This document shows, in pieces, positions 1 through 50,716 of a DNA stretch of 50,716 nt (within the stretch, counting starts at the first letter, position 1; each line of letters begins with the position of its first letter). The position numbers and the translations under genes were made by a program. Below the pieces are notes generated by a model. The model had not been told where the DNA came from and made no database searches. It worked only from the letters and a program-made list of their open reading frames with translations. This stretch comes from Flavobacteriales bacterium (GTDB lineage Bacteria > Bacteroidota > Bacteroidia > Flavobacteriales_D > Crocinitomicaceae), in the NCBI GenBank assembly GCA_947491305.1, contig CANLIL010000014.1:1-50716 (forward strand). Reading direction: 5' to 3'.

Positions 1-5
1 TAGTG

Positions 6-13
6 TATATTTG
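6..13 (+). promoter_or_regulatory. -7 box of the tRNA-Val promoter
   Basis: TATATTTG matches the Bacteroidota -7 consensus TAnnTTTG and lies 38 nt before the tRNA. The -33 element would fall outside the window, so only half of the promoter can be seen. Confidence 0.6.
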
Positions 14-51
14 CACTCGCAATAAATAAACCAAACGTGGTTTTAGTTATT

Positions 52-126
52 GGGAGATTAGCTCAGTTGGTTTAGAGCACCTGCCTTACAAGCAGGGGGT
101 CGGGGGTTCGAATCCCTCATCTCCCA
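52..126 (+). tRNA. tRNA-Val (anticodon TAC)
   Basis: A full cloverleaf can be drawn. Acceptor strand GGGAGAT pairs with ATCTCCC, the D-arm is GCTCAGTTGGTTTAGAGC, anticodon stem CCTGC/GCAGG encloses loop CTTACAA (anticodon TAC, reading GTA), and the T-arm is GGGGGTTCGAATCCCTC. The discriminator base is A at 126. CCA is not encoded (the next bases are CAA), so a CCA-adding enzyme is needed. It is followed at once by an intrinsic terminator. Fragments of this gene recur at 412-514, 664-680 and 828-844. This is the only intact copy. Confidence 0.97.
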
Positions 127-179
127 CAAAGCTTCACAGAAATGTGAAGCTTTTTTTTTGTGAAAAATTTATATTATGT
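111..179 (+). repeat. 69-bp direct repeat, left copy
   Basis: This stretch (tRNA T-arm 3' strand, acceptor 3' strand, terminator, and the first four bases of the GIY-YIG gene, ATGT) is repeated without a mismatch at 828-896. The two copies bracket the GIY-YIG gene and the cassette array, so the material between looks like a 717-bp insertion or duplication. The start codon of the GIY-YIG gene lies inside the repeat. Confidence 0.9.
128..159 (+). terminator. tRNA-Val intrinsic terminator (type A, copy 1)
   Basis: A perfect hairpin, AAGCTTCACA / TGTGAAGCTT with a GAAA loop, is followed by nine T. It starts two bases after the tRNA discriminator base. An identical copy lies at 845-876. Confidence 0.92.
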
Positions 180-445
180 ATTACACGTATATTCTCCACT
201 CTATTTCAATTAATAAATTCTATATTGGTGCTTCAGAGAACCCTTCGGAACGATTGAAAAAGCATAATGCTAAAAACAAAGGATTTACCAACCAATCTAA
301 TGATTGGGAAATTGTCTTCTTAAAACCATTTGAAACCAAAACTGAAGCTTTATCTTTTGAAAGACAAATCAAACGTTGGAAATCTTCAGTGAAAATTCAA
401 CAACTAATTAATAGCTCAGTTGGTTTAGAGCATCCCGATGCATAG
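176..445 (+). CDS. small GIY-YIG nuclease, C-terminus encoded by a tRNA remnant
   Basis: An 89-residue single-domain GIY-YIG endonuclease of the YhbQ/UPF0213 size class. Visible family marks are the GIY strand (YYTYIL, residues 2-7), the YIG strand (FYIG, 15-18), the conserved arginine in SERLKKHN (24-31) and the metal-binding glutamate in SFERQIKRW (60-68). These predict a DNA-nicking or cutting enzyme. The last nine residues (SVGLEHPDA) are translated from a D-arm and replaced anticodon arm of a degenerate tRNA-Val copy, so the C-terminus is chimeric. The ATG lies in the right end of a 69-bp direct repeat and only 17 nt after the tRNA terminator; no promoter is evident, so expression may depend on read-through. 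It is the only protein gene in the tRNA-linked array and is a candidate mobility (homing-like) enzyme, which is inference. Small GIY-YIG proteins are otherwise of unclear function. Confidence 0.85.
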   Translation: MYYTYILHSISINKFYIGASENPSERLKKHNAKNKGFTNQSNDWEIVFLKPFETKTEALSFERQIKRWKSSVKIQQLINSSVGLEHPDA

Positions 446-514
446 CAATCGGGAGGGTCGGGGGTTCGAGCCGAAACGAAGTGAAGACCAGCGAAGCTAA
501 TCCCTCATCTCCCA
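412..514 (+). pseudogene. degenerate tRNA-Val copy with insertion in the T-loop
   Basis: Positions 412-432 are identical to the D-arm side of the intact tRNA-Val (59-79), 455-469 equal its variable/T-arm 5' part (97-111), and 499-514 equal its T-arm 3' strand and acceptor 3' strand. The acceptor 5' strand is absent (GIY-YIG coding sequence stands there). The anticodon arm is replaced by the inverted repeat CCCGAT...ATCGGG. About 30 nt, containing CGAAACGAAGTGAAG, interrupt the T-loop between TTCGA and ATCCC. It cannot be a functional tRNA, but its 5' part serves as the 3' end of the GIY-YIG reading frame. Confidence 0.85.
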
Positions 515-521
515 CTCTGAT

Positions 522-556
522 AAAAGCATTATTCGTTAGAATGATGCTTTTTTTTT
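522..556 (+). terminator. cassette terminator (type B, unit 1)
   Basis: Hairpin AAAAGCATTATTC / GAATGATGCTTTT followed by a T run. It sits directly after a tRNA 3'-end copy, mimicking the tRNA-terminator order of the intact gene. Confidence 0.8.
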
Positions 557-686
557 GTTTTAACGAATCTGAGTTTACTCAAGAGAGGAAAAACAAAAAA
601 TAAGCAGCGAAACGAAGTGAAGCAATGCTTTTATCCATTGCACGTCGGGAAGAAGGGAACTTTAATCCCTCATCTCCCACTCTGAT

Positions 687-720
687 AAAAGCATCATTCA
701 CTAGAATGATGCTTTTTTTT
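687..720 (+). terminator. cassette terminator (type B, unit 2)
   Basis: Hairpin AAAAGCATCATTC / GAATGATGCTTTT plus T run. Compared with unit 1 the left arm has changed (TTATTC to TCATTC), which improves pairing with the unchanged right arm. The stem is therefore maintained. Confidence 0.8.
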
Positions 721-827
721 GTTTAAGCGAATCTGAGTTCACTCAAGAGAAGGAAAACAAAAAATAAGCAGCAGAATGAAGTGATGCAATGCTTTTATCC
801 ATTGCACGTCGGGAAGATGGGGACTGT

Positions 828-896
828 AATCCCTCATCTCCCACAAAGCTTCACAGAAATGTGAAGCTTTTTTTTTGTGAAAAATTTATATTATGT
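828..896 (+). repeat. 69-bp direct repeat, right copy
   Basis: Identical to 111-179. It contains the fourth copy of the tRNA 3' end (828-844) and the second type A terminator. After it the sequence continues as ordinary intergenic DNA, presumably what once followed the intact tRNA gene. Confidence 0.9.
845..876 (+). terminator. type A terminator, copy 2
   Basis: Same hairpin and nine-T tract as at 128-159. It ends the whole tRNA-Val array. Confidence 0.85.
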
Positions 897-982
897 TAAG
901 TCTTACTCGTAATGACAGATTTATTGGCTTCAACAACATCAGCCGTCAAAATGAGTTTAAAACCCTTAACAAAACTAACTTC

Positions 983-1006
983 TTTACAATATTGCAATGT
1001 TGTAAA
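983..1006. other. 24-bp near-perfect palindrome downstream of dnaE
   Basis: TTTACAATATTG / CAATGTTGTAAA is symmetric except for one pair. It lies 68 bp past the dnaE stop, has no T tract on either strand, and could be an operator or a weak hairpin. Nothing else is visible between 897 and 1073. Confidence 0.4.
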
Positions 1007-1073
1007 TTTTAAAAAAATAACATAAGATTGCAAACACATTAAAAAAGAACAAATTTACCAATTCAGAAAAAAC

Positions 1074-4000
1074 TCAACTCAACTTATAATCAATATTCAA
1101 TCGTTTTAACTCTTTAAACAAAGAATTATTTGGTTCTACTTTGAATGATTTTGAAGGCATGTTGATTTCTATGTTGTCTAATGGATCCTTGATTGAAAAC
1201 GTTAAACTACACTTTCCTTCGTGTGCTAAAAACAATTTATTTAAATCTGAAATGAGCGCATGATCAATTTGTTTGGTAGTTAATTTTATACTAACATTTT
1301 TAGCCCGATTTTCTTTCAAATCTTGCAACATATCAATGTTATTGATGATGAATTCAAATTCTTTTCGGTTACGCGGCACTTCTATTCTACCTTTAAGCGC
1401 AATGAATGCTCCTGGAGCAATAAAATGTTTGTATTTTAAGTAGTTTTCTCGCCATAAGAAAATACGGTATGAATCGGTATAATCTTCAATCGTAAGCGTC
1501 CCAAAAGGATCTCCGTTTTTTGTAAAACGATGTTCAGCTTCAGTTACCGTTGCAGCAATCAATAAATCTTTGTTTTTGTTTTGTTCCATGTCATTCAACA
1601 TGCCAACTTTACCGTTACAAAAAGCGTCAATTTCAATTCTAAAATCATCTAATGGGTGACCAGAAATAAAAATTCCAACTACTTCTTTTTCACGGTTCAA
1701 GGTGTATACACTTCCCCATTCATCTGCTTTAGGGATTTCTGGTTCAGGCATTTTGGTTCCCGAAGCATCACCAAATAAGGAAGCTTGCGAAGAATTTTCA
1801 CTTTCTTGAAAACTTGCTCCAAAACGTATGGCATTTTCTAAAAAAGTTTTCCCTGAAGTATCTTCTTTAAAATATTGCGCTCGGTGTACATTTTTAAAGG
1901 AATCAAAACCTCCTGAATAGGCTAAACTTTCAAAGGCCTTCTTATTACACAAACGCAAATTCACACGTTTAGCCATATCAAAAATTGATACAAAAGGTCC
2001 TCCCTCTGCCCTAGCGGACATGATTCCTTCAACGGGACCGCTACCCATTCCTTTAATTGCACCTAATCCAAAACGAACTGCACCTTCTTTGTTGACTGTA
2101 AATTGGTAAATGGATTCATTCACATCTGGTCCTAAAACAGGAACGCCCATACGTTTACATTCTTCCATGAAAAATGAAACTTGTTTAATATCGTTCATGT
2201 TATTTGACAAAACTGAAGCCATGTATTCTGCAGGATAATTTGCTTTTAAATAGGCAGTTTGATAAGCTATCCAAGCGTAACAAGTAGAATGTGATTTGTT
2301 AAATGCATACATTGCAAAAGCTTCCCAATCTTTCCAGATTTTTTCCAGTTTGGTCGCATCGTGTCCTTTTTCTCCTCCACGTTCAAGAAACGCAGGCTTC
2401 ATTTTATCCAAGGTCGGACGGTCTTTTTTTCCCATTGCTTTTCGCAATGTATCCGCTTCACCCTTTGTGAATCCAGCTAATTTTTGAGACAATAACATTA
2501 CTTGCTCTTGGTAAACCGTGATTCCGTATGTTTCTTTTAAGTATTCCTCACAATCATCAACATCGTACACAATTGTTTCTTCTCCGTGTTTACGCTTAAT
2601 AAACGAAGGAATGTATTCTAATGGTCCAGGACGATACAAGGCATTCATTGCAATTAAATCGGCGAAAACTGTCGGTTTTAATTCGCGCATGTATTTTTGC
2701 ATACCGGGTGACTCATATTGGAAAATCCCAACTGTTTCGCCACGTTGGAACAATTCATACGTTTTCTCATCGTCGATTGGAAAATTATCAGGATCTAATT
2801 CGATTCCTTTCGTTTCAAATACGTTTTTCACTGCATATTTGATCAAGGTCAAGGTTTTCAATCCTAAAAAATCCATTTTTAACAAACCAGCTGATTCTGC
2901 CACAGAGTTATCGTACTGCGTGCAATACATGTCCGAATCTTTTGCTGTTGCAACAGGAACAAAATTGGTAATATCATCCGGTGTAATGATCACACCACAT
3001 GCATGAATTCCTGTATTCCGAACGGAACCTTCTAATTGACGCGCACGATTGATTACTTTAGCCGAAAGATCGCTTCCTTCAGCCAATGCTCTTAACTCTT
3101 TTGCTTTCGCAATTTCCTCCTGATTGTTTTTGAACTTTTCAGCCAACTCAGGATCACTCATTTTAAACAATTTCCCAAGCGAAATATCAGGTACTAATTT
3201 TGCGATTCGATCAGCATCAGGTAACGGCAAATCCATCACACGCGCTGTATCACGAATAGATGACTTTGCAGCCATTGTTCCGTAAGTAATAATTTGTGCC
3301 ACTTGATTCGCGCCGTATTTATTAATTACCCAATCGATAACTTTTCCGCGACCTTCATCGTCAAAATCAATATCGATATCCGGCATCGAAACACGATCTG
3401 GATTTAGAAAACGCTCAAAAAGTAAATCGTATTTTATTGGGTCAACATTCGTGATTCCAGTACAATAAGCTACTACAGATCCTGCAGCTGAACCTCTACC
3501 CGGCCCAACAGAAACGCCCATATCGCGCGCCGCTTGACAAAAATCTTGAACAATTAAGAAGTAACCTGGATAACCTGTTTTTTCAATGGTTGCTAATTCA
3601 AAATCAATGCGTTCACGAATTTCATCTGTAATTTCTGAATAACGTTTTTCAGCACCAACAAAGGTTAAATGACGCAAGAAATTATTTTCGCCACGTTTAC
3701 CTCCATCGGCAATGTCTTCCAACGATTGAAATTCTTCTGGAATATCAAATGCAGGCAACAATACATCTCTCGCTAAACCATAATGTTCGCATTTTGCAAT
3801 TACTTCATTTACCGTTTCAATTGCTTGGGGTAAATCAGCAAACAATTGCTTCATTTCCTCCGCTGTTTTGAAGTAATATTCATTGTTGTCTAATCCATAA
3901 CGAAAACCGCGACCGCGACCTTTTGGTGTTGAAACCAATTCTCCGTCTTTTACACATAATAAAACATCGTGTGCTTCAGCATCGATTTTATCAATGTAAT

Positions 4001-5438
4001 AGGTATTGTTTGTTGCAACTAATTTTGCAGCGTGTTTCGTTGAAAATTTAATCAAGGTTTCATTGACCCTATTTTCATTTTCTTGACCATGGCGCATGAT
4101 TTCTAAATAAAAATCTTCGCCAAATTGTGCTTTCCACCAAAGCAACGCTTCTTCAGCTTGCGCCTCACCTACATTCAAAATTAAACTTGGAACTTCACCA
4201 TATAAATTCCCGCTTAAAACAATTAAATCTTCTTTGTATTGCTCAATCACTTTTTTATCAATTCGAGGAACATAATACATTCCTTTCGTATATGCAATTG
4301 AAGCTAACTTGATCAAATTGTGGTAGCCATTTTTATTTTTAGCTAAGAATACAACTTGATAGCCATTATCTTTTTGTTTTTTATCTTCTAAATCTTTACA
4401 AACATTGAATTCACATCCAATAATTGGCAATAATTCTTGTTTTGTAAAAGCCTCTCCTTTCTCCAACGCTTCTTCACGTTCAGCTTTTAATTCTTTATTG
4501 TATGTTGACACAGCTTTTTCGAAGTGAAATGCAGCCATCATATTTCCTGTGTCCGTCAAAGCAACTGCAGGCATATTCAATTCTGCCGCTTTTTTAACCA
4601 AACTTTTTACATCAATCGTTGATTGTAAAATCGAAAATTGTGTATGGTTGTGTAAATGGGCAAAAGGAATGTCTGCCAACTCACCTGAAATTGTTGAAGC
4701 AACTGAATTTACAGGAACTTGTTCAACAACTGATTGTTGTTTTAATTTTAAACTTTCTTCTTTAAGATTAGTGTGTTTTAATCCAATTAATCCAATCGGT
4801 GCAGGATTAAAATCTTGAAAATCTTGAAGATAAGCTGAATCTTTTTGGAGTTTTTCTAAGGTAAAATGGCCCAAACGAATTAACTCTAAAAAACAACGCG
4901 TTGTTGCTTCCACATCGGCAGTTGCATTGTGTGCTTCTGAGAATGGAAAGTGAAATAAAAACTGATGTAACTCCGTTAATGTTGGCAATTTAAATCTACC
5001 GCCTCTACCGCCAGGAAGTTTACATAATTCAGCTGTAACTTCTGTACATGTATCCAAGACAGGCATTTCAGCCATTTTAGAAGATTGATTTAAACGAACA
5101 AATTCACAGCCTAAGACATTGATATCGAAACCAACATTTTGTCCAACGACAAAATCTGCTTTTTCCAATGCTTTGTTGAATTGCATCAAAACATCTTCAA
5201 GCGGATCACCATATTGCTGCGCTAATTCTGTAGAAATTCCATGAATTCTTTCTGCATCAAAAGGAATATCAAACCCATCAGGACGAATTAAAAAATCCTT
5301 ATTTTCAATTAAACGTCCCAAGTCGTCATGCACTTGCCATGCAATTTGAACAACACGCGGCCAGTTACTTGTATCCGTTATTGGCGCATTCCAATTACGC
5401 GGTAAACCAGTTGTTTCGGTGTCAAAAATAATGTACAT
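1074..5438 (-). CDS. dnaE: DNA polymerase III alpha subunit with fused proofreading exonuclease
   Basis: Catalytic subunit of the replicative polymerase, 1454 residues. Residues 1-190 form a DEDDh exonuclease like DnaQ/epsilon: FDTETTGL carries D6 and E8, NVGFD gives D105, and HNATAD gives H170 and D175, so all five catalytic residues are present. The PHP domain starts near 259 (HLHNHTQFS), but its TDHGN-type motif reads LTDTGNM, so metal binding there is doubtful. The polymerase core shows GPGRGSAAGS and the catalytic PDIDIDF. An internal clamp-binding motif QASLF lies in the C-terminal third, followed by an OB fold (LLIAATVTEAEHRF). Family members without the fusion are about 1150-1200 residues; the added exonuclease accounts for the length. 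The ATG gives MYIIFDTETT with the first catalytic Asp at residue 6. Transcribed alone. Proofreading in cis is inference from intact residues. Confidence 0.97.
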   Translation of the reverse strand: MYIIFDTETTGLPRNWNAPITDTSNWPRVVQIAWQVHDDLGRLIENKDFLIRPDGFDIPFDAERIHGISTELAQQYGDPLEDVLMQFNKALEKADFVVGQNVGFDINVLGCEFVRLNQSSKMAEMPVLDTCTEVTAELCKLPGGRGGRFKLPTLTELHQFLFHFPFSEAHNATADVEATTRCFLELIRLGHFTLEKLQKDSAYLQDFQDFNPAPIGLIGLKHTNLKEESLKLKQQSVVEQVPVNSVASTISGELADIPFAHLHNHTQFSILQSTIDVKSLVKKAAELNMPAVALTDTGNMMAAFHFEKAVSTYNKELKAEREEALEKGEAFTKQELLPIIGCEFNVCKDLEDKKQKDNGYQVVFLAKNKNGYHNLIKLASIAYTKGMYYVPRIDKKVIEQYKEDLIVLSGNLYGEVPSLILNVGEAQAEEALLWWKAQFGEDFYLEIMRHGQENENRVNETLIKFSTKHAAKLVATNNTYYIDKIDAEAHDVLLCVKDGELVSTPKGRGRGFRYGLDNNEYYFKTAEEMKQLFADLPQAIETVNEVIAKCEHYGLARDVLLPAFDIPEEFQSLEDIADGGKRGENNFLRHLTFVGAEKRYSEITDEIRERIDFELATIEKTGYPGYFLIVQDFCQAARDMGVSVGPGRGSAAGSVVAYCTGITNVDPIKYDLLFERFLNPDRVSMPDIDIDFDDEGRGKVIDWVINKYGANQVAQIITYGTMAAKSSIRDTARVMDLPLPDADRIAKLVPDISLGKLFKMSDPELAEKFKNNQEEIAKAKELRALAEGSDLSAKVINRARQLEGSVRNTGIHACGVIITPDDITNFVPVATAKDSDMYCTQYDNSVAESAGLLKMDFLGLKTLTLIKYAVKNVFETKGIELDPDNFPIDDEKTYELFQRGETVGIFQYESPGMQKYMRELKPTVFADLIAMNALYRPGPLEYIPSFIKRKHGEETIVYDVDDCEEYLKETYGITVYQEQVMLLSQKLAGFTKGEADTLRKAMGKKDRPTLDKMKPAFLERGGEKGHDATKLEKIWKDWEAFAMYAFNKSHSTCYAWIAYQTAYLKANYPAEYMASVLSNNMNDIKQVSFFMEECKRMGVPVLGPDVNESIYQFTVNKEGAVRFGLGAIKGMGSGPVEGIMSARAEGGPFVSIFDMAKRVNLRLCNKKAFESLAYSGGFDSFKNVHRAQYFKEDTSGKTFLENAIRFGASFQESENSSQASLFGDASGTKMPEPEIPKADEWGSVYTLNREKEVVGIFISGHPLDDFRIEIDAFCNGKVGMLNDMEQNKNKDLLIAATVTEAEHRFTKNGDPFGTLTIEDYTDSYRIFLWRENYLKYKHFIAPGAFIALKGRIEVPRNRKEFEFIINNIDMLQDLKENRAKNVSIKLTTKQIDHALISDLNKLFLAHEGKCSLTFSIKDPLDNIEINMPSKSFKVEPNNSLFKELKRLNIDYKLS

Positions 5439-5537
5439 GCTGTCTGAAAATTGAGTGAAGTAAAACTACAAAAAAATGCGTTTTGTTTTTTGGTAAATTA
5501 TTAACAATCGAAGGGAGGTTTTGAGTTATTGGTTTTA

Positions 5538-6086
5538 GGTTTTGAGTTGGAAGTTTTTGGTTTTTGGTTTTATTGATGGAGATAAAAGGATTTACAGCTA
5601 TAACTTAGTTCATAAAATATTTCATTTTTTTGATTTTAGATGATTCATTTGGGAGGTTTTGACAATTTTTGTAAGAATATTAACAATACTTATGGCGTCC
5701 TTTTCTATACTATCAAAATCAATTGAATATAATTTTGATGCTTTTAATAGTTGAATCCAATACAATGTTTCTCTAGCTTCTTTTGAGGAAATCGACATTT
5801 TTGCAATAAAATCTGCTTTTGATTGACCAGCCTCAGCTTCACTCAAATTTGCGCCGATGGAAGTTCCTGATCGAAGTAATTGTTTTGACAAAACATATTC
5901 TTTATGATTTTGTAACTCTCTGCATATCAAAACAATTTTTAAAGCAAACTCAAATGTTCTTTCTTTAATCAACATAAGTTAAAATTTAAAACTAAAAACT
6001 TTTTAAAAGGATTTCAAAACTAAAGTACTTAAAGACGAAATCATGGTGCTCACAAAATCCCAACTCAAAACCAAAAACTCAAAACC
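5538..6086. repeat. inverted repeats bracketing the four-helix-bundle gene
   Basis: GGTTTTGAGTTGG at 5538-5550 is the exact reverse complement of 6060-6072. An additional partial inverted copy lies at 6076-6086 and related GGTTTT/GTTTTTGG words fill 5518-5572. A direct repeat AAAAGGATTT occurs at 5584-5593 and 6005-6014. Together they enclose one gene, as in a cassette or an rRNA-type intervening sequence. Confidence 0.65.
5622..5975 (-). CDS. four-helix bundle protein (S23 / 23S rRNA intervening-sequence family)
   Basis: 117 residues, near the usual 115-125 of the family. It shows the helix pattern and conserved words RSGTSIGANLSEAEAG (about 52-67), FIAKMSISSKEARET (76-90) and W..L. The family was first found encoded in intervening sequences of 23S rRNA and resembles the Avd protein of diversity-generating retroelements. 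Its biochemical role is unknown; nucleic-acid binding by a basic homopentamer is the usual proposal. Here it lies between genes, not in an rRNA, but is bracketed by inverted repeats that could form a long stem around it. It is transcribed like dnaE, upstream of it, with a ~180-bp repeat-rich gap. No reverse transcriptase or variable repeat is nearby, so an Avd role is unlikely. Confidence 0.88.
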   Translation of the reverse strand: MLIKERTFEFALKIVLICRELQNHKEYVLSKQLLRSGTSIGANLSEAEAGQSKADFIAKMSISSKEARETLYWIQLLKASKLYSIDFDSIEKDAISIVNILTKIVKTSQMNHLKSKK

Positions 6087-6096
6087 AACTAACTCT

Positions 6097-7104
6097 TTAA
6101 TCACAAACCCTACCCTTATGTTTCTCAGCATGAAAAGCGTCGTCTAATAATTTCATTTCTTCTAACAGACTTTTGGATGGCGGGATATTTTGAAGCGCAG
6201 CCAAATTTGGTTGTCCAGCGTCGACCCAAGCAGTGAACCAAATAGCACCAACAGCCAAAATAGCTTTGCGCATTCTTCGTTCCACCATTCCGTTCATTTT
6301 TTGATGATATGCTTGGGAAAAATCATATGAATAAGTAAAAACCGTTGCATTTCCTCTTTGTTCAAAGGTGTATTTTTTATCTGATGGAAATGTTGCTGTT
6401 ACTTCTTTTTCAATGCGTAAAACAGAATCCAATGCTTGGTGAGATCCTTCAACTGCTTGCCATGCAAAATCTGTAATATTTTGAATATAAGTGCTTTTAC
6501 CCACAAAATAATCGTAATTATCCGCATTAATTTCTACCAAGCGACTTTCCCATAATCCATGAATCCCGCGTTGGTTGGTCAACTGACCATTGTAATTTTC
6601 GGTTGTATGTAATGGCACATGTGCATCGCCAATGTAATGACCTAAATCGGCAGAATATTTCAATATTAAATCTACATTCTTTGCTTCAAAAGCTTTTTGT
6701 AATTTTAATTTCATGACCGAAATATGCCACGGAACAATGCCATATGCTTGCAACGTATCTTCCGAAAATTTCTTGACGGCTTCGAACCAATTACGGGGTA
6801 TAATTTCAAACGGATTTTCACCTGGTTTGTAATAATGATCCAAATCAATGTAATGTCGTTGCGCTTCACCTTCAACCGCATAGCGTCTTTTATCAGGATC
6901 AACAGCGTGTTCTGTCAAAAACTCAATATGTTCTTTGTAGAACCCAAACATTTCAGGAGGCAAGGTAAAAACCGCCACCCGATTGATGCGTTGATGTCCA
7001 TAAAATCCCCATTTTGCTGAATGATCAGTAATAGTGGTTTCGAAAGCAAGTAAGAGTGGTAACGTACTAATTGCAATCAGTTTATAAATTGACCAATTTG
7101 CCAT
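6097..7104 (-). CDS. exported zinc-dependent nuclease / phospholipase C-like protein
   Basis: 335 residues with an N-terminal signal peptide (residues 1-22, IYKLIAISTLPLLLAFET). The mature N-terminus carries KWGFYGHQRIN. Later come HYIDLDHY, LGHYIGDAHVPLH and HGLWESRL. These are the Trp/His/Asp zinc-ligand motifs, in order, of the superfamily that unites S1/P1 nucleases and zinc-dependent phospholipases C. The WG.xGH start and GD.H.PLH motif favour an S1/P1-like fold, but substrate (nucleic acid or phospholipid) cannot be decided from sequence. Probably periplasmic or cell-surface. It is the last gene of a four-gene operon; its start overlaps the comB 3' end by 23 nt. Confidence 0.8.
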   Translation of the reverse strand: MANWSIYKLIAISTLPLLLAFETTITDHSAKWGFYGHQRINRVAVFTLPPEMFGFYKEHIEFLTEHAVDPDKRRYAVEGEAQRHYIDLDHYYKPGENPFEIIPRNWFEAVKKFSEDTLQAYGIVPWHISVMKLKLQKAFEAKNVDLILKYSADLGHYIGDAHVPLHTTENYNGQLTNQRGIHGLWESRLVEINADNYDYFVGKSTYIQNITDFAWQAVEGSHQALDSVLRIEKEVTATFPSDKKYTFEQRGNATVFTYSYDFSQAYHQKMNGMVERRMRKAILAVGAIWFTAWVDAGQPNLAALQNIPPSKSLLEEMKLLDDAFHAEKHKGRVCD

Positions 7105-7804
7105 TTTTTAAGATCGGTATAACATTTGTTTGATTGGGTGTTAGACAATATTTAATGTCTTCGTTTAAATTTAAATTTTTCAACCTACGTCGGTGCGAAC
7201 TCGATTTTAAGAAACCAAAATAATTATCTTTCGCTGATTGATACAAATACTTTGCAGCAATGGATGAATCTTCTACAGACGTAAAATTTCCTGTTGAAAT
7301 CAAATAATCTGCAATTGCTCCCGCACAAATTGTATCCTCTAAATTAAATTTATCTTGCCAACCGGAACACAAGCATAAGATATTTTTATCTTGCTTTTCT
7401 AACCATTTTGAAAGAAAATCTAAATTTAAAAACGAACCAACAACAACGATTTCGGCATCTTTTGCAACGTCTAATGATTTCGTTCCATTGGTTGTTGTTA
7501 ACACCACATCTTTTCCTTTAAATTCAGGATTCATATAGGAAAATGGTGAATTACCAAAATCAAATCCTTCTACAATTTGACCTTTTCGTTCGGCACCAGC
7601 CAAATACCCTTTTTTCTTGTATTCCAATGCTTCTTCAACGGTTGGGACAGGAATAATAGATGCAATCCCATTATCAAAAGCAGCACAAATAGCTGATGTC
7701 GCTCTTAGAACGTCGATCACAACAACAATCTCATAATTACCCTTGAAATATTCGTATTCTCCTGGAGTGTAACAAACTTCAACTAATTTTCGAGTTTCAT
7801 TCAT
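7082..7804 (-). CDS. comB: 2-phosphosulfolactate phosphatase family protein
   Basis: 240 residues, the normal length for ComB. Motifs include VVVIDVLRATSAI (about 27-39), DFGNSPFSY, LTTTNGTKS and the CSGW...EDTICAGAI region. The founding enzyme removes phosphate from 2-phosphosulfolactate in coenzyme M biosynthesis. In Bacteroidota no coenzyme M pathway is expected and no sulfonate genes are adjacent here, so the true substrate may differ (possibly sulfonolipid-related; inference). It lies 4 nt after the DUF3817 gene and overlaps the downstream nuclease gene, which implies translational coupling. Confidence 0.92.
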   Translation of the reverse strand: MNETRKLVEVCYTPGEYEYFKGNYEIVVVIDVLRATSAICAAFDNGIASIIPVPTVEEALEYKKKGYLAGAERKGQIVEGFDFGNSPFSYMNPEFKGKDVVLTTTNGTKSLDVAKDAEIVVVGSFLNLDFLSKWLEKQDKNILCLCSGWQDKFNLEDTICAGAIADYLISTGNFTSVEDSSIAAKYLYQSAKDNYFGFLKSSSHRRRLKNLNLNEDIKYCLTPNQTNVIPILKNGKLVNL

Positions 7805-7808
7805 GGTA

Positions 7809-8105
7809 TTAATTCTTATTTCTTAAGAGTTTCTTTTCTGACCAAAAAGTTCCAAAAGGTATGAAAGAAACGAGCATTAATAATGCCATTTTTGAAAACG
7901 TCCATTTGTATTGGAAGGTACAAATCAAGACCAAGCCAACATAGATTACAAACAAAATACCGTGTGTCATTCCAATTGGGTAGAGCAATTTACGGTATAA
8001 TTCTAGATTGAATGGCTTAACCAACAACATGTTTGAAAATAAAACAATATAAGATACGCCTTCTAAAACAGAAAATAAGCGTAATTGAGCGATAACATTT
8101 TTCAT
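7809..8105 (-). CDS. DUF3817 small integral membrane protein
   Basis: 98 residues with three hydrophobic spans (about 14-33, 43-62, 70-88). The RLFSVLEGVSYIVLF start and the IGMTHGILFVIYV segment with a central His are hallmarks of DUF3817 (YdzA-like) proteins. Function unknown. Its ATG overlaps the stop of the preceding lipoprotein gene by 4 nt (ATGA), and comB follows after 4 nt, so the three are co-translated. Confidence 0.88.
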   Translation of the reverse strand: MKNVIAQLRLFSVLEGVSYIVLFSNMLLVKPFNLELYRKLLYPIGMTHGILFVIYVGLVLICTFQYKWTFSKMALLMLVSFIPFGTFWSEKKLLRNKN

Positions 8106-8623
8106 TTCTTTTTTTCTACGGGTAAACCTTTTGAATCAAGGCGTTGCTGTTCTTTTAGTTTGATTGTTTTGGCAGAATACGTGTACATTAATTGTTCTTG
8201 CCAACCAGATAAATTCAAATTTATTTGACTTCCATCTACTTGTTTGTATGCAAATGCAGTGATATCTATTTTTAATACCTCTGTAACTAATTCTTTGCAC
8301 AAATCTTCTTTTCCATAATGAACCAATTGTATTGAACGAATTGGAGGTAACGATTTTGAAATCATGTTCGAACCAGTACAAATAAAATCATGCGCTTGAC
8401 AAGATCCAAAATAGGTCACCTCAAGTTCTAGAATATTTCCATTGATAACCGCATTTTTTATGGTAAAATCTTTAGATTGAATTTTTGTTTCACCAAGTAT
8501 CGCTACCAAGTTTCGTGTATTCACTTTCTTTTCGTTTATGGTTACATTTTCTGTTGGTTCGTTTTTACTAACCGAACAACTTGCTGTTAGTAACAGCGCT
8601 GAAATAAATACTAATTTTCTCAT
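8102..8623 (-). CDS. predicted lipoprotein, unknown function
   Basis: 173 residues beginning with a lipoprotein signal peptide (MRKLVFISALLLTASC, lipobox LTASC, modified Cys at 16). The mature part is beta-rich with cysteines in YFGSCQAHDFICTG (about 91-104) and EDLCKEL, which could form disulfides or bind metal, and ends in basic residues. I do not recognise a family. It is the first gene of the operon with DUF3817, comB and the zinc hydrolase; a -7 box lies about 90 bp upstream. Confidence 0.8.
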   Translation of the reverse strand: MRKLVFISALLLTASCSVSKNEPTENVTINEKKVNTRNLVAILGETKIQSKDFTIKNAVINGNILELEVTYFGSCQAHDFICTGSNMISKSLPPIRSIQLVHYGKEDLCKELVTEVLKIDITAFAYKQVDGSQINLNLSGWQEQLMYTYSAKTIKLKEQQRLDSKGLPVEKKK

Positions 8624-8713
8624 TTTATAAGTCTAACATTATGAAGGTTTCATTTTATAATTGAAGTAGCTTTTTAAACTATAACTACATTTCAAACCTG
8701 TATTAAGTTCAAA

Positions 8714-8721
8714 CAAATATA
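8714..8721 (-). promoter_or_regulatory. -7 box for the lipoprotein-comB operon
   Basis: Read on the minus strand this is TATATTTG, an exact TAnnTTTG match, 91 nt before the first ATG. No clear TTG was found at the -33 spacing. Confidence 0.5.
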
Positions 8722-8739
8722 CGATTTTATTCGCTAAAA

Positions 8740-8770
8740 TTTGATACTGCTATTAGTTTACGTAAATTTG
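8740..8770 (+). promoter_or_regulatory. rimO promoter
   Basis: TTTG at 8740-8743 and TAAATTTG at 8763-8770 are separated by 19 bp, the standard Bacteroidota spacing. The start codon is 62 nt further on. Confidence 0.7.
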
Positions 8771-8832
8771 CACCTTCTTGATTCATTCTATTTTAAGACG
8801 ATATCAAGGGTAAACAGGTAGCAAAAATAGAT

Positions 8833-10146
8833 ATGAAAACAAAAACACTGAAAAAAAATAAGGTAAATGTTGTAACCCTTGGTTGCTCAAAAAACATCTA
8901 CGATTCAGAAGTGTTAATGGCGCAGTTAAAAGCAAATAATTTTGACGTGGAGCATGAATCCATGGACGACGATGCGGAAATTGTGATCATCAACACATGT
9001 GGTTTCATAGACAATGCTAAACAAGAATCAATTGATACAATTATTCGCTACGCTGAAGCAAAAGCTGATGGAATGGTTGATAAAGTATACGTTACAGGCT
9101 GTTTATCTGAACGTTACAAAGACGACTTAGAAAAAGAAATTCCTGAAGTTGATGCATTTTTTGGTACGCGCGATTTACCGCGTTTATTAAAAACATTAAA
9201 AGCAGATTATAAACATGAGTTGGTTGGAGAACGTTTATTGACAACACCAAATCATTACGCCTATTTTAAAATTGCAGAAGGCTGCGATCGTCCTTGTTCA
9301 TTTTGTGCGATTCCAATCATGCGTGGTAAAAATATATCAACACCTATTGAAGATTTAGTTACACAAGCAATAGGTTTAGCTGCTAAAGGTGTACGTGAAT
9401 TAATGTTAATCGCACAAGATTTAACATATTATGGATTAGATCTTTACAAGAAAAGAGCGCTTTCTGATTTAATCAATCGCTTGGCTGATATTGAAGGAAT
9501 TGAATGGATTCGTTTGCATTATGCATTTCCTTCAGGTTTCCCAATGGATGTGTTGGACGTAATGCGCGAACGTTCGAATGTCTGCAATTATTTGGACATG
9601 CCATTGCAACATGGTTCAACAAAGATTTTACAAGCCATGCGTCGTGGAATTACCCGTGAAAAAACGGAAGAATTAATTGCAACGATTCGTGAAAAAGTTC
9701 CTGGAATTGCTTTGCGTACAACATTAATTGCAGGATATCCTGGAGAAACAGAAGCAGATTTTCAAGAAATGTATGATTGGGTTGAACGCAGTCGTTTTGA
9801 TCGTTTAGGAATATTCACCTATTCACACGAAGAAAATACGCATGCTTATTCATTTGAAGATACCGTTTCAGCTAAAGTAAAAAAAGAACGTGCTGACCTA
9901 ATCATGGAATTGCAATCTGGAATTAGTTACGATTTGAACCAATTAAAAGTTGGAAAAGATTTTAAAGTGTTGTTTGATCGTGCCGAAGGTGATTATTTCA
10001 TCGGTAGAACTGAATTTGATTCTCCTGAAGTAGATAATGAAGTGTTAGTTAAAAAAGCAGATGGATTCTTAAGAATTGGTGACTTTTCTATGGTCAACAT
10101 CACTTCTGCTGATCATTATGATTTGTTTGGGAAGATAGTTAGTTAG
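8833..10146 (+). CDS. rimO: ribosomal protein S12 methylthiotransferase
   Basis: 437 residues, normal for RimO. This radical-SAM enzyme methylthiolates an aspartate of ribosomal protein S12. The N-terminal MTTase domain carries its cluster cysteines in TLGCSKN (residue 18), NTCGF and TGCLSE. The radical-SAM motif CDRPCSFC (CxxxCxxC) lies near 155-162, followed by the S-adenosylmethionine-binding region (LIAQDLTYYG). A C-terminal TRAM domain starts near 370 (VLFDRAEGDYFIGRTEFDSPEVD). The LGCSKN and DSPEVDNEV signatures favour RimO over MiaB. It has its own promoter and diverges from the comB operon. Its stop codon is part of a TTAG repeat. Confidence 0.97.
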   Translation: MKTKTLKKNKVNVVTLGCSKNIYDSEVLMAQLKANNFDVEHESMDDDAEIVIINTCGFIDNAKQESIDTIIRYAEAKADGMVDKVYVTGCLSERYKDDLEKEIPEVDAFFGTRDLPRLLKTLKADYKHELVGERLLTTPNHYAYFKIAEGCDRPCSFCAIPIMRGKNISTPIEDLVTQAIGLAAKGVRELMLIAQDLTYYGLDLYKKRALSDLINRLADIEGIEWIRLHYAFPSGFPMDVLDVMRERSNVCNYLDMPLQHGSTKILQAMRRGITREKTEELIATIREKVPGIALRTTLIAGYPGETEADFQEMYDWVERSRFDRLGIFTYSHEENTHAYSFEDTVSAKVKKERADLIMELQSGISYDLNQLKVGKDFKVLFDRAEGDYFIGRTEFDSPEVDNEVLVKKADGFLRIGDFSMVNITSADHYDLFGKIVS

Positions 10147-10186
10147 TTAGTTAGTTAGTTATTTAGTTATTTAGTTGGTTAGTTAG
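10138..10186 (+). repeat. (TTAG)n short tandem repeat at the rimO stop
   Basis: Seven-plus TTAG units (some TTAT) begin inside the last codons of rimO and contain its stop. A change of copy number would alter only the last one or two residues. The rest up to 10290 holds words like CTTAATTCCTTAATTC and no gene. Confidence 0.75.
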
Positions 10187-10280
10187 GCACAAGGCATTAG
10201 TTTTTGATTGCAACAGAACAACGATCTAGTCTTAATTCCTTAATTCTTAAATTCTTTCATTTCTTAATTCTTTAAATCCT

Positions 10281-10310
10281 TTTGTCTATTAAAAGAAATT
10301 AGTATCTTTA
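10281..10310 (+). promoter_or_regulatory. promoter of the membrane protein gene
   Basis: TTTG at 10281-10284 and TATCTTTA at 10303-10310 are separated by 18 bp. The start codon is only 6 nt after the -7 box, so the transcript may be leaderless. Confidence 0.45.
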
Positions 10311-10315
10311 TTTTT

Positions 10316-10873
10316 ATGAAAAATACGGTTACTTTTATTTTAACTGCAACTTGGATATTATTTTCAAGAGCATATGATGCTTATTGCACACACAATTTAA
10401 CACCTGATTTATCGAAAGAAAGTAATCCCTTGGTTTCTGTTTTAGGAATGAATTGGACGCCTTTGCTAGTAACAATTGGAATTCTAACCTTGTATTCAAT
10501 CTTTTGCTATTTCTTAGTTGTTTTCAAACCAATTTCACTTATTCCTTCCAAAAAAGGCTATTCGTTCAGTCATTTTGTGGCATACTTATACCTCGGTAAA
10601 AAAGAAAGTTGGCCTGCAATTTTTTATAAATTCCCGAAAGATATTCAGCGATTTAATCATTACTTTGGATTAATGATGTCGAAATTTTTAGTCTATGCTG
10701 GAATTGTTTCAACCGTGATGTGGCTGTTAATAAACAAAACAGAATGGTATAAAAAAGTTCACAGTGCCGCAGTTATTTATTCTATCCTAATAATTGGATG
10801 TATCATAATTACTTATTTCTGGAATAAAAAATTGTACAAAGCGTATTTAATTAATTCCAATAACGAACTTTAA
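10316..10873 (+). CDS. integral membrane protein, unknown function
   Basis: 185 residues with about four transmembrane spans (1-18, 47-72, 120-140, 150-168). The N-terminal part reads SRAYDAYCTHNLTPDLSKESNP: aspartate, cysteine/threonine and a glutamate-asparagine-proline close to the first helix, an arrangement seen in small DUF5658-like proteins (weak resemblance). I cannot assign a function. It is a single gene flanked on both sides by AT-rich direct repeat tracts (10190-10290 and 10880-11005), so it may have moved as a unit. The possible start at the -7 box suggests leaderless mRNA. Confidence 0.75.
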   Translation: MKNTVTFILTATWILFSRAYDAYCTHNLTPDLSKESNPLVSVLGMNWTPLLVTIGILTLYSIFCYFLVVFKPISLIPSKKGYSFSHFVAYLYLGKKESWPAIFYKFPKDIQRFNHYFGLMMSKFLVYAGIVSTVMWLLINKTEWYKKVHSAAVIYSILIIGCIIITYFWNKKLYKAYLINSNNEL

Positions 10874-10879
10874 TTTTAA

Positions 10880-11005
10880 TTCCTTCATTTTTCATTCCTT
10901 CATTATTGAACTCTTGAAGTCCTAAAGTCCTTAATTCTTGTAGTCCTAAAATCCTTAATTCTTGTAGTCTTGAAGTCCTAAAGTCTTGTAGTCTTGAAGT
11001 CCTAA
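10880..11005. repeat. degenerate short repeat tract
   Basis: Words GAAGTCCTAAAGTC, CTTAATTCTTGTAGTC and TCCTAAAATCC alternate five or more times. A related CTTAATTC tract lies on the other side of the membrane protein gene. No coding potential seen. Confidence 0.7.
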
Positions 11006-11011
11006 ATTCCC

Positions 11012-11911
11012 TCAACTATTTCTCGGATGAAAACGAATAATCGCATCGCGAATGAATCGCTGATCTAAATGCGTATAAATTTCTGTGGTTGTAATGCTTT
11101 CGTGACCCAACATGTCTTGAATGGCTCTTAAATTTGCTCCACCTTCGATTAAATGTGTCGCAAAAGAATGGCGAAAAGTATGCGGTGAAATTGTTTTCTT
11201 CAAACCAATAGCAGCAGCTAACTGACGAATTATAGTAAAAATCATTACACGGGTTAATTTAGCTCCTCTTCGGTTTAAAAAAACAATGTTTTCATTTCCT
11301 GGTTGAACCGTTTGATGATCGCGCACATCCGCTTTGTAGCGATTGATTTCTTTCTCTACAGATTTACTTACCGGCACCAAACGTTCTTTGTTACCTTTTC
11401 CAATCACACGAATAAATCCTTCTTCGAAGTACAAATCTGAAAAACGCAAACTCACCAATTCACTTACACGCAAGCCACAACTGTACAATGTTTCTAAAAT
11501 TGCGACATTGCGTTGACTTTCTGCTTTACTATGATCAATGGCCTGAATTAACGCATCAATTTCTTCAATGGTTAAAACTTCAGGAAGCTTGCGGCCAACT
11601 TTTGGCAATTCCAATAATTCACTTGGATCGTCAGAAATTTCATCCTCCACCAATAAAAAAACAAAAAATTGTTTGATGCCACTAATGATTCTCGCTTGCG
11701 ATCTCGCATGTAATCCAAGGTCAAAAAGTACGGCGATAAATTCTTGTAAATGCCCGTATTCTATGGCTTTCACATCTAAATTTCGAGCTTCAGAAAATAC
11801 TTGTAATTTACGCACGTCATTCTGATACGCAAAGATAGAATTCTCTGCTAATCCTTTTTCGATTTTCAAGAACGAAACAAAATCCTTAATATAGCGTTCC
11901 CAATGTAACAT
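11012..11911 (-). CDS. xerD: tyrosine recombinase XerD
   Basis: 299 residues from the ATG at 11911, the usual length. XerC/XerD resolve chromosome dimers at dif during division. N-terminal SAM-like core-binding domain (WERYIKDFVSFLKIEKGL...), then the catalytic domain with R of CGLRVSELVSLRF, K of GKGNKERLVPVS, HTFRHSFATHL, the GH of LGHESITTTEIYTH and the nucleophile Tyr in EIYTHLD. A longer frame reaching 11986 exists, but its extra N-terminus is antisense to aroQ and lacks family similarity, so I use the ATG giving MLHWERYI. The start overlaps the divergent aroQ start region. Not linked to a mobile element here, so the housekeeping role is likely. Confidence 0.95.
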   Translation of the reverse strand: MLHWERYIKDFVSFLKIEKGLAENSIFAYQNDVRKLQVFSEARNLDVKAIEYGHLQEFIAVLFDLGLHARSQARIISGIKQFFVFLLVEDEISDDPSELLELPKVGRKLPEVLTIEEIDALIQAIDHSKAESQRNVAILETLYSCGLRVSELVSLRFSDLYFEEGFIRVIGKGNKERLVPVSKSVEKEINRYKADVRDHQTVQPGNENIVFLNRRGAKLTRVMIFTIIRQLAAAIGLKKTISPHTFRHSFATHLIEGGANLRAIQDMLGHESITTTEIYTHLDQRFIRDAIIRFHPRNS

Positions 11912-11915
11912 GCGT

Positions 11916-12332
11916 ATGAAAATTTTAATAATTAATGGCCCGAATTTAAACTTACTAGGTTCGCGCGCACCACAAATATACGGCACAGAAAGCTTTGAAA
12001 CTTTTTTTGAGGCCTTGAAATTAAATTCTACAGCAGAATTAAGTTATTTTCAATCGAATGTTGAAGGCGAAATCATCAATGAATTGCAACAAGCTAACGT
12101 CGATGGAATTATTTTAAATGCTGGAGGATACACGCATACGAGCGTTTCCATTCGTGATTGTGTTGAAGCAATACAAACACCTGTAATTGAAGTACATATT
12201 TCCAATATCACAGCACGCGAAGAATATCGTCACACTTCATTAATTTCTCCTGTTGCAATTGGTTGTATTTTTGGATTTGGCCTAGAAAGTTACCGTTTAG
12301 CCTTGCATCATTTTGAATCAAACAAACGTTGA
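11916..12332 (+). CDS. aroQ: type II 3-dehydroquinate dehydratase
   Basis: 138 residues from the ATG at 11916, close to the usual 140-150. It catalyses the third step of the shikimate pathway. Signatures include INGPNLNLLG at the N-terminus, the catalytic tyrosine in QIYGTE, QSNVEGEI, NAGGYTHTSVSIRD, and EVHISN with the catalytic histidine near 100, then a late arginine (REEYRH). An ATG two codons upstream (11910) is also possible. The start lies 4 nt from the divergent xerD start, so its promoter must lie inside xerD. The 3' end overlaps the convergent glycosyltransferase gene by 25 nt. Confidence 0.95.
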   Translation: MKILIINGPNLNLLGSRAPQIYGTESFETFFEALKLNSTAELSYFQSNVEGEIINELQQANVDGIILNAGGYTHTSVSIRDCVEAIQTPVIEVHISNITAREEYRHTSLISPVAIGCIFGFGLESYRLALHHFESNKR

Positions 12333-13357
12333 TTTAAAGCTTTAAATTTAGTAACACCTTTAAAATAACGCGCCCAAATAATACTTCCTTGGTACAATCC
12401 AGAAGTGTTGGTTTTACCTTTATTTTGTTGAATTTCTTTGCGTTGTTTTAGTAAAATCGGCAGGCGTTTGTACAAAGCCATGTGCGCATTGAATACACTG
12501 GCTAAATGTTTCCATTCCCTTAATGCAATGAAGCGAACAGCTGCAAGTCCATCTAACAACATTCTGTAAATCAACTTCGGAAATAAAGCTCCTTCGTGGT
12601 TTTTCACCAACATAAACAAACTGTTTCTAAAGTTTAGATACGATTTTTTTGGCGATAAATATGGAAGTGTTCCTCCACCAACATGATAAATATAACTTTT
12701 AGGTTCTACCATAAATTTGTAGCCCAATTTTTTTATTCGCCAACACAAATCGATTTCTTCCATGTGGGCAAAAAATGCTTCATCAAAGCCATTGACTTTA
12801 TGAAAAAGTTCGGCACGAATTAATAAGGCCGCTCCTGTTGCCCAGAAAACTTCTGCTTTACCTTCGTATTGTCCTTCGTCTTTTTCAAATTTATTAAAAA
12901 TGCGTCCACGACAAAAAGGAAAATAATTATGGTCTAAATAACCTCCTGAAGCGCCGGCATGCTCAAAATAATTTTTATTTTGATACGAAAGAATTTTTGG
13001 TTGACAACCTGCAACTGTTGGGTCTTTCATTACTTCCAATAAGGGGTTCAACCAGTTTTCAGTCACTTCGATATCGCTATTCAATAACAAATACAAATCA
13101 GTTTTCACCTGTTTTAAGGCATCGTTGTATCCTTTTGCAAAACCACCGTTGGAATCATTTTTAATCAGTTCAATTGTTGGGTAATGCGCTTGTACAAATG
13201 CAACAGAATCATCCGTGGAAGCATTATCTGCAACAATTATTTGAGAACCATTTGCATATGCAACAACACTTGGAAGAAATTTCTCAAGAAATTCTTTTCC
13301 GTTCCAATTTAAAATAACAATCGCTAATGAATCCAATGCAGTAATTTTAGTGCGCAA
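12308..13357 (-). CDS. family 2 glycosyltransferase
   Basis: 349 residues. GT-A fold: IVILNWNGKEFLEKFL at the N-terminus, VADNASTDDS, NGGFAKGYN and the metal-site variant LLLNSDIEV (NSD in place of DxD), then WATGAALLIR, EEIDLCWR and the catalytic region, as in the rhamnosyltransferase-like GT2 branch. It likely adds a sugar to a surface polysaccharide; donor and acceptor unknown. There is no ATG near the start: TTG at 13357 or TTG at 13336 (giving MDSLAIVILNWNG, a family-like N-terminus) must serve. The preceding GWxTD gene ends 9 nt before 13357 in the same reading frame. Confidence 0.9.
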   Translation of the reverse strand: MRTKITALDSLAIVILNWNGKEFLEKFLPSVVAYANGSQIIVADNASTDDSVAFVQAHYPTIELIKNDSNGGFAKGYNDALKQVKTDLYLLLNSDIEVTENWLNPLLEVMKDPTVAGCQPKILSYQNKNYFEHAGASGGYLDHNYFPFCRGRIFNKFEKDEGQYEGKAEVFWATGAALLIRAELFHKVNGFDEAFFAHMEEIDLCWRIKKLGYKFMVEPKSYIYHVGGGTLPYLSPKKSYLNFRNSLFMLVKNHEGALFPKLIYRMLLDGLAAVRFIALREWKHLASVFNAHMALYKRLPILLKQRKEIQQNKGKTNTSGLYQGSIIWARYFKGVTKFKALNQRLFDSK

Positions 13358-13366
13358 TATTAGTAA

Positions 13367-14821
13367 TTAATATTGACGAAACAAATCGTAACTATTATCT
13401 CCAAACTGGCGTTGAACCTTCCCATTAGGATTATCAACATCTTGCGTGTCGGTATGTCGTTTCACTAAAACCTGCTGCCAACCTTGATTTTTAATCTCAC
13501 CCAACATATCAGAATGTAACAATCTGTGCGTATTATTGACTAAATCTGGGTTGTAAAATATAAATCGTCGATTACTATAGATTCCAATTTTATCGTATTG
13601 CCAAATTTCATACGGATATTCAGATGCTGAAGTTTCACGCACAATTAAAGAACTTGGAGAACCAAACTGAAGATAAACACGTCCACGATCTGTTTCAAAG
13701 CCATCTTGGAAATTATTAGAATACAAACGTTGAACTAATTGCACTTGACCTTTATATTTCAACCATGCTTCATAAGCATTTTTAGGTGCTGTAACCAACC
13801 AAAACGCTTGAATGTGGCGGCGTTGTTTTTGAAGATCTTTTGTTTTTAATATATCAGAAATATTGCGCGATTCTTGATTTTTAGCAATTGGGTACAAACT
13901 TGCTAGGTAAAAAGCTACACTATCATTTGAAATTGAAGCTTGAAATGCTGGGTCTAATACTAAATTTTCAAAATCTATAACCTGTTCAATATCATTACTG
14001 CGTTCAAAAGTATAGGTTTGCGTTGTTAATTCTTTCATACTTCTTGACAACAAGGTATAATTTATCGCATACTTTCCTGAAGGAATTTTAGCAATGTCAA
14101 CGGTTTTTAACTGAGGAATAACAGCTGCTGTTTTTAATTTTGAAAACACGGTGTAATCACTCAATTCAGTGTTTGTTTCTAAATTAAAAATAGACTGTTT
14201 CAAACCACAAATAGAATCTTCTAACAAATTGGTATTATACAATTCAAAATATACTGGAATTTTAGAAAGTTCTTTGGGATAAAACGAAGTTAAACGAGGA
14301 ATAATTGTGTACCCTGATTTGTAAAAAGACGAAGATTCATCTCCTTTGTATGCGTATTCAATCGCTTCAATATCAGAAGTAAATATCGTTCCGTCAGTTG
14401 CATCAACAACAAACTTTTGAGATGCTGTAACTGCACTTGCATTAGTGTTTAAATCTTCAAATTTCAAGTCTAAGGTATAATTTCCCGGCTTTAAAAGTAC
14501 ACGTTTGAGTTCATAAAAATCTTCTACAATACTGTCGCGCATTATAGGCGTTTGCAAGCGATATGCTGTTTGATTAGCAACGTCACCTTTTTCATCTTTA
14601 ATAAGTAATGAAATGGCTAATTCTCCTTGTAAGCCTCCTTGAACACCTTTATAGCTTATTGTCGGACCTATAAACTGAAAATAAAATTCCATGTAATCGC
14701 CTGATCCAGGTGCATAAAATTGCTTCATGTCTAGATAGGCACGCAAGGTAGATTCTTGACTTTGAACAGATGAACTGAAAGCAACGAACCAAAAAACAAT
14801 AATAAAGCGAAGAAATTTCAT
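13367..14821 (-). CDS. GWxTD-domain exported protein
   Basis: 484 residues with a signal peptide (residues 1-21, ending SSSVQSQE). The C-terminal third carries the domain's features: LQKQRRHIQAFWLVT, the GWxTD position as DGFETDRGRVYLQFG (GFETD variant), YPYEIWQYD and RFIFYNPD. GWxTD proteins are widespread in Bacteroidota; function unknown, envelope location predicted. The N-terminal part is beta-rich, probably Ig-like. It is cotranscribed with the GT2 gene, 9 nt apart. Confidence 0.88.
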   Translation of the reverse strand: MKFLRFIIVFWFVAFSSSVQSQESTLRAYLDMKQFYAPGSGDYMEFYFQFIGPTISYKGVQGGLQGELAISLLIKDEKGDVANQTAYRLQTPIMRDSIVEDFYELKRVLLKPGNYTLDLKFEDLNTNASAVTASQKFVVDATDGTIFTSDIEAIEYAYKGDESSSFYKSGYTIIPRLTSFYPKELSKIPVYFELYNTNLLEDSICGLKQSIFNLETNTELSDYTVFSKLKTAAVIPQLKTVDIAKIPSGKYAINYTLLSRSMKELTTQTYTFERSNDIEQVIDFENLVLDPAFQASISNDSVAFYLASLYPIAKNQESRNISDILKTKDLQKQRRHIQAFWLVTAPKNAYEAWLKYKGQVQLVQRLYSNNFQDGFETDRGRVYLQFGSPSSLIVRETSASEYPYEIWQYDKIGIYSNRRFIFYNPDLVNNTHRLLHSDMLGEIKNQGWQQVLVKRHTDTQDVDNPNGKVQRQFGDNSYDLFRQY

Positions 14822-14839
14822 AAAATATGTTTAAAAAAG

Positions 14840-14847
14840 TAAAGATA
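14840..14847 (-). promoter_or_regulatory. -7 box of the GWxTD gene
   Basis: TATCTTTA on the minus strand, 19 nt before the ATG. The last base departs from TAnnTTTG and the -33 TTG is not seen at normal spacing. Confidence 0.4.
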
Positions 14848-14989
14848 AGAAAACCCATAAAATAGCGGTTGAAATGTTCAACTTTTGATTAAACGGATAG
14901 TTTTTCAATTTTAACACTTGCTAATTGCTTGTTTTCAAATTAGATGAGCACCAAATCATGAAAATAAATTATTTTTTTTTGGTTTTTTC

Positions 14990-15019
14990 TTGCCAATACA
15001 TAAAGTATTACTACTTTTG
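14990..15019 (+). promoter_or_regulatory. tRNA-Ser promoter
   Basis: TTG at 14990-14992, a 19-bp spacer and TACTTTTG at 15012-15019: both elements of the Bacteroidota consensus. The tRNA begins 5 nt after the -7 box, about where transcription should start. Confidence 0.8.
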
Positions 15020-15023
15020 CCAC

Positions 15024-15111
15024 GGAGAATTGGCAGAGTGGTCGATTGCGGCAGTCTTGAAAACTGTTGTACCGCAAGGTACCGTAGGTTCGAATCCTAC
15101 ATTCTCCGCCA
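15024..15111 (+). tRNA. tRNA-Ser (anticodon TGA)
   Basis: Acceptor GGAGAAT pairs with ATTCTCC. Anticodon loop CTTGAAA between GCAGT and ACTGT gives TGA, reading TCA. A long variable arm (class II, GTACCGCAAGGTAC) and T-arm GTAGGTTCGAATCCTAC follow. Discriminator G. CCA is encoded (15109-15111), unlike the other two tRNA genes here. Confidence 0.97.
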
Positions 15112-15118
15112 AAGATTT

Positions 15119-15145
15119 AAAATGCCCTTTTAAGGGCATTTTTTG
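15119..15145 (+). terminator. tRNA-Ser terminator
   Basis: AAATGCCCTT / AAGGGCATTT hairpin with T run, 8 nt after the tRNA. Confidence 0.9.
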
Positions 15146-15170
15146 TTTTACGTCCTTTATAAAATAAAAC

Positions 15171-16391
15171 ATGAATTCAATCAATACAAAATCAGCACTG
15201 ATATTTATTTTAATAACCATATGCCTTGATTCAATTGGTTTAGGAATTATTATTCCTTCATTTCCGAGTTTAATTTCTGAAACGGCACATGTTCCATTTT
15301 CTGAAGGTTCAAAATATTTTGGATGGGTGATGGGCGCATATGCATTTATGCAATTTCTCTTTTCTCCTTTAATCGGAAATTTGAGTGATCGCTTTGGAAG
15401 AAGACCTATTCTATTGATTTCTGTATTGGGAATGGGATTGGATTACATTGTCATGTATTTTGCGCCTGATTTGTTTTGGTTGGTTCTAGGAAGAGCGATT
15501 TCTGGAATTTTTGGTGCTAGTTTTACTTCTGCAGCGGCGTATATTGCAGATATTTCAACTCCTGAAAAACGTGCCCAAAACTTTGGTATGATTGGTGCTG
15601 CTTTCGGTATTGGATTCGTGATCGGACCTGCAATTGGTGGATTATTAGCAGATTTTGGAACACGAACTCCTTTTTTAGTTGCCGCATTCTTTTCTATCGC
15701 CAATTTCATTTACGGATTGTTCGTATTAAAAGAATCATTGCCTGTTGATAACAGAAGAGCTTTTGATTGGAAACGCGCAAATCCATTGGGAGCAATTCAA
15801 CAAATCAAACGTTTTAAAAAGTTAAAATATTTGTTTTTAGTGACATTTTTAACCATCATAACAACGATGGCTGTTCATTCAACGTGGAACTTCTATTCGA
15901 TTGAAAAATTTGGCTGGTCGATCAAAGAAGTTGGAATCTCTCTAGCTGTTGTTGGGGTTTGTTTTGGAATTGTACAAGGTGGATTAACCGGTAAAATTGT
16001 CGGGAAATTTGGCCAAAAACAAAGTGCAAAAGCAGGTTTATTTGTGTCAATTCTAGTTTTGTTAGGAATGGGATTAATTAATCAAGGCTGGATGATGTAT
16101 GCCATCATTATTCCGTATGCATTCTCTGGAATTGTAGATCCTGCCATTCGTTCAATCATTTCACAACAAGTGGAAAACAACGAACAAGGCGAACTTCAAG
16201 GAATTTTTACCAGCTTAATGAGTTTAGCTGAAATCATTGGCCCTCCCCTATTCATGTGGTTTTTCTATACCTTTAAAAACAGCGTTCCCAATTCAAACAT
16301 TGGTTTAGGCACTCCTTTCTTTGTTGCTAGTTTTATTGGATTAATCGCTTTTCTATTAATTTCTTGGACGTTAAAGGAGTTTAAAAAATAA
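15171..16391 (+). CDS. MFS exporter of the TetA/TCR family
   Basis: 406 residues with 12 predicted transmembrane spans. Helix 1 reads DSIGLGIIIPSFPSL, the loop 2-3 motif is GNLSDRFGRRPILL (motif A), and motif C is GAAFGIGFVIGPAIGG in helix 5. This is the pattern of drug/H+ antiporters related to tetracycline exporters. Chromosomal members in Bacteroidota are usually annotated TCR/Tet family; the substrate is unknown and resistance should not be assumed. It stands alone between tRNA-Ser and a T9SS cargo gene. Confidence 0.9.
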   Translation: MNSINTKSALIFILITICLDSIGLGIIIPSFPSLISETAHVPFSEGSKYFGWVMGAYAFMQFLFSPLIGNLSDRFGRRPILLISVLGMGLDYIVMYFAPDLFWLVLGRAISGIFGASFTSAAAYIADISTPEKRAQNFGMIGAAFGIGFVIGPAIGGLLADFGTRTPFLVAAFFSIANFIYGLFVLKESLPVDNRRAFDWKRANPLGAIQQIKRFKKLKYLFLVTFLTIITTMAVHSTWNFYSIEKFGWSIKEVGISLAVVGVCFGIVQGGLTGKIVGKFGQKQSAKAGLFVSILVLLGMGLINQGWMMYAIIIPYAFSGIVDPAIRSIISQQVENNEQGELQGIFTSLMSLAEIIGPPLFMWFFYTFKNSVPNSNIGLGTPFFVASFIGLIAFLLISWTLKEFKK

Positions 16392-16535
16392 AATCCTCTA
16401 ACAAACATAATTATTTAGCCAAGTTATTTTTTTTGCATTTATTAATATTTTATTAATCGAATCAAAACAGTTTAATTCAATAATATTAATTTTCTGATAA
16501 TAACAAATCGTTTATTTTACATAAAAAATAAAACG

Positions 16536-19500
16536 ATGAAAAAAATTTTAACAATTTGTTACTCAATCAGTTTAATCAGTTTTGGATTTTCTCAAAACAT
16601 AATTTCTAATTGGAATTATAACACGATAACTGGCACACCTACTTCTCCTATTTCGGATGTAGGAAACGGAACATCTCAAGTGGTTGGTTCAATGGTTGTT
16701 GCTTCGGCAGCAACAGGAATGGACCCAATTATTAACAACGGTTGCGGAGCCCAAAACGGTTTGAACCCAGGAGCTTGGTCATTCACAGCTGTTCCTGGAA
16801 CTGTTCTAGCACCGAACGGGGTTCAGTTCAATTCATCAACAATTGGTCATCAAAACATTTTATTCACATGGGACCAACGCTGGTCAAATACATCAACAAA
16901 TACCGTTAAAGTTCAATATACATTAGACGGTTTGAATTGGTTGGATTTTGTAATGACAACTTCAAATACAACTTTTTGTAATGGCTCAATTGATAATGGT
17001 CGATTTCAAAACAATGGAGTTGGTGATCAATACCGAAGAATTTCTGTAAATTTCTCTTCAATTGTTGGAGTTAACAATAATGCGAATTTTGGCGTTCGAA
17101 TTATGGCAGCAACTCACCAATTAACAGGTGAATTTAGACAAACATCTAACACTGCCTTATTAGCAACTGGAGGAACGTGGAGATTTGACAACGTTTCAAT
17201 ACAAGGACAAGCAGATGTATCGATTACATCGGGAAATAATTTTGCGCAATATTCTGAAAACATTGGATTAATTAATGTTCCTATTACTGTATCTAATGCA
17301 AACGCTTCATCTATTAATTTAACTCTTGGATTATCTGTTTATTCAAATGCATCAGAAAATGTAGATTACACTTGGACTAACAACATCACTATTCCAGCGA
17401 ATACAAATGGAATTACAAACTTAAGTCTTTCAATTATTGACGATGCAATTGCTGAAAAGGCTGAAAGAATAATTGTTAAGATATTATCAGGATCTAATGC
17501 TAATATTTCTCAAACAAACAACTATCAAATAATTTTTATCAAAGACAATGATTATGTTGCCCCTGTTCCAACAAACGAATTAAATTTAAACTTGTTAAGT
17601 TCATTTTCAAACGGTTTAACAGGAGCGAATTCTGCGGAAATTGTAACTTTTGATTCTTCAGTAGATCGTTTGTATATTGCAAATAGTATAGCTGGAAAAT
17701 TAGATATTGTAAATTTTTCAAATCCTGCTCTTCCAGTTTTAATTTCGAGTATTAATCTAGCTGCTTATGGAAACATTAATTCTGTAGTAGCTCATGATAG
17801 CGTTGTAGCTGTGGCTATTGAAGCAATCCCTGCTCAAAATAACGGTAAAGTAGTTTTTCTAGATTACAATGGAAATCTAATCAGCCAAGTACAAGTTGGT
17901 GCGATGCCTGATATGCTTATATTTAATAATAATTTCACAAAAATATTGACAGCAAATGAAGGAGAACCTGACGCTTCATATACGAATGATCCAGTTGGAT
18001 CGGTTTCTATAATCGACTTAACTCCAGGATACTCCAATTTAACAAATGCAAATGTTACCAACATTGGCTTTACAGCATACAATGGTCAAGAAGCAGCACT
18101 TAAAGCACAAGGAATCAGAATATTTTCGACAAGTGCATCAGTTGCTCAAGATTTTGAACCTGAATACATTGCAATTTCAGATGATAATTCGAAAGCATAC
18201 GTTACTCTTCAAGAAAATAATGCTTTATTAACTATCAATTTAACCACAAATACAATCACTTCATTAAGCGCATTAGGATATTCATCATATGGTAGTGGAA
18301 GTGGAAATGCTTTAGATGCATCAGACCAAAGTGGAAGTGTATTAATTACTGGTGATTTACCAATTAAAGGTGCATACATGCCAGATGCAATGTTCTATAA
18401 AACAATTAATGGACAGGGCTTATTGTTCACTGCTAATGAAGGTGATTCCAGAGAATTTGGATCAGTAATCGATGCAAATAGAATCTCATCATCCACTTTT
18501 TCAAATTTAGATGCTACCGTTTTTCCTGATCAAGCTATATTGAAAAATAGTAAATTCCTAGGGAGATTAAGCGCTTTAAAATATTCAGGAGATACAGATG
18601 GTGATGGTGATTATGATGAATTACACGTTATGGGTGGACGATCATTCTCGATATGGAACCCAACTAATGGTTCACTAGTTTACGATTCTAAAGATTTGAT
18701 TGAACAAATTACAGCTAACAGTCCGAGTTACGGTGCGATCTTTAATGCCTCTAATTCGACTGGAGCACCTGCTATAAAAAATAGAAGCGATGATAAAGGA
18801 CCAGAGCCAGAAGGTATTGCCGTTTCTTATATTAACGGGTCAACTTATGCTTTCGTAGCTTTAGAACGAATTGGTGGAGTAATGATTTTCAACGTTGATA
18901 TTCCAACAAGTCCTGTTTTCGTAGGATATGCAAATAATCGATCAACAACGTTAAGTGGTCCAGATTTAGGTGCTGAAGGAATAATAATAATCGCTGCAAA
19001 TGAATCGCCAAATGGAAAAGCATTAGTCATTTTGGCAAATGAAGTAAGTTCAACATTAAGTATTTATCAAATTAATACCTGTGCTGATGTTTCAGGTGCA
19101 CCAATTGTTTCAAATGACTTAAGTATTTGTCCAAATCAAACAACACAATTGACTGTAGGAAATCAATCAAATGTTACGTATCAATGGTTGTTAAATAACG
19201 CTTCAATTCCAAGTGCAACAACTACTAATTTTACAGCTAGTCAAGCTGGTAATTATTCTGTAAAAATAATAAACAACAACCTAAATTGTTTAGACACGAT
19301 TTCGTTTGTTAGTGTTACCAATAGCTTATCTCCAATAATTTCAGCGGGAAATGATCAAGCAGTTTGTGGGGGAGATACAATCACTTTAAATGCAACCGGA
19401 GCTGATTTGTATAGTTGGAATAATGGCGTAACTTCTTCATCTTTTTCTATTATTTCAAATTCAACATCATCTTCGTCAAACTCAAGTTACACGGTGACTG

Positions 19501-20681
19501 GAACTAGTTTATTAACTGGTTGCTCTGCAAAAGACACTGTTGTGGTTACTATTAATGAATTGCCTCAAATAAACGCCGGAAATGATTTTCAAATTTGTTC
19601 GTATGAACAAGTTACATTAAATGCAAGTGGTGGTTCATCTTATTCATGGAATAATAACGTACAAAACAATACACCATTTAATTTACAAAACACAACTTCT
19701 TTTACTGTAACAGGATCCGATATAAATGGATGCGTAAATTCAGACATTGTAACCGTAACTGTAAATGTTGCAGCATTAATATCAGCAGGAAATGATACAA
19801 TAATTTGTGAAAATAATTTACCACTTCTTTTGAATGCAACATCAAATCAAAATAATGTGACTTATAGTTGGAATACAGGTGAAAATACTTCTTCAATTTT
19901 CGTTGATTCAACTTTAACAGCTGTTTTGACAGCTACGAACACATTTAATTGTCAATCAGTAGATACTGTTCAAATTACTGTTCTTTCCTCGCCAATTGTT
20001 GAATTAGGATCGAACGATTCGATTTGTTCAAATTTATTTCCAATTATTTTGAGCGCAACATCTGCATCAGTTGGCTTACTTTATGAGTGGTCAAACAACC
20101 AAAATTCTGAAGAAATAGCGCTAAACAGTGGTGGTAGTTATTCAGTTGAAGTTACTGACGCAAATGGTTGTAAAGGAACTGATGAAATTTCAATCCTTGC
20201 ATTAAATTCTCCATCTGTGAATGCTGGAACGGATAAAATCGTGTGTGAATACAACTTCCCAGTCACACTATTAGCAACTGGAAATGGGGTTTCAGTTGAA
20301 TGGAGCACAGGAGATGCTTCTCCTTTTACATCAGTGAATTCTCCTGGAACATATACTGTTACGACCACTGCTCAAAATGGTTGTCAAACATCTGATGATG
20401 TAATTGTAACTAGTGATGCATGTTTAGAAATAAATGAAATCAATCAATCTTTTAAAATTTTTCCTAACCCGACAAAATCGTCGATTTCAATTATAGCTTC
20501 TTTTTCATTACCTACAACTTATTTGTTACTTACAATTGATGGAAAAATTTTGAAAGAAGGTGATGTTCTTTCTAATTCTAATGAAACAAAAATAAACATG
20601 AGTGATTTAGCTAATGGAGCGTACATTTTACAACTAGTAAATCAAAACTTAAATCAATTTAATAGAATAATAAAAGAATAA
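16536..20681 (+). CDS. T9SS cargo: Calx-beta, choice-of-anchor I and Ig-like repeats
   Basis: 1381 residues. Signal peptide 1-20 (ends FGFSQN). Residues 20-225 are a beta-sandwich region without clear assignment. About 230-335 looks like a Calx-beta domain (NVPITVSNANASSINL...DDAIAEKAERI). About 345-845 matches the choice-of-anchor I beta-propeller with phytase/alkaline-phosphatase-like words (ILTANEGEPDASYTNDP, FTANEGDSREFG, KGPEPEGIAVSYI). Residues 850-1295 hold about six Ig/PKD-like repeats beginning with words such as SAGNDQAVCGGDTITLNATG. The C-terminus is a type A sorting domain (FKIFPNPTKSS...LANGAYILQL). Surface-attached or secreted; enzyme activity unproven. No neighbour suggests a substrate. 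Confidence 0.88.
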   Translation: MKKILTICYSISLISFGFSQNIISNWNYNTITGTPTSPISDVGNGTSQVVGSMVVASAATGMDPIINNGCGAQNGLNPGAWSFTAVPGTVLAPNGVQFNSSTIGHQNILFTWDQRWSNTSTNTVKVQYTLDGLNWLDFVMTTSNTTFCNGSIDNGRFQNNGVGDQYRRISVNFSSIVGVNNNANFGVRIMAATHQLTGEFRQTSNTALLATGGTWRFDNVSIQGQADVSITSGNNFAQYSENIGLINVPITVSNANASSINLTLGLSVYSNASENVDYTWTNNITIPANTNGITNLSLSIIDDAIAEKAERIIVKILSGSNANISQTNNYQIIFIKDNDYVAPVPTNELNLNLLSSFSNGLTGANSAEIVTFDSSVDRLYIANSIAGKLDIVNFSNPALPVLISSINLAAYGNINSVVAHDSVVAVAIEAIPAQNNGKVVFLDYNGNLISQVQVGAMPDMLIFNNNFTKILTANEGEPDASYTNDPVGSVSIIDLTPGYSNLTNANVTNIGFTAYNGQEAALKAQGIRIFSTSASVAQDFEPEYIAISDDNSKAYVTLQENNALLTINLTTNTITSLSALGYSSYGSGSGNALDASDQSGSVLITGDLPIKGAYMPDAMFYKTINGQGLLFTANEGDSREFGSVIDANRISSSTFSNLDATVFPDQAILKNSKFLGRLSALKYSGDTDGDGDYDELHVMGGRSFSIWNPTNGSLVYDSKDLIEQITANSPSYGAIFNASNSTGAPAIKNRSDDKGPEPEGIAVSYINGSTYAFVALERIGGVMIFNVDIPTSPVFVGYANNRSTTLSGPDLGAEGIIIIAANESPNGKALVILANEVSSTLSIYQINTCADVSGAPIVSNDLSICPNQTTQLTVGNQSNVTYQWLLNNASIPSATTTNFTASQAGNYSVKIINNNLNCLDTISFVSVTNSLSPIISAGNDQAVCGGDTITLNATGADLYSWNNGVTSSSFSIISNSTSSSSNSSYTVTGTSLLTGCSAKDTVVVTINELPQINAGNDFQICSYEQVTLNASGGSSYSWNNNVQNNTPFNLQNTTSFTVTGSDINGCVNSDIVTVTVNVAALISAGNDTIICENNLPLLLNATSNQNNVTYSWNTGENTSSIFVDSTLTAVLTATNTFNCQSVDTVQITVLSSPIVELGSNDSICSNLFPIILSATSASVGLLYEWSNNQNSEEIALNSGGSYSVEVTDANGCKGTDEISILALNSPSVNAGTDKIVCEYNFPVTLLATGNGVSVEWSTGDASPFTSVNSPGTYTVTTTAQNGCQTSDDVIVTSDACLEINEINQSFKIFPNPTKSSISIIASFSLPTTYLLLTIDGKILKEGDVLSNSNETKINMSDLANGAYILQLVNQNLNQFNRIIKE

Positions 20682-20710
20682 TAAAATACAATTCTTTTTT
20701 TATAGCTTTA

Positions 20711-20741
20711 AAAACCGTGAGAATTTCTCACGGTTTTTTTT
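20711..20741 (+). terminator. terminator after the T9SS cargo gene
   Basis: AAAACCGTGAGAA / TTCTCACGGTTTT hairpin plus T run. Nearly the same stem is used at 43143-43176. Confidence 0.92.
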
Positions 20742-20775
20742 ATCTATACATTAGTAATAACATTAAAATAATCGC

Positions 20776-20783
20776 TATCTTTA
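20776..20783 (+). promoter_or_regulatory. -7 box of the ABC transporter operon
   Basis: TATCTTTA, 18 nt before the ATG. No TTG at the -33 position. Confidence 0.4.
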
Positions 20784-20801
20784 TTCAAAATCACTTGAAT
20801 A

Positions 20802-21569
20802 ATGATCGAAGTAAATCAACTCACAAAAGTATTCGACCTTACGAAAAAGCAGCGCAAAGAACTTGCAACTTCAGATAAACAAACAACTGCGGTAGATGGC
20901 ATTTCATTTGAATGTAAACCTGGTCGCATCTTTTCGCTATTAGGCCCGAATGGCGCTGGAAAAACAACAACGCTTAGAATACTTGCAACCATCTTTCAAC
21001 CTTCGCAAGGAACAGTTTCCATTTGTGGAATCAACACCTTGGAACAACCACAATTAGCAAAACGAAAAATCGGCTTTTTAACCGGTTCAACTGGATTATA
21101 TGCGCGCCTCACGCCTAATGAATTAATCAAATATTTCGCAGATTTATATGGTGTTTCAGCTTCTGATTTTGAAAAAAGAAAAGAATACTTATTTACTTTG
21201 CTAAACATGCATGATTTTCAAGATAAAAGAATTGGAAAATTGAGTACAGGAATGAAACAAAAAGTTTCCATTTGTAGAACAATGATTCACGACCCTGAAG
21301 TTGTCATTTTTGACGAACCAACAAGCGGATTGGATGTGATAACAGCTAAAAACATTATTCAATTGATTCAAGATTGCAAAGATCAAGGAAAAACGGTTAT
21401 TTTCTCAAGTCATATCATGAGTGAAGTAGATTTATTGTGTGATGATTTAGCGATTATTCACAAAGGGAAAATTGTCTACTCAGGAGAAATGAATGCCTTC
21501 AGAGCTGAGATGCAAGCGCAGAATTTAACCGCAGAATTTATTCGAATTATTGAATCCTCTAACAAATAA
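20802..21569 (+). CDS. ABC transporter ATP-binding protein, NatA type
   Basis: 255 residues. Walker A GPNGAGKTTT (about 49-58), signature LSTGMKQK, Walker B VVIFDEP and the switch His in SSHIMSE are all intact. The insert between strand 1 and Walker A (LTKKQRKELATSDKQTTAVDG) is typical of NatA-like exporters, which pair with a NatB-type permease for Na+ efflux in Bacillus; substrate here is unknown. The permease gene follows after 4 nt. Confidence 0.92.
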   Translation: MIEVNQLTKVFDLTKKQRKELATSDKQTTAVDGISFECKPGRIFSLLGPNGAGKTTTLRILATIFQPSQGTVSICGINTLEQPQLAKRKIGFLTGSTGLYARLTPNELIKYFADLYGVSASDFEKRKEYLFTLLNMHDFQDKRIGKLSTGMKQKVSICRTMIHDPEVVIFDEPTSGLDVITAKNIIQLIQDCKDQGKTVIFSSHIMSEVDLLCDDLAIIHKGKIVYSGEMNAFRAEMQAQNLTAEFIRIIESSNK

Positions 21570-21573
21570 TAGT

Positions 21574-22758
21574 ATGATTTTTAACATTTTCAAAAAAGAA
21601 CTCGTTGATACCTTACGCGATAAACGTTCGGTACGAATGATGGTTATTATTCCGCTTTTGGTATTTCCAGTCATGCTCAATTTATTTATATTTTCTTCCA
21701 AAAAAATTGAGGAAAATCAAGCTGAAAAAATAATGCACATCGGTTTAATTAGAGGAAATTCAAACTTTTTGACTGCAAAACTAAAGCAATTAAGCAATCA
21801 CAAAGAAAAACAACTCCTATTCTACAAAGACAGTTTACAATTGATAAAAGCTTTAAATACAAAGAAAATTCAAGTTGCATTAGTTCTTGAAAAGAAGTTT
21901 GAAACGAAATTAAAAGCATTTCAACCAGCACGTGTAAACCTAATTAGTAACGATACAGAATTGGGTTTTTCCGAGCGCATGAACAGCGATTTAGCTCAAA
22001 TTGAGCAACAATTAAAAAAAGAACGCTTTCAGCAATTAAACATCAATGAAACAACAATACAGCCATTAGATATTAAAGCAACAAACATTGCAAGTACAAA
22101 AGAAATGATTGGGAAGTTAGCGGGTGGATTTTTACCTTATATTTTCATAACATTTGGATTTATGGGTTGCATGTACCCCGCAATCGATTTATTTACAGGC
22201 GAAAAAGAGCGAGGAACTCTGGAAACGCTATTAACAGTACCAGTAGCGCGCTGGAGACTTCTCGTTGGAAAATTATTGGTCATCGTTGTTGCAGGTTTAA
22301 TTTCTGCAACGTGTGGTTTCCTAGGATTGTTTTTAGAGATTGAAGTTTTTGGTTTTACAGCTGAGCCTGAAATCGCAACATTAATTCACAGTATATTAAG
22401 TTTTAAATTTATTTTAACATTGTATCTGTTGTTAATTCCTTTGATTGTTTTTATTGCTGGATTATTGGTTCCAATTGCAATCTATGCTAAAAGCTTTAAA
22501 GAAGCTCAAAGTATGATTGCACCGTTAAATTTTGTCATTATTGTTCCTGTTATAATTGGATTTTTACCTGGCATCGAATACAATTGGGTAACTGCATCTA
22601 TTCCAATAATAAACATTGTTTTAGCAACAAAAGAACTCATTGCTGGAACGTTAACTATTGGTTTAATGGCGTGGAGCTTTTTGGTCATGCTTTCTTTTGC
22701 AGCTCTTGCAGTATTGTTTTCTTACAAACAATTTGATAAAGAAAATGCGATTTTGTAA
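21574..22758 (+). CDS. ABC-2 type permease, NatB type
   Basis: 394 residues from the ATG at 21574. A TTG 24 nt upstream is in frame but would overlap the ATPase gene. N-terminal segment MIFNIFKKELVDTLRDKRS precedes helix 1 (about 24-44). A large extracytoplasmic domain follows, then five or six helices from about 170. The conserved GEKERGTLETLLTVPV marks the ABC-2/NatB family, giving contact with the ATPase. Forms a two-gene operon with the upstream ATP-binding protein. Confidence 0.9.
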   Translation: MIFNIFKKELVDTLRDKRSVRMMVIIPLLVFPVMLNLFIFSSKKIEENQAEKIMHIGLIRGNSNFLTAKLKQLSNHKEKQLLFYKDSLQLIKALNTKKIQVALVLEKKFETKLKAFQPARVNLISNDTELGFSERMNSDLAQIEQQLKKERFQQLNINETTIQPLDIKATNIASTKEMIGKLAGGFLPYIFITFGFMGCMYPAIDLFTGEKERGTLETLLTVPVARWRLLVGKLLVIVVAGLISATCGFLGLFLEIEVFGFTAEPEIATLIHSILSFKFILTLYLLLIPLIVFIAGLLVPIAIYAKSFKEAQSMIAPLNFVIIVPVIIGFLPGIEYNWVTASIPIINIVLATKELIAGTLTIGLMAWSFLVMLSFAALAVLFSYKQFDKENAIL

Positions 22759-22839
22759 CTATTAAAATCTGGGTATGAATTGAATAGTAATTTGGATTTT
22801 CTGCTACACGAATTTTCAATAGTATACTTTTCATTTTTT

Positions 22840-23042
22840 GCCACGAATACACAAATTTTCACTAATAAATCCGTGATTTAGTGGCTGCTATTCTTTGTTC
22901 AACAAATTCATTCGTGTTAATTCGTTATTTAGTTGCTGCTTTTCTTTGTTCAACAAATTCATTCGTGTCCATTCGTGATTTAGTGGCTGCTATTTTTTCA
23001 TGCTACTACTAATTAATTCGTGTCAATTCGTCAATTCGTGGC
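22840..23042. repeat. 51-bp tandem repeat array bounded by GCCACGAAT inverted repeats
   Basis: The 439-bp gap 22759-23198 contains no gene. Units starting at 22872, 22923 and 22974 are 51 bp apart and share CTTTGTTCAACAAATTCATT with TTCGTG words; a degenerate fourth follows. GCCACGAAT at 22840-22848 is the reverse complement of ATTCGTGGC at 23034-23042. Not a CRISPR: there are no unique spacers. The remainder of the gap up to the terminator at 23149 shows nothing. Confidence 0.75.
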
Positions 23043-23148
23043 TACTTTTTATTTCATGCTATTACTAATTCATTCATTATCTAATTCCTAAAACTGGCTT
23101 GATGACTATTATCCAAAACATTATAGACTTAATCCAACAGTTACCCAC

Positions 23149-23178
23149 AAAAAAAGGCTACCCAATTGGATAGCCTCT
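23149..23178 (-). terminator. terminator of the M16 peptidase operon
   Basis: On the minus strand GAGGCTATCC / GGGTAGCCTTTTTTT forms a hairpin with T run, 21 nt past the stop of the second M16 gene. Confidence 0.88.
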
Positions 23179-23198
23179 TCTTTTTCACTAAACTTTTC

Positions 23199-25280
23199 TT
23201 ATTTGAACGAATTCAAATCTACTTTTCCATTTAATGTGATTGTGGTAGCTTTTCCTGAGAATACAGCACCACCCATGTTCATTTCCATAGCGTGAGGGAA
23301 CATAAATCCTTCAACAGCTTTGTAATCACTGTAATTAACACCTGATTCAGATGTTTGATCACCTTCTTTACGAATTGTTAACGATTTCATTTTTAAGAAT
23401 GTTTTCGCATCAAAATAGTCAAACGTTTCAGCTGTTCCATCATTCGATTTCAACACATACGCATCAACTCCTTTAACGTTTTCAATTCCAACAATTTCGT
23501 ATGTAATTCCAGAAGTAGCAAAATTCATCTCAGGGAACAAACCAAAAGATTTAGTTTTAGCAGTTAATTCTTCTGCTGTCATTTCAACTTTACCAGTTTG
23601 CATGCTTGAAGAAGCACCCGCTTTTCCATCGAAATATGTTTTTTGCAATACCATTCCTTGACCTTCAATTTTTTGACCTTCCATGTTTGGTGTCATCCAA
23701 ATTTTTGTTGCAGTTAATGGGAAAGGAATTTGAGCCATAGTCAATTCAAACTTCTCTTCGTAAGCTTTTACTTTTTTCATTTTTTTTCCAAATTCTTTCA
23801 TTGAAGTTGAATTAGAAACTGATAACAAGTAATTTTCAATCAATTTTTCTTTCGAGATATCTGCTTTTTTAACATCTTTCACTTCTTGACCAAATGCATC
23901 TAATAATTCGATTCGTCCATCCGCATCAAATTGTTTCAAACGCTCCAACACTTCTTCATTACCAACCACAACAATGTTGCAATTTTGAGCAGTGAAATAT
24001 TGTTTAGCCATTGCCAACACATCTTCTTTTGTAATTGCATCTAAGCGTTGTAAATATGTTTGGTAATAATCTTTACTCAACTTATTTTTAATAATGTTTA
24101 ACGCGAATTGAGCGATTGTTTGTGGACGCTCTAAAGATCGTGCAAAACCACCAGCCATCGAAGATTTCGTTAAATTCAATTCTTCGTCTTTTACTGTTCC
24201 TTTTGTAATATTATCCAATTCAAACAAAATTTGTGTGATTGCAGAATCAGTAACCGCATTTCTAAAGTTACCACCAATTGACAACCAAGAACCATTTTCA
24301 GTAACATTCAAAGAAGAATAACATCCATAAGTATACGCTTTATCCTCACGTAAATTTTGCATCAAACGTGTTCCAAAACCACCGCCACCAAATATTCCAT
24401 TTAAAACGTTTAATGGCAATTGGTTTTTATCTCCTGTTACAATATCCATTGGAAATGAAACTTGAATAACTGATTGAACTGCTCCTGGTTTTTTAACAAA
24501 AATCACGCGATTTCCTTGGTTAAATTGACCTTTACCCATTGGCAACATGATTGCAGGATTACCTTTCCACGCGCCAAAATACTGAGCAACCATTTTCGTA
24601 ACTTGTTCTTTTGTGATATCACCAACAACAACCAAATAACTTCCTTGTGGGGTAAATATTGCTCTGTAATAAGCGTTTACATCTTCTAAAGTAATGTTTC
24701 CTAAGGTTGCTTCCGTCATGTTTTCTCCATAAGGATGATTCGGGAAGTTAACCACTCTTTCAGCGTTATCCGCCATTGTTCCAGGATCTGATTTCGCAGT
24801 CATCAAACTTGATTCTGTTTGTTTTTTAACACGATCAAATTCTGTTTGAGGGAAATTAGCGTTCATCAATACGTCAGACATGATGTTCAATCCTTTGTCC
24901 ATATGCTTTGTTAAACATGATAAAAACAAGTTGTTTTTTGATGCATTCAACGTTGCTCCGATGTAATCAATTTCATTGTCCAATACATCTTTTGTGCGAC
25001 TCGTTGTTCCTGACATGATCAAAGAACCTGTTAAATCTGACAAACCTGCTTTGTTTCCTTCAGGAATTGGATTGTTACCCATTACTAAATTAAACGCCAC
25101 TTTAGGTAATTTGTGGTTTTCAGACAAAATCACCGTGATACCATTTTCAGTCGTAAAAACCTCTGAATCTTTGATATTGATTGTCGGTGCTTTCGCTGGT
25201 GTTGGTTTAATTGATCGATCCAACTGCCCAAAAAGAACAGCAGGCGCAATCAAACCGAATACTAAAAATATTTTTTTCAT
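23199..25280 (-). CDS. M16 family protein without zinc site, with LolA-like C-terminal domain
   Basis: 693 residues, signal peptide 1-19 (VLFGQ). Residues 35-470 have the two M16 halves (TENGITVILSENHKLP..., VVVGDITKEQV, GGGFGTRLMQNLRE). Where active members carry HxxEH this protein reads GLSDLTGSLI, so it is catalytically dead in that site. The R/Y substrate-binding region (TRLMQNLREDKAYTYG) is retained. It likely forms the non-catalytic subunit with the upstream HxxEH protein, as in other paired M16 peptidases. Residues ~490-693 are an extra beta-rich domain (YEIVGIENVKGVDAYVL, GFMFPHAMEMNMGG) like LolA-type lipoprotein carriers; M16 chains usually end near 450. Periplasmic. Confidence 0.88.
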   Translation of the reverse strand: MKKIFLVFGLIAPAVLFGQLDRSIKPTPAKAPTINIKDSEVFTTENGITVILSENHKLPKVAFNLVMGNNPIPEGNKAGLSDLTGSLIMSGTTSRTKDVLDNEIDYIGATLNASKNNLFLSCLTKHMDKGLNIMSDVLMNANFPQTEFDRVKKQTESSLMTAKSDPGTMADNAERVVNFPNHPYGENMTEATLGNITLEDVNAYYRAIFTPQGSYLVVVGDITKEQVTKMVAQYFGAWKGNPAIMLPMGKGQFNQGNRVIFVKKPGAVQSVIQVSFPMDIVTGDKNQLPLNVLNGIFGGGGFGTRLMQNLREDKAYTYGCYSSLNVTENGSWLSIGGNFRNAVTDSAITQILFELDNITKGTVKDEELNLTKSSMAGGFARSLERPQTIAQFALNIIKNKLSKDYYQTYLQRLDAITKEDVLAMAKQYFTAQNCNIVVVGNEEVLERLKQFDADGRIELLDAFGQEVKDVKKADISKEKLIENYLLSVSNSTSMKEFGKKMKKVKAYEEKFELTMAQIPFPLTATKIWMTPNMEGQKIEGQGMVLQKTYFDGKAGASSSMQTGKVEMTAEELTAKTKSFGLFPEMNFATSGITYEIVGIENVKGVDAYVLKSNDGTAETFDYFDAKTFLKMKSLTIRKEGDQTSESGVNYSDYKAVEGFMFPHAMEMNMGGAVFSGKATTITLNGKVDLNSFK

Positions 25281-25337
25281 CTTTCTATGATTTATTTTTT
25301 AATGTTGGTGAATGACCATTTCATTCACGCTGCTGTT

Positions 25338-26804
25338 TTATTTTTCTTTTGGTAAATAATGTAAAATTACACGCGCATCTTGTGTAAAGTATTTTTGAGC
25401 AACACGTTGAATGTCTTCTCTCGTTACTTTTAAATATCCAGCCAATTGTGTGTTCACGCGACTTGCAGAACCATAATACACGTGATTATCCGCCAAGTTC
25501 TCAGCAATTCCTGCAACAGATGCGTTGGAAGAAACTAAGTTGTTTTCAAAACTGTTACGCACTTTTTCAAATTCTTCTTGTGAAATCAAAGTCGTTTTCA
25601 TCAAGTCAATTTGAGCATCGAATTCTTTTTGAATACTGTCTAAGTTAACGCCATTTGCCGCAATTGCTGCAATGATTCCAACACCTGCATCTTCTAAACC
25701 ATAATTAAAAGAGAACGCTTGAACAGCCATTTCTTTTTTCTCAACGATTGTTTTATTCATTCGAGAACTTGAACCGCCAGAAAGCACTTCATTTAACATA
25801 TCCAACGCATAAATATCTGGATGTGTTTGTTCTGGGAATTTATATCCAACAAAAATTGCAGGTAATTGAATGTTGTCGTAAACGATGTCTTTTACAACAC
25901 CTGTTAATTTTTCAGTATCTTTTTTAGGGCGAGGAATATCAATCGCTTTCGCTGCGTATTGCGCGATGATTTTTTTCGCTTCAGGAGATGTTGAAGCCAT
26001 AAAATCTTTTGCATTGAATTTTGATTTTGCAATACCATATTTCTTTTCGAAATCAGCATCTGTATTGTTTTCAAAATCACGCATCAAATTGATCGCTTGA
26101 CCTTTAGGAACACTTGCGAAATATTTTTGAATCCATTTTTTCGTTTCTTCAATGTTTAAATCTCCCGCAATTGATAATGTTGCATTGCTAGGTACATAAA
26201 ACGTTTTGTAGAAATTTACATAATCTTCTTCTTGTGCTGCATTCAAATGCTCCATGCTACCAATTGGAACCCAGTTGTATGGATGAACAGTAAACATACG
26301 TTTGAACATTTCCGTGATAAAAGAAGCGTACGGTTGGTTATCAACACGTTGTCTTTTTTCTTCTTTTACAACACTTCGTTGCGTTTCAATACCTGTGTTT
26401 TCAACTTTAGCATGTAATAAACGTTCACTTTCCAACCATAATCCTAATTCTAATTGATTAGATGGTAAAATTTCAAAATAATAGGTTCTATCTTGAGAAG
26501 TGTTTGCATTCAATGCTCCACCATTTTTCTCTACCATTTCACTGTATTTTCCACGTTCAATGTTTTTTGAACCTTCAAATAATAAATGTTCGAAGAAATG
26601 CGCAAATCCAGTTTTATCCGTTTTTTCATTTTTAGACCCAACATGGTACAAAATAGAAACAGCAACAATAGGAGTGGCGTGTTCTTCATGTAAAATTACG
26701 TGGATGCCATTTGGAAGATCATACTCTACATAGTCAATCTTCTTTTGTGCTTGGGTTCCAAAGGCTACAGTAGCAAGGATTCCCGAAAAGAATAGTTTTT
26801 TCAT
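25338..26804 (-). CDS. M16 family zinc peptidase, catalytic subunit
   Basis: 488 residues, signal peptide 1-19 (FGTQAQ). The inverted zinc motif HFFEH sits in GFAHFFEHLLFEGS (about 65-78) and the distal glutamate follows in the ESERL/EEKRQR region. The second half retains LSGGSSSRMNKTIVEKK. Together with the gene 57 bp downstream, whose site is lost, it should form a heterodimeric periplasmic peptidase for short peptides (inference by analogy to mitochondrial processing peptidase and Sphingomonas-type pairs). First gene of the two-gene operon. Confidence 0.92.
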   Translation of the reverse strand: MKKLFFSGILATVAFGTQAQKKIDYVEYDLPNGIHVILHEEHATPIVAVSILYHVGSKNEKTDKTGFAHFFEHLLFEGSKNIERGKYSEMVEKNGGALNANTSQDRTYYFEILPSNQLELGLWLESERLLHAKVENTGIETQRSVVKEEKRQRVDNQPYASFITEMFKRMFTVHPYNWVPIGSMEHLNAAQEEDYVNFYKTFYVPSNATLSIAGDLNIEETKKWIQKYFASVPKGQAINLMRDFENNTDADFEKKYGIAKSKFNAKDFMASTSPEAKKIIAQYAAKAIDIPRPKKDTEKLTGVVKDIVYDNIQLPAIFVGYKFPEQTHPDIYALDMLNEVLSGGSSSRMNKTIVEKKEMAVQAFSFNYGLEDAGVGIIAAIAANGVNLDSIQKEFDAQIDLMKTTLISQEEFEKVRNSFENNLVSSNASVAGIAENLADNHVYYGSASRVNTQLAGYLKVTREDIQRVAQKYFTQDARVILHYLPKEK

Positions 26805-26927
26805 TGATAATATTTAGTTTATATCATTTACAAAGAAAATCAGATTTTTTGAATGTACAAGATTTTCTTTAAAATGAAATTGGCTTTTAACATTTTTTGG
26901 TTAGAAATACATTAAACTTTTTTCACT

Positions 26928-26935
26928 TATTTTTG
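26928..26935 (+). promoter_or_regulatory. -7 box of the VWA-AAA operon
   Basis: TATTTTTG matches TAnnTTTG, 22 nt before the ATG. No -33 TTG at the right spacing. Confidence 0.4.
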
Positions 26936-26957
26936 TTTTAAAATAAACATTTCACCC

Positions 26958-28067
26958 ATGCGGAAATCCGGATATGTATTCACCCCTTTTGAAGCGCCTA
27001 ATCAGTCGCCATTTGATCGTTTATTTGACGTTTTTAGTGAATTAATTACACACACTTCCGGAGATGTTGATGAAGCGTTGGATTGGTTGAATGTACTCGA
27101 TAAAGAATACAAATTGACTACCGACGATTACACCATGGAGGATTTCATTGAAGACCTTAAGAAAAAAGGTTACCTGCGTGAAGAAATTCAACCGGATGGA
27201 AATGGACAATTAGCGATCACAGCGAAAACAGAACGTGTACTTCGTAAAAATGCCATGGAACAAATTTTTGGAAACATTCGCAAAAGTGGTGCTGGAAACC
27301 ATAAATCGAAGAAAAGTGGCGTCGGTGATGAAGCAACAGGCGATTTTCGTGCTTTCCAATTTGGTGATTCTTTTGAGAATATTTCGGTAACAGAAAGTTT
27401 GAAAAATGCGCAAATCAACAACGGTGTTGGCGAATTTAAGCTAACTGAACAGGATTTAGTGATTGAAGACACACACCACAAATCTCAAATGAGCACCGTT
27501 TTGATGATCGACATCAGTCACAGTATGATTTTATATGGAGAAGATCGCATCACACCAGCTAAAAAAGTAGCCATGGCACTCGCTGAATTGATTACCACTT
27601 CTTACCCAAAAGACACTTTAGATGTGATTGTTTTTGGAAACGACGCCTGGCCAATTAAAATTAAAGATTTACCGTATTTAAATGTTGGTCCTTACCACAC
27701 AAATACGGTTGCAGGACTCGAATTAGCGATGGATATTTTGCGTAGAAAACGAAATACCAACAAACAAATATTTATGATTACCGACGGTAAACCAAGTTGC
27801 TTGCGCCTACCAGATGGACAATACTATAAAAACAGCAATGGTTTAGATGAACACATTGTTGAGAAATGCTACACTATGGCTGCACAAGCCAGAAAAATGC
27901 ACATTCCAATTACAACGTTTATGATTGCTCAAGATCCTTATTTACAAGCTTTTATAGAACAATTTACGCAAGCAAACAAAGGAAAAGCATTTTATACAGG
28001 CTTGAAAGGACTCGGAGAAATGATCTTCCACGATTACGAAACAAATAGAAAAAAACGAATTAACTGA
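26958..28067 (+). CDS. VWA-domain protein, partner of the MoxR/ChlI-like ATPase
   Basis: 369 residues, no signal peptide, cytoplasmic. An N-terminal helical region (1-160) is followed by a von Willebrand A domain (about 172-350) with MIDAS DISHS, conserved Thr (THTNTVAG) and ITDGKPS. Such proteins work with AAA+ ATPases, as ChlD does with ChlI, often as metal-insertion or remodelling chaperones. The ATPase gene follows 4 nt later, which supports a complex. Target unknown. Confidence 0.9.
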   Translation: MRKSGYVFTPFEAPNQSPFDRLFDVFSELITHTSGDVDEALDWLNVLDKEYKLTTDDYTMEDFIEDLKKKGYLREEIQPDGNGQLAITAKTERVLRKNAMEQIFGNIRKSGAGNHKSKKSGVGDEATGDFRAFQFGDSFENISVTESLKNAQINNGVGEFKLTEQDLVIEDTHHKSQMSTVLMIDISHSMILYGEDRITPAKKVAMALAELITTSYPKDTLDVIVFGNDAWPIKIKDLPYLNVGPYHTNTVAGLELAMDILRRKRNTNKQIFMITDGKPSCLRLPDGQYYKNSNGLDEHIVEKCYTMAAQARKMHIPITTFMIAQDPYLQAFIEQFTQANKGKAFYTGLKGLGEMIFHDYETNRKKRIN

Positions 28068-28071
28068 GACA

Positions 28072-29538
28072 ATGGAACACACAACTATTTCAACATTTGG
28101 CGCATTAAAAGCTGCTGGTTACCAATCAAAAAATATAAAAACTGAATTAAGAGATAACTTAATTTCGGCCTTACAATCAGGAAAAGAAACGTTTCCGGGA
28201 ATGCTTGGATATGAACAAACTGTTATTCCACAATTGGAACGTGCAATTTTATCGAAACACAACATTAATTTATTAGGACTTCGTGGACAAGGTAAAACCA
28301 GAATCGCTCGTTTAATGATCAACTTACTGGATGAATACATTCCTTATATTTCAGGAAGTGAAATGAACGACGATCCGTTTCACCCAATTAGTCGTTTTGC
28401 AAGAGACATAATTGCTGAAAAAGGCGATGATACGCCAATTTCTTGGTTGCACCGTTCGGATCGTTTCTTCGAAAAATTAGCTACGCCAGATGTTACAATT
28501 GCAGATTTAATTGGTGATATCGATCCAATTAAAGCTTCGAATTTAAAATTGAGCTATGCCGACGAGCGTGTGATTCATTTTGGAATGATTCCAAGAGCTA
28601 ACCGTTGCTTATTTGTAATCAATGAATTACCTGATTTACAAGCACGTATCCAAGTTGCGTTGTTCAATATTTTAGAAGAAGGCGATGTTCAAATCAGAGG
28701 ATTTAAATTGCGTTTACCCTTGGATTTACAATTTGTATTTACTGCAAATCCGGAAGATTACACCAATCGTGGAAGCATCGTGACGCCTTTAAAAGATCGT
28801 ATTGGTTCTCAAATTTTAACACATTACGCAGCTGACATTCAAATCGCGAAGAAAATTACGAAACAAGAATCCGAGAAATTGGAAACGAGAACTTGCACCG
28901 TGCATGTGCCAGAATTGGCAAGAGATATTTTGGAACAAATTGCATTTGAAGCGCGTGAAAGTGAATACATCGACAATAAAAGTGGCGTAAGTGCGCGTAT
29001 GAGTATCACAGCCTTTGAAAATTTAATCAGTACAGCCGAACGTCGTGCAATCCTCAACAATGAAAAGGAAACGAGTGTTCGTTACAGTGATTTAATGGGA
29101 ATTATTCCTTCAATTACAGGGAAAATGGAGTTGGTTTACGAAGGTGAACAAGAAGGAACATCATTTGTAGCACAACACTTAATCAGCGAAGCGACCAAAA
29201 CACTTTTCCTTCAGTATTTCCCTAAAATTGAGAAACTAAAAAAACAAGAACAAACAACACCTTACGATGCCGTATTGAATTGGTTTTTTGAAGCCGACGC
29301 ATTTGAATTATCTGATGAAGCAACTGAAAAAAGCTACAAAAACGCGTTACTTTCTATTCAACCGTTGAAAGACTTGATTCAAAAATACCAACCAAAGGTT
29401 GCAGCAGAAGATGTTCCCTTCTTAATGGAATTTATTTTGTGGGCATTGGTTGAACTAAAACAACTTTCGAAGAAACGAACAGCAGATGGACTTTCATTCA
29501 ATGATCTATATGATAATTTGTTGAAAGGATTGTCTTAA
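28072..29538 (+). CDS. AAA+ ATPase of the MoxR / magnesium-chelatase ChlI-like group
   Basis: 488 residues. Walker A GLRGQGKTR (about 70-78). The Walker B-like strand reads CLFVINELPDL, with Asn where Asp is usual but the catalytic Glu kept. Sensor 1 is FTANPEDYTN; a LKDRIGSQI arginine-finger region follows. The helical lid extends to the C-terminus. No Mg-chelatase substrate subunit (ChlH) or CobN is near, so this is not porphyrin chelation; a generic chaperone working with the VWA protein is more likely. Ends before a bidirectional terminator. Confidence 0.88.
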   Translation: MEHTTISTFGALKAAGYQSKNIKTELRDNLISALQSGKETFPGMLGYEQTVIPQLERAILSKHNINLLGLRGQGKTRIARLMINLLDEYIPYISGSEMNDDPFHPISRFARDIIAEKGDDTPISWLHRSDRFFEKLATPDVTIADLIGDIDPIKASNLKLSYADERVIHFGMIPRANRCLFVINELPDLQARIQVALFNILEEGDVQIRGFKLRLPLDLQFVFTANPEDYTNRGSIVTPLKDRIGSQILTHYAADIQIAKKITKQESEKLETRTCTVHVPELARDILEQIAFEARESEYIDNKSGVSARMSITAFENLISTAERRAILNNEKETSVRYSDLMGIIPSITGKMELVYEGEQEGTSFVAQHLISEATKTLFLQYFPKIEKLKKQEQTTPYDAVLNWFFEADAFELSDEATEKSYKNALLSIQPLKDLIQKYQPKVAAEDVPFLMEFILWALVELKQLSKKRTADGLSFNDLYDNLLKGLS

Positions 29539-29560
29539 ATGAATAAAACTTAAATGAATA

Positions 29561-29594
29561 AAAAAGGAGCTTTCGATGAAAGCTCCTTTTTTAT
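29561..29594. terminator. bidirectional terminator
   Basis: AAAAAAGGAGCTTTC / GAAAGCTCCTTTTTT is a symmetric hairpin with A and T tracts on both sides. It separates the convergent AAA+ gene and the minus-strand membrane protein gene. Confidence 0.92.
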
Positions 29595-29605
29595 TAGTAG
29601 TGTAT

Positions 29606-30226
29606 TTAATTGTGGTTGAACACTTTTTTTGTTGAATTCGGAATATGCCAAACAATCCCAATCCCAGAGGGACTAACTTCTAATGATTGCACAAATGCTT
29701 TTGCATTTTTAGTTGCATGTGATTTATGCAAACCATAAGCCATTAAATCAAACAATAATAAAAAACTTCCTTGAACAATTAAGCTTTTTCCATACCCACT
29801 AAAGCGTTGAGAATTTGTTAAATTATCTGTTTTAATCGCTCCTAAAATCAAACCGCTTGAAATATATCCTACATCTAAAAAAGCATTGATTAAGTAGATT
29901 TTCTCTGTTTTCTTCTGTTGCAATTTTGTATCTGTTGTTGATAATTCTGTTGGCGCATTTCGAGCTTTTAAATAACCGGGAACAGCTAAACCAATATTCA
30001 CAACATTCCACATGACATTCATTTGGTGAAAATAATGTGCCTCTCCACTTGGAATTGAGCCCCATCCTATTCCACTAACAAGAAAATTTGTTGTTGCCCA
30101 TGATCCCAATCCAAGCATTAATTTTTTATCTAATTGATTGCGTTCTGCATTGAAATTTTGTGCTTTGGAATTGAACAAAATCAACAAAAAAAGCAATAAA
30201 CAAAATCTCATAATTTGTTTTGACAT
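29606..30226 (-). CDS. small membrane protein, conserved in Bacteroidota (function unknown)
   Basis: 206 residues. Signal peptide 1-22 (FNSKAQN) followed by four hydrophobic spans (about 37-55, 70-85, 115-135, 150-168). The GEAHYFHQMNVMWNVVNIG segment with two histidines looks conserved and possibly functional. I recognise the type but no established function. It lies downstream of the transhydrogenase operon, 41 bp after pntB, and could be cotranscribed. Confidence 0.75.
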   Translation of the reverse strand: MSKQIMRFCLLLFLLILFNSKAQNFNAERNQLDKKLMLGLGSWATTNFLVSGIGWGSIPSGEAHYFHQMNVMWNVVNIGLAVPGYLKARNAPTELSTTDTKLQQKKTEKIYLINAFLDVGYISSGLILGAIKTDNLTNSQRFSGYGKSLIVQGSFLLLFDLMAYGLHKSHATKNAKAFVQSLEVSPSGIGIVWHIPNSTKKVFNHN

Positions 30227-30267
30227 AGTAAAGTAATTAATTGTATTAGCGTGAAATCTAACTATTA

Positions 30268-31668
30268 CTAATTCGATTTCTCTGCAATAATTTTAGTTAA
30301 CTTTTCAACACTTTCCTTAGCATCTCCGTATAGCATTCGCGTATTAGATTTATAAAAAAGCGGATTGTCTTCTCCTGAATAACCAACATTCATGGATCTT
30401 TTCAAAACAATTACTTTTTTTGCATACCACGCTTCAATTACGGGCATTCCATAAATTGAACTAGCTGGATCATCCTGAGCACTTGGATTAACAACGTCAT
30501 TTGCTCCAACCACAAGAACAACATCTGTATCAGGCATATCGCTGTTAATTTCATCCATTTCACAAACAATATCATACGGTACATTTGCTTCTGCAAGCAA
30601 AACATTCATGTGACCAGGTAATCTTCCAGCAACAGGATGAATAGCAAAACGCACTTTTTTACCTTGTGAAATAAGTGATTGAGCAAGTTGAAAAATCGGA
30701 TATTGCGCTTTTGCAACTGCCATTCCATAACCTGGTACAATCACAATTGATTTTGCATCAACGAGATTTTCAGCAACTTCTTCGTGGTTAATTGGAAGTG
30801 CTTCACCCTCAATCGCAACGCGAACATTCGCATTTTGTTTTGTATTTCCACTTGCAAAAATTACAGAGAAAAAAGAGCGATTCATCGCCTCACACATGTG
30901 AATAGATAAAATTGCTCCAGAACTTCCGACCAGCGCTCCAGTGACAATTAGCAAGTCGTTGCTTAACATAAATCCTGCTGCTGATGCTGCCCAACCCGAA
31001 TAAGAATTTAACATGGACACAACTACAGGCATATCTCCACCGCCGATTGCCATAACCAATGAAATTCCAAGAAAGCACGATAATCCAATTTGTATAAACA
31101 ACAAAATAGTTGCATCATTTCCATTGGCATTACAGAAGAAAACCCCGATTAGTGCAATTGCAACAACTAGCATCAAATTCATGTATTGCAATCCTTTAAA
31201 TTGCCATGGCTTAGATGAAATTTTACCTTCAAGTTTTCCCCAAGCAATAATAGAACCCGTAAACGTTACTGCACCAATAAATATTCCAACATAAACCTCA
31301 ACCAAATGAATGATTTTGGCCGCAGAAGAAACGTGAATTGAATGATCTAAAAATGAACCTACGCCAACCAAAACAGCTGCTAATCCAACAAAACTATGAA
31401 GAATTGCAACCAATTGAGGCATCGATGTCATTTCAACTTTACGCGCAGCAATAAAACCAATTATTGAGGCAATACCAATCGCAATTAAAATGAATAAATG
31501 ACCTTCAACTTTTTCACCAAGAACTGTGGCTAAAATAGCTAATATCATTCCAAATATGCCATAAACAACACCTCTTTTGGCGCTTGTTTGAGAAGATAAA
31601 CCACTCAAACTTAAAATAAATAAAATACTTGCAAACAAGTAAGCTACAGTTTGTAATGTTACTGTCAT
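30268..31668 (-). CDS. pntB: NAD(P) transhydrogenase beta subunit
   Basis: 466 residues, full length. Nine or so transmembrane helices (1-265) form the proton channel half, and a C-terminal NADP(H)-binding domain III (about 290-466) carries [42 protein letters not shown] and [16 protein letters not shown]. With PntA it couples proton re-entry to NADPH formation. The start ATG is the second of two nearly identical start sites, created by a 45-bp tandem duplication of the pntA-pntB junction. Confidence 0.97.
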
Positions 31669-31739
31669 AATTTTTATTTTTTAAACATGTTTAATTTGTA
31701 ATGTTACTGTCATAATTTTTATTTTTTAAACATGTTTAA
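31650..31739. repeat. 45-bp perfect tandem duplication at the pntA-pntB junction
   Basis: 31650-31694 and 31695-31739 are identical. On the minus strand each copy contains the last codons of pntA, the intergenic leader and the first codons of pntB. The intervening copy forms an 11-codon frame (31713 to 31681) encoding MTVTLQIKHV and stop, starting from the same ATG context as pntB. Confidence 0.95.
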
Positions 31740-33266
31740 CATGCGATGAGAAACAACAAAACCCCCAACTATATTAATTGATGCTACAAGAATTGCTACA
31801 AAAGATAAAATAGTTAAAATATTACTTGGATCATTATTAGTTTGCAATAGCCCTCCAATTACAATAATGCCACTAATTGCATTTGTAACGGCCATAAGCG
31901 GTGTATGAAGCGCGTGAGAAACATTGTTTATAATTTGCCAGCCAACAAAGACAGCCAATACAAAAACTGTAAAATGCTGAATAAAATCAGCAGGAGCAAA
32001 ACTACCGAGCACAAATAAAAGTAAAGCTGTAAACAACAAAGAAATTAATGTTGACTTAGCTTTCTTCTTTATTTTTTTAGCTTCCTTCTGTAAAGTTTCA
32101 ATCTGAGTATCTTTTTTCGTTTCTTTAACAACTGGCTTAGGCGCAGCAGCAACAGGAAGCGGTGGTGGTGGCCAATTCAATACGCCATCATGTGTTACCA
32201 TTGCTTGAGAAATGACTGTATTTTCAAAATCTATTTTAAAATCTTTTGCATTCCCTAGTTCATCAAGTAAATGACATAAATTAGTGCCATACATTTGGGA
32301 TGCTTGCTTCGGTAATTGATTGATTTTCCCAACAATCGTAACACCATTTTCAGTTGTGTAAATTTCACCCGATTTAGTAAGTTGGCAATTCCCTCCACTC
32401 TCAGCTGCTAAATCTACAATAACAGATCCCGACTTCATAGCTGAAACGTGATAATCCATCCAAAGTAAAGGTGCAGCTTTCCCAGGAATTTGAGCAGTGG
32501 TTATCACAATATCCACATCTTTTGCTTGTTCTAAAAAAAGTTCCATTTCAGCTTTAATGAAAGCCTCACTCATTACCTTAGAATAACCTGTAGCTGTTGC
32601 TCCGTCTTCATTGATATCAATTGTTAAGAACTGAGCACCCATCGATTCTATTTGCTCTGAAACTTCTTTTCGCGTATCAAACGCACGAACAATTGCTCCT
32701 AAAGAATTTGCTGTTCCGATTGCTGCAAGTCCTGCAACACCCGCACCGATTACTAAAACTTTAGCAGGATCTACTTTTCCAGCTGCCGTAATCTGACCAT
32801 TTAAAAATCTTCCGAAATAAAAAGACGCTTCAATAACTGCTCGATAACCCGAAATATTTGCCATTGAAGACAATACATCCATTTTTTGAGCGCGTGTAAT
32901 ACGTGGAATTGACTCAACAGATATAGCACTTATTTTTTTTAATCGTAAGCTTTCCAATAATTCACTGTTTTGCGCTGGTCGTAAGTAGCAAATTAAAAGC
33001 GTAAACTCGTGCATCATTGAAATTTCTTCAAGAGAAGGCTCACGAACCTTCAACACAATTTTTGAATGTGAGAAAATTTCTTCCGCAGAATTAGCGATAA
33101 TTGCTCCTGCATTTTCATATTCCTGATCGGAATAATCTGATTTTTTCCCAGCTCCTTTTTGAATAAAAACTTCAAAACCTTGCTTTATCAATCGCTCTAC
33201 TGTTTTAGGTGTCGCAGCTACGCGATATTCATTGAGAGAAATCTCACATGGAATGCCTATTTTCAT
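31719..33266 (-). CDS. pntA: NAD(P) transhydrogenase alpha subunit
   Basis: 515 residues. Domain I (1-370), an alanine-dehydrogenase-like NAD(H)-binding unit, shows [27 protein letters not shown] (Rossmann loop, about 165-181) and [19 protein letters not shown] Pro/Ala/Lys linker ([11 protein letters not shown]) and coiled Lys-rich stretch lead to three or four membrane helices (about 400-515), so domain I and the membrane segment are in one chain as in E. coli. It precedes pntB in an operon. In some Bacteroidota the chain is split into PntAA/PntAB; here it is not. Confidence 0.97.
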
Positions 33267-33412
33267 AATTAGAATTAATAATTACTTTTTTAATTTATTG
33301 AATAACAATTAATTCACTAATTTGTTCAACAATTAAAAAGTGCGAAAATCGACTAGATTTTTTTTAATAGAATGCATAAAACGATAAAAAAAATGCATGT
33401 GACAGTATTAAA

Positions 33413-33593
33413 AAAGTTTGACTCGAAAACTCGACTGGATTACATTTCCAGTCTGCGCGACGTGCAGTGGATCTTCGCACCTGTGCGCTGCGCGCACGGT
33501 TGCGTTTTAATTTGTTCCTCGTTCAAACTGAAAGTTTGACTCGTTTCAAATTAAAAACGCACCTGTCCTATCGAACAAGTGCGTTGATCAGAG
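33413..33593 (-). repeat. tRNA-linked cassette downstream of tRNA-Leu
   Basis: Read on the minus strand this starts one base after the tRNA-Leu discriminator with CTCTGATCAACGC, then a terminator hairpin (33553-33587), then ACGAGTCAAACTTTC, GAACGAGGAACAA, the 15-mer ATCCACTGCACGTCG (33472-33458), GCGCAGA (host acceptor is GCGCACG), a T-arm mimic GACTGG...CCAGTC and AATCCAGTCG, the host T-arm 3' strand (33441-33432). It corresponds step by step to the tRNA-Val units, with a period of 168 bp. Past it CGAGTCAAACTTT recurs (33425-33413), apparently the start of a truncated second unit. No gene is present between 33267 and 33593. Confidence 0.75.
33553..33587 (-). terminator. tRNA-Leu terminator (cassette type)
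   Basis: Minus-strand hairpin AACGCACTTGT / ACAGGTGCGTT followed by TTT. Its position and outer shape match the type B terminators after tRNA-Val, with different but paired bases. Confidence 0.8.
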
Positions 33594-33675
33594 TGCGCAC
33601 GACTGGATTCGAACCAGCACACCTAATGGCACCACCCCCTCAAGATGGCATGTCTACCAATTTCACCACGTGCGC
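33594..33675 (-). tRNA. tRNA-Leu (anticodon GAG)
   Basis: Minus strand: acceptor GCGCACG pairs with CGTGCGC. Anticodon stem CCATC/GGTGG with loop TTGAGGG gives GAG, reading CTC/CTT. Class II variable arm and T-arm GCTGGTTCGAATCCAGT follow. Discriminator A; CCA not encoded. Confidence 0.96.
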
Positions 33676-33691
33676 ATTAAAATTACTGCTG

Positions 33692-33699
33692 CAAACTTA
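33692..33699 (-). promoter_or_regulatory. -7 box of tRNA-Leu
   Basis: TAAGTTTG on the minus strand, 16 nt before the tRNA 5' end. The -33 TTG is not clear. Confidence 0.55.
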
Positions 33700-33810
33700 A
33701 CTATTTTATTCGCTTTTTTGATGTTAAATTGTTGAAAAATTAGTTCACATTTTTTGTTAAAGTCACACATTTTAATTTAAAATAAAATACCTTTACTTAA
33801 AATTTGAAAA

Positions 33811-34368
33811 ATGAAAAAGTCGTATATTATTTTTGGAGGAATTGCTTTGTTAGCAATCATTTTGTTCTTTAGTTATAGAGGAACTTACAACACTGCTGTT
33901 GAGTTACAAGAAACTGTTGACCAAACATGGGGTGATGTTGGTGCGTCATACCAACGTCGTGCGGATTTGATTCCACAATTAGTTGCAACAGTCAAAGGTG
34001 CAGCAAAAAATGAAAGAGAAATCTTAACGCGCGTTACAGAAGCAAGAGCAGGAATTGTAAATGCAAAAACTCCAGAAGACATGGAATTAATGGGTAAAAA
34101 AATCAATACGGCTATTAATTTGGCGTTTGAAGCATACCCACAGATTCGTTCAACGGAAAACTTTGGTGCGTTACAAGCGCAATTGGAAGGAACTGAGAAC
34201 CGCATCAACAAAGCTCGTTCTGATTACAACGGCGCTGTGAAATCATTTAATTCACACATTCGTGGATTCTTCAACAGCATGTTCTTAAACAAAGAAATTT
34301 TTGCTAAGCGTGAAGCATTCAAAGCTGCAGCAGGTTCTGAACTTGCTCCAACAGTAAATTTTGATTAA
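33811..34368 (+). CDS. lemA: LemA family protein
   Basis: 185 residues. One N-terminal membrane anchor (4-22, YIIFGGIALLAIILFF) and a helical bundle with the family words VDQTWGDVGASYQRRADLIPQL, TRVTEARAG, YPQIRSTENF and a C-terminal FNSHIRGFFNSMF. LemA proteins are membrane-anchored helical proteins of unknown biochemical role, very often adjacent to TPM-domain genes, as here. A terminator hairpin separates it from the next gene. Confidence 0.95.
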   Translation: MKKSYIIFGGIALLAIILFFSYRGTYNTAVELQETVDQTWGDVGASYQRRADLIPQLVATVKGAAKNEREILTRVTEARAGIVNAKTPEDMELMGKKINTAINLAFEAYPQIRSTENFGALQAQLEGTENRINKARSDYNGAVKSFNSHIRGFFNSMFLNKEIFAKREAFKAAAGSELAPTVNFD

Positions 34369-34375
34369 CACATTG

Positions 34376-34406
34376 AAAGGGCGTTTATTTTAAACGCTCT
34401 TTTTTA
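34376..34406 (+). terminator. internal terminator between lemA and the TPM genes
   Basis: AAAGGGCGTTT / AAACGCTCTTTTTT hairpin with T run, ending 9 nt before the next ATG. It may lower expression of the two TPM genes relative to lemA. Confidence 0.8.
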
Positions 34407-34415
34407 TTTGACACA

Positions 34416-34859
34416 ATGGGCGAAAAAAAATTAATCAACGAAACGCAACAAAAAGCGATTCAAACTGCGATTGCAGAAGCTGAATTAAATACATCTGGAG
34501 AAATCCGTGTGCATATTGACGCAAAATGCGCAGGCAACCCAATGGAAAAAGCCATTCAAATTTTTGAGCAATTAAAAATGCATGAAACAGCACAACGCAA
34601 TGGCGTATTGTTTTACGTTGCGATGAAAGATAAAAAATTGGCCATCCTTGGTGATCAAGGGATTAATGCAGTTGTACCTGAAAACTTTTGGGATGCAATC
34701 CGAGATGGAATGATTTCAGCCTTTAAAAAAGGTGAATTTTCTGAAGGATTAATTGAGGGAATAGTAACTGCTGGTCAACAACTGAAAAGCGCATTTCCAT
34801 TGCTTCAGAACGACGAAAATGAATTAAGTAACGAAGTAACTTTTGGTGATGAAGCGTAA
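34416..34859 (+). CDS. TPM-domain protein, soluble
   Basis: 147 residues consisting of a TPM domain: INETQQKAIQTAIAEAELNTSGEIRVHI, RNGVLFYVAMKDKKLAILGDQGI, FWDAIRDGMISAFKKGEFSEGL. No signal peptide or membrane span, which is unusual beside the next, exported TPM protein. TPM proteins are linked to membrane-protein quality control and photosystem repair in phototrophs (Psb32); role here unknown. Its 3' end overlaps the next gene by 11 nt. Confidence 0.88.
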   Translation: MGEKKLINETQQKAIQTAIAEAELNTSGEIRVHIDAKCAGNPMEKAIQIFEQLKMHETAQRNGVLFYVAMKDKKLAILGDQGINAVVPENFWDAIRDGMISAFKKGEFSEGLIEGIVTAGQQLKSAFPLLQNDENELSNEVTFGDEA

Positions 34860-35655
34860 ATCAACTTTTTTAAAGAACGGATTATTGTTGAAACTAACCG
34901 TATTCTTACTTGCAATTATTAGCAGTCATTCAGTTTGGTCACAAGACGATATCCCAAATGCGCCTGTCCCTGCTCGCTTGTATGTGAATTTATCCCAAGA
35001 ATTTCCGAATTTCTTATCCGAACCTGAAGCAGCACAATTGGAACAAGAATTGGTGGAGTTTGCAGAAGTGACTTCCAATCAAATTGTAGTGGTGGTTGTA
35101 GATGACTTAAATGGTTACGAACCATGGGAATACGCAACAAAATTAGGAGACAAATGGAAAGTTGGTCACGAAAAGGAAGACAATGGTATTGTTATTTTGA
35201 TCAAACCAACTGGCGGCAAGGGAGAACGTAAAACGTTTATTGCAACTGGTCGCGGATTAGAAGGCGCTATTCCAGATTATACCTGTAGTCAAATTGTGGA
35301 TAATGAATTGTTGCCCAATTTTAAAAAAGAAGCCTATTACGAGGGAATACAATCGGCTTTAAAGGTCTTAAAAGGCTTATCTCAAGGCGAATTCAACTCA
35401 AAGCAATACCAAAAAAAAAACGAGAAAAAAGATAGTATCAGTCGCGCAATTTTAATCATTGTAGTTATAATAGTTGTTGTCATTATTTTTGCACGCAACA
35501 ACCGTGGCGGTGGCAGAGGTGGTTACACTATGGGAGCTGGCGGGATTTTCTTTGGTGGTTTTGGCGGTGGATCTGGCGGCGGAAGTTCAGGCGGTGGATT
35601 CGGTGGTTTTGGTGGCGGTGGCTTCGGCGGTGGCGGATCTGGAGGAGGTTGGTAA
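34849..35655 (+). CDS. membrane-anchored TPM-domain protein with Gly-rich tail
   Basis: 268 residues from the ATG at 34849; a TTG two codons earlier is also in frame. Signal peptide (ends SHSVWSQ), TPM domain about 45-185 (VVVVDDLNGYEPWEYATKLGDKW, NGIVILIKP, ATGRGLEGAIPDYTC), one transmembrane helix about 197-215, and a C-terminal tail almost wholly Gly/Ser/Phe ending GGGW. This is the classical YgcG-type layout. Exported, tail cytoplasmic or disordered. Third gene of the lemA set. Confidence 0.92.
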   Translation: MKRKSTFLKNGLLLKLTVFLLAIISSHSVWSQDDIPNAPVPARLYVNLSQEFPNFLSEPEAAQLEQELVEFAEVTSNQIVVVVVDDLNGYEPWEYATKLGDKWKVGHEKEDNGIVILIKPTGGKGERKTFIATGRGLEGAIPDYTCSQIVDNELLPNFKKEAYYEGIQSALKVLKGLSQGEFNSKQYQKKNEKKDSISRAILIIVVIIVVVIIFARNNRGGGRGGYTMGAGGIFFGGFGGGSGGGSSGGGFGGFGGGGFGGGGSGGGW

Positions 35656-35693
35656 AACTCTCTTTTTGGGCGCTTTAACGGGCTTTTCATTGC

Positions 35694-35728
35694 AAGTCCT
35701 CCTCCGATAGCTATCGGAGTCCGGGCTT
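35694..35728. repeat. palindromic hairpin with CTCCGATAGCTATCGGAG core
   Basis: The 18-bp core (35702-35719) is a perfect palindrome inside an outer stem AAGTCC / GGGCTT. It lies between convergent TPM and M1 peptidase genes in a GC-richer patch (ACGGGCTTTTC...GGGCTTTCC...CAATCCC). Could act as a transcription end or a dispersed intergenic repeat. Confidence 0.6.
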
Positions 35729-35764
35729 TCCATTACAATCCCTAGCGCGCGATTCAACTTCGAA

Positions 35765-37336
35765 TCAATTCACTTCTTCGAAAAATAAATCTACGTTTGG
35801 ATCCAATTTAACAGCTTTTACTTTCTTAGGCACTTTAATAAATATTCCTGATTTGTTGGTATCAAAACGATTGTGATACATTTTTGAAGTACCGTCTTCA
35901 TATTCAATTAAAAGTGAAATAGGAAATTCAAACAATTGAGTTTGCACTTGTTGCAATTGAATTTCACCTTGCTCGTTAAGAATCACTACTTTCAATTTTG
36001 GATGCTCTGCCACACGCAACCATTGGTAAAAGAATTGGTGTAAATCTTTTCCTGTAATAGTGCTAGCTATACGTTCAAAATCAGCAGAATTAGCATTGCC
36101 ATTTTGATACAAATTATAATAGGTTTTGATCGTTTTTTGAAAGCTACTATCCCCTATTTCATTGCGCAACTGATGCAATACCCATGCACCTTTTTGATAC
36201 GAATGTGGATTCAATAAATCCATTAAATCTGTATACGTTGAATCAACGACAGGATGTTGATACTTTTTTGAAAAATTCAAGGCTTTTGAGCGATCTCGTT
36301 TCAATTGTTCGTCAAAAATGTGTTCTCCTTTGCTTTGTTGTAAGTATAAATTGGTGAAATACGTTGCAAAACCTTCACTCAACCAAATGTGTGGCCAATC
36401 TTTTTCAGTAACACAATTCCCAAACCATTGGTGTGCAATTTCATGCGCCATCAACGCTTCACATGTTCGTTTTCCGTTGATAGCATTTTCATCGTAAAAA
36501 ATACAACTTGCATTTTCCATGCCCCCAAAACGAGTCGTTGATTGTACGTTAGCTAATTTTTCAAAAGGATATTTCCCAATGTAGTCAATATAAAACGCTA
36601 AAATTTGTGGAGCCAATTGAAAATCGTAAAACCCTTCTTTTTTGTTTTCCGGATAGACCCAACTCGATAATTGCATCACTTCATTTTCTATGTTCTCCAC
36701 TTCAAAAGCAGCAATTCCAACAACACATACTTTTGTAGGCAAAGGAATTTTTGTCGCATAGCGATAAAGCATTCTTCCCTTATCAGATGGAGCTTCTATT
36801 TTACTTTCCAACAAACCATTTGCAATCACTTGATAATGCGAAGGCACTTCTACTTCGTAAGCAATCGTTGCTTTATCTGAGGGATGATCGTTGCAGGCAA
36901 ACCAATTGTGGGCGCGATTCGGCCAATTATCACCAAAAAATGTCCGCTGGTTGAATTTATTTTTCCCAATTACTAATCCATCTGTAGGTATTCCTTCTAA
37001 TTCAATCGAAAATACGTATTCCAAGCCTTCTTCCATAGGAAATACTTCTATTACCAATTGTTCTTCCTTCTGATGAAAACGAACAGCTTGCTTATTGTGG
37101 AGCACTTTTTTTACTGCCATTCCTTTACCAGTAGAATTTTTAGCAGTCAAATCCAACACGACTTGATTCGATTTCTTTAGACAAACCAATTGAATTTCTT
37201 CGTTTAGTTGTAGGATATTATTTTTATCAGAAACGGCTAATTGTAGTTGATAATGCTTTACATCAATTTGCGTGTTTTGAGCAAAAAATGGGAACGCCAT
37301 CAAACAATAGAAGGATATAAGAATAGAATTTTTCAT
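35765..37336 (-). CDS. M1 family metallopeptidase (aminopeptidase N-like)
   Basis: 523 residues, shorter than the ~850 of full aminopeptidase N, lacking the long C-terminal helical domain as in many bacterial M1 enzymes. Signal peptide 1-19 (PFFAQN). FGGMENASCIFYDE corresponds to the GAMEN substrate motif, and the zinc site is HEIAHQWFG...WLSEGFATYF (HExxH-18-E). An N-terminal beta-domain precedes, a short helical part follows. Periplasmic or secreted peptide trimming. Single gene. Confidence 0.94.
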   Translation of the reverse strand: MKNSILISFYCLMAFPFFAQNTQIDVKHYQLQLAVSDKNNILQLNEEIQLVCLKKSNQVVLDLTAKNSTGKGMAVKKVLHNKQAVRFHQKEEQLVIEVFPMEEGLEYVFSIELEGIPTDGLVIGKNKFNQRTFFGDNWPNRAHNWFACNDHPSDKATIAYEVEVPSHYQVIANGLLESKIEAPSDKGRMLYRYATKIPLPTKVCVVGIAAFEVENIENEVMQLSSWVYPENKKEGFYDFQLAPQILAFYIDYIGKYPFEKLANVQSTTRFGGMENASCIFYDENAINGKRTCEALMAHEIAHQWFGNCVTEKDWPHIWLSEGFATYFTNLYLQQSKGEHIFDEQLKRDRSKALNFSKKYQHPVVDSTYTDLMDLLNPHSYQKGAWVLHQLRNEIGDSSFQKTIKTYYNLYQNGNANSADFERIASTITGKDLHQFFYQWLRVAEHPKLKVVILNEQGEIQLQQVQTQLFEFPISLLIEYEDGTSKMYHNRFDTNKSGIFIKVPKKVKAVKLDPNVDLFFEEVN

Positions 37337-37419
37337 TGGGTTATTTTTTTCAAATTTACATTACTTAGCTAAGACTACTTAATAATTTGTTTATTTTTAA
37401 CCAACCAAATTAAAAAAAT

Positions 37420-40400
37420 ATGAAACTTTTATTCGTTATTCCTTTTCTTTGTCTCTACTTCTCATCGCTTGAAGCGCAACAATTAAAAAAACCATCTCCT
37501 GTTGAAATTCAATCGTTACCACTTTGGGCGCAAAAAATGTATGGAGACCATCCAAATGTTTATGAAATTGATGCTTTGTATACAAATTATTTCAAAACAA
37601 CTAAATACATTAAATCTTACCACACACAATATTACAAACGTTGGCGAAAATCAATTGCAAGTAGTATTGATGAGCAAGGTTTTATTGTTGAATTAACTCC
37701 TGCACAAAAAGCAAAAATTGAAGCGGAATATTTAGCTAAACAAACCGGAGAAAAAGCAACCAATTGGACTGTTATTGGACCCTTAACTTCTATGCAAGCC
37801 AACGGTAACCAAACTAAAACCAGAACAAATGTTTACAGTTTTGATCAATGTGCTGGACAACCTAACTATTGTTATTTAGGAACTGAACCTGGAGAAGTTT
37901 ATAAAAGTACAGATGGGGGAAATAATTGGGTTTCTGCCACTATGACACTTGATTTTGGAAGTGGTGTTTCTGCTGTTGAAGTTCACCCAAGTAATGGAAT
38001 GATCGTTTTTGCAGGCGGAAATAAAGGGATTTTTAAAAGCAATGATGGTGGTTCGACATGGTCAAATGTATTGCCTCAAACTAATTTTGGTGTCAATGAA
38101 ATTTTAATCAATTCTGGAAACGACCAACTTGTTTATGCTGCAACAGATAAGGGTTTTTACACATCAACAAATGGCGGAACAACTTGGACGCAAACATTTA
38201 CACAAACATCGTACGATGTAAAAACGAATGCTATTGATCCTAGTAAAGTTTATCTTTTAAAAAACAATCCAACTGCTAAAATCTGTGAGTTTTATTCCTC
38301 TACGGATTTTGGTGCAACATGGAACATTCAAACGACAGGTTGGTACAATTCAACTGATCCTGCAAAAAATGATGGTGGTGGCCGTTTAGCTGTTTCACCA
38401 GCAAATCCAAACAGAATTTATGCCTATTTAATTGGGGAATCTAAAACAGATGATTTTGGATATATTGGCGTTTATAGAAGTAACGACGGTGGAACTTCTT
38501 GGACATTACCAAACACGCCAGTTGGTGGGCCTTACACGGCAACTCATCCAAATTTAGCCTATGGCCAGGCAAGTTGGACCTACCATCAAGGTTTTTACAA
38601 TTGTGCCATTATTGCATCACCTACAAATGCTGATTCACTAATAATTGGTGGTTTAAATACGTGGCGCTCCAACGATGGAGGCGCAACTTTTTCATCTGTT
38701 TCTGGATATATTGGCGGACCATTCAATATGCACGTTGATAACCAAGATTTCAGAGTCATCAACAATACTACATGGTTGACAACTGATGGTGGAATTTACA
38801 AATCAACAGATTTTGTAACAACACAACCTGTTTCAAAAATGAATGGTGTTCACGGTGGGGATTTTTGGGGATTTGGAAGCGGCTGGAATGAAGATGTGTT
38901 AGTTGGAGGCCAATACCACAACGGAAATGTGGCGCATCACGAAAATTATGGCCCAGGTAATTTCCTAGAATTAGGTGGTGGTGAAGCGCCAACAGGATAT
39001 GTCAATCCAGGAAATAACCGTAAAACCTATTATTCTGATATTAGTGGTAAGATAATCCCTAATAACTTTAATGATCCTGTAAGTAATTTCACGAGTGGAA
39101 TGTCGCCCAATGAAAGTTATTATGCAGCTGAATCAAGTGAAATGGAATTTCATCCAAACTGCTATTCTATAGCATTTGTTGGTAATGAAAATAAACTTTG
39201 GAAATCAATAGACGGTGGTGGCTCTTACAATTTATTAAAAGAATTCGGGACTACTGCAGCTGATAAATTAGGTCAGTTTGAAATTGCTTCATCCAATCCT
39301 GACGTAATGTATGTTCACCAACGCAATAGCACAAACGTAGGGAAATTGTGGAAAACAACAAATGGAGGCGTATTATGGAATCAATTAACCATTCCAGCTG
39401 GCAACAGTCGTTTGATGTTAATCGCATTGCATCCAGAAAATGAAAATATTGTTTGGATTGCGTATCCAAATGGAAGCAATGGCAATAAAGTATTTGAATC
39501 AACTAATGGAGGAACAACTTGGACAAATATTTCGAGTCCCGCATTGAACAACGAGTTTTTACAATCCCTGCTACACATTGCTGGAACAGACAAAGGATTG
39601 TATGTTGGAACTTCAAAAGCTGTTTTTTACCGCAATGCTACAAATCCTTGGACCATTGAAAATACTGGTTTACCTACATTTATAAGTACAACTGCTTTAA
39701 AACCATTTTACAAAACAGGAAAAATCAGAATGGCTTCCTATGGTAAAGGAATATGGCAAAGTAATTTGAAAGAAGCTCCTAGTAAACCAATTTGTCGCAT
39801 TACGGTTGATAAATTATCTCAAACCGTTTTCTGTACTCAAGACTCCTTTTATTTTGAAGACTATTCTTTTTTAAATCACACCAATGCAACGTGGAGTTGG
39901 CAATTTCCAACTGGATCACCTGCAACTTCGAGTAGCCGAAATCCGGCTGTTTTATTTCAAAATCCAGGTAATCATTTAGCTATTTTAACGATAACAGATC
40001 AATCAGGTCAAACGGATTCAGACACGCTTATCATTCAAACAAACAACTTTGTAGCACCTTCATTTATCAGCGAAGGATTTGAGGGACAATTTGTACCAAT
40101 TGGTTGGTATTTATCCAACGAAACAGGCGGTGGACAATGGTCATTGAGTTCTGCAACTGGCGGATTTGGGAATTCTTCAAAAAGTGCACTTTTTCCTAAT
40201 TATGATTACGATGCATCAGGAAATTCAAGTGATTTGAACATACAACTGAACACCTTAAACATGAGTCAATTAAATTTATCATTTGATGTTGCGCATAGTC
40301 AATACGGTGGACAATACACGGATTCATTAGAAGTTTTGGTTTCAACAGATTGTGGTGCAAATTATACCAGTATTTACTTAAAAGGAGGACCAACATTAGC

Positions 40401-40827
40401 TACAGCGCCAAGTAGTCAAACAAACTTTGTCCCTTCGGCTAACCAATGGCGCACAGAAAATTTAAACTTGTCCGCTTTTGTAAATCATTCAAAAGTGCTA
40501 ATTGCATTCAGAAATTGGGGACATTGGGGAAATAATATTTATGTGGACAATGTGAACATTCAATCCGATTTAGGGACGAATGAACTTGCAACTTCAGAAT
40601 TAGAAATCTATCCAAATCCATTGAAAAATGGCCAACTAATAACACTTAAAAATTGCGAATTGAATTCAAAAATTGTTGTATTGGATGCAAATGGTAAGCA
40701 TGTTCACACTACGAACTTAGATGCTACTTCAACAGTTGCACTTCCTCTATTAGCTGAAGGGTTATACACCGTTCATATTGAATGTTCCCGAACTATTTAC
40801 AATAAAAAGTTAGTAATCGTTGAATAA
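37420..40827 (+). CDS. T9SS cargo with BNR/Asp-box propeller, PKD and jelly-roll domains
   Basis: 1135 residues. Signal peptide 1-19 (SSLEAQ). From about 110 to 780 at least nine Asp-box words occur (STDGGNNW, SNDGGSTW, STNGGTTW, SNDGGTSW, SNDGGATF, SIDGGGSY, TTNGGVLW), giving one or two sortilin/VPS10-like propellers. A PKD-like region (about 815-865, WSWQFPTGSPATSSSRNP) and a choice-of-anchor J / MAM-like sandwich (SEGFEGQFVPIGWYLSN...DNVNI) follow. The C-terminus is a type A sorting domain (LEIYPNPLKNG...LAEGLYTVHI). Glycan or protein binding at the surface is likely; no catalytic motif seen. Its stop abuts the stop of the convergent PAP2 gene. Confidence 0.9.
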   Translation: MKLLFVIPFLCLYFSSLEAQQLKKPSPVEIQSLPLWAQKMYGDHPNVYEIDALYTNYFKTTKYIKSYHTQYYKRWRKSIASSIDEQGFIVELTPAQKAKIEAEYLAKQTGEKATNWTVIGPLTSMQANGNQTKTRTNVYSFDQCAGQPNYCYLGTEPGEVYKSTDGGNNWVSATMTLDFGSGVSAVEVHPSNGMIVFAGGNKGIFKSNDGGSTWSNVLPQTNFGVNEILINSGNDQLVYAATDKGFYTSTNGGTTWTQTFTQTSYDVKTNAIDPSKVYLLKNNPTAKICEFYSSTDFGATWNIQTTGWYNSTDPAKNDGGGRLAVSPANPNRIYAYLIGESKTDDFGYIGVYRSNDGGTSWTLPNTPVGGPYTATHPNLAYGQASWTYHQGFYNCAIIASPTNADSLIIGGLNTWRSNDGGATFSSVSGYIGGPFNMHVDNQDFRVINNTTWLTTDGGIYKSTDFVTTQPVSKMNGVHGGDFWGFGSGWNEDVLVGGQYHNGNVAHHENYGPGNFLELGGGEAPTGYVNPGNNRKTYYSDISGKIIPNNFNDPVSNFTSGMSPNESYYAAESSEMEFHPNCYSIAFVGNENKLWKSIDGGGSYNLLKEFGTTAADKLGQFEIASSNPDVMYVHQRNSTNVGKLWKTTNGGVLWNQLTIPAGNSRLMLIALHPENENIVWIAYPNGSNGNKVFESTNGGTTWTNISSPALNNEFLQSLLHIAGTDKGLYVGTSKAVFYRNATNPWTIENTGLPTFISTTALKPFYKTGKIRMASYGKGIWQSNLKEAPSKPICRITVDKLSQTVFCTQDSFYFEDYSFLNHTNATWSWQFPTGSPATSSSRNPAVLFQNPGNHLAILTITDQSGQTDSDTLIIQTNNFVAPSFISEGFEGQFVPIGWYLSNETGGGQWSLSSATGGFGNSSKSALFPNYDYDASGNSSDLNIQLNTLNMSQLNLSFDVAHSQYGGQYTDSLEVLVSTDCGANYTSIYLKGGPTLATAPSSQTNFVPSANQWRTENLNLSAFVNHSKVLIAFRNWGHWGNNIYVDNVNIQSDLGTNELATSELEIYPNPLKNGQLITLKNCELNSKIVVLDANGKHVHTTNLDATSTVALPLLAEGLYTVHIECSRTIYNKKLVIVE

Positions 40828-41439
40828 TTACAATTTCATAGGATCTTTAAAGTATTTCTTTTTCAACTGTTTGAACAACAAATGAGCTCCTAAACTTGAA
40901 GCTGTTCCAATGATTGCTCCAATTAAAACATCGGAAGGATAATGAACTCCTAAGTACATGCGCGAATAACCAACACTTGCAGCAAATAGATAAGATGGAG
41001 CAATGACATACCATTTTGGGTACAAAATACTTACGGAAGTTGCAGCTGCAAAAACTGTAGAAGTATGACCAGAAGGCATTGAATAAGATCCACCTGAACT
41101 GTATTTTGTGACTTCATTTGGATACGTTTCAAAAGGACGTTCACGTTGGATCGATGTTTTTAAAACAGTTGTTACAATCCCATTGATAAGCGCCGCTGAT
41201 GCCATTTCATAACTATTGACAACCATTTTATGGTCTTTTTGTACTTTTCCTGCTACAAAAAAGCCAACAGGCATCGCATAAGAAAGAGGTCCTCCAGTTT
41301 CAGTAACCGCTACCATAATAGAACCACCCGTTTTTGAATACGATTGGTTAATATTTTTCAATAATTGAATATCCCAATTTTGAGCATTGAACGATTGAAT
41401 GACAAAAAATGAAAGCAAAAAGCTGAAGAAAAATTTCAT
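40828..41439 (-). CDS. PAP2-family phosphatase
   Basis: 203 residues, signal peptide or first helix 1-19 (QSFNAQN), then about four membrane spans. The three PAP2 motifs are intact: KTSIQRERP (KxxxxxxRP), SMPSGHT (PSGH) and SRMYLGVHYPSD (SRxxxxxHxxxD). Acts on lipid phosphates such as undecaprenyl diphosphate, phosphatidate or lipid A phosphate; which one cannot be told. Its stop codon directly adjoins that of the T9SS gene, with no terminator between. Confidence 0.93.
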   Translation of the reverse strand: MKFFFSFLLSFFVIQSFNAQNWDIQLLKNINQSYSKTGGSIMVAVTETGGPLSYAMPVGFFVAGKVQKDHKMVVNSYEMASAALINGIVTTVLKTSIQRERPFETYPNEVTKYSSGGSYSMPSGHTSTVFAAATSVSILYPKWYVIAPSYLFAASVGYSRMYLGVHYPSDVLIGAIIGTASSLGAHLLFKQLKKKYFKDPMKL

Positions 41440-41530
41440 GGTTATCTTTTGAAGTTTAAAATTAGTTAAAAAATCTATGGGTAGTTTTGATTTAATTTAA
41501 AAAGTACACTTCATTGCTGAATATTAATTT

Positions 41531-41538
41531 TACTTTTG
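41531..41538 (+). promoter_or_regulatory. -7 box of the 521-residue secreted protein gene
   Basis: TACTTTTG, exact match to TAnnTTTG, 22 nt before the ATG. Nearest upstream TTG has only 14 bp spacing. Confidence 0.5.
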
Positions 41539-41560
41539 TTAAAAATTATAAAATTTAGTT

Positions 41561-43126
41561 ATGAAAAAAATTAATCTTATTGCGTTTTTAATGCTTTTTT
41601 GCATTCAATCTTTTGCACAGGATATTAAAACTTCTGATGAATTTACCGTGAAAGCAGGCGCACCGTACAAAGTAATAGATGGATACAAACGTTATTTCTC
41701 GAAAGATGGTAATGTAATTGCAGTAAAATCTAGAAGAGGTAAATTATCCATTCAAAAATTCGATGCAGACAAAGCAACCCAAGAATCTGTAAATGAATAC
41801 GATGATTATCCAGACAATTATTATGTAATTGGTGAAGTGAAAACTGCCAATAAATTATTCCATGTTTATGTTGAAGAAGCAAGAAGATCAGATACAAAAG
41901 ATGTTTATGCACGTGAAATTTCATACGAAACTGGGGAATTTCTAGGAAAAGGGACTAAAATCTTCACGATTGAAGAAAAATTCAATGGATACATTTCAAT
42001 GGAAACATCTTTTGATGAGAAAAACATTTTATTCCAATACCGTTTAGCTCCAGAAAAAAGAAACGACAAAATCAACAAAGATAAAATCGGAATACATGTT
42101 GTTACAGAAGAACTAGAAGAATTGTGGTCATCAACTGTTGAAATGCCTTATACTGAAGCAATGATGAATAACATTTCTTATGCAGTTGACAAAGATGGGA
42201 CTGTTCATGTTTTGACAGAAGTTTTCACTGAGAAATCAAGAACTAAATATGATAAAAACGGAAATGCAAAATTTAATTACAAAATTATTTCTATTAAATC
42301 TGATGATGTTGAAGAAAATAGCGCTGAAATTGAATTAAAAAAGAAAAAAATCACACAAATAGGATTCTTTGAAGGTGCAAAAGGTGAATTATTGTTAGCT
42401 GGATTTTACAGTAATAAATATGAATTTAACTGTGACGGATTATTTGTGATCAAATTAGAGAAAGATGGCGCATTAATCGACTCAAAAACATTTGAAATCA
42501 GTTTAGATATTATCAAGCAAAATTCATCTGACCGTGCTCAGAAAAAAATGGAAAAAGCTGAAGACAAAGGAAAAGATTTGAGTTTAACTAATATGGTATT
42601 ACGTGAAATTCGTCACCAAGCAGATGGAAGCACCATTTTTGTTGCTGAAAAATATTACACGATCACAACGTATGACTCAAAAGGAAATTCAAGAACAACC
42701 TATTATTACCAAGAAATATTGGCTTCAAAAGTTGATAAAGATGGTGAATTAGCATGGATGAAAAAAATCGCTAAAAATCAAGTTGGTGGTGCCGGAAGAG
42801 GTGGAATGGGTTACAAATACATCTCAAATGATGAAAGTCACTTTTTCATCTATTTAGATAATGTAAAGAATTTAAATCTTCCAAACAATGAATATCCAAA
42901 AGCACATCAAGATGGACGTGGAGGTTATTTAACAGCGGTTAAAATCGACAATGAAAGTGGTGCAATTGAAAAACTATCATTATTTGACTTGAAAAAAGCA
43001 GACGGGATAAAATTATACCAATTTCAAGTAGATCGTATAATTGATGTGGCTAAAAACCAAATGCTGGTTGAATGCTATAAGAAAAGTAAAGAAGATGTGT
43101 TGATTAAAATTGAAATCATCGAATAA
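41561..43126 (+). CDS. exported protein of unknown function
   Basis: 521 residues with a clear signal peptide (1-19, CIQSFAQ). I do not recognise a family. The mature protein is charged, rich in Lys/Glu, and shows repeated strand-turn patterns (FSKDGNVIAVKS, VDKDGTVHVLTE, EGAKGELLLAGFYSNK, RHQADGSTIFVAEK, SNDESHFFIYLDN) that suggest a beta-propeller. No T9SS sorting domain or lipobox, so periplasmic location is likely. It has its own promoter and a terminator behind it. Confidence 0.8.
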   Translation: MKKINLIAFLMLFCIQSFAQDIKTSDEFTVKAGAPYKVIDGYKRYFSKDGNVIAVKSRRGKLSIQKFDADKATQESVNEYDDYPDNYYVIGEVKTANKLFHVYVEEARRSDTKDVYAREISYETGEFLGKGTKIFTIEEKFNGYISMETSFDEKNILFQYRLAPEKRNDKINKDKIGIHVVTEELEELWSSTVEMPYTEAMMNNISYAVDKDGTVHVLTEVFTEKSRTKYDKNGNAKFNYKIISIKSDDVEENSAEIELKKKKITQIGFFEGAKGELLLAGFYSNKYEFNCDGLFVIKLEKDGALIDSKTFEISLDIIKQNSSDRAQKKMEKAEDKGKDLSLTNMVLREIRHQADGSTIFVAEKYYTITTYDSKGNSRTTYYYQEILASKVDKDGELAWMKKIAKNQVGGAGRGGMGYKYISNDESHFFIYLDNVKNLNLPNNEYPKAHQDGRGGYLTAVKIDNESGAIEKLSLFDLKKADGIKLYQFQVDRIIDVAKNQMLVECYKKSKEDVLIKIEIIE

Positions 43127-43142
43127 TGTTTCATATATAATA

Positions 43143-43176
43143 AAAAAACCGTGAGCATTGTTCACGGTTTTTTTTT
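43143..43176. terminator. bidirectional terminator
   Basis: AAAAAACCGTGA / TTCACGGTTTTTTT hairpin with A and T tracts on both sides, between convergent genes. The stem nearly equals that at 20711-20741. Confidence 0.92.
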
Positions 43177-43194
43177 GTTTTATTCTAAATAAAA

Positions 43195-44463
43195 TTAGTT
43201 TTCATCTTCCTCATCAAAATCTGAAGATGTTAATTCTAATGCGCGAACAGCTTGAACGGCATTTCCTGCAATTCCTCGAATAGAACCATACATATCAATC
43301 GTATTTGTAATTACCTTTTCAATTTGCTTTTCACGTTGCTTCCAAATGCGTTGCATCGAACGTTTTTCGGTTTCCAAATCATTTTTTAGTTGAGAAAAAC
43401 CTTCAACGATTGCCTCCACTTGCATTCTAAATTGATTGCTCGTTAAAAAATCATACAATAGATGCATTTTATCTCCCCTATTCTCTTGTGAAATAATCGC
43501 ATTGGATAATTGAATAATAGATTCTCTTAACACATTTGCTAAACCTTTAAATTCCTCGAAAGTACAAATCCAAATACCATCTTTCAAGCCCATTCGCTGC
43601 ATATCAGAAGGCATAACATCCGTAACTAAAACACCAATATTCGCTCCTTTTTCACGTATATCTGCTTTGAATTTCTGAATCCAACTCGGTTGAAAATCTT
43701 TGGTCCGTTTACTTTCGTAATAAATTGTACCACAATTTTGAATTTCACGCGTATTTACAATTTGAATACAATCACCTCCACGAACACCTTTTTTGATCTC
43801 GTCAATAGTATCTAGAGGAAATGAAGTAGACAACCAATCTTCGATTGCTAATTCTTGCACTTCACCTTGCAATTGCATCGATCCTTGTTCTTGTTTGCGT
43901 TTCATTTCTTCCGTCAAACGTTTCTGATCTTCCAATTGCTTTTTCAATTCAAGAATGACCAATTCTGTTTTTTCCTCTTCTGATTTTTTAATTTTATCGC
44001 GTTCAGATTGAATAGCAACTGTTAATTGTTTTTGCGCTTCGGCCTCAACCTGAGATTTTACTTCATCTTTTTCGCGTTTCAAACGCTCAATTTCAGCCTT
44101 TGAAGCGTTCAATTCTTTTACTTGTTCCGATTTTTGATTCAATTCATCTTGTAAAGATTTGAATTGATCTGCTTGATCTGCTTGAAGTTTTATTATTAAT
44201 TTTTCTTCAATGACTTTTCGCTCTTCCTTTAACTTTGAATCTACACGTTCTTGAAATAATTCATTTTCACGTTGTTTTTTTTCTTCAAATTGAGCCTTTT
44301 CAGTTGCCAATTGCATTTCTTTCGTTTTAATTTCTTTTTGAGAATCTGCTAATTGAGCATGGTATTTTTTTTGAATTTGTTCTTCCAATTGATGCGATAA
44401 AATGTCATTAACATCAATAGAGGATCCACAATTTGGGCAAGAAATTTGAGTCGAATTTTGCAT
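43195..44463 (-). CDS. DUF2130 coiled-coil protein with nuclease-like C-terminal domain
   Basis: 422 residues. N-terminal half-zinc-ribbon (CPNCGSSI, residues 9-16), a long charged coiled coil (about 25-215, Glu/Lys/Gln heptads), then the DUF2130 domain (about 215-400): GEVQELAIEDWL, GDCIQIVNT, GTIYYESKRTK, GANIGVLVTDVMP. The E/D...ESK pattern resembles PD-(D/E)XK nucleases; activity is unproven. Found in many phyla, sometimes with phage-related genes. Isolated here with its own terminator. Confidence 0.92.
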   Translation of the reverse strand: MQNSTQISCPNCGSSIDVNDILSHQLEEQIQKKYHAQLADSQKEIKTKEMQLATEKAQFEEKKQRENELFQERVDSKLKEERKVIEEKLIIKLQADQADQFKSLQDELNQKSEQVKELNASKAEIERLKREKDEVKSQVEAEAQKQLTVAIQSERDKIKKSEEEKTELVILELKKQLEDQKRLTEEMKRKQEQGSMQLQGEVQELAIEDWLSTSFPLDTIDEIKKGVRGGDCIQIVNTREIQNCGTIYYESKRTKDFQPSWIQKFKADIREKGANIGVLVTDVMPSDMQRMGLKDGIWICTFEEFKGLANVLRESIIQLSNAIISQENRGDKMHLLYDFLTSNQFRMQVEAIVEGFSQLKNDLETEKRSMQRIWKQREKQIEKVITNTIDMYGSIRGIAGNAVQAVRALELTSSDFDEEDEN

Positions 44464-44611
44464 AAAAAATTAAATTTTACTTAACGAAATAAATACTATT
44501 CAAATTTAAATTAAAAAATTGATTTATGGATACTGAATTATTTTTAACTTTAGACAACCTTTCTTTGCAATTAAACGTTTAACACTATATAGAACTATAA
44601 ACAGAACAGTT

Positions 44612-47600
44612 GTGCGATATATTATACTATTATTACTATTATTAGTTGTAAATTTTTTAGGTTTATCACAAACATTAGATCCATTCACAATCAGGTATCA
44701 AAACCTTCAAAAAGGTGGAATACGAATTATTTCAAATGTATCTTTAGGTGCAACCAATAGTTCGTTAAATTATCAAACTCCACCAAGTGGAAATTCCTAT
44801 AATAATAATGCTACAATGGGCTATGTTGACATTGATGGTAATGCTTCAACTTTTATGTCATCTAGTGACAGTTTAAATTTAAATAACTGTAGTGAGATAC
44901 TATGGGCAGGTTTATATTGGGGAGCATTAATAGGAAACAACGCTGTTCAAACCACGTTGAATAATTATGCGAATCGAGATAAAGTAAAAGTAAAAATAAA
45001 TAATGGAGCGTACACAACTTTAACAGCCGATGAAATATTCAATCAAACTACTAATACAAGTTACAAAACATACCATTGTTTCAAAAATGTTACTTCTTTA
45101 GTTACGAACGCTGGAATTAAAGCAAAATTCACCATAGCAGATTTGGTTTCACTAAATCATACTCAATTCCCAAGTACTAATGGACCTTATGGAGGTTGGT
45201 CCATCGTTGTTGTTTATAAAAACATTTTTGAATCTCAACGTTTATTAACCGTTTATGATGGTTTGACATCTGTTAATGGAACAAATCAAGTTAACATTCC
45301 AATTTCTGGATTTGTTACTCCACAGGTTGGTCCGGTTAGTTTTGAATTAGGGATTGTAACGTTAGATGGTGACCGAGGTGTAAGTGGTGATCAGTTAAAA
45401 TTCAATAACTTAAACATTTCAGATGCAATACATAATGTAAATGATGTATGCAACAGTACTATTTCTTACAATGGTGTTTTAACTCCTTTTAGAAACCCTT
45501 TATATACCAATACGTTGGGATATGACGCGAATATTTTTATACCCAATAATGCAACACAACAATACATAGGCAATAATGCAACTACTGCATCCATTTCTCA
45601 GACAAGTACAGGTGATCAATATTTTTCACAAGTAGTAACATTTGCAATAGATGTATACGAACCTGATTTAAGGGCCTCTGTTACAATCAATGATTTGAAT
45701 GGTGGAAATGTTGCTCCAGGTGATATTCTGGAATACACAATTGTTGGTAAAAACATCGGCTCTGATATTGCAAATGGCGTTTACATTAGAGATACACTCG
45801 ATCCTAGAACAGTTTATTTGCCCAATTCTTTACAAATTTTATCCGGACCAAATACAGGATTTAAAACTGATGTAACGTTAGATGACCAAGCTGAATATTT
45901 TTCTGCAAGTAAAGTAGTGCAATTTAGAGTTGGAACAGGAGCAAATGCGAGTACAGGTGGACAAATGCTAAGTGCAAACAGTGGTGCAGACAGTACAGTA
46001 GTGAAATTTAAAGTAACTGTAATTAATGATTGTTTAATGTTTCAATGTGATAGTACATTGGATCACAAAGCGTATATTTTTGGAACAAGTGTCGTATCTG
46101 GCAATTTCTTTAACAACAATGGACTTGCTGATTTTTATGGTCCAAATGGCTGTCCTGCAATAGCTAGTAACGTACTTTCAATAAATGTTTCTGGATGCCC
46201 TCCTGATGTTATCACGGCAAACACACCAATTTGTGCAGGAACCAATCTTTCACTTTCTATACCAAATTCAAGTGCAGCACAATACTCATGGACAGGTCCG
46301 AATGGTTTTACGTCAACTGGATTCAACAATGCGAGTATTTCAAATACTACCGTTGCAAATAGCGGTTTATATCAAGTTCAAATCACATTTCCTGGTTTAA
46401 ATTGTTTGTTAAATAAAACTAAATTAGTTACAATAAATCCACTACCTACAATTTCTTTAGCTAGTCAGACAAATGTATTGTGTAATAGTTTTTCTACAGG
46501 AGCGCTAACTGTTAACGTTACAAACGCAACTGCACCGTTTACTTATTTATGGTCAAATAATGCTACCACAAATTCAATAACATCAATTGCCGCAGGTAAT
46601 TATACTGTTCAAGTTACTGATTCTAACTCTTGTGTAAAAACAGCAAGTTATACACTAACACAACCGACAGTATTAAATGCCGTTATTTCAAATTTATCCA
46701 ATTACAATGGTGTTAATATCAGTTGCTTTTCTGGGAATAATGGAAGCGCATTGGTAACTGCGAGTGGTGGCGTTGGACCTTACACTTATCTTTGGAATAA
46801 TGGCTCAATAATAAACAATCCAACAAACTTAATTGCAGACACCAATACTGTTACAGTTACAGATGCAAATTTATGTACATTATCCGTTAGTACCAATTTA
46901 ACTCAACCAGCTGAATTACAGCTTTCTGAAACACACCAAAACATTTCATGTCATAACGGTAATGATGGAACAATCACTTTAACAGTGACTGGTGGCACAG
47001 CACCTTTTACGTATTCTTGGTCAAATGGATCAACCAATCAAAATTTAGCCAATTTAACAATTGGAACGTATAGCGTCACTGCAACCGATGTGAATGGCTG
47101 TACAGATACAATATCTGTAACATTAACACAACCACTTGCTCCAATAAGTTCAAGTGATACCCATGTAAATGTTTTATGTAAAGGTTTTTCAACTGGTGCA
47201 ATTGATTTAGCTGTAAATGGTGGAACAGCTCCCTACACGTATGCTTGGTCAAATGGTCAAACAACTCAAGACATCGATACATTAATTAGCGGACAATATA
47301 TTGTTGTAATTACCGATTCAAAATTATGTACATTTAATGATACAGTTTTTATTTCTGAACCCTTAAATGCGTTAAGTATAACAAATGTTGTAACTCCTGT
47401 TAGTTGTTTTGGGGACTCAACTGGAGCTATCAATATCACTACAGCTGGTGGAACGTCTCCCTACACCTATGCGTGGTCATCGAATGCAACATCTGAAGAT
47501 TTAAACAGTTTATTAATAGGAAATTATACTGTAACCATAACAGATACTAATTTATGTGTACTCATAAGTAGTCAGATAAATGTTCCACAACCAATTGCCC

Positions 47601-50600
47601 CACTTTCAATTTCACATGTAATTGATGATGTCAATTGTTTTGGTGGTAATGATGGTGCAATTGATTTGACTGTTAATGGTGGTACAGCTCCATATACTTA
47701 TGCATGGTCAAATGGCCAAACAAGTCAAGATGTGAGTAATTTAATCACAGATACCTTTAATGTTATAGTAACAGATGTAAATAATTGTATTATTCATGAT
47801 TCAGTAATTTTTGTTCCTCAACCTGCTGCAAGCTATATACTTTCTACTACTAACACAGATGTTTTGTGTTATGGGTTTTCAACGGGTGCGATTGATTTTA
47901 GTGTAACTGGTGGTACTTTACCCTATACTTATTCTTGGTCAAATGGCCAAACAACACAAGATATCGATTCATTAACAATTGGAAGCTATGAAGTTATTGT
48001 CACTGATTCTAAAGGTTGTAAAGACAGTTTAACAACAACATTAATTCAACCTTTAACACCGCTTGCACTTTCCATTACTCATACTGATGCATTGTGTATT
48101 GGTGGTACTCAAGGAACAATTGACATAACAGCTGGAGGAGGAACAGCTCCGTACACTTATTTTTGGAATAATAATCAGACAGTTCCAGATATCGACAGTT
48201 TAAACCAAGGTTTTTACTATTGTTTGGTTACAGATATGCATGGTTGTTTTGATACAATATCTGCAACAATATTAGATCCAAATAACAACATGGTTTTATC
48301 AATAAGTAATACTGATGTTCAATGTTTTGCAGGAAGCGATGGAACTGTAAATTTAACCGTTCAATTTGGAACACCTGGCTATAATTATATCTGGAATAAT
48401 GGTGCAACAACTCAAGATTTAAGCAATGTTCCCATTGGAACCTATTCAGTTGATGTCACAGATTTTAACACATGTGGTGCTTTTATTTCAATCGTTGTTG
48501 ATCAACCAGCTACTCCTGTTTCTGGAACAACCTCTACAGTTGATGTATTGTGTAAAACATTTGCGACTGGTAGTATTGATGCTAGTGCTTCTGGAGGAAT
48601 TGCCCCATACACATATTTATGGTCAAACATTTCTACGAACCAAGATATCCAAAACTTAATAGCAGGAATTTATACACTCACAATAAAAGATAGTCACAAT
48701 TGTATCCTTGCAATTTCAGATACAATTTTTGAACCTGCAACAGTGGTTTCTGCAACAAATGTACATACGAATGTAAATTGTTTTGGAGGAAGTGATGGAA
48801 CGATCAATTTAATTCCTGCAGGTGGTGTTGGGAATTATACTTTTTTATGGTCAAATTCTCAAACAACTGAAGACATTGACAGTTTGATTTTAGGAACTTA
48901 TAATGTTACAATTACAGACAGTAATAATTGTGTTTTCCCTTACAGTGTATTAATCACGCAACCAACTGCTCCAATTTCATTAGCAACATCAATTACCAAT
49001 GTTTCGTGTTTTGGTGGAAGTAATGGAATTATAAATTTAACTCCAAACGGAGGAACAGCTCCTTATACTTATTTCTGGTCTGATTCAACTACAAACCAAG
49101 ATTTAACCAATGCACCAATTGGAACGTATTCTGTTATTGTAACAGACACCAATAATTGTGTAGATTCTATCAGTGGCGTGCTTATTCAACCAACATTACT
49201 AGTTATAAGTGGTTCAATTACGCCTGTTATTTGTCATGGAGATGCAACAGGAACAGCTTCTGTTGTTGCAAATGGAGGAACACCAGGTTACTCCTATTTA
49301 TGGAGTAATGGTGATCAAAACGCCTTGAATGATTCAATTCTTACTGGTTCGTATTCTGTTTTGGTAACAGATAGTTTAGGTTGTCAAGATTCATTGACTG
49401 TTTTTGTAAATGAACCAACATTATTAACGAGTTCAACCACACACATTGACAATCCATGTTACGGTAATTCTATTGGTTCCGTAAGTGTTGTTCCGGCTGG
49501 AGGAATTGCACCTTACACTTATTTATGGAGTAATTTTGCGCCAACTCCAACAACATCCAATTTAATTGCTGGAGTTTACACGGTTGTTGTAAAAGATTCA
49601 AACAATTGTATAGTAAACGATACGTCTGAAGTATTGCAACCATTAGCTCCTCTTGCAATTAATTTTGCAATTACAGACAACATCTGTTTTAATGGAATAT
49701 CTGGAGCTATAGACGCGACAATTACTGGAGGAACTGCTCCTTATTCTTATTTATGGAATACAACAGCTATTACTCAAGACATAAACAATTTACCTATCGG
49801 TATTTATACACTTTCAATTATAGACAATCAAAACTGTGTTTTATCTAAAACAGATACGATTGTTCAACCAACTCAAATTGACACGTCTAATGTACTATTA
49901 GATGATATTAGTTGTAATGGATTCAGCGATGGATCCATCAATTTAACAACGGTTGGTGGAACAGCTCCTTACACTTATTTATGGTCGAATAACACAACCA
50001 ACGAAGATTTAACCAATGTAATTATAGGAACATATACCGTTACGATTACTGACAATAATTTGTGTACGCGTCAGTTTACTTATACGTTAAATCAACCTTT
50101 GCCGTTGATTTCGACGTATACAACTATTGAACCTTTGTGTTATGCGTATTCTGATGGAAGTATCACCTTGAACACAACTGGCGGTACAACACCATATGCG
50201 TATAGCTGGACAAATGGAAGCACGAGTGCAGTCAACAGTGGAATTGTAACAGGAAATTACACTGCAACCATCACAGATGCTCAGAATTGTGTCTTTGTAT
50301 TGCCTTGTTTTATCGATCAGCCGGATCAAATTCAAGTTTCATTTAATGTGTCTGATACGGTTGGCTGTGATCCTACAACGATTGAATTCACGAATACTTC
50401 AGACGAACAATTTATTAGTACATGGCAATTTGGGGACGGAAACAGTGCTAATGGAAGTAACATTACAAATACTTACACTAGTCCTGGCTGTTTTGACGTG
50501 AGTTTAACAGTAGAATCGCCAATTGGATGCACTAATTCTGTTATTTATCCTTCGATTATTTGTATCAACCCTACGCCAACTGCTGGAATTAGTGCGAACC

Positions 50601-50716
50601 CAACAACCTTAGATACTTCGAATCCAGAAACAGAAATTACAAATACAACAACGGGAGCAGTTTCTTATGAATGGGACATGGGTGATAATGGTTTGTATAA
50701 CTTCTTCCAGCCAGGA
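44612..50716 (+). CDS. SprB-repeat adhesin (3' end outside the window)
   Basis: At least 2035 residues; open to the last base. The best start is GTG at 44612 (frame is open back to 44537 without an ATG), giving a signal peptide VRYIILLLLLLLVVNFLGLSQ. Residues ~25-345 are an uncharacterised N-terminal region (SEILWAGLYWGALIGN, GGWSIVVVYKN). About 350-450 is a DUF11-like domain (DILEYTIVGKNIGSDIANGV), about 526-605 Ig-like (SWTGPNGF). From 46441 to 50330 there are 17 tandem SprB repeats of about 75-78 residues, each with C.G.s.GsI, GGTAPYTYxWSN, DL..I..G.Y.V.ItD..nC and QP. PKD domains follow (TWQFGDGNSANGS, YEWDMGDN). SprB is the mobile gliding adhesin of Flavobacterium, exported by T9SS; a C-terminal gliding-associated sorting domain is expected beyond the window. 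Confidence 0.92.
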   Translation, partial: MRYIILLLLLLVVNFLGLSQTLDPFTIRYQNLQKGGIRIISNVSLGATNSSLNYQTPPSGNSYNNNATMGYVDIDGNASTFMSSSDSLNLNNCSEILWAGLYWGALIGNNAVQTTLNNYANRDKVKVKINNGAYTTLTADEIFNQTTNTSYKTYHCFKNVTSLVTNAGIKAKFTIADLVSLNHTQFPSTNGPYGGWSIVVVYKNIFESQRLLTVYDGLTSVNGTNQVNIPISGFVTPQVGPVSFELGIVTLDGDRGVSGDQLKFNNLNISDAIHNVNDVCNSTISYNGVLTPFRNPLYTNTLGYDANIFIPNNATQQYIGNNATTASISQTSTGDQYFSQVVTFAIDVYEPDLRASVTINDLNGGNVAPGDILEYTIVGKNIGSDIANGVYIRDTLDPRTVYLPNSLQILSGPNTGFKTDVTLDDQAEYFSASKVVQFRVGTGANASTGGQMLSANSGADSTVVKFKVTVINDCLMFQCDSTLDHKAYIFGTSVVSGNFFNNNGLADFYGPNGCPAIASNVLSINVSGCPPDVITANTPICAGTNLSLSIPNSSAAQYSWTGPNGFTSTGFNNASISNTTVANSGLYQVQITFPGLNCLLNKTKLVTINPLPTISLASQTNVLCNSFSTGALTVNVTNATAPFTYLWSNNATTNSITSIAAGNYTVQVTDSNSCVKTASYTLTQPTVLNAVISNLSNYNGVNISCFSGNNGSALVTASGGVGPYTYLWNNGSIINNPTNLIADTNTVTVTDANLCTLSVSTNLTQPAELQLSETHQNISCHNGNDGTITLTVTGGTAPFTYSWSNGSTNQNLANLTIGTYSVTATDVNGCTDTISVTLTQPLAPISSSDTHVNVLCKGFSTGAIDLAVNGGTAPYTYAWSNGQTTQDIDTLISGQYIVVITDSKLCTFNDTVFISEPLNALSITNVVTPVSCFGDSTGAINITTAGGTSPYTYAWSSNATSEDLNSLLIGNYTVTITDTNLCVLISSQINVPQPIAPLSISHVIDDVNCFGGNDGAIDLTVNGGTAPYTYAWSNGQTSQDVSNLITDTFNVIVTDVNNCIIHDSVIFVPQPAASYILSTTNTDVLCYGFSTGAIDFSVTGGTLPYTYSWSNGQTTQDIDSLTIGSYEVIVTDSKGCKDSLTTTLIQPLTPLALSITHTDALCIGGTQGTIDITAGGGTAPYTYFWNNNQTVPDIDSLNQGFYYCLVTDMHGCFDTISATILDPNNNMVLSISNTDVQCFAGSDGTVNLTVQFGTPGYNYIWNNGATTQDLSNVPIGTYSVDVTDFNTCGAFISIVVDQPATPVSGTTSTVDVLCKTFATGSIDASASGGIAPYTYLWSNISTNQDIQNLIAGIYTLTIKDSHNCILAISDTIFEPATVVSATNVHTNVNCFGGSDGTINLIPAGGVGNYTFLWSNSQTTEDIDSLILGTYNVTITDSNNCVFPYSVLITQPTAPISLATSITNVSCFGGSNGIINLTPNGGTAPYTYFWSDSTTNQDLTNAPIGTYSVIVTDTNNCVDSISGVLIQPTLLVISGSITPVICHGDATGTASVVANGGTPGYSYLWSNGDQNALNDSILTGSYSVLVTDSLGCQDSLTVFVNEPTLLTSSTTHIDNPCYGNSIGSVSVVPAGGIAPYTYLWSNFAPTPTTSNLIAGVYTVVVKDSNNCIVNDTSEVLQPLAPLAINFAITDNICFNGISGAIDATITGGTAPYSYLWNTTAITQDINNLPIGIYTLSIIDNQNCVLSKTDTIVQPTQIDTSNVLLDDISCNGFSDGSINLTTVGGTAPYTYLWSNNTTNEDLTNVIIGTYTVTITDNNLCTRQFTYTLNQPLPLISTYTTIEPLCYAYSDGSITLNTTGGTTPYAYSWTNGSTSAVNSGIVTGNYTATITDAQNCVFVLPCFIDQPDQIQVSFNVSDTVGCDPTTIEFTNTSDEQFISTWQFGDGNSANGSNITNTYTSPGCFDVSLTVESPIGCTNSVIYPSIICINPTPTAGISANPTTLDTSNPETEITNTTTGAVSYEWDMGDNGLYNFFQPG
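46441..50330 (+). repeat. 17 tandem SprB coding repeats
   Basis: Units are about 225-235 bp, diverged, all in one frame. Most begin with a Val/Ile-Ser strand and contain C(F/K/Y/H)G, then GGTAPYTYxWSN. Units 4, 6 and 7 are closest to each other (CKGFSTGAID or CYGFSTGAID, WSNGQTTQDID), suggesting recent duplication or gene conversion within the array. Confidence 0.88.

Follow-up and report, generated by a model that had tools for sequence, protein, structure and literature searches.

tRNA-linked repeats of Flavobacteriales as possible read-through RNAs with a candidate recognition loop at the tRNA 3' end

The closest described systems are the tRNA-linked repeats (TLRs) of Escherichia coli. According to the published account (PMC8144298), TLRs have been known since 1978 and follow tRNA or rRNA genes, with between one and five repeats at a locus; 22 of them occur at ten loci, and their terminal 18-19 bp correspond to the end of the upstream tRNA or rRNA. 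The same account states that an earlier functional claim for one TLR was retracted and that the repeats had no known function before the work on the rRNA-linked ones. Three of the latter are described there as processed read-through sRNAs which bind Hfq and CsrA and lie between two rRNA terminators; in RrA, RrB and RrF, a stretch of 18 bp repeats the 3' end of the RNA encoded upstream (PMC8144298).

Here we describe a family of repeats of similar plan, starting from a stretch of 50,716 nt of a Flavobacteriales genome (the window), in which ARAGORN detected 3 tRNAs. The units are present behind seven tRNA isoacceptors, at a narrow spacing and with a segment matching the host tRNA; they have a covarying stem, P1, and a second stem, P2, units are gained or lost behind the tRNA and they multiply in tandem. 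We favor, with a probability of about 0.5, the reading that they form a Flavobacteriales family of tRNA-linked repeats whose read-through RNA would carry a candidate recognition loop at the tRNA 3' end.

The first array of the window lies on the plus strand behind tRNA-Val(TAC) (about 52-127; ARAGORN; Rfam RF00005, 74.8 bits). A terminator read from the sequence follows the tRNA immediately (127-159) and has a second copy at 844-876, as part of an exact 69-bp direct repeat of terminator and flank (111-179 and 828-896). Copies of AATCCCTCATCTCCCA begin at 111, 499, 664 and 828 (spacings 388, 165 and 164), and CTCTGATAAAAGCAT is found at 515 and 680. The preliminary description had placed CTCTGAT after the discriminator base. 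This is correct for tRNA-Leu and for the displaced Val 3' ends of the window, but not for the working tRNA-Val, which is followed by CAAAGCTTC.

The array opens with a unit missing from that description, composed of tRNA-Val, the terminator, an 89-aa open reading frame for a small GIY-YIG nuclease (176-445; Pfam PF01541, E 5.4e-17) and a displaced, rearranged tRNA-Val copy (412-514) with its D-arm at 412-431, a replaced anticodon arm, an insert in the T-loop and its 3' end at 499-514. The C-terminus of the nuclease runs into this copy and is read from its D-arm, so that sequence once belonging to a tRNA now codes for part of the protein tail. Within 432-498, the hairpin CCCGATGCATAGCAATCGGG takes the place of the anticodon arm, and about 29 nt are inserted in the T-loop between TTCGA and AATCC; a similar hairpin fills a short tRNA-end unit elsewhere (L021).

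Two non-coding units follow. Two Val units had indeed been recognized, at 499-827, but their boundaries are 515-679 and 680-843, as 499-514 is the tail of the GIY-YIG unit. Unit 1 (515-679) comprises CTCTGAT, a terminator hairpin, a body, the conserved 15-mer ATCCATTGCACGTCG (633-647), an imperfect inverted copy of the tRNA-Val 3' end (647-659), previously taken for an acceptor/T-arm mimic and here assigned from sequence and from the host match across genomes, and a direct copy of the same end (664-679). The left arm of its stem P1, GATAAAAGCATT (519-530), doubles as the 5' arm of the terminator hairpin and faces the right arm AATGCTTTTATC (624-635), both based on sequence and family covariation. 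In stem P2 (548-600), placed by folding and family counts, the T-rich 3' side of the terminator pairs with AAAACAAAAAA (about 589-600). Unit 2 (680-843) has its 15-mer at 797-811, its inverted copy at about 811-823 and its direct copy at 828-843; the direct copy measures 16 nt in both units. Positions 1-127 of the window and another contig of the same genome (C56) end on the same tRNA-Val, and contigs C17 and C32 share another tRNA. Such tRNA-linked repeats seem to break assembly, so that copy numbers are lower bounds.

The second host is tRNA-Leu(GAG) on the minus strand (about 33593-33675; ARAGORN and Rfam). Its unit (33432-33593) runs from CTCTGATCAACGC, starting at 33593, to the 15-mer (33472-33458), the inverted copy GCGCAGACTGG (33458-33448) and AATCCAGTCG (33441-33432). 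Thus the same series stands behind tRNA-Val and tRNA-Leu, with three exact copies of the 15-mer in the window (633, 797 and 33472 on the minus strand), AATCC beginning 31 nt after the start of the 15-mer in all three units, and periods of 165, 164 and 168 (33609-33441 for Leu), as first reported. The distal tRNA copy of the Leu unit is only 10 nt long, AATCCAGTCG being followed by AGTTTTCG and not by an acceptor 3' strand. Its supposed acceptor mimic therefore cannot form a minihelix with itself.

With up to three mismatches, the 15-mer had 4 matches in the window against 1.19 expected, a number reached by 3 of 100 shuffles. In the whole genome (2.53 Mb), 11 matches with up to two mismatches were obtained against 2 for the reversed control. 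Two of the 8 sites beyond the window are a tandem pair behind tRNA-Arg(ACG), 132 bp apart and with TGCACGTTT; at the loci of the other six, ARAGORN found no tRNA. We matched 31 tRNAs in this genome and read the downstream sides of the plus-strand tRNAs, of 9 of the 12 other minus-strand tRNAs and of tRNA-Leu. A unit of like plan and different sequence was present behind tRNA-Met and behind a tRNA read by eye as Arg(TCT), and the start of another behind a Ser-looking tRNA at a contig end. Other units ending in a copy of the host tRNA 3' end, several of them tandem and without the 15-mer, were seen in the same genome (L021/L022 and L033), at tRNA-Val in G018 and G019 (L279, L285) and at tRNA-Leu in G021 (L186). 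The unit plan is broader than the 15-mer family, and a search based on the plan should find more.

The expectation that the series would recur at further tRNA genes was borne out in the own genome and in relatives. The motif TCCAYTGCACGTC was detected in 15 of 26 genomes of the genus, at 37 places (1 coding), and its reversed control in none; the 11 genomes lacking it include several incomplete ones. Of the 200 genomes of the family, 46 contain ATCCAYTGCACGTC; they belong to 7 of 24 genera, and the reversed control had no match here either. When at least one site per genome was fetched, a same-strand tRNA lay within 1200 bp upstream of the motif in 14 of the 15 genus genomes (thus in 14 of 26) and in 36 of the 46 family genomes (36 of 200). 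Unit-like sequence with no tRNA in the fetched stretch, which in some cases is a contig end, was observed in G007, G067, G100, G143, G161, G171 and G196, and coding matches only in G074, G133 and G176. At the order level, 54 of 299 genomes had a match and one had a control match. All 16 sites of the 14 matching genomes beyond the own family were fetched: true units were present in G205, at tRNA-Arg(TCT), and in G269, at tRNA-Arg(TCG), and in the remaining 12 genomes the sites are inside open frames of 199-666 aa. The longest open frame spans this same range over the coding matches, whereas five true units have values of 80-102 aa. Among named genomes, whose labels are not fully reliable, a scan returned 31 stretches, 24 of them labelled Flavobacteriales, Flavobacteriia, Crocinitomicaceae or Cryomorphaceae, two Chryseobacterium, and one each Sphingomonadales, Polynucleobacter, Chitinophaga, Saprospiraceae and Bacteroidetes.

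Altogether 102 distinct sites were collected. For 69 of them, a tRNA on the same strand lies no more than 1200 bp away: Lys (18), Val (16), Leu (16), Arg(TCT) (13), Arg(ACG) (3), Arg(TCG) (2) and Arg(CCG) (1). In 51 of these 69 the 15-mer is located 112-133 nt from the tRNA end. The other 33 sites were classified by eye as contig-edge (15), coding (6) or without a nearby tRNA in the fetched stretch (12). The 15-mer alone is an insufficient marker, as it also occurs inside protein genes (L051, L078, L096, L098, L099 and L161, 6 of the 102 sites). As units were found by exact patterns and alignment, diverged ones were missed. At L162, L053, L077, L097, L100, L160 and L262, unit copies stand behind a short or degenerate tRNA 3' end, and the fetched stretch holds no complete tRNA; at L077, L160 and L262 a similar stretch (CAAATCCTCCAYCAAA..AGTT) precedes this end. 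The tRNA-linked units are real and widespread in this bacterial group.

The segment between the 15-mer and the distal tRNA copy had been described as a mimic matched to the host. Taken alone, the window does not raise this match above chance: the longest inverted run is 5 nt for Val (reached by 1546 and 1579 of 2000 shuffles) and 7 nt for Leu (135 of 2000). Across genomes the match holds. In 48 distinct host/segment combinations from 68 sites (one truncated site was dropped), the longest contiguous pairing of the segment with the host acceptor 3' strand averaged 4.48 bp, against 3.62 (sd 0.12) with permuted hosts, and its identity with the acceptor 5' strand 3.54 against 2.64, neither being reached in 5000 permutations; shared descent inflates these and all other host-match statistics. 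The own host exceeded the mean of other amino acids in 43 of the 48 combinations. Among tRNA-Leu units, segments follow the G3/C3 version of the acceptor in 7 of 8 cases, with one tie, and for Arg(TCT) and Lys many values are tied and only a weak signal is seen within the isoacceptor. Half of the combinations (24 of 48) lack the distal tRNA end and still match their host (4.88 against 4.07, 0 of 5000); the 24 with a near-complete distal copy gave 4.08 against 3.29 (0 of 5000). Recurrence across genomes and the host permutation together speak against chance and against two decayed tRNA duplications.

What the segment copies is illustrated by a tRNA-Leu locus (L134), where reverse-complementing GCCCACGACTGG gives exactly the tRNA 3' end CCAGTCGTGGGC, and the tRNA's own T-stem 5' strand is GCTGG. 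Also, segments often have GGGATC where the T-arm has GGGTTC. On these grounds we take the host segment to represent the host tRNA 3' end in inverted orientation rather than a minihelix; a direct copy, which starts with AATCC, often comes after it. For Val, Lys and part of the Arg units, pairing of the inverted with the direct copy can yield an acceptor stem and a T-stem.

The covarying stem, also absent from the preliminary description, joins the nucleotides behind the tRNA with those before the 15-mer. Across 37 distinct first units, the position following GAT and the one facing it ahead of the 15-mer read C-G in 9, A-T in 14, G-C in 8 and T-A in 1; 5 were not Watson-Crick, 2 of these being G-T. 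In an alignment of 36 units, 93.5% of P1 cells are paired, with changes on both sides at 8 of 12 pairs; the values for P2 are 80.1% and 6 of 15 pairs. None of 500 shuffles reached P1 and P2 jointly on any of five measures, and all slid alignments were lower in cells paired and in covariation score. The terminator hairpin, which is present in the minimum-energy fold of the window units, shows both-side changes at 3 of 8 pairs, and G-U or no pair at the variable base where P1 compensates. Since this hairpin competes with P1, formation of P1 would require read-through and refolding. CTCT and the 15-mer stand opposite each other; they are non-complementary, yet conserved over three families and seven tRNAs.

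Over 108 stems of 50 units, with stems found symmetrically, G-T mismatches outnumbered A-C mismatches 70 to 29. P1 alone has 3 against 4, so the excess stems from the other stems. Selection on the RNA of the tRNA strand would produce such an excess, and strand-biased mutation of transcribed DNA could do so too; nor are the units independent. The joint fold of tRNA and unit was more stable than the separate folds in all six picked examples. In only two of them (L134 and L143) the best joint fold is a single long hairpin holding the tRNA 3' end, and in the two Val folds the tRNA 5' strand pairs with the distal copy instead. At gathering score, the tRNAs were the sole Rfam matches, both in the window and at five related loci, and no unit there matched any family; RtT RNA was absent among 29 Rfam matches at E ≤ 10 for window positions 440-900. 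A self-cleaving ribozyme, considered because some copies read CTGATGA, was dropped as the last-but-one base is the covarying one. Against phage records, positions 480-900 had a best E of 0.4 among the matches listed (20 of 21, E ≤ 10).

The strain comparison proposed at the outset revealed both occupied and empty tRNA loci. Behind tRNA-Val, G008 has 558 bp (a GIY-YIG unit and one further unit) that are extra relative to G003, in which the flank follows the tRNA within a few bases; identity between the two is 93% over 121 bp of flank and 76% over 904 bp upstream. Behind tRNA-Leu, G022 has about 70 bp more than G018, starting with CTCTGAT and read as a unit remnant, between surroundings 94% identical upstream (701 bp) and 92% downstream (542 bp). 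Other members of the genus have decayed copies or other terminators behind the tRNA. Units are thus present or absent immediately behind the tRNA, by gain or loss. This agrees with the suggestion of elements that insert at tRNA 3' ends and rebuild them as far as the position is concerned. Close behind tRNA-Val of G003, at the place taken by the GIY-YIG and 15-mer units in G008, lies an open frame (L275) whose start resembles that of a tyrosine recombinase. The tRNA-Val 3' end may be a general integration hotspot.

Among the 26 small GIY-YIG loci examined, which are those with loci returned and not all in the genus, 8 start at most about 70 bp from a same-strand tRNA, against 0 of 4 loci of long GIY-YIG proteins; one further small locus is about 320 bp behind tRNA-Asp. 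The small genes whose start is no farther than about 70 bp from the 3' end of tRNA-Val, Met or Leu are those at 176-445 of the window, L043 (contig C5 of the own genome), L206, L208, L209, L214, L216 and L223. As a required mover, the GIY-YIG nuclease is not supported, since units occur in four draft genomes without an intact small GIY-YIG match (G009, G010, G012 and G023). Neither is a Y1 transposase, five drafts with units having no Y1_Tnp (PF01797) match (G007, G008, G011, G019 and G023).

In the reading that we favor, a typical unit consists of CTCTGAT and an intrinsic terminator behind the tRNA, two or three hairpins, the 15-mer, the inverted copy of the host 3' end and often the direct copy. 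A minority of transcripts would read through the tRNA terminator. In the longer RNA, the segment behind the tRNA would pair with the segment before the 15-mer to form P1, and the inverted copy could pair with the tRNA 3' end or with the direct copy, which would bring CUCU opposite the 15-mer in a conserved internal loop at the tRNA 3' end. This loop is the likely recognition site of a putative protein or nuclease. In the released RNA, the direct copy may act as a 3' processing site of tRNA-like type, an idea already put forward for E. coli RrB. This reading is weighed down by the competition of the terminator hairpin with P1, by the full hairpin with the tRNA 3' end appearing in just 2 of 6 joint folds, and by the 11 of 26 genus genomes devoid of the motif. 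A more far-reaching version is a switch that captures the tRNA 3' end: upon terminator read-through, the inverted copy would pull the acceptor and T-stem 3' strand into a long hairpin, and the loop, placed exactly at the tRNA 3' end, would recruit a factor. We consider this version improbable. If true, read-through would inactivate or re-route that one tRNA, each unit being fitted to its own tRNA, and the units would constitute a cis-acting class of bacterial RNA regulating single tRNAs, with the E. coli TLRs as a candidate parallel.

The main rival, which we hold to be possible although on the unlikely side, assigns no function to the units. Slippage would duplicate tRNA 3' ends, and template switching would re-template the imperfect palindrome made of tRNA end and unit; with the tRNA arm under selection, it would overwrite the inverted arm, yielding host match and covariation. 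Quasipalindrome template switching is documented in bacteria (e.g., PMC7202029). It could also keep the arms of imperfect inverted repeats complementary. Such a process accounts for the host match where the distal copy is absent, for the tandem periods, for decayed and absent copies, and for the further units of unrelated sequence found at the ends of tRNA-Met and tRNA-Val. What it explains poorly is the CTCT/15-mer loop, which template switching should erase and which is nevertheless conserved although non-complementary; the excess of G-T over A-C mismatches over all stems also speaks against it.

The units might instead be non-autonomous mobile elements. Their transfer from one tRNA gene to another would depend on a GIY-YIG nuclease, an HUH/Y1 transposase or some other recombinase that is encoded outside the element and recognizes the folded T-arm of the tRNA or the 15-mer loop. 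Occupied and empty sites fit this view, as do the copies at L162 and L053 with only a short tRNA 3' end, the GIY-YIG unit of the Val array and the proximity of small GIY-YIG loci to tRNAs. However, some draft genomes with units have no intact small GIY-YIG match and some no Y1_Tnp match, as indicated above, the bodies have diverged strongly from one tRNA to the next, an indication of old residence, and no target duplication is defined except the tRNA end; we judge such mobility to be decidedly improbable. Very improbable, in our view, is the functional tRNA-like minihelix, which would serve RNase P, RNase Z, a synthetase or the CCA enzyme as decoy or substrate. It draws on the possible acceptor and T-stem pairing in Val, Lys and some Arg units. 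Against it, the distal 3' strand is absent from half of the combinations, which are host-matched all the same, the T-loop signature is altered (e.g., GGGATCTTTAATCCC), units of the window and of five other loci have no Rfam tRNA match, and at L134 the 5' side agrees with the complement of the tRNA 3' end instead of repeating the 5' strand of the T-stem. The acceptor and T-arm minihelix is thus not supported in the form first proposed.

We compared the units with the known systems. In E. coli K-12, a direct tRNA 3' copy not belonging to the next tRNA gene was found behind 4 of 16 tRNA genes examined: tyrV, argV, argZ (16 nt, exact) and argQ (15 nt), that of tyrV being tandem. The tyrV unit also contains the tRNA 3' end in inverted orientation (10 nt, 3 of 2000 shuffles), as does, less clearly, the argV unit (8 nt, 49 of 2000); nothing comparable was seen in the argZ and argQ units. 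By blastn, two E. coli TLR units showed no homology beyond chance to four sets of the present units (best E 0.21). Among the matches listed in open-licence literature, there was no report of such units in Bacteroidota.

The present repeats appear as a TLR-like family from a different phylum, apparently unrelated to that of E. coli, in which units of similar plan stand behind seven tRNA isoacceptors and one arm visibly follows the host. Their natural variants separate the conserved part (the 15-mer loop), the covarying part (P1) and the host-following part (the inverted copy), and as there are many such variants, the question of TLR function becomes testable by comparison. Also, repeats behind tRNA genes tend to fall at the ends of draft contigs, so that copies are undercounted. 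Certain integrative elements insert at tRNA 3' ends and restore them. Like these, the Val units have a tRNA 3' copy on both sides and empty sites exist; unlike these, the units measure about 120-165 bp, have no integrase gene, and combine one body common to many tRNAs with host-specific ends. With the TLRs of E. coli, including the 178-bp repeats of tyrT/tyrV (rttR) and those of argVYZQ, they share the position behind tRNA genes. A terminal direct copy of the host 3' end, as in the TLRs, is near-complete in 24 of 48 combinations, with 16 nt in the Val units and 10 nt in the Leu unit of the window. They differ in that they start with a terminator, have the 15-mer and a covarying stem, and often lack the direct copy. 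With RrA, RrB and RrF, as these are described, they share the order of terminator, unit, tRNA end and terminator, whereas those repeats lie behind 5S rRNA, are reported to be transcribed and bind Hfq and CsrA, and the present units are known from DNA. In plan, without sequence homology, the present units resemble TLRs, and they are probably structured read-through RNAs.
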